Virus record (IMG/VR): IMGVR_UViG_3300032053_000247 | Span: 1-36,125 of that record | Origin: a virus | Strand: one strand, 5' to 3' | Length of the DNA: 36,125 bases | Shown: one piece after another, positions 1 to 36,125 of the stretch | Layout: the number at the start of each line of letters is the position of its first letter | Numbering within the stretch: the stretch's first letter is position 1 | Notes under the pieces: generated by a model | Seen by the model: the letters and a program-made list of their open reading frames with translations, nothing else | Databases searched by the model: none | Told to the model about the DNA's origin: nothing | Translations under genes and position numbers: made by a program

Positions 1-374
1 TTTGCTGTTTTTTTGTCATGACAATTTGAACACAGTACCTGTAGCCCTTCAGCTTCTACAAACAGTCTTTCAACAAACCCTGGAAGATCATTAGCACAAT
101 TAAGGCTACCTGCTGGATGTATATGATCAACATTGATCTTTTTATCAGGAAACCAGTTCTTACATTTATTACATTGATATTCAAACTTTTGTCTTTTAAA
201 AGGACCTTTATATGCTCTTTTAGCAGCAAGTTTGCACTGTGTAATTGGTTTCCACCATCTAGATTTCTGTCTAAGAGCACTTCTAATAAACGACCAGAAC
301 GCAGACTCAGTCATTGTTCCAGCATTTCTAGTACGTGCTACCTTTGGTTTTTTTGGACGTATAGCTTTTCCCAT
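1..374 (-). CDS. HNH endonuclease (3' end cut by window edge)
   Basis: Open from an ATG at 374 to the left edge with no stop, so at least 124 residues and C-terminally incomplete. The N-terminus is basic. It is followed by a zinc-binding CxxC (CNKCKNW), the HNH core VDHIHP, a conserved Asn and a second CxxCH (CSNCH). These are the standard features of a phage HNH nuclease with a treble-clef ββα-metal fold. Such genes are often free-standing homing endonucleases or packaging-associated nucleases; which applies here cannot be told. The ATG overlaps the stop of the upstream primase gene by one base (TAATG), so the two are translationally coupled. Confidence 0.85.
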   Translation of the reverse strand, partial: MGKAIRPKKPKVARTRNAGTMTESAFWSFIRSALRQKSRWWKPITQCKLAAKRAYKGPFKRQKFEYQCNKCKNWFPDKKINVDHIHPAGSLNCANDLPGFVERLFVEAEGLQVLCSNCHDKKTA

Positions 375-1357
375 TATATAAACTTTTTGTTTATCAAAGG
401 TACAAGTTTTTCTTTCACCTTATCAACACCATGAACTTTAACAGCATCTGCTACATCTTTTTCTAAATCAAAGTATACATAGTCTAAACCGTACACTTCT
501 TTATACTTCTTCATAGCATTAATACCTGCTTCGTCATTGTCAAACAATGTAAATATAAATCTATACCTTTCTTTTAAAGTTTCTATAATCTCAGCTTTGA
601 TGACTGTATTTTCTGAATCTGGGACAATAAAGTTACAAACTACTCCTAGGGATTTTATAGTCATAGCATCTTTAAGACTAGAACATATCAATAAACAACT
701 AGACTCATCGTTTAGCTGCTCATTACCCTGAAGATAGTCTTTAACTTTTATAAACTTATGCTCTTTTACATTTGGTTGATAGATCTTATATAAAGTTCCA
801 TCGTTTCTATAATAACCATAAAGCATAAGACCATTAATCTCAAGACTTTTTAGTTCTCCCTGCTCCTCTTTAGTCATTGTATAACTCTCTAAGGGATATA
901 CATTAAACTCATGAAGAAGTTTAGAACCAATATTAAACTGTTCCCAGAATCTCTTGTCTCTTGTTGTCCACTGACGTTTGACGTTAGTAGTCACTTTAAA
1001 TCGTGACTGCACTTTAAACTCAGTTATTTTGTGTTGTGTACCATTATTAAGTAGAATGTACTTATTATAATCTTGTAGCACTCTAGCACAAGCTACACCA
1101 AATGATTCGTTAAATAATTCTTGGACCATTTTGATTGCAGAACCACCTTTACCAGTAGAAAAATCCTTAAACACATATTTACCCGTCTTCTCAAAGAAGA
1201 ATATACACATGCTTGGAGTCTTATCTTTAGTATTAAATACCGAATTAATCTTTACATCTTGTCCTATAAGTTTTTCTGCAAGCTTGCAGTAATATTCAAA
1301 CATCCATGTGTCTGGTACATCTTTGCATGTTTGTAAAAGATATTTAGTAGAAATCAT
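374..1357 (-). CDS. DnaG-type primase (TOPRIM) lacking the zinc-finger cysteines
   Basis: 327 residues. Residues 45-72 (DKTPS...FSTGKGG) match the CHC2-type N-terminal domain of DnaG primases, but its zinc ligands are missing. The TOPRIM core follows: a SSLKDA segment at 226-231, FDNDEAG at 272-278 holding the metal-binding acidic pair, and a third motif KDVADAV at 300-306. The first TOPRIM motif lacks the usual glutamate, a pattern I associate with phage DnaG-like proteins. It should make RNA primers beside the DnaB-type helicase encoded upstream. A rho-independent terminator lies directly before the ATG at 1357, so expression may be attenuated or come from its own promoter. Confidence 0.8.
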   Translation of the reverse strand: MISTKYLLQTCKDVPDTWMFEYYCKLAEKLIGQDVKINSVFNTKDKTPSMCIFFFEKTGKYVFKDFSTGKGGSAIKMVQELFNESFGVACARVLQDYNKYILLNNGTQHKITEFKVQSRFKVTTNVKRQWTTRDKRFWEQFNIGSKLLHEFNVYPLESYTMTKEEQGELKSLEINGLMLYGYYRNDGTLYKIYQPNVKEHKFIKVKDYLQGNEQLNDESSCLLICSSLKDAMTIKSLGVVCNFIVPDSENTVIKAEIIETLKERYRFIFTLFDNDEAGINAMKKYKEVYGLDYVYFDLEKDVADAVKVHGVDKVKEKLVPLINKKFI

Positions 1358-1359
1358 AG

Positions 1360-1392
1360 AAAAAAATAGGGGATGACATTTCTACCACCCCC
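1360..1392 (-). terminator. Rho-independent terminator downstream of the SSB-like gene
   Basis: On the minus strand a 7-bp GC-rich stem (GGGGGTG with CATCCCC, one G-U pair; 1386-1392 with 1369-1375) is followed by TATTTTTTT. It sits between the SSB-like gene and the primase, 3 nt before the primase ATG, so some read-through must feed the primase unless another promoter exists. Confidence 0.7.
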
Positions 1393-1413
1393 TTGTTTTA
1401 TAGTTCTAAAATA

Positions 1414-2115
1414 TTACATTTCAAATCCTGATGGTGTCCATGATCCAGGAGTATTTGCTTCTGTTTTAGGTGCAGAAGTATCCCAACCAGCTACAGGAGC
1501 ATCAGATTTAACAGTGTCATCTTGAATATGTTTATCAGTATTAAAAGGTGTTACAGCATTTTTATTGCTAAGGTTAGCATAACTAGTTGTAGTTATACCT
1601 CTTTCATATTTAGGTAGATTAAGAGCATAATCTTTATTACCGTTGTCTTTCATATATTGAGCACCACCAAGACACCAGTAAAGGAATGTACCATTATTAA
1701 GAATCTTAGATGCTTGAATTACAAACTTTTCTATAGTTTCTTCTTGAATATCATCCAATTTTTCACGTACACCTAAAGCTGTAGCGAGACTAACAATATC
1801 TCTTAGGATTTGTGTATCCCTAGAAATAGCTTGACCTGCTTTGCTTACCATATCCCTATAAGAAAACTGAGAATACTTAACTCTTGCTACTTGACCCTTT
1901 GCTCTACCTAGCTCAGGTCTTTCTGAATCATATAAAAATCCTTCAAACTCTCCACCCATATCTTCACCTTCTAAATTCATGATTAGAAAATAGTTTTCCG
2001 GTTTAGACTTCTGTTGTTGAAGATAGATACCTGTGACTTTTGCTGTTGCATTTCCTGGTTTTAGTGTCTTTGGAGTTTTACCTGATGATACTTGTAGATC
2101 TTTTGTACTTAACAT
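1414..2115 (-). CDS. Putative single-stranded DNA-binding / recombination accessory protein
   Basis: 233 residues. The N-terminal half (about 20-100) is rich in alternating β-type segments, compatible with an OB-like fold. The last 50 residues are low-complexity, rich in Pro, Ser, Thr and Asn, and end in GFEM, the architecture of an SSB with a flexible C-terminal tail. There is no decisive motif. The call rests on this layout and on position directly downstream of a Sak4-like ATPase, since Sak4/SSB pairs act together in annealing. The first residues (MLSTKDLQ) resemble those of two neighbouring replication genes. Confidence 0.55.
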   Translation of the reverse strand: MLSTKDLQVSSGKTPKTLKPGNATAKVTGIYLQQQKSKPENYFLIMNLEGEDMGGEFEGFLYDSERPELGRAKGQVARVKYSQFSYRDMVSKAGQAISRDTQILRDIVSLATALGVREKLDDIQEETIEKFVIQASKILNNGTFLYWCLGGAQYMKDNGNKDYALNLPKYERGITTTSYANLSNKNAVTPFNTDKHIQDDTVKSDAPVAGWDTSAPKTEANTPGSWTPSGFEM

Positions 2116-2141
2116 AACTGTTCTTATTTAATAATTAGTAA

Positions 2142-2825
2142 TTAATTTTCGTATGCGATTATTGAGTCTCTTACAAACTGTAAGTCGTTTGCTATTTCAA
2201 AGCTAGAAAACATCTCTCTAGGACTCTTACAGGTGTTCTCGCTATTATTCTGTGTTTCAAATATATATCTAAGATCACCATCTTTGTTTTTCTTGACTTT
2301 ACCAAACAAAACTATAGAGTATAAACCTTCTAATGTTAGTTTATCATCTACTAGTTTACCAATAGTTTTAGCTTTCACCTTTCTTTTACCCTCTAGGTCT
2401 ACTGCTTCTTCTGCATGAGTTAGATAGAATACCATCAAATCATCACGCATTAGAATCGGTAGTTTAGCGATATGTGTTAAAGCTGCACCCATTTGAGTAA
2501 ACTTATCAAAACCTTTTTCTGAAGCTCTATTGAAATACTCAAAAGCTGACATATACTGAAAATCATCAATAACAACACTCTTAACATCTTTTCTTTCATT
2601 ATTAATAACTTTCAATACTGCTTCAATATCACTTGGTTTTGAAACGTTTGCAATATTACCTTTTTTAGTTGATAAGTCAAAAGGAATATACTTTTTTTTC
2701 CATCCTTTAAACGGTAGCGGTTTATTTGCTACGTTAATAATGAATGTTTCTGCTGGGTTTAAAGTCTCAATAGCTGTAGATTTACCACAACCTGATTCAG
2801 CAACCACTAAAATACTTTGTGCCAT
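2142..2825 (-). CDS. RecA-fold NTPase, Sak4-like (AAA_24 type)
   Basis: 227 residues. Walker A is AESGCGKST at 9-17 and Walker B is VVIDDFQYM at about 84-92, with a conserved Thr-His (YLTHAEE) later as the sensor region. The short single-domain layout fits phage Sak4-type ATPases, RecA-core proteins that promote single-strand annealing together with an SSB. The SSB-like gene follows immediately downstream. The ATG overlaps the previous stop by one base (TAATG). The exact role in replication or recombination is inferred from family and context. Confidence 0.78.
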   Translation of the reverse strand: MAQSILVVAESGCGKSTAIETLNPAETFIINVANKPLPFKGWKKKYIPFDLSTKKGNIANVSKPSDIEAVLKVINNERKDVKSVVIDDFQYMSAFEYFNRASEKGFDKFTQMGAALTHIAKLPILMRDDLMVFYLTHAEEAVDLEGKRKVKAKTIGKLVDDKLTLEGLYSIVLFGKVKKNKDGDLRYIFETQNNSENTCKSPREMFSSFEIANDLQFVRDSIIAYEN

Positions 2826-3397
2826 TACTTACTTAGTTTAGTTGATTTTTTAATTAAATCGTTTATCCATTCTTTGTTACTCTCAGGTATTCTGAGTTTA
2901 ATACACACTTGATCCCGTGCTGTCAGTTCAGAAATATGACAGTCTTTATATTCATTTGTTTCTTCTTCTTCTCTCTGAGGAAGTTCAAATTCTTGATTAA
3001 CAATAGGTGTAGTCCATACATCTATTAGTTCTAATTTAGCTACTGGTACAAGATATCTAAGAGATGAAGGTCCTTTTACCGGATCTATATCTTCTTCATA
3101 TTCAGTCTTGTAATGAGGATTAAATGTTAATTTATATAGCGTTGCGGTTTCATTAACAGGAATATTATCCCTATTAGTTAACTCTATGTAAACATCATCT
3201 TCTTTACTAAGCTCTGAAGGAAAAAATCCTATTACATGTTCTCTAAGACCCGACTTAAGGAAGGGCATTTTGATAGTAAAATAAGGATTTGTAACACCCA
3301 GTTTCTTAAATGTTTCTTTGTTGCGTTCAAATAGAATCGCAATAGAGGTCTTTCTTTCCATTTTTTGTTCTGTTTGTAGATTTGCTGTTGAAATCAT
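2825..3397 (-). CDS. Conserved hypothetical in the replication operon
   Basis: 190 residues, mixed charge, no signal or membrane segment and no motif I recognise. It lies 2 nt after the DnaB-type helicase gene and overlaps the start of the Sak4-like gene, so it belongs to the replication unit. Two starts are possible: the ATG at 3397 (MISTANLQ) and a second Met at residue 13 (MERKTS). I keep the first because its opening residues match those of the SSB-like protein and primase (M-I/L-S-T...LQ). Confidence 0.7.
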   Translation of the reverse strand: MISTANLQTEQKMERKTSIAILFERNKETFKKLGVTNPYFTIKMPFLKSGLREHVIGFFPSELSKEDDVYIELTNRDNIPVNETATLYKLTFNPHYKTEYEEDIDPVKGPSSLRYLVPVAKLELIDVWTTPIVNQEFELPQREEEETNEYKDCHISELTARDQVCIKLRIPESNKEWINDLIKKSTKLSK

Positions 3398-3399
3398 GT

Positions 3400-4338
3400 T
3401 TATTGTTTTATTGTTGGTGGAGCTTCCATATCTTTTAAAAGTAAGTATTTAAAATCACCATACATAAACTGCATATTATTTCTTTCACCATGTCTATTCT
3501 TTAGATAGTGTAAAACAACAATATTTGGATCTGATATTATATACTTCTGTGGACCATATTGTGTGAGTGAATGCTTTGATGGATTGTTAATACCAATAAC
3601 CAAGTCAGCATGTTGTAATAACGCGTCACCACCATATATGTCAGAGTCTAATAGATAGTTACCAAACGTTCCTGGTTTTAATCTATCTTGACTTTCACAT
3701 TCTCTATTAAGCTGGGTAATAACAATAAAAAGGATTTTGAAACGTTTCATCTCAGTCATCATCTTTGATAGATTATGTAGAGTTTCAAACGTATCCTTTT
3801 CTGAAGCATCCTTTTTAACTAAAATAGAGTGGTCAATAGTTACAATTAAAGGTTTCTTGAAGTCTAATAATGCTTGTTCTATTTCAGCTCTTATTTGTTT
3901 TACTGAACTAGCTTGTTCTATAATGTATATATCTTTATGCTTATTCTTCTCAACATATTGCATTACAGCTTGCAGTTCAGCATCAGATATTTCATCAAAC
4001 ACACTTGCTAGTTTCTTAGCTTGAATTCCTATTTTACCAGCAAACTCTCGCAGAGCAGTGTGTTTAGCTAACATCTCAAATTGAAAGTCTAATATGATAA
4101 AGTCTTGATCTGGATTTAATTTATGTGCTTCTCTAGTTAGCATATTAGCTAGTAGAGTTTTACCTGAACCCGGTCTACCACCAATAACTACAATGGTGTT
4201 CCATTCTAGTCCGTTAAAAGTAGCTTGGTTCATCTTATCCCAGGGAGTTTTTATACTTTTTTCTTCTCCTGTTTTTCTTTTCTTTATATAGTCAATAGCT
4301 TTTTCATAAGCCTCACTTATATGTATCCTTTTCACCAT
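3400..4338 (-). CDS. DnaB-type replicative helicase core
   Basis: 312 residues, about two thirds the length of bacterial DnaB because the N-terminal primase-interacting domain is absent. RecA-fold motifs are complete: Walker A GGRPGSGKT (53-61), the IILDFQFEM strand with acidic residue (81-89), Walker B LIVTIDH (164-170), motif H3 with Gln (ITQLNRE, 207-213) and the KNRHGE basic motif (280-285). This is the ring helicase unwinding DNA at the fork; primase, SSB-like protein and Sak4-like ATPase follow in the same operon. Confidence 0.85.
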   Translation of the reverse strand: MVKRIHISEAYEKAIDYIKKRKTGEEKSIKTPWDKMNQATFNGLEWNTIVVIGGRPGSGKTLLANMLTREAHKLNPDQDFIILDFQFEMLAKHTALREFAGKIGIQAKKLASVFDEISDAELQAVMQYVEKNKHKDIYIIEQASSVKQIRAEIEQALLDFKKPLIVTIDHSILVKKDASEKDTFETLHNLSKMMTEMKRFKILFIVITQLNRECESQDRLKPGTFGNYLLDSDIYGGDALLQHADLVIGINNPSKHSLTQYGPQKYIISDPNIVVLHYLKNRHGERNNMQFMYGDFKYLLLKDMEAPPTIKQ

Positions 4339-4525
4339 ATTCTGTATTGTTTAATTGAAAAAAGTTAACCATAAAGATAAGAATTTTCATTGAGAATATG
4401 AAAATATATTCCAACAAAAAGTACTTCCAAATAGGTATATTTATGATAAAATTATCAACAACAATCCATATTACAGCAGTGATTATAAGTGATAATAATG
4501 TTCTATGTATTCCTTTATTAATCAT
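4313..4525 (-). CDS. Small two-helix membrane protein
   Basis: 70 residues with two hydrophobic stretches (about 9-29 and 32-57) and a short polar tail (NNTEYGEKDTYK). Its 3' end overlaps the helicase start by 26 nt and its start overlaps the upstream stop by 8 nt, which supports translation in a packed operon. No family recognised. Confidence 0.6.
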   Translation of the reverse strand: MINKGIHRTLLSLIITAVIWIVVDNFIINIPIWKYFLLEYIFIFSMKILIFMVNFFQLNNTEYGEKDTYK

Positions 4526-4814
4526 TTAAGAATTTGTGTAATTGCATCTCTTCTTCATTAGTTAGTTTTACATCATCATCGTCATACTGCATGGGTAACT
4601 TTTGCCATTCTTCTTCTTGCATATCTACATTTAATTCTTTTAAATATACAAAGTATTGATTACCATCAGTTTCAGTAAATAACTCTGAACCTGTCTTTTT
4701 TTCTACTGCTTTATTTACAAGTGTTTGTAAACTTTCTAAACCTTCTCTATTACCTATAATTATAACATCGCCATTCCAATATTTAGAAGGAAGTATTTTT
4801 AGTATACCGGGCAT
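4518..4814 (-). CDS. Hypothetical acidic protein
   Basis: 98 residues, no membrane segment, C-terminus very acidic (DDDDVKLTNEEE). The segment at about 14-41 (VIIIGNREGLESLQTLVNKAVE) is reminiscent of the short Imm32-like immunity fold (strand, glycine turn, helix), but this is only an impression. It overlaps the next gene by 8 nt. Confidence 0.65.
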   Translation of the reverse strand: MPGILKILPSKYWNGDVIIIGNREGLESLQTLVNKAVEKKTGSELFTETDGNQYFVYLKELNVDMQEEEWQKLPMQYDDDDVKLTNEEEMQLHKFLND

Positions 4815-4823
4815 ATTTATTTT

Positions 4824-5153
4824 TTATATTTTAACTATTTGCTTTTTCTTTTTACGCACAAACAATTCTCTCGTATTAGAGGTTATAAAAGACCCTATGA
4901 CACACCCAATGGTAGTAAATAAAACATCATCAACAGAAAACTTAGCACCTTTTGTAACGTCATAGGTTTCCTTTAACATACCTAATCCTGTTGAAATCAA
5001 TACTGGGTATATGAATGGTTTCTTAAAGTAAAATTGAGTAACCGTACCCGTAATATATCCAGCACTAAAATGATGTAACCTATATTCTTTAGGTCCATAT
5101 TGGGCTTTTAAATTAAGAGATAATAATAACAATAAGGATAATAATAATTTCAT
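4824..5153 (-). CDS. Exported/membrane protein resembling YfiM/DUF2279-type proteins
   Basis: 109 residues. Residues 1-17 form a signal peptide ending in LKAQ. The body has an H-F-S-A-G-Y segment (28-33), a K-E-x-Y-D box (61-65) and an FSVDD segment followed by a hydrophobic helix. That order (HF.aGY, KE.YD, FS..D, helix) is what I know from small periplasmic lipoproteins of the YfiM/DUF2279 type. The C-terminus is very basic (RKKKKQ). Envelope location is inferred; its role in the phage is unknown. Confidence 0.65.
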   Translation of the reverse strand: MKLLLSLLLLLSLNLKAQYGPKEYRLHHFSAGYITGTVTQFYFKKPFIYPVLISTGLGMLKETYDVTKGAKFSVDDVLFTTIGCVIGSFITSNTRELFVRKKKKQIVKI

Positions 5154-5164
5154 AGCTAATTTTT

Positions 5165-5335
5165 TTATTTTTTTTTATCTTTTAATACTTCTATTTCCCA
5201 ATAGTGTGTACATTTATCATCTTTATATGGAGGCTCCATAAAGTACGATTGATAATCATCCGGTTTAGCTTTATATCTATAGCATGTTTCTTTAAGAGGA
5301 CAATCTTTACCTGAACACATTGTTATATCTGCCAT
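5165..5335 (-). CDS. Small Cys-rich protein (56 aa)
   Basis: The frame starts MADITMCSGKDCPLKETCYR, continues with a YQSYFMEPPY segment and ends ...CTHYWEIEVLKDKKK. Four Cys in the order C-x4-C-x5-C ... C suggest a small metal-binding knuckle. The ordered Cys/Pro/Tyr pattern and tight spacing to its neighbours (3 nt from the upstream stop) argue it is real. Function unknown. Confidence 0.65.
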   Translation of the reverse strand: MADITMCSGKDCPLKETCYRYKAKPDDYQSYFMEPPYKDDKCTHYWEIEVLKDKKK

Positions 5336-5338
5336 ATA

Positions 5339-5425
5339 TTACTTTTTAAATCTTTTTTCTATTGTATATAATCCGTATAATCCAAAAGCTACGACAATGC
5401 TTAGTCCTATTATTGTAAATGTCAT
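5339..5425 (-). CDS. 28-residue membrane peptide
   Basis: MTFTIIGLSIVVAFGLYGLY, then a basic tail (TIEKRFKK): one transmembrane helix. Its ATG overlaps the upstream stop as ATGA, and the next gene starts 3 nt later. The tight coupling is the main evidence that this very short frame is translated. Confidence 0.5.
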   Translation of the reverse strand: MTFTIIGLSIVVAFGLYGLYTIEKRFKK

Positions 5426-5571
5426 ACAGCTTCTAGTTTATTAAGTTTTTCTTGTAATTCGTTTATTTCTGCAATCAGTTGATTTACTGTATCAAGTACT
5501 TCTTCTATTTTTTTAAGATGATTTTCTGAGTATTGTAATCTTAAATGTTCTAGTTCTACGTCTAAATTCAT
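5422..5571 (-). CDS. Short coiled-coil protein (49 aa)
   Basis: Starts MNLDVELEHLRLQYSENHLK and runs as an almost continuous amphipathic helix with heptad Leu/Ile/Val to ELQEKLNKLEAV. Both ends overlap neighbouring genes by ATGA, the classic re-initiation arrangement. No enzymatic motif; probably an oligomerisation or binding peptide. Confidence 0.55.
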   Translation of the reverse strand: MNLDVELEHLRLQYSENHLKKIEEVLDTVNQLIAEINELQEKLNKLEAV

Positions 5572-5786
5572 TTTTTTGGTATTAAAGGTTCACCTGTTGT
5601 TGGATTTCCATAAACTTCAATGTCATTCTGATCAACTGTTCTAAGTTTACCAGTATTGTATAATTTTACTATAAATTGGGGATTGGAATGTATAGATCCC
5701 GCAATCATAAATATTGCTACCCCATCTCCTAATGGTGTTAATACATCAAAAGGATTTAATATTTCATGTATTGTTTGTACTATCAT
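5568..5786 (-). CDS. Hypothetical protein (72 aa)
   Basis: No membrane helix beyond a moderately hydrophobic GDGVAIFMIAGSI stretch; the C-terminal half (QFIVKLYNTGKLRTVDQNDI) looks like a small β-rich fold. It is adjacent to the upstream stop (TAA directly followed by ATG) and overlaps the next start by ATGA. Function not recognised. Confidence 0.6.
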   Translation of the reverse strand: MIVQTIHEILNPFDVLTPLGDGVAIFMIAGSIHSNPQFIVKLYNTGKLRTVDQNDIEVYGNPTTGEPLIPKK

Positions 5787-5870
5787 TTAGTTTATAATTT
5801 TATAAAATAGTTTAATTACAATAGATCTTATTATCTCATAGGTTAAAATAAACAATATTATTTTTATCAT
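5787..5870 (-). CDS. 27-residue hydrophobic peptide
   Basis: MIKIILFILTYEIIRSIVIK followed by LFYKIIN and a TAA stop. The ATG overlaps the upstream lipoprotein stop (ATGA), and the stop abuts the next ATG. Amphipathic to hydrophobic; the exact packing supports translation, but a fortuitous frame cannot be excluded. Confidence 0.35.
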   Translation of the reverse strand: MIKIILFILTYEIIRSIVIKLFYKIIN

Positions 5871-6070
5871 CTTCCATACTTTAAAAATTGTTTAGTTGGT
5901 TTTACTCCCATTCTTTTATAAAAAAATGTTTTATCATTAGTAGGACATTTCTTGTATCTGGTTCCTACATAAGGTGTTGAACAACCAGCAAGGAATATAC
6001 TTACTATTGTAATAATTACAAAGAATAGGATAACAATAAGAGTGCTGTAAATGGTGTTTCGATTTTTCAT
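5867..6070 (-). CDS. Small lipoprotein
   Basis: 67 residues. A basic N-terminus (MKNR) and a long hydrophobic stretch end in the lipobox FLAGC (Cys at about residue 30). The mature part is about 38 residues, basic, with CPTNDKTFFYKR. Small lipoproteins of this kind are common in Bacteroidota and their phages. It is anchored in an envelope membrane; it could be a superinfection-exclusion or host-like protein, but this is not shown. Confidence 0.7.
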   Translation of the reverse strand: MKNRNTIYSTLIVILFFVIITIVSIFLAGCSTPYVGTRYKKCPTNDKTFFYKRMGVKPTKQFLKYGR

Positions 6071-6081
6071 AGATTTGAACT

Positions 6082-6672
6082 TTATAGTGTATTATGTGAT
6101 AAATATTTAGTTTGTTGATCTTCGTTAGTACCGTCAACTATCATATCACAATATGAAGCTAATACTGACACAAGACCATTTTTTTCTAGTTTGCTTACAA
6201 AATATCCAGATGTTTTCATATATAAATAACCATTTACTTCATACTCATTTACGTATTTTTTGGTTGCTCTAATAACAATATCCCAGTCAAAGTTATAATT
6301 ATTAAAAAACCATGTAAATTTCTTTTCTAGTTCTTTTATTGGAACTCTAGATGGAGAGTTTGAAGGAAGTATTCCTTTAGGAAATATTTCTCTATATTCA
6401 GCAACCTTCTTAAGATCTTCTGGAGTCATTCCAAGTTTTTTCTTAATCACTTTGTTTTCAATAAATTCATACTTACCGATGAGTGTTTTAATAATGTCTT
6501 TACCTTTATCTGTTACTTTTTTATTCTTCAAAAATCCATCTATTTCAAGAATTCTAGTTTCTGAAGATACATTAATACATTTTGGGTCAATATCATTATT
6601 TATACATAATAATAAATAAAGCCCATTAGGACTTATACCATTATTCGCTATATTCTGCAACAGTTTTATCAT
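6082..6672 (-). CDS. Putative replication-initiation / helicase-loader-like protein
   Basis: 196 residues. Residues 10-70 have the alternating helix/turn pattern of a winged helix (GLYLLLCIN ... LEIDGFLKNKKVTDKGKDI). The second half is helical and aromatic-rich (FTWFFNNYNFDWD). Position between a DnaA domain IV-like protein and the DnaB-type helicase suggests an initiator or loader role; this is inference. It overlaps the upstream gene by 32 nt. Confidence 0.65.
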   Translation of the reverse strand: MIKLLQNIANNGISPNGLYLLLCINNDIDPKCINVSSETRILEIDGFLKNKKVTDKGKDIIKTLIGKYEFIENKVIKKKLGMTPEDLKKVAEYREIFPKGILPSNSPSRVPIKELEKKFTWFFNNYNFDWDIVIRATKKYVNEYEVNGYLYMKTSGYFVSKLEKNGLVSVLASYCDMIVDGTNEDQQTKYLSHNTL

Positions 6673-7111
6673 ATGTATTATTTAGATTATCCTTAGTTTC
6701 CTTATATAAATTATAAAATCTGTCTTCTGTTTCTAAAAGATCACTTGCTCTTTTATTCATATGAATAATGGATGTATGATCTTTATTTAAGAACTTTCCT
6801 ATTCCTGAAAGTGTAAAACGCATATCTTCTTTTGCTATGTAGCAAAATACACATCTTGCTTCCACATACTCAAGTTTTCTAGATTTTAGTCTTAGCGGAT
6901 TAATTGGTAGGGGTAAAGGGTAAGCTTTTAAAAATGCTTCTTCTAGCATAGGTAGAGAGAAAATTCCTGTAGTTGTTTCCTTTTCATTTTTAATCATTAG
7001 ATGATCCATCATCACTGTAGCTTTGAATCCAGTTTTTTCACGAAAATCTTTCACAAAACTATCAATCATTTTACTAGCTAGCTGGTTCTTGTACTCTTTT
7101 TTTGTAAGCAT
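6641..7111 (-). CDS. DnaA domain IV-like DNA-binding protein
   Basis: 156 residues. Residues 76-145 match the DnaA C-terminal DNA-binding domain: KSRK.EYVEAR, the CYIAKEDMRFTLSGIGKFL helix-turn-helix lead, the signature DHTSIIH (111-117; DHSTVIH in DnaA) and a trailing helix (ASDLLETEDRF). The AAA+ domain of DnaA is absent; about 70 other residues precede the domain. It is the first gene of the minus-strand replication operon, directly beside a gap with 9-mer repeats, so a role in origin recognition or autoregulation is a reasonable inference. Confidence 0.8.
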   Translation of the reverse strand: MLTKKEYKNQLASKMIDSFVKDFREKTGFKATVMMDHLMIKNEKETTTGIFSLPMLEEAFLKAYPLPLPINPLRLKSRKLEYVEARCVFCYIAKEDMRFTLSGIGKFLNKDHTSIIHMNKRASDLLETEDRFYNLYKETKDNLNNTYDKTVAEYSE

Positions 7112-7124
7112 AAATCTTTAAAGT

Positions 7125-7293
7125 TTATACGGTTTATAATCGGGTTTGGATAAAATTTTGTATATTATATTGTAGTGTATACTACTTAAGTTTACTTATA
7201 CGCAAATGTATGATAAAAATAACTTATAAACAAATAGTTAACAATAATTGTTTTAGTATGTATAACATGCTGATTATCATATACTTATGCGGT
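7125..7293. repeat. Three related 9-mers in the divergent gap (candidate origin/DnaA-box-like sites)
   Basis: TTATACGGT (7125-7133), TTATACGCA (7196-7204) and TTATGCGGT (7285-7293) occur in the same orientation in the 219-nt gap between divergent gene blocks. TTATACGCA differs from the bacterial DnaA box TTATNCACA at one position. The adjacent gene encodes a DnaA domain IV-like protein. I found no promoter for the plus-strand block in this gap. An origin is inference. Confidence 0.35.
7203..7234 (-). promoter_or_regulatory. Bacteroidota-type promoter for the replication operon
   Basis: On the minus strand TTTG (7234-7231), 20 nt, then TACATTTG (7210-7203): an exact match to the Bacteroidota consensus TTTG-N19-21-TAnnTTTG. 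Transcription should begin near 7197, giving a leader of roughly 85 nt before the ATG at 7111. The 13-mer AACAATAATTGTT (7240-7252), with 6-bp inverted arms, lies directly upstream and could be an operator. Confidence 0.75.
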
Positions 7294-7330
7294 GAAATTA
7301 TCGTTAAATCATTAACAAGATAAACACTTT

Positions 7331-7672
7331 ATGTCTATGAATATCAGGTCTGAAGAACTAAGTAGTAAAATAAAAACATGGTTATTTCCATCTCTAGTAA
7401 CAGTTCTTGCAGCCCTCATCTGGAGAGATGTTACGGAACTTAAAACAGATGTCAAAGCACTTTTAGCTCAATCTAATATAGATAAGACTAGAATAGATAA
7501 TATTGAAAGGGAGTTGTTTAATAAACAAACGACCCTTTTTATTTTAGATGGTGGTCCTAAAAAAGACGATAATGGAGATTCTTTGTTCTTCAATAAAGAA
7601 TTAGCTTTAATAGATAATAAAGATAAAAAAAAACCATCGGTTCATCTAAAAAAAGCTAAAAATGTTATATAA
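7331..7672 (+). CDS. Membrane-anchored coiled-coil protein of the lysis block
   Basis: 113 residues: a cytoplasmic start, one transmembrane segment (about 17-32, WLFPSLVTVLAALIW), then a helical region with heptads (TELKTDVKALLAQSN ... RIDNIERELF) and a charged tail. It is the first gene of the plus-strand lysis block and overlaps the next gene by 11 nt. The topology resembles a phage spanin- or holin-accessory protein; this is inferred from position and topology only. Confidence 0.6.
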   Translation: MSMNIRSEELSSKIKTWLFPSLVTVLAALIWRDVTELKTDVKALLAQSNIDKTRIDNIERELFNKQTTLFILDGGPKKDDNGDSLFFNKELALIDNKDKKKPSVHLKKAKNVI

Positions 7673-8279
7673 GTTAATAAAATCTAATATTTCTAGTTTA
7701 GTAATAGCAGTTCTTATTTTAATTATACTATTACAAAAGTGTGACAGTTCTTCACAGGTTGTTCCTGCTCCAAAAATAGATACAGTGCTTCAATATGTAG
7801 AAGTTAGAGATACCGTTAGAAGTAAACCTATATTTATAAAGACAAAAAAAGATACTATTTGGTTAGATAGTATAGTTTATAAACCAGATACATCGTATCC
7901 AGTATTATTAGATCAGTACTTAAATATAGGTAATAAGCATTTTGCTACTAATGTATTTAGAAGTGAGTTTTCTTTGGGTACATACGGTAATGCAACAGTT
8001 ATAGATACAATTAGACAGAACAAACTGATTTCTAGTGGTTTTGAATATGATATCTTAGTTCCTGAAAAGAGTATTACAATAGTAAAACAAGCTCCACCAA
8101 AAAGACAAGTGTATATTGGTGTTAGTTTGTATGGAGATAGAATAAATTTTATAGATGGTCTTCATGTAGGAGGGTTATATAAAGATAAACAAGACAGGAT
8201 TACTGGGGTTTCTGTTGGTTATGGTTCTAATAATATTCAGTTTGGTATATCATCTTATTGGAAACTAAAACTTAAATAA
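7662..8279 (+). CDS. Membrane-anchored envelope protein of the lysis block
   Basis: 205 residues. Hydrophobic anchor at about 10-26 (SLVIAVLILIILLQKC) followed by a Ser/Pro linker; the Cys at the end could be lipidated, though the lipobox is poor. The rest is β-rich, and the C-terminal 60 residues (VYIGVSLYGD ... GVSVGYGSNNIQFGISSYW) look like outer-membrane β-hairpins. The location between a membrane coiled-coil protein and a holin-like gene suggests a spanin-like role joining membranes during lysis, not proven. Confidence 0.55.
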   Translation: MLYKLIKSNISSLVIAVLILIILLQKCDSSSQVVPAPKIDTVLQYVEVRDTVRSKPIFIKTKKDTIWLDSIVYKPDTSYPVLLDQYLNIGNKHFATNVFRSEFSLGTYGNATVIDTIRQNKLISSGFEYDILVPEKSITIVKQAPPKRQVYIGVSLYGDRINFIDGLHVGGLYKDKQDRITGVSVGYGSNNIQFGISSYWKLKLK

Positions 8280-8280
8280 C

Positions 8281-8490
8281 ATGGACTTTGGATTAAAATC
8301 TTATTTTAAACCCACTCCTAAGAGGATTAGGGTTTTTGGTGATTCACTAGCAGCATCTGGTACATTTGGTGCTTCTATTGTAATAATGAATGGTCATCCT
8401 TTAGCAGGTACAATTATAATGATTGCTGCTGTAGCAGGTAAGTTTATTTCTAATTTCTTCAGCGATGGAGATGTAAAATCTGAAGCATAA
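8281..8490 (+). CDS. Holin-like small membrane protein
   Basis: 69 residues with a basic N-terminus (KPTPKRIR), two hydrophobic Gly/Ala-rich helices separated by a tight turn (NGHPLAG), and a short acidic tail. This size and topology are typical of phage holins, and the ATG of the amidase gene overlaps its stop (TAATG). It would form the membrane lesion releasing the endolysin. Assignment rests on topology and adjacency. Confidence 0.65.
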   Translation: MDFGLKSYFKPTPKRIRVFGDSLAASGTFGASIVIMNGHPLAGTIIMIAAVAGKFISNFFSDGDVKSEA

Positions 8491-9140
8491 TGAACATTAA
8501 ACAAGTAAAATTTAATGAAAGTCAGTATTTTGCTGAAGTTCATCCAAAATCACAGATATATCTTCATCACACAGCTGGTAATGCATCTGGTGAACAAACT
8601 TTTAGGGGATGGGAATCAAATGCTGAACGAGTTGCTACTTGCGTAGTAATATCTGGTAAAGGACCAAACGTTATTGATGGTGAGATAAATCAAGGATATA
8701 GTTCTAAATTCTGGGCATACCATTTAGGACTTAAAGAAACTACTTTTCAAAGACATAGTATACCATATCAGTCTTTAGATAGAATATCTATAGGTATTGA
8801 AATATGTAATTGGGGTCAGCTTACTGAAAAAGATGGTAAGTTTATTAATTATGTAAATAGAGAAGTGGCTAAGGAAGATGTTTGTACACTTGATAAGTTC
8901 TATAAAGGACATAAATATTTCCATAATTATACAGATTTACAAATTCAATCTGTAAAAGATCTTTTACTTCTTTGGAAAGATAAGTATGGTATTCCTTTAA
9001 CTTATCATGAGGATATCTGGGATATATGTCCTAGAGCGTTGAAAGGAGAAAAAGGCGTGTATACACATAATTCAGTTAGAACTGATAAGATTGATATATA
9101 TCCTCATCCTAAAATGATAGCAATGTTAAAATCTTTATAA
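8490..9140 (+). CDS. N-acetylmuramoyl-L-alanine amidase endolysin (Amidase_2/PGRP fold)
   Basis: 216 residues. The Amidase_2 landmarks are present: first zinc His in LHHTAG (25-30), AYHLG (76-80), SIGIEICN (100-107), and the C-terminal HNSVRTDKIDIYPHP (193-207) supplying the second zinc His and the K/D ligand-site residues. It cleaves the amide between MurNAc and L-Ala in peptidoglycan. No signal peptide, so it should depend on the holin-like protein encoded just upstream. Full length for a single-domain phage amidase. Confidence 0.9.
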   Translation: MNIKQVKFNESQYFAEVHPKSQIYLHHTAGNASGEQTFRGWESNAERVATCVVISGKGPNVIDGEINQGYSSKFWAYHLGLKETTFQRHSIPYQSLDRISIGIEICNWGQLTEKDGKFINYVNREVAKEDVCTLDKFYKGHKYFHNYTDLQIQSVKDLLLLWKDKYGIPLTYHEDIWDICPRALKGEKGVYTHNSVRTDKIDIYPHPKMIAMLKSL

Positions 9141-9155
9141 TTTAAATATATAAAA

Positions 9156-9557
9156 ATGAAAAAAAGAGCATTTGTAAGGTACAGTAAGCAAGGCAAAATT
9201 GTACCTGGTAGTTTGATCCTAACTGGGGGTGCATATCCTCAAGGACCATCTACATGGAATGAAGTTCCAGCAGACCTATGTTGTGATCTTATAACACTAA
9301 CATACACTGTACCCACTTCAACAATTAATTTTGTAACAGTAAGACTGTTCTGTAATGGTACAAGAATACATTATTTGTTTACAACAAGTAATTCTAGCAC
9401 TATTGGATCATTAATTGATATATTAAATGATACATTTAATGTATTAGGAACATTTTCTAATCCTAGTGGAAACATTATTGAATTAGTAATGAGTGGTGAA
9501 CAAAAAACAGTATTGTGTCCTACAGGAACATTAACATTTGACGTTATAGCAGATTAA
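9156..9557 (+). CDS. Virion/tail-associated protein with N-terminal repeated module
   Basis: 133 residues. Residues 4-42 (RAFVRYSKQGKIVPGSLILT, then G.YP...W.EVPADLCC) form a module that occurs twice more in the protein encoded at 10405-11469. The C-terminal part is β-rich and Thr/Ser/Asn-rich, as in receptor-binding proteins. It follows the endolysin and precedes further virion-type genes. I infer a tail or appendage component; no catalytic motif. Confidence 0.6.
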   Translation: MKKRAFVRYSKQGKIVPGSLILTGGAYPQGPSTWNEVPADLCCDLITLTYTVPTSTINFVTVRLFCNGTRIHYLFTTSNSSTIGSLIDILNDTFNVLGTFSNPSGNIIELVMSGEQKTVLCPTGTLTFDVIAD

Positions 9558-9580
9558 AAAAACATTAAAAACTTATAATA

Positions 9581-10264
9581 ATGGCAATAAGAAAGTTTAA
9601 ACCGTCAAGTCCTGATAAATCATTAGGTAAAATAAAAGGTGACGCTGAGTTTGCAAGATTTGGTCATCTTAATAGATTGATAGATGATGTAGAAACTGAT
9701 AAAGCTGATCAAGAAATACATAACATACCATATCCTTTTATATCCTATCCACAATCTACATTATTTAATGCAGGTCCTATATATCAATATCCTAGTAGTC
9801 AAGGTGGGTTTATTCCAGCTGTCACTTTAAATAGTTATAAAGTGAGAGGAGTACTTGAGTATAGTGGAAGTTCTGTAATTAATGAATATCTTGGTACAAT
9901 TAAAATTATACCCACTGATGAATTATATGGTGGTCCTATTTTATTTCCTGGTAAAATAACAGGTATGGTGGCAGCTAATGAAGATGGTAGTATATATGAT
10001 CCCACTATAAATATTACAACCACTCCTTTAGCAGATGGTGCTCTAATGTGGGATACAGATGCTGGAGAATATATTACTTTATATGGTGTTAAAATGATGT
10101 TGTATAGTTATGGACCAGCAGACCCCGTTACAGGAGAAATTAACTATGCTCTTGTATTAGAAGCATATGGATCAGTACCTACAGGAGATTTAGCTACATC
10201 TCTTATATCTTATGATTTTGAATTTGCATTAGGTAACTCTAATGTTACCCTTTGGTGGGATTAA
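9581..10264 (+). CDS. Putative virion (tail/appendage) protein
   Basis: 227 residues. The N-terminus has F-A-R-F-G-H-L-N-R-L-I-D-D-V (about 24-37), a short helix I recognise from the start of tail-fibre-type proteins of Bacteroidota phages. The rest is β-rich and Gly/Tyr/Pro-rich (YPFISYP, YGGPILFPGKI, YSYGPADPVTGE), with no enzyme motif. It lies in a row of putative appendage genes. Virion location is inferred. Confidence 0.55.
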   Translation: MAIRKFKPSSPDKSLGKIKGDAEFARFGHLNRLIDDVETDKADQEIHNIPYPFISYPQSTLFNAGPIYQYPSSQGGFIPAVTLNSYKVRGVLEYSGSSVINEYLGTIKIIPTDELYGGPILFPGKITGMVAANEDGSIYDPTINITTTPLADGALMWDTDAGEYITLYGVKMMLYSYGPADPVTGEINYALVLEAYGSVPTGDLATSLISYDFEFALGNSNVTLWWD

Positions 10265-10283
10265 CTTTTAAAACTTAAATATT

Positions 10284-10412
10284 ATGTCAACCACTCCACT
10301 ATTTTCTAATCTTCCAGCTTCTAAACCAGTATCTGAAAAAGTACAAGAGATTTTAGATAAGTCAAAAGCTAAGGTGGAAGCTGAACAAGCTAAATTTATA
10401 GCAAATGCTTAA
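10284..10412 (+). CDS. Small helical protein (42 aa)
   Basis: Starts MSTTPLFSNLPASKPVSEKV and continues as an Ala/Lys/Glu-rich amphipathic helix (EILDKSKAKVEAEQAKFIANA). It begins 20 nt after the previous stop and overlaps the next start by 8 nt, which supports translation. Unknown role; possibly an assembly peptide for the neighbouring virion proteins. Confidence 0.5.
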   Translation: MSTTPLFSNLPASKPVSEKVQEILDKSKAKVEAEQAKFIANA

Positions 10413-11469
10413 AAAATATGCTTTCGTAAAATATACAAAAAAGGGAAAGCTTATACCAGGTAGTCTTGTTGTCACTGAGAGTTATCCAACAGAGACAGCT
10501 AATGGTGTATGGGAAGAAGTTCCTATGAAACTTTATTATTCTATTTCTAATACAGTTTACTCTAGTAATCTTAGAGCTTTTATAAAATATACTGAATACG
10601 GGGATATTATACCCGGAAGTATGATTGTTACTCAAGGTTCTTTTCCTTCTAAAGAGGGAAGAGCTAAATGGTATGAAGTTTCTATAAATGCATGTTGTAA
10701 ATGTAGTAGTACATTCGATTTACCATTATTTCTTTCTAGGATGAATACTTGCTATGAACAAGCAACAATTCTTGTTCCTCGTATAGTTTATTTTACTGAT
10801 GAACCAAATAATAGTTTATTAGGACCTTTTACTCTTATTATTAATGGATGCGATGATATGTATGATAGTGGTAACCTATATAATACCAATCTTACACAAC
10901 TATATGTTGATATTGCAGAAGACAATGTTGATTATAATTTAAGTATTCCATATACACATACACAAGATGATAATGATTCTAATTGTAGTTACACAAATCC
11001 TCCAATGGATGGAACTATTGTAAACGGTAGCTCGTATTTTGGTTCTGGAAGTACATATTTCACTAATATGTATCCTGGAATGTTCATTACAGCAGCTACA
11101 TGTGTGAATGTTACAGAGTTTAGTATTACAGGTGATATAGGAACAGATGGTGGTGGTATAGATGCTGCATATATTCAAACAGCTCATCCTGGATGGACAG
11201 CATTTATTAAAACAAATTATGATAATGATGACGAAGATCCTAGCATAAACCATATTATTCTAGTTTATGGAGATGTATCAGAAGCTACACAACTTTATGA
11301 TAATACAGGAGAATATGATGATCATTGTGTACAAGGACTTGGTCCTCAAAATAATACAATAATTACAGCTGTTGTAGCTACAGAAACTGGTACACCAGCT
11401 CTTACAGAAGAAGAAGCATTAGCAATAGCTAATAGGATATTAGATGTTTACGAAAATCCTTGTGTTTAG
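10405..11469 (+). CDS. Putative receptor-binding/tail protein with two copies of the repeated module
   Basis: 354 residues. Residues 5-43 (AFVKYTKKGKLIPGSLVVT, YP...W.EVPMKL) and 56-95 (RAFIKYTEYGDIIPGSMIVT, FP...WYEVS) are two copies of the module at the start of the 9156 protein. A Cys-containing linker leads to a long β-type region rich in Asn, Asp, Tyr, Thr and Gly, with an acidic stretch DNDDEDPS, as in adhesins. It ends in a short helix (EEEALAIANRILDVY). The stop is TAG. A tail or fibre role is inferred from composition and context. Confidence 0.6.
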   Translation: MLKKYAFVKYTKKGKLIPGSLVVTESYPTETANGVWEEVPMKLYYSISNTVYSSNLRAFIKYTEYGDIIPGSMIVTQGSFPSKEGRAKWYEVSINACCKCSSTFDLPLFLSRMNTCYEQATILVPRIVYFTDEPNNSLLGPFTLIINGCDDMYDSGNLYNTNLTQLYVDIAEDNVDYNLSIPYTHTQDDNDSNCSYTNPPMDGTIVNGSSYFGSGSTYFTNMYPGMFITAATCVNVTEFSITGDIGTDGGGIDAAYIQTAHPGWTAFIKTNYDNDDEDPSINHIILVYGDVSEATQLYDNTGEYDDHCVQGLGPQNNTIITAVVATETGTPALTEEEALAIANRILDVYENPCV

Positions 11470-11528
11470 ATGCAGATATAACTTATTTATAAGCTAATAA
11501 TACAGTAACAATAATAACCTAACAAGTA

Positions 11529-11588
11529 ATGAAAAAATTTATAGAATTCCTTAAAAGTATCATATGGCAAAAGCAGGTTCAGAATTAA
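11529..11588 (+). CDS. Possible 19-residue leader peptide
   Basis: MKKFIEFLKSIIWQKQVQN followed by TAA. It overlaps the next gene by 25 nt in another frame. A-rich sequence precedes its ATG. It may be a short coupled peptide for the basic protein that follows, or chance. Confidence 0.25.
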   Translation: MKKFIEFLKSIIWQKQVQN

Positions 11589-11683
11589 GAAAAGTCTCCT
11601 TTGGTAAAAGAAGAAAAGGTAAAGCCCAAAAGCGTAAAGGTCCAAAAGATAAGCAAGTCTCCAAGTACAGGGGTCAAGGCTAA
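11564..11683 (+). CDS. Very basic small protein (39 aa)
   Basis: MAKAGSELRKVSFGKRRKGK, then an equally basic tail with QKRKGPKDKQ and a final YRGQG. Lys and Arg make up about a third of the residues and there is no hydrophobic core, so nucleic-acid or acidic-partner binding is likely. It is the last gene of the plus-strand lysis/tail block before a strong terminator. Small conserved basic proteins occur at such places in crAss-like phages (from memory). Confidence 0.6.
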   Translation: MAKAGSELRKVSFGKRRKGKAQKRKGPKDKQVSKYRGQG

Positions 11684-11764
11684 AAAAGTTAAGTAGAATT
11701 CCTAGTGAGAATCATTCTTCACTAGTCCATAACACCATATTATGCCTACCTATGGACAACTAGG

Positions 11765-11803
11765 AAAAAAGGGTACCCCTTACAGGTACCCTCTTTCTTT
11801 TTA
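11765..11803. terminator. Bidirectional rho-independent terminator
   Basis: Perfect 7-bp stem GGGTACC (11771-11777) with GGTACCC (11785-11791) and a 7-nt loop. The plus strand continues TCTTTCTTTTT and the minus strand continues TTTTTTCC, so it can end both the plus-strand lysis/tail block and the converging ung gene. A second hairpin (CTAGTGA/TCACTAG, 11701-11724) lies upstream. Confidence 0.8.
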
Positions 11804-12523
11804 CCAAACTATTGGATTCTTTTTATTTGCTATAAGATATTCGTTTATTTTATTAAACACCCATGCACCATCCCAGTCATTATCTTTTTTATAAGCTGCA
11901 GATGCTGGATGAGACGCTATTATCACATCATGATGATTATGTATAAATATTCTAAAAGATTCAGCTTGTTTACCAAGTAGAACAAACACTACATTTTCTT
12001 TCTTACTGCAGATTTGATCTAGTACATTCAATAAGAAATCATTCCAGATCTCATAGTGAGTAGCTGGTTTACCTATTTGAGTGGTTAGAGCTGAATTAAG
12101 GAGTAGTACACCCTGATTTGACCATCTGGTTAGATCTGGATCGTCAGTTGAACTACGGTACTCAAACGGTACAGATTTCTCTATACCTCTGAGCATATAC
12201 TTAAGACTAGGTTGTGTTTTTCTGGTTTCCCCGCATGAAAATGCTATACCATCAGCAACACCTATTGTGAAATAAGGATCTTGACCTATTATAACCACCT
12301 CAGTTTTATCCCAAGGACACTCTTGAAATGCTCTAAATACGTTCTTTAACCCCGGAGTGAACCGTTTTTCTTCAAATACTTCTTGTTGTAGCTTTTCTAG
12401 TATAGATGTAAAATCTTGACTATTAAGAAACACTCTGAGTATATCAGCCCAACCAGAAGGTTTTAGCTTATCTATTAATTTTTCTTTTGTATTTTGTATT
12501 AAAAGTTCATCTACTGTAACCAT
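11801..12523 (-). CDS. ung: Uracil-DNA glycosylase, family 1
   Basis: 240 residues, close to the usual length for bacterial Ung. Motifs: water-activating loop GQDPYF (80-85, catalytic Asp82; the usual last residue is His), uracil-pocket GIAFS (92-96), LLLNSALT with Asn143, and the Leu-intercalation loop HPASAAY (205-211) with catalytic His205. It removes uracil from DNA, starting base-excision repair. A phage Ung argues for a thymine-containing genome. It is the last gene of the long minus-strand block before the bidirectional terminator, and divergent from the gene at 12555. Confidence 0.93.
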   Translation of the reverse strand: MVTVDELLIQNTKEKLIDKLKPSGWADILRVFLNSQDFTSILEKLQQEVFEEKRFTPGLKNVFRAFQECPWDKTEVVIIGQDPYFTIGVADGIAFSCGETRKTQPSLKYMLRGIEKSVPFEYRSSTDDPDLTRWSNQGVLLLNSALTTQIGKPATHYEIWNDFLLNVLDQICSKKENVVFVLLGKQAESFRIFIHNHHDVIIASHPASAAYKKDNDWDGAWVFNKINEYLIANKKNPIVW

Positions 12524-12554
12524 TTTTTATTATTTTTGTTACAAATTATTAATT

Positions 12555-12878
12555 ATGGATAGTAATAAAATTGAAGTGATTGACCATAAAGCTATTATAA
12601 AAATAGAATTTAGTGGTAGTTTCTATAAATCAGTACAGAATGCAATGATCCATCTATCATCATACAGGGAAGCAGAAGAACTCACTGCTTTGATTGCAAA
12701 GTTGAACAATTCAGTTCCTGATGAAGATTTTGATGATTGGGAAGCATCAATGGAAACAATGCTTATATTATGTGCTGAAGTGGAAGAAAGAGCAAAAGAA
12801 CAAAAATGTACAAGAGAAGTTGATATTCCTACTGAACCCGTTGTTGAAGATACAACAGTGAAAGACACTAGCTTATAG
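12555..12878 (+). CDS. Conserved hypothetical, lone plus-strand gene
   Basis: 107 residues, acidic, helical, no membrane segment (FSGSFYKSVQNAM ... LILCAEVEERAKEQ). It is the only plus-strand gene inside the long minus-strand block, starts 31 nt from the ung ATG, and its 3' end overlaps the converging neighbour by 11 nt. A TATTTTTG box (12531-12538) fits the TAnnTTTG element, but there is no good TTTG upstream. Function unknown. Confidence 0.7.
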   Translation: MDSNKIEVIDHKAIIKIEFSGSFYKSVQNAMIHLSSYREAEELTALIAKLNNSVPDEDFDDWEASMETMLILCAEVEERAKEQKCTREVDIPTEPVVEDTTVKDTSL

Positions 12879-13263
12879 AATAGTCTATAGCTTCTCCTAT
12901 TTGTTTCATTGCTTCAATACACAATGCTAATTCTTGTTTATTACATTTACCTAGACTCTTACAATATAAGAACCTAGAACCTTCTAATTCTTTTTCTATA
13001 CATAAACCTGCACGTTTTTTAACGAGCAGTTTCATATCTTCAAAAGTCTCTCCGATAAAAGTTGCTAGTTCTCTAATCATAGCATGAACCTTTGCTAGTT
13101 GTGCAAGAGTACCATCATCAGATTGTAACTCCATATACACTTCTATTAAAGATCCATCTGGTATTGATTCTGTAAAATATCCATAGGTGGTTTTATCTTG
13201 TATGTTTACATAGTCAAGACTTACACCATTCTTTCTTAAAAGACCTGTATATCTATTTTTCAT
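12868..13263 (-). CDS. Conserved hypothetical, weakly NinB-like
   Basis: 131 residues. The C-terminal half has a helical pattern with invariant-looking residues (MIRELATFIGETFEDMKLLV, KKRAGL, then KSLGKCNKQELALCIEAM). The spacing is reminiscent of NinB-type phage recombination proteins (helix, K-S..., E-x-L...), but the resemblance is weak. It overlaps the next upstream gene by 11 nt and sits downstream of an SF2 helicase, compatible with recombination. Function not established. Confidence 0.65.
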   Translation of the reverse strand: MKNRYTGLLRKNGVSLDYVNIQDKTTYGYFTESIPDGSLIEVYMELQSDDGTLAQLAKVHAMIRELATFIGETFEDMKLLVKKRAGLCIEKELEGSRFLYCKSLGKCNKQELALCIEAMKQIGEAIDYSIS

Positions 13264-13639
13264 AAATGTAAAATCCTCTAGTTAATAGATTATTTTGTAT
13301 TTCTTCTATCTTATCATTATCTAAAAATTCTACTTTAGATTTTATAGTTTCAAGATCAGATAGAGCATCAGTTTGTTCACCTTTATTATCACAACCTATT
13401 ATTAGACCATGTCCAAAAAGATATTGTGAAGGGTAATGAGCAAACATAAATGCACCATGTTGATCTTCAGGTTCTCTTAATAATGCTTCATCGTCTACAT
13501 ATAGACCATCTTCATTATCAAGTATTATAGGAAGTGTAAATAAATCACAATTTAAGTGTTTATACATGTCTTCATTACCCTTAGTTACATCTATTTCATA
13601 GACGTTCTTTTTTATAACATCGATTTTTATTGCTTTCAT
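13253..13639 (-). CDS. DUF3846-like small protein
   Basis: 128 residues. A β-strand start (MKAIKIDVIKKNVYEIDV) is followed by the pattern CDLFTLP...LDNEDGLYVDDEALLRE and HGLIIGCDNKGE, which resembles small phage/plasmid proteins annotated as DUF3846 or similar. Probably cytoplasmic. The start lies 2 nt after the stop of the helicase gene, so it is co-transcribed with it. Function unknown. Confidence 0.65.
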   Translation of the reverse strand: MKAIKIDVIKKNVYEIDVTKGNEDMYKHLNCDLFTLPIILDNEDGLYVDDEALLREPEDQHGAFMFAHYPSQYLFGHGLIIGCDNKGEQTDALSDLETIKSKVEFLDNDKIEEIQNNLLTRGFYIYEK

Positions 13640-13641
13640 TT

Positions 13642-14757
13642 CTAAAAGTTTAATACGCTTTCGTTTTCTTTAATATGAGTAATCTTTGTTTGATCAAAGT
13701 CCTGAAGAGCTTGATTAATCCATTTCTCATCTACTGTTTTATCAAAGCATAGTATATGCACTGTAGATTTATCATTAGGATTTAATCTTAAAAGCCTACC
13801 AATTCTTTGTGAAGACTTTCTTTCATTACCATAAGCGTGTAGTATTACACCTTCTTTAAGATTAGGTATGTTTATACCCTCGCTAAGTTGTAGAACACAA
13901 GCTAGTTCTTCTATTTCACCATGACTAAACTGGTGTAGGTTAGATTCACTATCAGGGTTTTCAGAATCATATGTAAACTCACACAATCTTCTAGCTTGAG
14001 CTATGGTATTAGCAAACACTATACACTTATTATTTATTGTCTTCAATAACTTTTTAGCATATTCTTCTTTACTCTTAAACTCCATCATAACCTTCATTCT
14101 AAGAACGCTAGATATTTGTTTAGATTTAGGAGTGGTTGCTTCAGTTACTCTTCTAGACCAGTAGTTATAACTATCACGCTCAGATGTATACCAAGTTTTA
14201 CCTTTGGTTTCCATCTTATGTGTCTTATTACTATTTAATGGTAGATGATGTATTAGTATTCTATAATCGTTTAGAATAGCATCATCTATAGCATCATCAG
14301 TAATATACTTGTAAAGCACCGGACAATATTTCATCACCATTCTACCTTTCTCACTATGATTATATCGTGGTGGAGTACCGGTTAAACCTAGCACCCTACC
14401 GCTATATTTAGATAGGAAAGGATCATGTGTGTCTAATAGATTATGACATTCGTCAAGAACAACTAAATCATAGATGCGTGGGTTCTTTTTATTAATAGAC
14501 AGATATGTAGTAAACTCTATATCTTCTATATCAATATTGAACTTTTCAGCATCAGACTTCCAGGTATCAAATATAGAAAGCTTTGGTGCTACAACTAACA
14601 CTTTAAGATCTTCTTTTATAGTCACCTGTAAATAGTGAATATAGTTGAGACCAATGAGGGTTTTACCAACCCCCATTGAAATCCCAAGCGAACATCTTTT
14701 GTGCTTAATCGCAACATCCAAAGCTTCTTTTTGTATCTGTTCTCTCTTGTTAACCAT
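13642..14757 (-). CDS. SF2 DEAD/DEAH-like helicase
   Basis: 371 residues, a compact SF2 core. Motif I is GVGKT (29-33), motif II DECH (102-105), motif III LTGTPP (125-130), and motif VI QRIGRLLRL (317-325) with the arginine fingers. The C-terminal RecA domain begins near 240 (KCIVFANT). No accessory nuclease domain. Phage enzymes of this type remodel replication or recombination intermediates (compare T4 UvsW), but the substrate is not shown. The start overlaps the upstream stop by one base. Confidence 0.88.
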   Translation of the reverse strand: MVNKREQIQKEALDVAIKHKRCSLGISMGVGKTLIGLNYIHYLQVTIKEDLKVLVVAPKLSIFDTWKSDAEKFNIDIEDIEFTTYLSINKKNPRIYDLVVLDECHNLLDTHDPFLSKYSGRVLGLTGTPPRYNHSEKGRMVMKYCPVLYKYITDDAIDDAILNDYRILIHHLPLNSNKTHKMETKGKTWYTSERDSYNYWSRRVTEATTPKSKQISSVLRMKVMMEFKSKEEYAKKLLKTINNKCIVFANTIAQARRLCEFTYDSENPDSESNLHQFSHGEIEELACVLQLSEGINIPNLKEGVILHAYGNERKSSQRIGRLLRLNPNDKSTVHILCFDKTVDEKWINQALQDFDQTKITHIKENESVLNF

Positions 14758-15002
14758 TAATCAAAAACTCTTTGAATTGTTTTATCAAACGGGTTATATT
14801 CCACCTGATTGTATGAAGCATATCTACCCGGTTCAAATACCATTCTATCATGCTCATCGTGAGTAAGAATACCCATAGAGTTTAACATAAAACTAATTTT
14901 ATTATCAGTTTCAACATAATCAATGTCTTTACTAGACTCTAGAATGTGTTTGTGACCTACAATTTCTCCTTCTCCAAGGACAATACGTTTTGCTTTTTGC
15001 AT
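14757..15002 (-). CDS. Small conserved phage protein, cupin-like pattern
   Basis: 81 residues. An ordered His/Gly pattern (GEGEIVGHKHIL ... HDEHDRMVFEPGRY ... QVEYNPF) ends in a short helix. I recognise this G-H-x-H ... H-x-x-H ... PG-x-Y ... EY-x-P-F series from a family common in phages, with a likely small β-barrel fold and possible metal-binding His. Biochemical function unknown. It lies in the operon directly upstream of the SF2 helicase. Confidence 0.65.
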   Translation of the reverse strand: MQKAKRIVLGEGEIVGHKHILESSKDIDYVETDNKISFMLNSMGILTHDEHDRMVFEPGRYASYNQVEYNPFDKTIQRVFD

Positions 15003-15006
15003 AATG

Positions 15007-15291
15007 TTAGTTTTTATCTAATTTACTTAATTTTTCATTAAATTCCGTAGTCATTTCTTCTACATCATAAACTTTTTTACCGTCTTCATTCAAGTAGTAA
15101 CAATGATCTACTTGTATAGATTCTTCTTCTATTCTATCATTTTTATAATAATGCGCTATGTTGATTATTTGTAAAACTAAATCATCTACAGATTTTTTAG
15201 CTAGTTCAATATAGTCATCATTTGATTCATATTCATCACCAGCAAGTTCTATAATTTCATCGATTAAAATCTCTCTTAGTTTATTTTTCAT
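15007..15291 (-). CDS. Hypothetical acidic protein (94 aa)
   Basis: Acidic and helical (LREILIDEIIELAGDEYES ... KKSVDDLVLQIINIAHYY), ending in a charged helix. No membrane segment or motif. It has 4-nt spacing to both neighbours on the minus strand. Not recognised. Confidence 0.65.
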   Translation of the reverse strand: MKNKLREILIDEIIELAGDEYESNDDYIELAKKSVDDLVLQIINIAHYYKNDRIEEESIQVDHCYYLNEDGKKVYDVEEMTTEFNEKLSKLDKN

Positions 15292-15295
15292 TTGA

Positions 15296-16048
15296 TTAAG
15301 TTTCTGAGTACATTAATGATAAATACTGGTCTTTACTAAGATGATATAAAGGTACGATTTTTTCAGAGTCTCCTATTGTTTTAGCTACAATAATATCACC
15401 TTGTCTATAGATCCTTTCAGGGTTTTCTATGTCAAGACGAATAGTCCAAGCTATAGCACGTATAGCATCTGGTTCATCTTCTTTATCTCTTTCAGACCAA
15501 CTAGAAGAATTTTTATTAACCGCTGCTTCATCAGTAACATAAATCCAGTACTCTCTGTTTGTAGTGGTACACCAGCATCTTACAGCATAAACAGGTGCAG
15601 GTTCAGCACCCCATTCAGTTTTCTGAAAGAGTTTATTACCATCTATTTGATATAGCTCATAAACATCTTCAAAGTTGTATTCATATGGATCATTTTTATC
15701 ATCCCATCTCATACGTTTCTTTTTAACCACCTGTTTATCTAAAAGTTTTGGTTGCATTTCCTTAAACAGTTTTTCTACACCGATACAATGAAAGTAACAA
15801 CGTCTAACTTCTTGATTTTTCATAGCTAAAGCATCTTGTACAGTGAATGGTACTATATCATCCCACATTTCATGTACAAACTCTGCAAAATCATTTAATC
15901 CTGGATGTGTAATTACTTCTTTATCAAAGTCTTTAATATCTGAATACTTTGTTTTCCATAAACGTAAAGCATCAGTAAGAGAAAAATCAGTTGTATTATT
16001 AACTGTATACTTGTATTGATCATAATTATTCTGCATCTTCTGTAACAT
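15296..16048 (-). CDS. Conserved hypothetical (250 aa)
   Basis: N-terminal about 110 residues are helical; the C-terminal half is β-rich with many Trp, Cys and Tyr (YAVRCWCTTTNREYWIYVTD) and ends in DAIRAIAWTIRLD...YRQGDIIVAK. No catalytic motif. A second Met at residue 5 is an alternative start. It overlaps the upstream gene by 23 nt. Function not recognised. Confidence 0.65.
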   Translation of the reverse strand: MLQKMQNNYDQYKYTVNNTTDFSLTDALRLWKTKYSDIKDFDKEVITHPGLNDFAEFVHEMWDDIVPFTVQDALAMKNQEVRRCYFHCIGVEKLFKEMQPKLLDKQVVKKKRMRWDDKNDPYEYNFEDVYELYQIDGNKLFQKTEWGAEPAPVYAVRCWCTTTNREYWIYVTDEAAVNKNSSSWSERDKEDEPDAIRAIAWTIRLDIENPERIYRQGDIIVAKTIGDSEKIVPLYHLSKDQYLSLMYSET

Positions 16049-16724
16049 TTAATTTTAATAATTCTAAGTATATTTCTTTTTCTTCATTATTTCTTGTTCC
16101 TATTGGAATACTATTTATCTGATAGATAAGATCATCACCATCATTTTCAAAATCACTACGCATTAAATCATAGTTATGCCATATATCAACAAATTCATTT
16201 TGAGTAGGGTCATTGTGAAAATTAGTAGTAACTTTATCTAACTGATTTTGAAATAAGTCATCAAATTCAAGAGTAAACTTTGTATGCTCAGGTGTTGTAA
16301 ACCCATTTATCATATGAAACGTAGAGTTTACATTACACTCTTCAGCTTCAATAGCAATTTCAAACTGGTCAAACCATAATGATTTAGGAATATGTATTTG
16401 TATATCACAATCATATTCTACAGTATTGTCTTCACCATAATGACCTGTGCCGGTAAAAGATTTACTTTTAATATCATATACCGCTTCACCATTAGCTGAG
16501 AACTCACCAGCCCATGAACCATAATCTAGATAGTCATTCATATAATCAACTAATGCATCTATCTTTTTATCTTCACCTCCATAGCCTCCTATCTTTTCAC
16601 CATCCACTTCAAACCAGCACCATCCTGAATCTCCACCACCTTCCCATCCAAGTTTGACTTCTTTACCTTCTAATACTAGTTGATCTAAATATTCTATAAG
16701 CTCTGTTCTTTTTTGTAGTGTCAT
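16026..16724 (-). CDS. Conserved hypothetical, GGGDSG-motif protein
   Basis: 232 residues, very acidic. The N-terminal segment LGWEGGGDSGWCWFEVDG (about 24-41) and a later SWAGEFSANGEAVYD look like a β-sheet scaffold I have seen in uncharacterised bacterial/phage proteins. The C-terminal half is acidic and helical. No membrane segment. Cytoplasmic; function unknown. Confidence 0.65.
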   Translation of the reverse strand: MTLQKRTELIEYLDQLVLEGKEVKLGWEGGGDSGWCWFEVDGEKIGGYGGEDKKIDALVDYMNDYLDYGSWAGEFSANGEAVYDIKSKSFTGTGHYGEDNTVEYDCDIQIHIPKSLWFDQFEIAIEAEECNVNSTFHMINGFTTPEHTKFTLEFDDLFQNQLDKVTTNFHNDPTQNEFVDIWHNYDLMRSDFENDGDDLIYQINSIPIGTRNNEEKEIYLELLKLNVTEDAE

Positions 16725-16729
16725 AATTT

Positions 16730-17107
16730 TTAGTTTATGTAATCTAATTTTTTTTCTGCTATTTCTTTAAGTAGTTTTCTACCATCACCGGGTTTATACA
16801 TCCATCCTTCGATAGACATAAGATCTAGGTATTGTTTGATAGTAGGGATAAAACCTATATCTTCTTTGACATGCTGTTCACCAATAAACCTAACAGGTAT
16901 GTTTTTACCATCAGAATTAGTAATTACAGTGCCAAAGATTTGTTCACACCAGAAGATACCTTCTGAGTGGTGACGCAATGCTCGATGTCTCATGTCTGGA
17001 TAATGAGCTTTAGTCTCATCAAAAAAATTATGAATGTCAATGTAGTCCTCCCACTTTCCTCCAAACTGCTTAGCCGAGCTGATACTGTGATGATACGGGT
17101 GCGACAT
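16730..17107 (-). CDS. DUF6915-like protein
   Basis: 125 residues. The sequence order MSHPYHH, S..KQFGG, Y..IHNFFDETKAH, RHRALRHHSEGIF, CE..FG, IPVRFIGEQHVKEDIG and IPT is a close match to a His-rich family widespread in bacteria and phages that I know as DUF6915. The conserved His residues suggest metal binding, but no activity is established. An HNH gene overlaps its 5' end by 38 nt. Confidence 0.75.
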   Translation of the reverse strand: MSHPYHHSISSAKQFGGKWEDYIDIHNFFDETKAHYPDMRHRALRHHSEGIFWCEQIFGTVITNSDGKNIPVRFIGEQHVKEDIGFIPTIKQYLDLMSIEGWMYKPGDGRKLLKEIAEKKLDYIN

Positions 17108-17693
17108 AGTCTTTTAAGTTTAAATTATTATAAATACTAATTATTAATTGAAGAAACTCATCGTAAGTTTGCTGCATTTTACCAGTATTACATCTTTTAC
17201 AAGCTGTTACTGTATTTTTTGTTGTATAATGATGATTAGAGTCTATTCTATCTATACCATTGTAGGTAATAGGAATTCCAGTTCTAACTTCATTAGTACC
17301 AGGTTTAGTCAATTTATATACTTGTTTGGGTGGTATATTACAATAATGACAGTTCTGTTGCAGTAAATATTTAAACTCTTTATATGTAAGATGAAACTCT
17401 AAATTTCTTTCTTTAGCATGTTTTTTATATACATATAAAAGAGCTTTATAACCTACTTCAGGATCTCTTTTATCTTCATAAAGATATTTGTAAGTTCTAC
17501 AAGGATATTTACCACAGCATACTGTAGTACCATTTAATATATTACCTACTTGAGTTTCCCATTCTTTACCACATCTACATCTAACTTTAACTTTTCTTTG
17601 TCTATTTCTAGTACCTTCTCCAAGATAAGTTAGTAATGTATTTTTACCGACTTTAGTTTTAATAATTTCACCTATTGTAAATACATGTTTCAT
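17070..17693 (-). CDS. HNH homing endonuclease-like protein
   Basis: 207 residues. N-terminal half: basic with a Cys cluster (CRCGKEW ... TVCCGKYPC), a zinc ribbon-like DNA-binding part. C-terminal half: CHYCNIPP (zinc CxxC), then GIDRIDSNHHYT, N-T-V-T-A-C-K-R-C-N, the classic HNH/NUMOD-type phage endonuclease core. The C-terminus runs 38 nt into the following DUF6915-like gene, as if the gene had inserted beside it. Free-standing homing endonuclease is the likely role. Confidence 0.85.
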   Translation of the reverse strand: MKHVFTIGEIIKTKVGKNTLLTYLGEGTRNRQRKVKVRCRCGKEWETQVGNILNGTTVCCGKYPCRTYKYLYEDKRDPEVGYKALLYVYKKHAKERNLEFHLTYKEFKYLLQQNCHYCNIPPKQVYKLTKPGTNEVRTGIPITYNGIDRIDSNHHYTTKNTVTACKRCNTGKMQQTYDEFLQLIISIYNNLNLKDYVAPVSSQYQLG

Positions 17694-17754
17694 AAAAGAT
17701 TATTTAATTGTACACTATAAATATACAACTATATAATCGTTTTAACAAATTCAA

Positions 17755-18141
17755 TTAGTTTAATCTGTTTTCAGAAAATCCCATTTCTTTTGCTTTTTCG
17801 GGATTAAGTTCTATCCAGCTATGACAGTTACGACAAGCAGCTAACCATGTACTTATTTTAAGGTAGTTTTCTCCCCGACCTGCTTTATGGTGTACATCTG
17901 TAGCTTTTATCGTACAGTCTTTTAGTTTAGCTTCACAATGAGGATGTATTACAAGAAATGCTGTACGTAGTTTAGAATACTCATCAACAGTTTCCTTCAT
18001 CTTTTGAGACATAGGAGCTATTGCTTTAGGTTTTTCTAGTTTATACCAGCATTCCTTGCAGTATTTCTCTTTACCATGTGATTTCCAGATGTGTTTGTTA
18101 ACACCACATCCAGCACATAGTTTTAATTTAGATTGAATCAT
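17755..18141 (-). CDS. HNH nuclease with N-terminal zinc knuckle
   Basis: 128 residues from the chosen start (MIQSKLKLCAGCG); an ATG 14 codons upstream would add a hydrophobic stretch and a much longer overlap, so I prefer the inner one. CAGC...CKEC forms a zinc knuckle. HPHCEAKLKDCTIKATDVHHKAGR and CRNCHSWIE supply the HNH core (Cys pair, VHH, CxxCH). The layout resembles NinG/Rap-like or small phage HNH nucleases that act on recombination intermediates; the substrate is unknown. Confidence 0.8.
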   Translation of the reverse strand: MIQSKLKLCAGCGVNKHIWKSHGKEKYCKECWYKLEKPKAIAPMSQKMKETVDEYSKLRTAFLVIHPHCEAKLKDCTIKATDVHHKAGRGENYLKISTWLAACRNCHSWIELNPEKAKEMGFSENRLN

Positions 18142-18376
18142 TATTGTAGTTATTAGGATCGTCAATAAGTTTAATATCTTCAATAGTTTTATGAAGTTTT
18201 GGTCTTATAATAACACCACCTTTGACTGATCTACCTAATATACCCACAGGTTGTCTGATATATTCTATCTCAATATCACCTGCTGACATAATCTTATCTA
18301 ATAATAACGTATCCATTTCATTTTCTGGTACTAACACTAACTGTGTATGACCATTGGTTATAAATAAATGTTCCAT
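18128..18376 (-). CDS. Hypothetical protein (82 aa)
   Basis: β-rich N-terminus (FITNGHTQLVLVPENEMD) and an acidic tail (LIDDPNNYNND). No membrane segment or known motif. The 3' end overlaps the HNH gene start by 14 nt. Unrecognised. Confidence 0.6.
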   Translation of the reverse strand: MEHLFITNGHTQLVLVPENEMDTLLLDKIMSAGDIEIEYIRQPVGILGRSVKGGVIIRPKLHKTIEDIKLIDDPNNYNNDSI

Positions 18377-18388
18377 TGGGTTAAGGGT

Positions 18389-18691
18389 TTACTTTTTTTT
18401 AAATATTTCTTCAACTTGGTTTACTATTTCTGGTTCAACATCTAATATGATTTCATACAGAGGTAGTAGTTTACTACAGAGTGACCGCATCAGAATATAG
18501 TGTTTTGTGTCTAACATCTCAGATATAACTTCAGATGGTACTTCAGTGTCCACTTCAATAGTTCCAAACTTAGTAGGTATATTCTGAGATATTACTTTCT
18601 TTTCAAATACTTTTTCATATTGATCCTTAATAGATTTAGAAAACAAGTAGATGAAAACAATCTCTTCGTTTGTTAAGTTGTGATAGCTCAT
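18389..18691 (-). CDS. Hypothetical helical protein (100 aa)
   Basis: Helical throughout, with a Phe/Tyr-rich N-terminal helix (EEIVFIYLFSKSIKDQYEKVF) and an acidic C-terminal helix (EPEIVNQVEEIFKKK). Its start overlaps the upstream stop by ATGA-type coupling (18688-18691). No motif recognised. Confidence 0.6.
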   Translation of the reverse strand: MSYHNLTNEEIVFIYLFSKSIKDQYEKVFEKKVISQNIPTKFGTIEVDTEVPSEVISEMLDTKHYILMRSLCSKLLPLYEIILDVEPEIVNQVEEIFKKK

Positions 18692-19227
18692 GATAGTTTA
18701 GGGAATATTCCTTTGTTTTGTAAATATGTGACAATTTCTTTTTCGCTTGCCAAGTTATGAATATCTACTCTAGTAACATCCATTCCTACCTGATTATCTT
18801 TGCACATTTCAACAACTCTTTTAACGGTTTTTGAGTTTGGAAACATTTTTAATAAAATAGCATCCACTTGACTATTTACTATCTCTCTTTTCCAGTTATA
18901 CAGTGCTTGTTCAGCACGTCTAGCTGCTTCTGTTAGATAATATTGTCTAATCATTGGTAGCTTTTTGATTTCTTCCGGGGTGTAAACATCTTTAGAATAA
19001 AGAATGTCATTCAAAACAGATCTTTCTTTTTCACTTAGAAAGTCTTCTTTGATTTTACTAGCATCTTGTCCTTTAAAGGTTTTCCCAAATAGCACGATTT
19101 CTCGTGTGGGTTGATTTTCAAGCTTATAAACATAATGCTTGTTTGTATCTGTATACACTACAGACATCTTGTTAGCTTCAACGCTAATTGTTTTGTTCTC
19201 GTTAACGAGATTTGGTTTTTTAAGCAT
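18688..19227 (-). CDS. Conserved hypothetical (179 aa)
   Basis: Start chosen at MLKKPNLVNENKT (ATG 19227): a longer frame runs back into the upstream terminator and its early residues look non-coding. The body has VVYTDTNKHYVYKLE (β-hairpin), VLFGKTFKGQDASKIK, then a helical half rich in Lys/Arg/Glu (LTEAARRAEQALYNWKREI). No known motif. First gene after an internal terminator, so probably fed by read-through. Confidence 0.65.
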   Translation of the reverse strand: MLKKPNLVNENKTISVEANKMSVVYTDTNKHYVYKLENQPTREIVLFGKTFKGQDASKIKEDFLSEKERSVLNDILYSKDVYTPEEIKKLPMIRQYYLTEAARRAEQALYNWKREIVNSQVDAILLKMFPNSKTVKRVVEMCKDNQVGMDVTRVDIHNLASEKEIVTYLQNKGIFPKLS

Positions 19228-19244
19228 AATAGTAGCTTTTATGT

Positions 19245-19285
19245 GGTTTTTAAATAAGAAAAGGGATGAGTTACCCCATCCCTTT
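19245..19285 (-). terminator. Rho-independent terminator
   Basis: On the minus strand, AAAGGGATG (19285-19277) pairs perfectly (9 bp) with CATCCCTTT (19268-19260) around an 8-nt loop, and TTCTTATTT follows. It ends the unit that starts at the promoter near 19575-19605. Confidence 0.75.
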
Positions 19286-19316
19286 ACAGATATATACAAG
19301 TTGTTATGTAAAATTC

Positions 19317-19559
19317 TTATTCTTCTTCAGGTTTATAGTCAATATCTTTATCAACTACAATATCTACAGGAGGAACGTCTGGATCATCCACTTTTTCTCT
19401 ACGTTTGAATTTGTTTTCAAGCACTGAACCAAAGAATGGATTTTCTATAACATCTCCAAAGTTGATTGACAAAAGGTATTCAAACTCTTCATCACTCATC
19501 TCTAAATATTGTTCTACAGATATTTCTATCACCTTACCATTTGGTAGATTATAAAACAT
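19317..19559 (-). CDS. Hypothetical acidic protein (80 aa)
   Basis: Start chosen at MFYNLPNGKVIEISVEQYLE; six more residues are possible upstream. A short β/α start with ISVEQYLEMSDEEFEYLLS is followed by NPFFGSVL and a strongly acidic tail (DDPDVPPVDIVVDKDIDYKPEEE). It is flanked by its own promoter (TSS only a few nt upstream of the ATG) and a strong terminator, so it seems separately expressed. Small, acidic and independently controlled: a possible host-interaction protein, but that is inference. Confidence 0.65.
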   Translation of the reverse strand: MFYNLPNGKVIEISVEQYLEMSDEEFEYLLSINFGDVIENPFFGSVLENKFKRREKVDDPDVPPVDIVVDKDIDYKPEEE

Positions 19560-19574
19560 TTGCACTAATTTGTA

Positions 19575-19605
19575 CAAACTTAATTCATAATCATCACATT
19601 ACCAA
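19575..19605 (-). promoter_or_regulatory. Bacteroidota-type promoter for the 19317-19559 gene
   Basis: Minus strand ATTG (one mismatch to TTTG), 20-nt spacer, then TAAGTTTG (19582-19575), an exact TAnnTTTG element. Transcription would start about 10 nt before the chosen ATG at 19559. Confidence 0.5.
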
Positions 19606-19635
19606 TACATTACAAAATTATGTAATAGTATACAG

Positions 19636-19791
19636 CTATGCTTTTATCTTCTTAAGATCTCTAACCACCTTTTTCCAGTATGCGTTAGTCTTATTGATAG
19701 CTTCTTGTCTATTATCAAGTTTTTTCTTTAACTCTTCGTTTTCAGCAATTACACTGTTTACGCTGAACATATTTTTAATCAGCTTTAACAT
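19636..19791 (-). CDS. Small coiled-coil membrane-proximal protein (51 aa)
   Basis: Starts MLKLIKNMFSVNSVIAENEE and continues LKKKLDNRQEAINKTNAYWKK to a basic end, stop TAG. A short hydrophobic start leads into a heptad-rich helix. I recognise similar N-E-E-L-K-K-K...N-A-Y-W-K-K proteins from Bacteroidota phages but know no function. Confidence 0.6.
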   Translation of the reverse strand: MLKLIKNMFSVNSVIAENEELKKKLDNRQEAINKTNAYWKKVVRDLKKIKA

Positions 19792-19814
19792 AATCGGGTT
19801 TTTTAATTAGTGAA

Positions 19815-20099
19815 TTAATGTCTTGTTCTTGGTTTAGGAGATTGCGGGTGTCCATAACTAGGTCTATTATACGGTATGTATATAGGTCTATAAGGACGGT
19901 AGTAATAAAAGTTGTTAAACCTAAACGGATCATAATACGGAGTCATCTGTATATAATTACTACTAGATGGTTCTCTATACTCTCTCATTATAGTCTTAAC
20001 TTTTTTACCCGAACTATCAGTTGTATATGTAACTGTAGTTTTATAAATGGTATCACATGATGTGACACCCAATAACAGAATAAATAATAACTTTTTCAT
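19815..20099 (-). CDS. Small lipoprotein, Tyr/Pro/Arg-rich
   Basis: 94 residues. MKKLLFILLLGVTSC gives a textbook lipoprotein signal (lipobox VTSC, Cys15). The mature part is about 80 residues with a Tyr/Pro/Arg-rich low-complexity tail (FYYYRPYRPIYIPYNRPSYG), typical of extended surface lipoproteins in Bacteroidota. An in-frame extension into the tmRNA was rejected. It lies 13 nt downstream of the tmRNA 3' end and could be co-transcribed with it. Confidence 0.75.
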   Translation of the reverse strand: MKKLLFILLLGVTSCDTIYKTTVTYTTDSSGKKVKTIMREYREPSSSNYIQMTPYYDPFRFNNFYYYRPYRPIYIPYNRPSYGHPQSPKPRTRH

Positions 20100-20111
20100 A
20101 CTTAAAAATTT

Positions 20112-20513
20112 TAGTGGAGGTAGTGGGATTCGAACCCACGTCCAATAAAGAAGACAATAAGTAAAACGTATCACATGCTTAGTACTGATCATTTCGTTGA
20201 TGTCAACAAAATGGTCTGCACCGTAAGGGGTTGACCGTTTATGGTCCGGATCCACCACTTGGTTTATTTAAAGTCTCGAACCAAGAACATTGACTATGCT
20301 TGTAACTTTCTGTTGCCAGGTTGTTACCACCCCGTATGTTAGGCAGCTATTGCTACTTCACCGAAGATAGACGCAAGAATTGCATCACCTTCTTCTACAC
20401 GCTGAAGAGAAGTCTTAGCGTTTATTTTTTAGCTCCGTGATTAAAGTGGTTTGAGAACCTTCCCACTGCATGTTTACCTACCTCTCGCTAAACTGTCGAT
20501 ACCTGTTACCCCC
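20112..20513 (-). ncRNA. ssrA: Transfer-messenger RNA (tmRNA) encoded by the phage
   Basis: 5' end GGGGGTA (20513-20507) pairs with TACCTCC (20122-20116), including the conserved G3-U pair recognised by AlaRS; discriminator A at 20115; next comes CTA, not CCA, so the host must add or repair CCA. The T-arm GTGGGTTCGAATCCCAC is intact. GGTAGGTAAACATGCAGTGG near the 5' end matches the Bacteroidota-type tmRNA start as I remember it. The resume region AAAAAATAAAC-GCT aligns with E. coli AAAAAATAGTC-GCA. The tag frame runs 20419-20339: AKTSLQRVEEGDAILASI, then FGEVAIAA and TAA, 26 residues, much longer than the usual host tag (GENNYALAA type). It would rescue stalled ribosomes and mark products for proteolysis. 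About 402 nt. Confidence 0.93.
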
Positions 20514-20515
20514 AT

Positions 20516-20573
20516 ATAATGTGGTATATAATACACAAATACGTACATAAAAGTGTAATATACACCACATTAT
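20516..20573. repeat. Inverted repeat just upstream of the tmRNA
   Basis: ATAATGTGGT (20516-20525) is an exact inverted match of ACCACATTAT (20564-20573), enclosing a second imperfect pair (AATACAC with GTGTAAT). The outer arm ends 2 nt before the tmRNA 5' end. No T-run follows on either strand, so it is not an ordinary terminator; it could be a processing hairpin for the tmRNA leader or a protein-binding dyad. Confidence 0.5.
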
Positions 20574-20585
20574 TCTAACAAATGA

Positions 20586-20804
20586 TTAATTTTCAAAGAA
20601 TTCAATAGATTCTGGACTACCCGTGAGCTTTTTATATATAATTTGAGCTTTAGCAGCATTTACAGCTGTTTTATAACCAGAAAGTGCTAAATCAGCTACT
20701 TTCAAATCTTTATTTTGTTGATAGAGATTATTAAAATGATCACCCATATCTTTAGTTACATTTATAACATCTGTTACACCTTTTGTTTTAATTGTTTTTG
20801 ACAT
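20586..20804 (-). CDS. Hypothetical protein (72 aa)
   Basis: Helical and basic: VTDVINVTKDMGDHFNNLY, then QQNKDLKVADLALSGYKTAV, NAAKAQIIYKKL, ending in IEFFEN. I recognise the A-K-A-Q-I-I-Y-K-K-L-T-G helix from other phage small proteins but know no function. It overlaps the upstream gene by 17 nt. The tmRNA begins 72 nt downstream. Confidence 0.6.
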   Translation of the reverse strand: MSKTIKTKGVTDVINVTKDMGDHFNNLYQQNKDLKVADLALSGYKTAVNAAKAQIIYKKLTGSPESIEFFEN

Positions 20805-21306
20805 AATTTTTGATTTGTCTAGTTAATAATAATTGTTTACGTTTAATTTCTACCATTTCTTGTGGGATATCCTGTTTAAAAAGCTTATTTCTACCTATTA
20901 TTATTCTACAGACGTAATAATCCGAAAGATTAATACATTGTATTTTGTTAGATTTTCTATAATACGATCTATCTTTTTCCAAATTAGCTTTTGCCCATTT
21001 TTTTCTGTAAAGTTGTCTTTCTTGTCTGTGCACTTTACCATATATTCTTATTTTCTCTCTTTCTTTCTCAGCAAACTCAAAATCTATTTTTCTTCTTGAT
21101 TTTACATATTCTCTTGCTGTTTTTTTATATTTTTCGAGATGGTTTTTTCTCCATTTATCTCCACTTTCTATATTCTTTTTAGCACATCTATAACTTAAAT
21201 ATGTTTTTTTTTCTCCTGAAGATAATGTTTTTGTTTTATTAAATGTAACCCATCTAATACCACCACAATGAGAACATATTTTATCAGGAATATCTATTGT
21301 AGCCAT
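20788..21306 (-). CDS. Zinc-ribbon, Lys/Arg-rich protein (homing-endonuclease-like)
   Basis: 172 residues. An N-terminal CSHC knuckle (IDIPDKICSHCGG) is followed by a long Lys/Arg/Glu helical region (WRKNHLEKYKKTAREYVKSR). The C-terminal LSDYYVCRII...DIPQEMVEIKRKQLLLTRQIK motif occurs in many phage HNH-like and mobile proteins. No HNH triad is visible, so it may be a DNA-binding relic of a homing endonuclease or a distinct DNA-binding protein. Confidence 0.65.
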   Translation of the reverse strand: MATIDIPDKICSHCGGIRWVTFNKTKTLSSGEKKTYLSYRCAKKNIESGDKWRKNHLEKYKKTAREYVKSRRKIDFEFAEKEREKIRIYGKVHRQERQLYRKKWAKANLEKDRSYYRKSNKIQCINLSDYYVCRIIIGRNKLFKQDIPQEMVEIKRKQLLLTRQIKNYVKNN

Positions 21307-21319
21307 AAGTTAGTAATTT

Positions 21320-21529
21320 TTAAGAGATGTCTGTTAATTCTACATCATTTATTATCATATTATTCCAATCCCAAGTTATTTCATGATCTAGAAATAACAT
21401 TTTAAGATTGTCTAATTGTGTATTTAAAGGAAAAAGCATTGGCATGTTTGACAAGTTAATATTTGTCGGTGATACTGTAAAATGAATATACTGACCTGAC
21501 TTCTTATGCTTGATAACCTTATACATCAT
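21320..21529 (-). CDS. Hypothetical protein (69 aa)
   Basis: A β-type start (MYKVIKHKKSGQYIHFTVSP) leads into LDHEITWDWNNMIINDVELTDIS. No motif or membrane segment. It is coupled to the upstream gene by an ATGA overlap. Unrecognised. Confidence 0.55.
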   Translation of the reverse strand: MMYKVIKHKKSGQYIHFTVSPTNINLSNMPMLFPLNTQLDNLKMLFLDHEITWDWNNMIINDVELTDIS

Positions 21530-21681
21530 ATGTCTTCTTTTTTAATAGGTATTCTAATTCCAAAGTTTAACCACCGAAATTCTATATCCATATAGATTAA
21601 ATCCCATTCATAATAATGGTCACGGTTGATAAGCATTGTAGGAAGAATGTAAATGTTCTTTGAGTCTTTGAAGAATTTCAT
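21526..21681 (-). CDS. Small hypothetical protein (51 aa)
   Basis: The frame MKFFKDSKNIYILPTMLINR is followed by DHYYEWDLIYMDIEFRWLNF and GIRIPIKKEDI, stop TGA overlapping the next ATG (ATGA). Aromatic-rich; no known family. Tight coupling and an A-rich upstream leader support it. Confidence 0.5.
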   Translation of the reverse strand: MKFFKDSKNIYILPTMLINRDHYYEWDLIYMDIEFRWLNFGIRIPIKKEDI

Positions 21682-21692
21682 TAGTATTGGAT

Positions 21693-22139
21693 TTATATAT
21701 GTTTTAAGTCTTCTTCACAAAACCAGTCATCAGGCATGACATCATCATCAATGATATCATCTTCAAAGATAAAGAAATTATTAACATCTTTACAGGGACG
21801 ACATAATGTTTCTTCTTCTACCTCAAGTTTTTTAATGTATCTAGTATCAATGCTACTAACATTACCATCATTATCTACATTAATGTGCCAGCTATATTTA
21901 TATTCAAAAAGATGTAGATCATTAGGTTGAGCACCATTATATTCATCTTGACAAACATGGAAATGCCATGTTCTTAAGTCTTTAAGATCTTCATCTTGTA
22001 TTGATATCTTACCTATGACTTCTTCATCTAAATCATATTCTTCACCCTCTTCACCATTGTTATTCGTTATAGGTTTAAATTTAACTTTTTCACCATGAAA
22101 AAATACTAAACCGTTTATAATTACATATTTTTGTTCCAT
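21693..22139 (-). CDS. Hypothetical acidic protein (148 aa)
   Basis: Very acidic (GEEGEEYDLDEEV ... FEDDIIDDDVMPDDWFCEEDL) with a RTWHFHVCQDEYNG and HINVDNDGNV β-rich centre. A CRPCKD knuckle is present near residue 113. No membrane segment. Lies between two hairpins/terminators; function unknown. Confidence 0.6.
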   Translation of the reverse strand: MEQKYVIINGLVFFHGEKVKFKPITNNNGEEGEEYDLDEEVIGKISIQDEDLKDLRTWHFHVCQDEYNGAQPNDLHLFEYKYSWHINVDNDGNVSSIDTRYIKKLEVEEETLCRPCKDVNNFFIFEDDIIDDDVMPDDWFCEEDLKHI

Positions 22140-22144
22140 AAATA

Positions 22145-22181
22145 TAAATTAAATCCCCCAGAATATAATTCCAGGGGATTT
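22145..22181 (-). terminator. Rho-independent terminator
   Basis: On the minus strand AAATCCCC (22181-22174) pairs with GGGGATTT (22158-22151), 8 bp, with a 15-nt loop that can form an inner helix (GAAT/ATTC), then AATTTATATTT. It sits between the genes at 22188-22589 and 21693-22139. Confidence 0.55.
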
Positions 22182-22187
22182 GGTTAG

Positions 22188-22589
22188 TTAATTATCATTT
22201 CTTTTCTTATAGCTTCTCATTGCTTCAGCTTTGAAGTTACGGTACTTACTGATGAATTCATCTTTATCACTGTTGCAAAATTGAAACAGCATTGTCATAC
22301 CAGCAAATACAGAATTCTTTTCATCACTCAAATGATCTATTTTAGAATACTCCCAAGTAGTAAATATTCTTTCTGCTTCGTTTACAGTTTCATCAAATGC
22401 TTTTTCTAGAATACCTGTTTTTGTAACCATGTTACGTGGCGCATCATCACTGTCATTAAACAACTTATCAATAAGATAAGCATGGTTGATCATTTCGTAA
22501 AATACTGAAGCAGTAAGAAAATCTGCTCTGTCTGTTGTAATTCCTAAGCTTTTCTCGAAGGTTTCTTCTTCGTGATTAAATTTTACCAT
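22188..22589 (-). CDS. Hypothetical protein (133 aa)
   Basis: Helical, acidic N-terminus, basic C-terminus (FKAEAMRSYKKRNDN). Contains KSLGITTDRADFLTASVFYE and FAGMTMLFQFCNSDKDEFI. No motif. It overlaps the upstream gene by 14 nt. Unrecognised. Confidence 0.6.
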   Translation of the reverse strand: MVKFNHEEETFEKSLGITTDRADFLTASVFYEMINHAYLIDKLFNDSDDAPRNMVTKTGILEKAFDETVNEAERIFTTWEYSKIDHLSDEKNSVFAGMTMLFQFCNSDKDEFISKYRNFKAEAMRSYKKRNDN

Positions 22590-22911
22590 TGTCGTTGGTT
22601 TTTGGGTTTATTAATTGAACTGTGTCTTTGTGAATTTGTAATGCTTTGTCCCAAGATGTAGATCTTACGCAATAGTCATTGTAGTCACCACCAAGTATCA
22701 TTGTTTCAAACAATAGTGGTTCATCTGACATACCAGCATAGTTATGATCTAGTCCTAAAAATACCGTAGAGACAAGGACATCGTTATCAAACGTGTCCCT
22801 GCCTATAGTGTATCTTTCTCTTTTGCTATACAGCGGATCATGTGCTATATACTCTTCAAGAGTTACTTCATATGGATTGTTATTATCATCCAATAAATAA
22901 AAGTTTCCCAT
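22576..22911 (-). CDS. Conserved hypothetical (111 aa)
   Basis: A pattern I recognise from many phage and bacterial genomes: VSTVFLGLDHNYAG...PLLFETMILGG, then Y-C-V-R-S-T-S-W-D-K-A-L-Q-I-H, a small α/β fold often seen in accessory regions. No catalytic residues obvious. The ATG overlaps the stop of the vWA-like gene by one base, placing it in the same operon as the AAA+/vWA pair. Confidence 0.7.
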   Translation of the reverse strand: MGNFYLLDDNNNPYEVTLEEYIAHDPLYSKRERYTIGRDTFDNDVLVSTVFLGLDHNYAGMSDEPLLFETMILGGDYNDYCVRSTSWDKALQIHKDTVQLINPKTNDNGKI

Positions 22912-23768
22912 TATGATTTGGTTTTATAAAGTGATTTAAAAATATTGTTTACTGTAGTGATAGCACCTACACCATTAAGACCGATTATAGATGTGTATCC
23001 AAAGTTATCATTCTTTGCTATATCTGTATCAGTCATTGGTCTACCAAGACCAGAGTTTGTTTGATACTCAGAATATATCCAAGACAAAAATATGGATTCT
23101 CTATAAGATCCTAGTGTAAACACAGGTGCAAATGTGGTCCAGTTAAATCTTTGCTCAGCAGACTTTAATAACACTTCAGTTGCAGTGTATGTTGCATCTT
23201 TATCATGTGTACCTTGAGCAAATGCGGTGAACCACACTTCTGTAGCAATACCTGCTTGTTCTACAGCATAAATGGTAGGAATAGCAGTAGCTGCTATCTT
23301 TCTAAACTGTTCAGAGTCTACACATGAAGAACCGCATATGTTAATAGCAATCTTTACAGTGGGTTTCTTGGTATTTTTATAGGTACCAAAATATCTATCC
23401 TCACCACTTATTGCTTTAGGAACATTCAAACGGAAACCATGATCTTCATAGTTTATTCTCTTGCGATATGTACGTGCTTGCTTGATAAGATCTTTATATG
23501 ACTTATCAGCCATAGTTTTCTTAACTTCAGCAGCACACATATTTTTACCTTTAGTTGGATCAAACCTTGTATCATAATAACCTTTTCTGCTTTTTTCATC
23601 ACTGTATCTCCAGCTATCCGTTTTAGATTTAAGTATTTGATTATACTCACTTTTATTATTTGGATTCATGGTAGACGCAGGTGGATTTGTTGGATCAGTG
23701 TTTCTAAAGAAATCCCCAACCGATTCGTACACTACATGGTACGTTTTGTCTTTTATAAATGTTTTCAT
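22911..23768 (-). CDS. vWA-like protein with degenerate MIDAS
   Basis: 285 residues. Residues about 137-255 have the alternating β/α pattern of a von Willebrand A domain (VKIAINICGSSCVDSEQF, then IPTIYAVEQAGIATEVWFTA), but the first MIDAS motif DxSxS is replaced by NICGSS, so metal-dependent adhesion is doubtful. The N-terminal 130 residues are polar and basic. It lies directly downstream of an AAA+ ATPase of MoxR/CobS type, the usual partner of vWA proteins (compare CobS-CobT, RavA-ViaA). Function inferred from pairing. Confidence 0.65.
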   Translation of the reverse strand: MKTFIKDKTYHVVYESVGDFFRNTDPTNPPASTMNPNNKSEYNQILKSKTDSWRYSDEKSRKGYYDTRFDPTKGKNMCAAEVKKTMADKSYKDLIKQARTYRKRINYEDHGFRLNVPKAISGEDRYFGTYKNTKKPTVKIAINICGSSCVDSEQFRKIAATAIPTIYAVEQAGIATEVWFTAFAQGTHDKDATYTATEVLLKSAEQRFNWTTFAPVFTLGSYRESIFLSWIYSEYQTNSGLGRPMTDTDIAKNDNFGYTSIIGLNGVGAITTVNNIFKSLYKTKS

Positions 23769-23790
23769 TTTGCAAAATGATTAATGGTTA

Positions 23791-23822
23791 AAAAATAAGG
23801 AGAGAGATTTTAATGCCTCTCC
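23791..23822 (-). terminator. Rho-independent terminator between the AAA+ and vWA genes
   Basis: On the minus strand GGAGAG (23822-23817) pairs with CTCTCC (23804-23799), then TTATTTTTT. It separates the AAA+ ATPase from its vWA-like partner and would set their stoichiometry by partial read-through. Confidence 0.6.
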
Positions 23823-23837
23823 CCTTTTATTTACAAA

Positions 23838-24854
23838 TCAAACACCCACTTTTGAAACAAGCTTCTGACGAAGTTCTTCATCCCAGTGTCTAGTAGTCAT
23901 GTCAAGTATTTGTTGTTTAGTAAAATTATTAAACAACAACACACTTGCATCATAGATACTACGGGTCGAAAACTTCTCAGAGTCAACATGTCCATCCATA
24001 AACTTACGGATGTCAAGAAACCATGGATAGTTGTCACCAGCTATACTCTTTTCTATATTCATATCATAATCAATGAATATACGACAAAGTTTAAACCGGT
24101 CTAGAAATGCCATGTCTTGCATTTCTCTACCCTGATATTCTACTGAACCAGACCCCCAGGTATTACCTGCGAGGATACAATAGAAGTTATCATGTTTTTT
24201 AGCAATCGGGTTCTCCATACGATTAGGTACAGAGATTTGTCCCGTTCTGTCAAATGCTGCATTTAACACAACAGCAATAGACGGACTCATAGCATCATAC
24301 TCATCTATCAAGAATACACCACCATTTTCATAGAAGTCTAGAAATTGTGAAGTGATATAACCTGTTAGATTAGCAAACCCTACGAGTTCTGATTTACTCG
24401 CCTCCATATTACAGGAGAAAGAACCATAGCGCAACTGCATAGCTTCAGCAGCTTGTTTAGCAAGGGTTGATTTACCAGAACCGGTTGGTCCTACAATCAT
24501 AGCTTGCTTGAATAGCTGCATAAAAGAGATTAACGTAGGTAGTTCTTTGTGTGCGCTAGGGTCTTCGATGGTAACTGTAAAGTCACCGAGGACAATCTGT
24601 GTCCTTTTAGATTCAAGAAAAGATTCAATAATCTTATCTTTCTTTTTCTCAAAAGCAAGCTTAAAATCATTTAAGATTTCTTTCTTGATTTGCTTACTGA
24701 GTTCTTCACGTTCTGCACTGACAACTTCAGTGAGAATACCGTGAACTTTCTCGTGTCTTAACTTGTACATTACAAGCTTATCGACACGCTCTTGAATTGC
24801 TTGTTCAGGTATCATAACCTGAAATCCTGACATTGGGTTTGAAGTGTTACTCAT
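23838..24854 (-). CDS. AAA+ ATPase, MoxR/CobS type
   Basis: 338 residues. N-terminal 110 residues are helical and charged. The AAA+ core has Walker A VGPTGSGKST (121-130), Walker B GGVFLIDEYD (178-187), sensor-1 Asn in LAGNTWG, and an FLDRFKLCRIFIDYD arginine-finger region. The C-terminal helical lid follows (FSTRSIYDASVLLF). This is the architecture of CobS/MoxR-type unfolding or metal-insertase ATPases, which act with vWA partners on a third protein; the phage substrate is unknown. Confidence 0.85.
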   Translation of the reverse strand: MSNTSNPMSGFQVMIPEQAIQERVDKLVMYKLRHEKVHGILTEVVSAEREELSKQIKKEILNDFKLAFEKKKDKIIESFLESKRTQIVLGDFTVTIEDPSAHKELPTLISFMQLFKQAMIVGPTGSGKSTLAKQAAEAMQLRYGSFSCNMEASKSELVGFANLTGYITSQFLDFYENGGVFLIDEYDAMSPSIAVVLNAAFDRTGQISVPNRMENPIAKKHDNFYCILAGNTWGSGSVEYQGREMQDMAFLDRFKLCRIFIDYDMNIEKSIAGDNYPWFLDIRKFMDGHVDSEKFSTRSIYDASVLLFNNFTKQQILDMTTRHWDEELRQKLVSKVGV

Positions 24855-24892
24855 CTTCTTGGTTTTTGATTTATAATTAGTAATAAGTGACA

Positions 24893-24931
24893 GAATAAAA
24901 ATGACTGAGAGATAATTACATTACCTCTCAG
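24893..24931 (-). terminator. Rho-independent terminator upstream of the AAA+ gene
   Basis: On the minus strand CTGAGAG (24931-24925) pairs exactly with CTCTCAG (24911-24905), followed by TCATTTTTATTC. It ends whatever is transcribed from the 24932-25240 region, so the AAA+ gene may have its own promoter or depend on read-through. I see no gene in 24932-25087. Confidence 0.65.
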
Positions 24932-25087
24932 CCTTTGTTTGTTAATATAGACAGAGCTGTTTGATTACGGAGCCGCATTCAAATCCGTTCAAGGTAATAA
25001 ATATATTACTTTTACTAGTGATACTATAGTCGCTAACTGAATCGGAGATGTCTAGAAGGGTCACCATGACATGGCGAATTTCTCTTT

Positions 25088-25189
25088 GTGCTAAAAGGGG
25101 AATCGAACCCCTATAAATACACCAGTATATTAGCGTACACGCGTCATTATGCGTGAGTTACCTTTACATCCATAACCGGATGTGTAGCA
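25088..25189 (-). other. Possible degenerate tRNA-like element
   Basis: A perfect T-arm AGGGG-TTCGATT-CCCCT (25112-25096) is followed by acceptor-like TTTAGCA. About 102 nt upstream, TGCTACA (25189-25183) pairs with it at 6 of 7 positions. Between them lie a possible D-stem GTTA/TAAC with a 12-nt loop and an arm CACGC/GCGTG whose loop has 8 nt instead of 7, and a 25-nt variable region. The spacing is wrong for a normal tRNA, and the 5' half overlaps a lipoprotein gene. Probably a decayed tRNA or a mimic. Confidence 0.3.
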
Positions 25190-25237
25190 GGAACTAAATG
25201 CTATTGCAATGATTAGTAAGACAATTAACTTTTTCAA
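25130..25237 (-). CDS. Short lipoprotein with TTG start (35 aa)
   Basis: The frame LKKLIVLLIIAIAFSSC is a clear lipoprotein signal with lipobox FSSC, followed by an 18-residue mature peptide (YTSGYGCKGNSRIMTRVR) and TAA. The only upstream start in frame is TTG (25237); no ATG. The frame overlaps the tRNA-like element above. The signal peptide quality is the main evidence. Confidence 0.55.
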   Translation of the reverse strand: MKKLIVLLIIAIAFSSCYTSGYGCKGNSRIMTRVR

Positions 25238-25309
25238 GTTTACAATTTTAAAGGTTAAACAACATAAGTGTAAACCCCTTTGATGCTATCTCCAAGGTTT
25301 CACCACCTA

Positions 25310-25555
25310 TTAATTCGTTTGAGCATGTGCCATACATCCCTTTTTAGTACCAGATACAACATAGTTTGGTCTGTTCATTTGGTACCATTGACGGAATGTA
25401 ACCAGTTTACCATCTGTAAGCAGGTAGTAGGTAATACCCACTGCATCATTGATAAACTTACCTGACTGAGCGTTTCGGATCTGTTGGATACCGAATTCTA
25501 ACACTCTAGACAATCTGCTTGTCGGTGTGGTGTTAGATGAGAGTTCTTTTCTCAT
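25310..25555 (-). CDS. Hypothetical protein (81 aa)
   Basis: Start chosen at MRKELSSNTTPTS; a longer frame overlaps the upstream gene. It contains VLEFGIQQIRNAQSGKFIND and YYLLTDGKLVTFRQWYQ. Basic, cytoplasmic, no motif recognised. Confidence 0.55.
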   Translation of the reverse strand: MRKELSSNTTPTSRLSRVLEFGIQQIRNAQSGKFINDAVGITYYLLTDGKLVTFRQWYQMNRPNYVVSGTKKGCMAHAQTN

Positions 25556-25575
25556 TTTAATTGGTTTTTTTGGGG

Positions 25576-25860
25576 TTATTTTATTAATTCTCTTTTTTTG
25601 CAATTTTCTTGCTTATTATATCGAACTATTATTCCTTTGTCTATTTCCCAGTATTTAGGGCTTGGTAAATAGCCTAATTCATACAGCTTTTCAAAACTGT
25701 ATTGTTTTGAATATTCCCCGCCACCATACGTAATGGGTATTTCGATACTTTTGTAATCATCCATACCATAATTTAATCCAATAACGACTGAAAAATAGCT
25801 ATTCCCGTTAATCTTGTCAAACCACTCTTTCGCGTTAATGTCAATAGTTGAAATTTTCAT
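25576..25860 (-). CDS. Conserved hypothetical (94 aa)
   Basis: Start chosen at MKISTIDINAKEWFDK. I recognise the pattern D-x-N-A-K-E-W-F-D-K-I-N-G-N-S-Y-F-S...IPITYGGGEYSKQYSFE from small proteins widespread in Bacteroidota phages and mobile elements. Small α/β fold; function unknown. Confidence 0.65.
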   Translation of the reverse strand: MKISTIDINAKEWFDKINGNSYFSVVIGLNYGMDDYKSIEIPITYGGGEYSKQYSFEKLYELGYLPSPKYWEIDKGIIVRYNKQENCKKRELIK

Positions 25861-25964
25861 TTTTGTTTGTTTTTTAAGTGTGTGTGAATAAATAATTTCC
25901 CTCTGCACTCAGTTGTAATCTATAGAAGAGAAAAGTTCCTTCTTAATTTGTTTTGGGTTTAGGT

Positions 25965-26285
25965 TTAGAAATACTTTTTCGGGTGACGCTGTTTATCCTC
26001 TCCTATCTTATCTATATAGAGTAGAAGATAAATAGATCCTACTAAGTAACCAGCAATAGTCATAACAGACAGTAGGATCTTCTGATCTCTATCAAATGTC
26101 TCTAGAGCATATGTCATTAACACCACCACTATCGTAGTGAGACTATACATAAAGCACCCACTGAATAACAAGAACCATCTTTTCATCATATATGATTTGT
26201 AGCTATCTACTGCGTGACACCATAGGTGCTTTAGACACAGTTCTAACCGGGTTAACAATGTTTTTATGTGGTCCAGTCCACCCAT
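25965..26285 (-). CDS. Two-helix membrane protein
   Basis: 106 residues; hydrophobic helices at about 37-60 (WFLLFSGCFMYSLTTIVVVL) and 71-91 (LLSVMTIAGYLVGSIYLLLY) with a short cytoplasmic tail. The first 32 residues may be untranslated; MMKRWFLLF (ATG at 26189) is an alternative start. A strong inverted repeat lies 2 nt upstream of the listed ATG. Unrecognised. Confidence 0.55.
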   Translation of the reverse strand: MGGLDHIKTLLTRLELCLKHLWCHAVDSYKSYMMKRWFLLFSGCFMYSLTTIVVVLMTYALETFDRDQKILLSVMTIAGYLVGSIYLLLYIDKIGEDKQRHPKKYF

Positions 26286-26286
26286 T

Positions 26287-26329
26287 AGACACCTACAGAT
26301 GCACTATTTAAATGCAAATGCAGGTGTCT
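26287..26329. repeat. Inverted repeat before the 25965-26285 gene
   Basis: AGACACCT (26287-26294) and AGGTGTCT (26322-26329) are exact 8-bp inverted copies; the inner sequence can extend the helix imperfectly (GATGCA with TGCAAATG). No T-run follows. It sits at the 5' edge of a membrane-protein gene and may control its translation or mark a protein-binding site. Confidence 0.45.
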
Positions 26330-26372
26330 GTTAACGTGGATGGGGACATAAACGGGGTGTAACCCCCGTTTA

Positions 26373-26747
26373 TTACGCTTCGTCCACTTCAGCAGCTTCT
26401 TCTACGAAAGCTTCTACGCTAGCAAACGCTTTGTTAATGTCGACAGTCGCCCACTTGCGCGTTAGCGTTACACGGTCACCGTCAATAGTCAAGGTTACGT
26501 TCTCATCACCACTGTTAGCCCATGGAATGTTATCACCCACATTAAGTGCGTCTATATACTGAATAGCATACTCTGTCAACTCAGCATCGTTCAACTGTTG
26601 AGACACCATGCGCGACAACGAAGGGATCTGAAATCGTTTACCGTCAAGCTTGCTGATACCCTTAAACAAGCCACTTGTTACCATTGATGGTTTCTTGTCA
26701 CTGCAAAGGATACCACCATTTTCGAATTTTCGTATTACGTACAACAT
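26373..26747 (-). CDS. Hypothetical protein, first gene of the early block
   Basis: 124 residues, ending in an acidic tail (VEAFVEEAAEVDEA). Contains IPSLSRMVSQQLND and DGDRVTLTRKW. By eye it uses more G/C-rich codons than its neighbours. It is the leftmost-reading first gene after the divergent gap, so probably among the earliest expressed. A 10-bp hairpin (ATAAACGGGG/CCCCGTTTAT, 26348-26373) covers its stop codon, and a TAGCGG/CCGCTA hairpin lies 8 nt upstream of the ATG. No family recognised. Confidence 0.6.
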   Translation of the reverse strand: MLYVIRKFENGGILCSDKKPSMVTSGLFKGISKLDGKRFQIPSLSRMVSQQLNDAELTEYAIQYIDALNVGDNIPWANSGDENVTLTIDGDRVTLTRKWATVDINKAFASVEAFVEEAAEVDEA

Positions 26748-26754
26748 ATTATTA

Positions 26755-26870
26755 TAGCGGGGGTTTTATTCCGCTACAGACAGGAGGGGGAGTCGTTGCT
26801 TAGGAGTCTCACCTCTGCGGTGTACACAACACTTATAATTACCAGGGGGGTTATTATAGGACCCCCCTGG
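26755..26870. other. GC-rich hairpins in the divergent gap (early-gene side)
   Basis: Two perfect hairpins: TAGCGG (26755-26760) with CCGCTA (26771-26776), just upstream of the early gene ATG, and CCAGGGGGGT (26842-26851) with ACCCCCCTGG (26861-26870) around a 9-nt loop. The palindrome GTGTACAC (26820-26827) lies between. I see no protein gene in 26748-27382. These may be leader-RNA structures or origin elements. Confidence 0.5.
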
Positions 26871-26900
26871 GGGGATGGGGGGTTTCTATATATGGAAACT

Positions 26901-26932
26901 TTTGGAGGATATTTTTTTATTTTGTATATTTG
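26901..26932 (+). promoter_or_regulatory. Bacteroidota-type promoter driving the divergent-gap RNA
   Basis: TTTG (26901-26904), exactly 20 nt, then TATATTTG (26925-26932): a full match to TTTG-N19-21-TAnnTTTG on the plus strand. Transcription should start at about 26938. No protein gene begins within the next 440 nt. Confidence 0.75.
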
Positions 26933-26937
26933 GAGTG

Positions 26938-27279
26938 TAGCACCCCCTGTCACCAGGGATCACCCGCTGGGAGTTTAGTTCATAATATAAAATCTTGGTG
27001 GGTCAGACGTAGGGTTCTAGGAGTAGCACTAACAGATGTGAAACTGGGTGTCCCCTACAGGTGCGCAACTGGTAGTCTTATAACATTAAGGGCGAGCATA
27101 ACACATGGGATAACATAGTGTCCTGAGTTAACAGGGAGTTTAGTGTCGCGTAGGTGTAAAGCAGAAATGCTGACGTACAGCTTAATGTAAAATGGACCAA
27201 CTAACTAGGGATAGCTAATGTAATTGCTATTATCACCACCAGCTTACGTATTCCCCGTTTGCAAGGGGATTTTTATTTT
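26938..27279 (+). ncRNA. Candidate structured noncoding RNA (about 340 nt)
   Basis: Bounded by the perfect promoter above and the terminator at 27252-27279, with no plausible protein gene. Visible helices include CCCTG-TCAC-CAGGG (26945-26958), a long-range GTAGGG (27009-27014) with CCCTAC (27053-27058), CCTG/CAGG (27122-27125 with 27132-27135), AGCA-GAAA-TGCT with a GNRA tetraloop (27160-27171), and ATAGC/GCTAT (27211-27215 with 27226-27230). The region is visibly richer in G+C than the flanking genes. It does not show RNase P, SRP, group I or group II core motifs. Large phage RNAs such as ROOL or GOLLD are the nearest idea, but these are longer. Class unknown. Confidence 0.65.
27252..27279 (+). 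terminator. Rho-independent terminator of the candidate RNA
   Basis: TCCCC (27252-27256) pairs with GGGGA (27265-27269) around an 8-nt loop; the plus strand continues TTTTTATTTTC. It lies about 100 nt before the first late gene, so it ends the RNA transcript and not a protein operon. Confidence 0.75.
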
Positions 27280-27382
27280 CTACACTTCTTGTGGATATCT
27301 TTTTTACATTAACTGATAACTTAAAAGTAAATTTGTATAGTTTAAACATTTTAAGTATATTATTAATGTAATCCCCTTTATT

Positions 27383-27622
27383 ATGTCCAAGAGAGAAATA
27401 ATTCAAAACGAAGAATCGCTTAGTCACTACATCCGTATTACAAAGGATGATGGTAAGGTTATAAACATTCCTGTAATAGATGCTAGGGATGGGATGGTGG
27501 AGCGTGCGTTGGCTGAACAGATGATCAAAGAGACCAACCGGTCTAAGTTCATGACTTACACTAATTATAACATGTCACATAGAAAACCCTTAAACTCTAT
27601 TAGTAATGATACACACCTGTAA
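27383..27622 (+). CDS. Hypothetical protein, first gene of the packaging block
   Basis: 79 residues, mixed charge (SKREIIQNEESLSHYIRI, then TKDDGKVINIPVIDARDGMV). A TAAATTTG box (27328-27335) lies 47 nt upstream, an exact TAnnTTTG, but the TTTG partner is poor. It overlaps the next gene by 17 nt. Unrecognised. Confidence 0.6.
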   Translation: MSKREIIQNEESLSHYIRITKDDGKVINIPVIDARDGMVERALAEQMIKETNRSKFMTYTNYNMSHRKPLNSISNDTHL

Positions 27623-27902
27623 TGTACACTGTCATTCCCTCTCCACTACAGAAGTGGACCTCCTTGGATTAGACGACCAGGGTAAATGGTTACCGTTCTC
27701 CTTCCTATTAGATACTGTCATTGCTATGAAGCAAACGACAGACGAAGAGGATGAGGCTACATTTAATTGCACCACCGTATTTATGGAGAATGCTGAAACC
27801 TTTGTAATCGACACTCCTTTCTATACATTCCAAAAAATATGGACATCCTATATGGAAGAGGATGATGACGATGATAATGATAGATCCGATTTAGTAATTT
27901 AA
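27606..27902 (+). CDS. Hypothetical protein with acidic tail (98 aa)
   Basis: Contains LDDQGKWLPFSFLLDTVIAM and FYTFQKIWTSYMEEDDDDDN, ending very acidic. No motif or membrane segment. Second gene of the packaging block; unrecognised. Confidence 0.6.
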   Translation: MIHTCNVHCHSLSTTEVDLLGLDDQGKWLPFSFLLDTVIAMKQTTDEEDEATFNCTTVFMENAETFVIDTPFYTFQKIWTSYMEEDDDDDNDRSDLVI

Positions 27903-27924
27903 AAAAATTTAAAAACCAACCATT

Positions 27925-28173
27925 ATGTCAGAAGAAACAAAACAACCCAGCAAAGATGAATTTATTGCTCACATGGTAGAGCAAATTGAAGTGACAGAAT
28001 ATAGAGTGAAACTTCAAGATCTTAATACACTACTAGCTAAAGGTAGAGCTGAAGAGCTGCAAGCTTTGATGTTTATTGCTCAAGCTACGACAGAACCTAG
28101 GAATCCCCCAGCTCCTTCAGATGAAGAAGACTTAGAAGAAGCTCCTTCTAAAAGAAAACTAAAAAAAGACTAA
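27925..28173 (+). CDS. Small coiled-coil protein of the packaging block
   Basis: 82 residues: helical with heptads (FIAHMVEQIEVTEYRVKLQD), then a Pro/Glu linker and a Lys-rich end (SKRKLKKD). It is preceded by an A-rich leader. A similar small helical gene is commonly found ahead of the IHF-like gene in crAss-like phages (from memory). Possibly a packaging or scaffolding helper. Confidence 0.6.
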   Translation: MSEETKQPSKDEFIAHMVEQIEVTEYRVKLQDLNTLLAKGRAEELQALMFIAQATTEPRNPPAPSDEEDLEEAPSKRKLKKD

Positions 28174-28179
28174 TCTCCC

Positions 28180-28545
28180 ATGGCTATAGTAAACCAAGTG
28201 GAGAAACGTGTAAAATTACCAATAGAGCAGGTGGTTCAATACCAATTGCTTACACATTGTTTTCTCTCCAATATAACCCTTAGCGCAGCAGACATAACAT
28301 GTCTCACTATGCTAGCTATTGATCAAGAACAAGAGCTTAATAGTTTTTGTAATAAGGTGTATGAAGCAAAGGTTTTTAAAAGTCCACAATCTGTACGTAA
28401 TTCTATTATTAAATCTGAAAAGAATGGGCTAATCCTAAAGGAAGGAAAGAATAAAAAGAAGATATGGATTAATCCAATTCTTAAAATCCAAACTTTAGGT
28501 AATGTCCTTCTTGACTATAAAATTTTAGGAATTGCATCCGAGTAA
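28180..28545 (+). CDS. Putative winged-helix DNA-binding protein
   Basis: 121 residues. Helices followed by VRNSIIKSEKNGLILKEGKNKKKIWIN, a recognition-helix-then-wing pattern. No membrane segment. It directly precedes the IHF-like gene with 14 nt of overlap. May regulate late genes or assist packaging; inference from fold pattern and context. Confidence 0.6.
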   Translation: MAIVNQVEKRVKLPIEQVVQYQLLTHCFLSNITLSAADITCLTMLAIDQEQELNSFCNKVYEAKVFKSPQSVRNSIIKSEKNGLILKEGKNKKKIWINPILKIQTLGNVLLDYKILGIASE

Positions 28546-28933
28546 AGTTAGAGACTTGCTTCCTTCCTTTGCAATGGAAATGGAATGTTCTGTAGAAGAA
28601 GTGTCTGCAGTGACATCTTATTATTACAAGACATTACGTTCTAGACTTTCTGCATTAGAAGAACCAACAATCCATGTACACAATCTAGGTAATTTCTATA
28701 TAAAAGAAAATGCTCTAGATAAGAATATGGAAATCTCTTTAAATTATTTATCTAAACTTTCCACTACAGATATTGGAGAATATGGAATGAGAAGAGATAT
28801 TAAAAATAATTATGAGAAGATGTCTTTAATAAAAAACAAGCTAGACCTAGAAAGAATCAGAAGAAGGTCTGTAATAAATAAAAGATATAACAATGAGCCT
28901 GAAAAAGAATATAATAGCAATATGGAAAAGTAA
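28532..28933 (+). CDS. HU/IHF-family-like DNA-bending protein
   Basis: 133 residues. The helical N-terminal half (LLPSFAMEMECSVEEVSAV, then YYYKTLRSRLSAL) and a β-strand region with a HNLGNFYI segment (about 49-56) match HU/IHF family proteins, including the IHF-like protein of crAss-like phages that sits in the head/packaging block. The tail is extended and basic. It would bend or compact DNA during packaging or replication. Overlaps the next gene by 41 nt. Confidence 0.65.
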   Translation: MHPSKVRDLLPSFAMEMECSVEEVSAVTSYYYKTLRSRLSALEEPTIHVHNLGNFYIKENALDKNMEISLNYLSKLSTTDIGEYGMRRDIKNNYEKMSLIKNKLDLERIRRRSVINKRYNNEPEKEYNSNMEK

Positions 28934-29225
28934 AGGACAAATTATAGAAGGTATCACAAATAGTATTTTTAAAAAAGAGGATGTTGAGGAAATAGCTAAA
29001 CACCGAATGAGCATATGTAGAATATGCAAACTATACACCACTAGTAATGATGGTTGTATGGTGGAAGGAACAACTCCTTGTTGTAATCAAACAATGGGAG
29101 GATGTGGATGTAGTCTTACATTTAAAACAAGATCTCTATCATCTGATTGTCCTATGGGATTATGGAAGAAAGTGATGGAAGAGCATGAGGAAGATTTATT
29201 AAAACAAAAACTAGGAATACAATAA
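28893..29225 (+). CDS. Cys-rich zinc-binding-like protein
   Basis: 110 residues. CRICKLY (CxxC), GCMVEGTTPCCNQTMGGCGC and SSDCPMGLW give at least eight Cys arranged as knuckles. A helical N-terminus (KDVEEIAKHRMSI-like) and C-terminus frame it. I recognise such a Cys-rich protein beside the nuclease and terminase genes of crAss-like phages. Possibly a nucleic-acid-binding packaging factor; stop overlaps the next start (TAATG). Confidence 0.7.
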   Translation: MSLKKNIIAIWKSKGQIIEGITNSIFKKEDVEEIAKHRMSICRICKLYTTSNDGCMVEGTTPCCNQTMGGCGCSLTFKTRSLSSDCPMGLWKKVMEEHEEDLLKQKLGIQ

Positions 29226-30037
29226 TGGCACTAATATTTAAACCAGAAAAACATGAATATGTTTCCAATGATGGTGACAATATAGAATGGAAAAGTGTCA
29301 CTAGTTTTATAGGAGATTTTAAACAACACTTTGACGCTGATGCAATATCTATAAAGTCTTCTAAGAACAAACGTTCCAAATGGTATAGAATGACTCCAGA
29401 AGAAATTAAAAATGCATGGAAGTCTGAATCTAAACGTGCTACAGATTTAGGTACATGGTATCATAATCAAAGAGAAGCTGACATATGTAGTTTTGATACA
29501 ATAGAAAGGGAAGGAATAACTGTTCCAATATTTAGACCAAAAGAAACGGAAGGTGTTAAATACGCACCAGAACAAAAACTTTGTGATGGCATCTATCCTG
29601 AGCATATGATGTATTTAAAATCAGCAGGTATATGTGGTCAGTCAGATCTTGTAGAAGTGATAAATGGTAAGGTTAATATTACAGACTATAAAACAAATAA
29701 AGAGATAAAGACTTCTTCTTATGTTAACTGGGAAGGTATATCCCAAAAGATGGAGGCACCGGTTTCACACTTAGATGATTGTAATTTAAATCACTATGCG
29801 TTACAACTTAGTTTGTATATGTTTATAATTCTAAAACACAATCCAAAGTTAAAAGCTGGACAACTTATAATCCATCATATTATATTTGAAGAAGTGGATA
29901 AAGATAAATGGGGTAATCCAATAGCAGCTAGAGATACTAACGGAGATCCTATTGTACAGGATATTGTACAATACGACCTACCGTATTTAAAAACAGAAAT
30001 AAGCGAACTAATAAAATGGAAGACAAACAAGAAATAA
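29225..30037 (+). CDS. PD-(D/E)XK nuclease (Cas4/RecB-like)
   Basis: 270 residues. Landmarks: conserved His in GTWYHNQREAD (H80), GQSDLVEV (D141), the catalytic D-x-K in NITDYKTNKE (D154, K156) and QLSLY (194-198), the order of RecB/Cas4-type nucleases. No four-Cys iron-sulphur cluster, so it is the plain nuclease type. In crAss-like phages this enzyme is found near the terminase. It could trim ends during packaging or recombination; the substrate is not known. Confidence 0.83.
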   Translation: MALIFKPEKHEYVSNDGDNIEWKSVTSFIGDFKQHFDADAISIKSSKNKRSKWYRMTPEEIKNAWKSESKRATDLGTWYHNQREADICSFDTIEREGITVPIFRPKETEGVKYAPEQKLCDGIYPEHMMYLKSAGICGQSDLVEVINGKVNITDYKTNKEIKTSSYVNWEGISQKMEAPVSHLDDCNLNHYALQLSLYMFIILKHNPKLKAGQLIIHHIIFEEVDKDKWGNPIAARDTNGDPIVQDIVQYDLPYLKTEISELIKWKTNKK

Positions 30038-30252
30038 TTCATTTACTAGATGAATTGATAGAAATGAACTTGGAAGGTAAGCTTCCAGAAGGACAACTTC
30101 TTTTTGAATGTTATTTAACTGAAGAAAAAAAAGCATTAAATAGTACGGACAAAGTGCATATAGATTTAATAAACAGAGAAAAATGGTTTAGGAAAATCTA
30201 TACGCAATCAGCAAGTGCTGTAGGATTCAGAGGAATTAAAACAAGAGCATGA
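30016..30252 (+). CDS. Hypothetical protein (78 aa)
   Basis: Helical and acidic (HLLDELIEMNLEGKLPEGQL), then basic (NREKWFRKIY ... GFRGIKTRA). It overlaps the nuclease gene by 22 nt and the next gene by 4 nt (ATGA), so it is translated in the packaging operon. Unrecognised. Confidence 0.6.
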   Translation: MEDKQEIIHLLDELIEMNLEGKLPEGQLLFECYLTEEKKALNSTDKVHIDLINREKWFRKIYTQSASAVGFRGIKTRA

Positions 30253-30761
30253 TAAAACTATTTGATATAGCAAGTGGTAAAGTGGTAGCATCAGAGCATT
30301 GCTATACATTAAAGTTCTTAAAAGATATAATGGATGCATATCCAAAAGAATATCTGCAAGTGTATACATATCTTTTTTATATGACCTGTCCTAATCCAGA
30401 TTTAAACCCATTCTTTCATTTTGTAGAATCAGAAAAAGAAGAAGTTATTCTAGAAGAAATAGGAGCAGAGTTTTCTACAGACGATGATCTTATTGTAAAG
30501 GGATTATCTATGTGTGAAAGAATGTATCAAACAGAAACATCAAGAGCTTACAATGGTATTAAAAAAGCTTTGGATAACATTGCTAGGTATATGAGTGCTA
30601 CACAAATTACAGATGGACGGGATGGTAATATTGCACAGATAGGTAGAATAGCAAAAGACTTTGATGCAATAAGACAATCTTATAAAGGAGTGTATAAAGA
30701 TTTAATTGAAGAACAACAATCAAGTGTGCGTGGTGGACAGAACTTAGCATACGACCAATAA
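30249..30761 (+). CDS. Conserved protein upstream of TerL, small-terminase candidate
   Basis: 170 residues, helical: YTLKFLKDIMDAYPKEYLQV, then long helices (LIVKGLSMCERMYQTETSRA, ALDNIARYMSATQI) and a polar C-terminus. No ATPase or nuclease motif. The position before two tRNAs and TerL, and the all-helical content, are compatible with a small terminase or other packaging adaptor; I cannot show this. Confidence 0.6.
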   Translation: MIKLFDIASGKVVASEHCYTLKFLKDIMDAYPKEYLQVYTYLFYMTCPNPDLNPFFHFVESEKEEVILEEIGAEFSTDDDLIVKGLSMCERMYQTETSRAYNGIKKALDNIARYMSATQITDGRDGNIAQIGRIAKDFDAIRQSYKGVYKDLIEEQQSSVRGGQNLAYDQ

Positions 30762-30832
30762 GGTGAGTTGGTAGAGTGGTTATACTACGGTCTGCAAAAC
30801 CGTCCACACAAGTTCGAATCTTGTACTCACCT
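30762..30832 (+). tRNA. tRNA-Cys (anticodon GCA)
   Basis: Acceptor GGTGAGT (30762-30768) with ACTCACC (30825-30831), discriminator T73 as in Cys tRNAs. Anticodon arm ACGGT-CTGCAAA-ACCGT with GCA at 30794-30796; T-arm ACAAG-TTCGAAT-CTTGT. The D-stem GTA/TAC is short. No encoded CCA. It lies between the small-terminase candidate and the second tRNA, 6 nt apart. Confidence 0.9.
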
Positions 30833-30838
30833 TAATAA

Positions 30839-30941
30839 TGTAAGGTGGTGGAACTGGCAGACACGCTACCTTGTCTCGGTAGTTTGTCACAACTCTTAAA
30901 CAAATTTGTGACAATTGAAGGTTCGAATCCTTCCTTTACAG
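30839..30941 (+). tRNA. tRNA of class II shape with Asp anticodon (GUC)
   Basis: 103 nt. Acceptor TGTAAGG (30839-30845) with CTTTACA (30934-30940); D-arm GTG-GAACTGGCAGA-CAC; anticodon stem CTACC/GGTAG, loop TTGTCTC, anticodon GTC at 30873-30875; T-arm GAAGG-TTCGAAT-CCTTC; discriminator G at 30941. The variable region is 34 nt and contains a perfect 9-bp hairpin, TTGTCACAA (30884-30892) with TTGTGACAA (30906-30914). The D-arm is Leu-like, while G34 U35 C36, C38, G10, G2-C71 and G73 agree with the known E. coli AspRS identity set. Position 37 is a pyrimidine, which is unusual. No encoded CCA. Confidence 0.85.
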
Positions 30942-30954
30942 CTAAAAAATAACT

Positions 30955-31230
30955 ATGAAAAAAAATGAATTACCAGAACACAATGAAGGATTTGGATCAT
31001 ACAAAGCAACAGAAAATGAAATTGAAAACTATCTTTATAATTGGGTCTTTCATTTTAATGCTTTCGATGGTGTTTGGTCTGCTATTCCTAGGGATGTTTA
31101 TAATCAGTATTGGAACAACCCTAATGTTGATGGTGTCATACGTAGCAAATCTATTAACACGCTTTCGGAAATCATTAACAAAACAAAAGGAAATATAAAG
31201 CTGATAGAAAAGTTTGTAGATGGAAAATAA
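30955..31230 (+). CDS. Hypothetical protein (91 aa)
   Basis: N-terminal KKNELPEHNEGFGSYKATEN, then a Trp/Phe-rich helix (YLYNWVFHFNAFDGVWSAIP) and a basic end. No motif. Starts 14 nt after the tRNA pair and overlaps TerL by 11 nt. Unrecognised. Confidence 0.6.
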   Translation: MKKNELPEHNEGFGSYKATENEIENYLYNWVFHFNAFDGVWSAIPRDVYNQYWNNPNVDGVIRSKSINTLSEIINKTKGNIKLIEKFVDGK

Positions 31231-33430
31231 TTATATTTCAGTTCCTGTATGGGAAAACGGTAAATGGTCAGTTCTTGATTTTGAAACAAGAGATGATTGG
31301 AAAGATTATGTGCGTTCTGTATTTAAAGATCAAGGACCAGATGTAGGATATGATTTTGATGAAACATCTTTTTTATTTAATGAACAAGGTAGGTATTTCC
31401 AAAAGAATGGATATTATTGCGCAGCACCTATAAGAACAAAAGATTATATCAGATATTGGGATGATCAAAAGAGTAAATGTAAAACAGGTGTCATATATAA
31501 AAATAATGGTAAGACTTGGTATTTAACCAGAGACTATTATATGTGGTTGAACTTTCTTCCAATATACGATAAGGAAGAAGCAAGGTTTGATTTTGCTAAA
31601 GTGAGAGATGCTCAGTATCATATGGCTCTTTATGAATGTTTAGCAGAACTTCATTTTAAACATTGTCCTATATTAAAGAAACGTCAGATAGCATCTTCTT
31701 ATTTCCATGCAGCAAAATTGATTAATGCATATTGGTTTGATGAAGGTGCTATTCTTAAGATGGGAGCTAGTCTTAAAGATTACATATCAGAGAAGGGTAC
31801 ATGGAGAATGCTTAATGAATATAAGAACTTTCTTAATGAACATACTGCGTGGTATCGTCCTAATGACCCAGATAAGGTGCTTGCTTGGCAGCAAAGGATC
31901 AAGGTAAGACTAAATGGTAGGGATACTTATAGAGGGTTATTTTCGGTCTTACAAGGAACATCGTTTGAAAAGGATGCAACAGCTGGTGTGGGTGGACCTT
32001 GTACTTATTTCTTTCATGAAGAAGCTGGTATTGCTCCTAAAATGAATGAAACCTATGAGTATATGCGTCCTGCTTTACAATCGGGTATGATTACAACAGG
32101 TACGTTTATAGCAGCAGGATCTGTGGGTGACCTTGATCAATGTGAACCATTAAAAGATTTTATTCTTAGACCAGAAGCTAATGATATGTTCCACGTGGAA
32201 ACATCACTTTTAGATTCAAAGGGTACGATTGGAATTACAGGATTATTTATACCAGAGCAGTGGAGTATGCCACCATACATAGATCAATATGGTAATTCAC
32301 TTGTTAAAGAAGCATTAGAAGCTATAATACACGAAAGACTTAAATGGAAACGAGATCTTGCACCAGAACAATACCAACTTCGTATCTCTCAGAAACCAAC
32401 TAATATAGAAGAAGCATTTGCTTTTAGAAAGGAATCGATATTCCCATTACACTTAGTTTCTAAACAAGCTCAAAGGGTTGATGATAAAACTTATGCTTAT
32501 GAATTCCTTGATTTACATAGAGATGACACCGGAAAGATAGTAGCACAGGATTCTAAAAAACTACCTATTAGTGAATTTCCAGTTTCTAAGAATATGGAAA
32601 ATAAAGAAGGAGTGGTGGTAGTTTGGGAACGTCCAGTTGCAAATCCTTCATTCTCAATGTATTACGCATCTATTGACCCTGTATCTGAAGGTAAGAGTAC
32701 AACTTCTGATTCTCTTTGTTCTATTTTTATCTATAAAAATCCAGTGGAAGTTACTTATGATGATGGATCTAATAGACCAAAAACTTATATAGAACATGAT
32801 AAGATAGTAGCTTCTTGGTGTGGTAGATATGATGATATTAATAAAACTCATGAAAGATTAGAGTTGATGATTGAGTGGTATAATGCTTGGACTATAGTGG
32901 AGAATAACATATCCTTATTCATCCAGTATATGATTTCTAGAAAGAAACAGCGTTACCTAGTACCAAAAGACCAGATTTTATTCCTAAAAGATTTAGGTTC
33001 AAATGCTACAGTGTACCAAACATATGGGTGGAAAAATACAGGAACGTTGTTTAAACAACATTTATTATCCTATGGTATTCAATACCTTACAGAGGAAATA
33101 GACCAAGAGATTGGAGATAATGGAGAGATTTATAAAACCACTTATGGGGTGGAGCGTATTCCAGATCCAATGCTTTTAAAAGAAATGGGGGCATACCATG
33201 AAGGTTTAAACGTTGACCGTTTGGTAGCTTTCTGTGCACTTATAGCATTTGCTAAGGTGCAACAATCCAATAGGGGATTGCAAAAACGAACTGAGTCTAT
33301 AAACAAAAACTTGGAAAAGTCAGAAAAAAGTTATAAATTAAAATTGAGTCCTTTTAGACATGTTGGTGGTTCTGGGTCATCCAGATCAGCTATGTCTAAA
33401 CCAAGATCACCATTTAAAAATTTCAGATGA
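31220..33430 (+). CDS. terL: Terminase large subunit
   Basis: 736 residues. ATPase domain: a deviant Walker A region KKRQIASS (153-160) and Walker B with catalytic Glu FFHEEAG (264-270). C-terminal RNase H-fold nuclease: YYASIDPVSEG with D486, WTIVENN with E561, and NVDRLVAF with D666 supply the metal ligands. Length and motif spelling match the TerL of crAss-like phages. It cuts concatemers and drives DNA into the prohead through the portal, whose gene follows. Confidence 0.9.
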   Translation: MENNYISVPVWENGKWSVLDFETRDDWKDYVRSVFKDQGPDVGYDFDETSFLFNEQGRYFQKNGYYCAAPIRTKDYIRYWDDQKSKCKTGVIYKNNGKTWYLTRDYYMWLNFLPIYDKEEARFDFAKVRDAQYHMALYECLAELHFKHCPILKKRQIASSYFHAAKLINAYWFDEGAILKMGASLKDYISEKGTWRMLNEYKNFLNEHTAWYRPNDPDKVLAWQQRIKVRLNGRDTYRGLFSVLQGTSFEKDATAGVGGPCTYFFHEEAGIAPKMNETYEYMRPALQSGMITTGTFIAAGSVGDLDQCEPLKDFILRPEANDMFHVETSLLDSKGTIGITGLFIPEQWSMPPYIDQYGNSLVKEALEAIIHERLKWKRDLAPEQYQLRISQKPTNIEEAFAFRKESIFPLHLVSKQAQRVDDKTYAYEFLDLHRDDTGKIVAQDSKKLPISEFPVSKNMENKEGVVVVWERPVANPSFSMYYASIDPVSEGKSTTSDSLCSIFIYKNPVEVTYDDGSNRPKTYIEHDKIVASWCGRYDDINKTHERLELMIEWYNAWTIVENNISLFIQYMISRKKQRYLVPKDQILFLKDLGSNATVYQTYGWKNTGTLFKQHLLSYGIQYLTEEIDQEIGDNGEIYKTTYGVERIPDPMLLKEMGAYHEGLNVDRLVAFCALIAFAKVQQSNRGLQKRTESINKNLEKSEKSYKLKLSPFRHVGGSGSSRSAMSKPRSPFKNFR

Positions 33431-33519
33431 TAACCACTACAGGTGCTATATCTTTTGAGGGAAACCAGATAGCTACATATGGTAGTAATGTGGAAATTAT
33501 TTACACAATCAGTTCATAA
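33427..33519 (+). CDS. Small peptide between TerL and portal (30 aa)
   Basis: MITTTGAISFEGNQIATYGS, then NVEIIYTISS and TAA. Its ATG overlaps the TerL stop (ATGA) and the portal ATG follows 2 nt after its stop. Coupling on both sides favours real translation, though it may simply bridge ribosomes to the portal gene. Confidence 0.4.
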   Translation: MITTTGAISFEGNQIATYGSNVEIIYTISS

Positions 33520-33521
33520 TC

Positions 33522-36125
33522 ATGCAAATATTAAACGCTTTAGATTTAAAGTCAGGAAAAAAAGCTGAGTATAATAAGATGGGTACACTCACCCAACCTA
33601 TTCAGTTTTTACCAAATTCTGAAAAGGATGAGCAATGGAGAGCGCACAATATGGACTGGTTAGAATGGCAAGGTATCAAACAAGTGAGACGTAACTCAAG
33701 ACGTCTACTCAAAAATTATAAACTTGCTAAGGGTATAATTGATAGAAGTGACTATATTATTGAAGAAGATAATGAGTATGCTGATATTATAGATACTCTC
33801 ACTAAAGAAGATCAATCAGCTTTAGAACTTAAATACTATCCTATTATTCCTAATGTCATTAATATGATGACTGGGGAATTTGCTAAAAGAAGTTCTAAAA
33901 TAATGTTTAGAGCAGTGGATGATATTTCATATAATGAAATGTTAGACCAAAAAAGAAATATGATTGAGGATGTTCTTATATCAGATGCTCAGCATAAAAT
34001 GATGGCTAAGATGATTGAGATGGGAGCTGATCCAGAATCAGAAGAATCTCAACAAGCTCTTAACCCAGAAAATCTAAAAACATTACCTGAAATTGAATCG
34101 TTCTTTAAAAAAGATTATAGGTCAATGGTTGAAGAATGGGCTACTCACCAAACTAAAGTGGATGAGGAAAGATTCAGAATGTATGAGCTTGAGAATATGG
34201 CATTTCGCGATATGCTAATCACTGATAGAGAGTTCTGGCATTTTAAACTTAATGAAGATGATTATGAAATAGAACTTTGGAATCCTCTTCTTACATTCTA
34301 TCATAAAAGTCCAGACGCTCGTTATGTATCTCAAGGTAATTGGTGTGGTAAATTTGATATTGTTACTGTAGCTGATGTCATAGACAAATATGGTTGGGGT
34401 ATGACACAAGAACAATTAGAAGCTCTTGAAGCAATCTATCCTGTTAGATCAGCAGCATTACCATTACATGGTTTACAGAATGATGGTTCTTTTTATGATG
34501 CTACTAGATCTCATGCATGGAACGTAGAAGGACCTTCATTAGCAATGCGTCAATATCTTTCTACATATGAAAACATGCCTTTTAATGGTGATATAGTTCA
34601 GTGGATTATGGCAGAAGGTGAAGACTTTTTAGACTATGGTCCAACGCATATGTTAAGAGTTGCTACAATTTATTGGAAGTCTCAACGTAAAGTGGGGCAT
34701 CTTACAAAAATTACAGAGAATGGTGAAATTATTCAAGATATTGTAGATGAAACTTTTAAAATATTAGAGAAACCTTTATATAATACAAGAATAAGTTCAA
34801 ACAAAACAAAAGAGAATTTAATTTTTGGTGAACATATGGATTGGATTTGGATTAATGAAACTTGGGGTGGAGTTAAGATAGGTCCAAACCGTCCAACATT
34901 CTGGGGTATGAATAATCCTTCAGGATTCTCACCAATATATTTAAACATTAAACGTCTACCATTCCAATTCAAAGGTGACAACACTCTTTATGGTTGTAAG
35001 CTTCCTGTAGAAGGGTCTGTATTTTCAGATCGTAATACAAGATCAGTGAGTCTTGTAGACTTAATGAAACCATATCAGATTGGATATAACATTGTAAATA
35101 ATCAGATAGCAGATATACTAGTTGATGAACTAGGCACCGTAATACTTTTAGACCAGAACGCTCTGCCCCGTCACTCTTTGGGAGAAGACTGGGGTAGAAA
35201 TAATCTGGCAAAAGCTTACGTTGCTATGAAGAACTTTCAGATGCTTCCGTTAGATACGTCTATTACAAATACAGAAAATGCATTAAACTTCCAGCATTAT
35301 CAAGTGTTGAATCTAGAACAAACTCAGCGTTTGCTTTCTAGGATACAGTTGTCTAATTATTTTAAAACACAAGCATTTGAATCAATAGGTATCACTGCAC
35401 AAAGAATGGGTACACCTACAGCACAAGAAAGTGCTACAGGTATACAACAAGCTGTTAATACATCTTATGCTCAAACAGATCAGTATTTTACACAGCATTC
35501 TGATTTCTTGATGCCACGTGTACATCAAATGCGTACAGATCTTGCTCAGTATTATCAATCTAAGAAACCTTCTCTTCGTCTTCAGTATATGACTTCTACA
35601 GAAGAGAAAGTTAACTTCCAAATTAATGGTACCGATCTTCTTTTAAGAGATCTTAATATATTCTGTACAACAAAGAGTAATCATAGATTTGTATTAGAAC
35701 AACTTAAACAACTTGCTCTTACAAACAATACAGCAGGTGCTTCTATATATGATCTTGGTAATATCATTAAAGCAGATTCTCTAGCAGAACTTTCACATGT
35801 AATGAAGTCAGCTGAAGAAAAACAAAATGCTCAACGTCAACAGCAAATGCAACAAGAACAGCAAATGCAAGAGCAACAACTTCAAGCTCGTGCTGATGAA
35901 CAACGCATGAAGATGGAATTTGAAGCAGCTGAAAATGAAAAAGATAGACAAGCTCGTATTATAGAAACAGAAATAAGAGCTGCTGGATATGGATCTGTTG
36001 TAGATATAAATGAAAATCAACAATCAGATTATCAAGATGCTTTAGTACAAATAAGAAAGCAGGAAGAGTATCAACAAAGGATGGGATTAGAAAGAGAGAA
36101 AGAAGTTAATAAGACTAATCTAACA
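33522..36125 (+). CDS. Portal protein (3' end cut by window edge)
   Basis: 868 residues are present with no stop, so it continues past the window. The N-terminus has a basic helical part (VRRNSRRLLKNYKLAKGIID) and a conserved-looking ELKYYPIIPNVINMMTGEFA. The central part includes FGEHMDWIWINETWGG, and GTPTAQESATGIQQAVNTSY marks the stem/tunnel region of crAss-like portals. The C-terminus is a Gln-rich coiled coil (QRQQQMQQEQQMQEQQLQAR). It forms the dodecameric DNA gate at the head vertex with TerL. Confidence 0.85.
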   Translation, partial: MQILNALDLKSGKKAEYNKMGTLTQPIQFLPNSEKDEQWRAHNMDWLEWQGIKQVRRNSRRLLKNYKLAKGIIDRSDYIIEEDNEYADIIDTLTKEDQSALELKYYPIIPNVINMMTGEFAKRSSKIMFRAVDDISYNEMLDQKRNMIEDVLISDAQHKMMAKMIEMGADPESEESQQALNPENLKTLPEIESFFKKDYRSMVEEWATHQTKVDEERFRMYELENMAFRDMLITDREFWHFKLNEDDYEIELWNPLLTFYHKSPDARYVSQGNWCGKFDIVTVADVIDKYGWGMTQEQLEALEAIYPVRSAALPLHGLQNDGSFYDATRSHAWNVEGPSLAMRQYLSTYENMPFNGDIVQWIMAEGEDFLDYGPTHMLRVATIYWKSQRKVGHLTKITENGEIIQDIVDETFKILEKPLYNTRISSNKTKENLIFGEHMDWIWINETWGGVKIGPNRPTFWGMNNPSGFSPIYLNIKRLPFQFKGDNTLYGCKLPVEGSVFSDRNTRSVSLVDLMKPYQIGYNIVNNQIADILVDELGTVILLDQNALPRHSLGEDWGRNNLAKAYVAMKNFQMLPLDTSITNTENALNFQHYQVLNLEQTQRLLSRIQLSNYFKTQAFESIGITAQRMGTPTAQESATGIQQAVNTSYAQTDQYFTQHSDFLMPRVHQMRTDLAQYYQSKKPSLRLQYMTSTEEKVNFQINGTDLLLRDLNIFCTTKSNHRFVLEQLKQLALTNNTAGASIYDLGNIIKADSLAELSHVMKSAEEKQNAQRQQQMQQEQQMQEQQLQARADEQRMKMEFEAAENEKDRQARIIETEIRAAGYGSVVDINENQQSDYQDALVQIRKQEEYQQRMGLEREKEVNKTNLT

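Follow-up and report, generated by a model that had tools for sequence, protein, structure and literature searches.

The stretch analysed here, referred to as the window, comprises 36,125 nucleotides of the IMG/VR virus record IMGVR_UViG_3300032053_000247. On its plus strand, positions 30839..30941 hold a complete class II tRNA gene of the Asp type, 103 nt long including the discriminator G73, with CCA not encoded; the cloverleaf was confirmed from the sequence. An ordinary tRNA-Cys (GCA; 61 bits) occupies positions 30761..30833 (+), 5 nt upstream and on the same strand, and the two RNAs are probably co-transcribed. The class II RNA lies just upstream of the gene for the terminase large subunit (31220..33430, +; phrog_6681, 1.2e-59). 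The same phage also encodes a full tmRNA at 20114-20513 (-) (Rfam, 87.6 bits), whose predicted tag, AKTSLQRVEEGDAILASIFGEVAIAA, is unusually long.

Architecture and structural support of the class II RNA

The acceptor stem is formed by TGTAAGG (30839..30845, +) and CTTTACA, which is followed by G73 (30934..30941, +). Its seven pairs, one of them G-U, include U1-A72, G2-C71 and U3-A70. T8 and G9 precede a Leu-like D-arm, GTGGAACTGGCAGACAC (30848..30864, +), with a 3-bp stem and GGCA in the loop; within the D-loop GGCAG, position 20a is read as A, so that the U20a antideterminant is absent. After G26 comes the anticodon arm CTACC TTGTCTC GGTAG (30866..30882, +), with the stem CTACC/GGTAG and the loop T32 T33 G34 T35 C36 T37 C38, in which GUC lies at 30873-30875, U37 at 30876 and C38 at 30877. 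The variable region of 34 nt (30883..30916, +) contains a perfect 9-bp stem, TTGTCACAA/TTGTGACAA (30884-30892 / 30906-30914), closed by a 13-nt loop. The T-arm, GAAGG TTCGAAT CCTTC (30917..30933, +), completes an acceptor branch of the 7/5 type (7-bp acceptor, 5-bp T stem), not of the 8/4 or 9/3 types. Thus, every element listed in the initial annotation (complete cloverleaf, GUC, C38, G2-C71, G73, Leu-like D-arm, 34-nt variable region and 9-bp hairpin) is present.

Set against canonical tRNA-Asp, the RNA has G73, G34-U35-C36, C38 and G2-C71; it carries U1-A72 in place of G1-C72, a class II rather than a short class I variable loop, and T37 instead of a purine. Its class II shape and D-arm are those of tRNA-Leu, while A73 and a Leu anticodon are replaced by G73 and GUC. 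On its identity bases, it is therefore not the clean Leu or Ser tRNA that had been named as the finding that would overturn the initial reading.

A local search with the tRNA model RF00005 scores the RNA at 40.8 bits (gathering threshold 29). A whole-window Rfam search at the gathering threshold missed it, as did ARAGORN run on the window. Rfam at gathering thresholds likewise gave no match in 18 loci that hold family members, and ARAGORN calls only 2 of more than 100 host copies. It appears that the family went unnoticed because the usual programs for tRNAs and other RNAs fail to detect it; no description of it was found in the literature searched, and it is apparently an uncatalogued, large RNA family of Bacteroidota and their phages.

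Single-sequence folding of the window RNA gives a z of -2.25. In an alignment of 73 family sequences, 96.9% of cells in the cloverleaf and variable stems are paired, compared with 83.0% in shuffles, and changes on both sides occur in 22 of the 32 pairs; cells with double changes number 350, whereas shuffles gave 91 and slid controls no more than 50. Taken together, the folding, the occurrence of homologues in phage and host genomes that are numerous and independent, and the covarying cloverleaf place the RNA above chance. Pair 10-25 covaries too, exchanging A-U, U-A and G-C; for this reason G10, which the initial annotation counted among the Asp elements and which the window does carry, is not a family feature. 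A pairing between the D-loop and the anticodon loop (GGCAG/YUGUC or AGACA/UGUCU), attractive in RNAalifold, was discarded: the columns involved show no covariation at all, and UGUCUC persists alongside D-arms that have AAACA or UACA.

Distribution in phages and Bacteroidota chromosomes

A pattern scan of viral contigs recovered the same RNA from dozens of phage contigs. With a second pattern that left the anticodon free, at least 119 viral stretches matched, and among the matches listed nearly all have GUC (three have AUC) and G73. Among the matches listed, U1-A72 is found in 76 of 83 phage copies and A1-U72 in the other 7, and U33 is missing from about 12 of about 72. Many phage copies have dropped most of the variable domain, keeping the acceptor and anticodon elements. 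One phage subgroup (L012, L025, L027, L028 and L035) combines A1-U72 with a short variable arm capped by a GAAA tetraloop. The check proposed initially, looking in related phages for this variable hairpin and for compensatory changes in it, was borne out by comparison of L001, L109 and L117: related hairpins of the window type occur in L109 and in L099/L117, and an A-U pair has become G-C in L117. Among 80 related contigs, fetched through the terminase with no anticodon constraint, the RNA lies directly upstream of the terminase in about 16. A packaging RNA was considered, as the gene adjoins the terminase, and was set aside: in host chromosomes the RNA sits at other places, and it is missing from most of the related terminase loci.

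Chromosomal carriers among the matches listed include Chitinophaga, Pedobacter, Algoriphagus, Cyclobacterium, Spirosoma, Aquirufa and Saprospiraceae, among others. Under a covariance model, true members score 82-150 bits and stand apart from ordinary tRNA-Leu (<63 bits); the model finds members in about 31 of 296 genomes in a sample of G010's phylum and, for the order of G002, in 57 of 79. Host members mostly measure 108-195 nt, and some variable regions exceed 100 nt; they owe their greater length, relative to phage copies, to a structured domain in the variable region, which has the internal-loop strands GGATAAA ... GCTAAC, often together with GGGTTGACCAC. This internal loop and the GGGTTGACCAC motif are conserved in host variable domains (e.g., L306, 3494-3636) and absent from the short phage copies. 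Up to six copies of differing lengths may stand in tandem (e.g., G339:C1:3545330-3546434). At the other extreme, genome G088 has a class I-sized member of 76 nt (L381, 1339-1414, -; 70 bits) with the variable loop TACAATT and the loop CTATCTC, which shares its acceptor, D-arm and G73 with the family.

Conserved bases, regulatory neighbours and host enzymes

Counts from the earlier pattern scan of hosts are biased towards GUC and U33, and base conservation was instead read from 74 host genes chosen by the covariance model and not by anticodon pattern; since this model was trained on sequences containing GUC and U33, its bias, if any, is towards U33. In this set, U1-A72, G2-C71, U3-A70, U35, C36 and G73 are each present in 74/74 genes, followed by C38 (73/74), U37 (68/74) and G34 (64/74), and the loop motif GUCUC is conserved in the family. 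U33 is required for the U-turn of decoding tRNAs and is invariant in elongators. It is found in only 56 of the 74, the other 18 having G, C or A, so that the family does not behave as elongators do at this position. What selection maintains is therefore the set of synthetase elements together with the first acceptor pairs, and not the base needed for decoding. The window's own copy retains U33, and decoding by that phage copy may consequently occur. The 10 copies with a changed G34 include C34, giving a Glu-like CUC, and A34 also occurs. A CTCTCTC loop with the Glu-type CUC anticodon is found in L388 (genome G181), L464, L470 and L473; these few members may represent a Glu-to-Gln version, and G181 has AsnA and lacks GlnRS. 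A canonical tRNA-Asp with G1-C72, U33 and A37 was also present in 16 of 16 carrier genomes checked, which rejects the class II RNA as the only tRNA-Asp of its hosts.

An Lrp/AsnC gene diverges from the RNA, 110-270 bp upstream of it, at about 45-50 loci in hosts from several orders; the product of this gene matches E. coli AsnC best (119 bits, compared with 48 for Lrp). E. coli AsnC activates asnA, which encodes asparagine synthetase A, and does so less when asparagine is present (PMC8707732). Genes beyond the AsnC-type gene and downstream of the RNA vary by clade, and no conserved downstream enzyme gene was found at host loci. In 35 of 49 AsnC-type regions, a promoter of the Bacteroidota type (TTTG, 17-23 nt, TAnnTTTG) points at the RNA; shuffles gave a mean of 0.7 and a maximum of 3, and the other strand gave 1. 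Some leaders between promoter and RNA contain a boxA-like GTTCTTTAACAATT, as in rRNA operons (e.g., L279, L281 and L315). In a second lineage, the RNA occupies another locus, without AsnC.

GatB is encoded in 40/40 carriers and 33/40 non-carriers of a phylum sample uncorrected for ancestry, and in 49/49 carriers and 14/21 non-carriers of one order, an association confounded by ancestry. Overall, the RNA never occurs without GatB (89 of 89 carriers), and GatB occurs without the RNA; its presence in many non-carriers means that it cannot serve as an exact marker. Carriers also have AsnRS (40/40), GlnRS (34/40) and, less often, AsnA (5/40), counts again uncorrected for ancestry. An AsnB-family protein exceeds the cut-off in 34 of 40, leaving six carriers with neither AsnA nor AsnB over it, as has been described for 18 genera, Bacteroidetes among them (PMC4206432). 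A single bacterial-type AspRS was present in 29 of 29 genomes, and none of them has His at a position presumed to be diagnostic of the non-discriminating (ND) enzyme. No gene that would release Asn was found.

A proposed RNA cofactor and its rivals

AspRS needs G73, G34-U35-C36, C38 and G2-C71 (PMC9976931), and in the amidation of Asp-tRNA U1-A72 is a positive element, while G1-C72 and U20a are negative ones (PMC9976931; PMC4206432). The features of a GatCAB substrate are accordingly found here: U1-A72, no U20a, and a host GatCAB, scored on GatB. Because the RNA unites the AspRS set with the amidation set, unlike ordinary tRNA-Asp or tRNA-Asn, the most likely role is that of a dedicated non-decoding tRNA, charged by AspRS and amidated by GatCAB through U1-A72, acting as an RNA cofactor for asparagine synthesis; judged from sequence, we give this reading a probability of roughly 0.45. 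That synthetase and amidation marks are kept and the decoding base is often lost suggests, more generally, that the family probably serves amino-acid metabolism and not codon reading. The Leu-to-Asp chimera proposed initially is supported: throughout the family, a body of Leu type, class II in shape and with the Leu D-arm, bears Asp identity (GUC, C38, G73 and G2-C71). A Leu-type class II tRNA would thus have given rise to an Asp-type, mostly non-decoding family of Bacteroidota. AspRS would load aspartate by way of G73, U35, C36, C38, G2-C71 and usually G34, and U1-A72 in place of G1-C72 would let GatCAB convert Asp to Asn on the RNA. The variable domain, U37 and frequent U33 loss may keep the product off the ribosome, as Asn would otherwise enter at Asp codons. 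Asparagine would then have to be released, AsnC would control the cofactor, and phages would carry a trimmed copy, presumably to their benefit. The wider proposition of a new kind of RNA cofactor, codon-blind, Asp-charged, GatCAB-amidated and AsnC-controlled, present in a large part of Bacteroidota and borrowed by phages, is put forward tentatively.

Several findings count against the cofactor reading: GatB in 14/21 non-carriers, A1-U72 in 7/83 phage copies, changed G34 in 10/74 host copies, and no gene found that would free Asn from the RNA. The AsnB-family protein of 34/40 carriers would often make the proposed Asn route redundant, and since G1-C72 helps E. coli AspRS to place the 3' end, U1-A72 might slow charging. 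A related reading, which we consider doubtful, stops at the charged and unamidated Asp-tRNA, acting as an aspartate donor to another acceptor or, through its variable domain, reporting aspartate/asparagine to AsnC or the translation machinery. It draws on the same AspRS determinants and U33 loss, on the AsnC neighbour and on the structured variable domain with its conserved internal loop and GGGTTGACCAC motif; it leaves invariant U1-A72 and constant GatB in carriers unexplained, there is no conserved downstream enzyme gene, and many phages shed most of the variable domain while keeping the acceptor and anticodon elements.

That the RNA is simply an oddly shaped elongator tRNA-Asp isoacceptor decoding GAC/GAU is improbable. 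The GUC anticodon, G18G19, a normal T-loop, U33 in most copies (the window's included) and the frequency of tRNAs in phages speak for it, but U33 is lost in 18/74 host copies and, among the phage matches listed, about 12/72, pyrimidine 37 is nearly fixed, canonical tRNA-Asp is present in 16/16 genomes and some variable regions exceed 100 nt. A decoy or nuclease-resistant tRNA directed at anticodon nucleases or other tRNA-targeting defences is very improbable: the RNA is phage-borne, and colicin E5-type nucleases read UGU, which the loop offers, yet every copy without U33 also lacks an intact UGU, and a loop decoy needs neither invariant acceptor pairs nor G73. Many Bacteroidota have the RNA as a conserved chromosomal gene under a promoter of its own, which leaves the phage-specific version suggested by the initial annotation unsupported. 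Least probable of all is a class II tRNA charged with Ser or Leu and mis-inserting these at Asp codons. SerRS and bacterial LeuRS are not known to depend on the anticodon, yet U35, C36 and C38 are fixed; G73 stands where Leu has A73, miscoding on a global scale would carry a high cost, and U33 loss argues against decoding. In its favour stand the Leu-like D-arm and the long variable arm with G73, which suits SerRS (PMC7609411).

A widespread RNA gene family thus appears to have been overlooked until now. Should the cofactor role be true, the family would clearly exemplify tRNAs retained for amino-acid metabolism instead of decoding, and a discriminating AspRS could supply the tRNA-dependent route to asparagine with no need to mischarge tRNA-Asn. 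That role would also explain the retention of GatCAB in many Bacteroidota that possess both AsnRS and GlnRS, a combination noted previously (PMC4206432).

Among known systems, canonical bacterial tRNA-Asp (GUC) has GUC, C38, G73 and G2-C71 in common with the family and differs in being class I, with G1-C72, A37 and U33. Bacterial tRNA-Leu shares the D-arm, T8G9 and class II shape and is the likely source of the family's body, whereas it has A73, Leu anticodons and no long structured variable domain. The staphylococcal tRNA-Gly for the cell wall is a non-proteogenic tRNA, and its non-ribosomal job parallels the role proposed here, with another amino acid, other structural changes and a different proposed enzyme. 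Bacterial tRNA-Asn of the two-step route (ND-AspRS + GatCAB) resembles the family in G73, U1-A72 and Asp charging with possible subsequent amidation, as well as in the genome context of AsnRS + GatCAB (PMC4206432). Unlike it, the family has GUC (and so needs no relaxed AspRS), a class II shape, pyrimidine 37 and a U33 that is often lost, and its product could not decode Asn codons. Finally, allo-tRNAs and selC-like tRNAs also combine a long variable arm with non-Ser anticodons, and GUC has been reported among 8/4 allo-tRNAs (Mukai et al. 2017, reviewed in PMC7609411); in contrast to their 8/4 or 9/3 branches, the family has a 7/5 acceptor branch, a Leu-like body and U33 loss.
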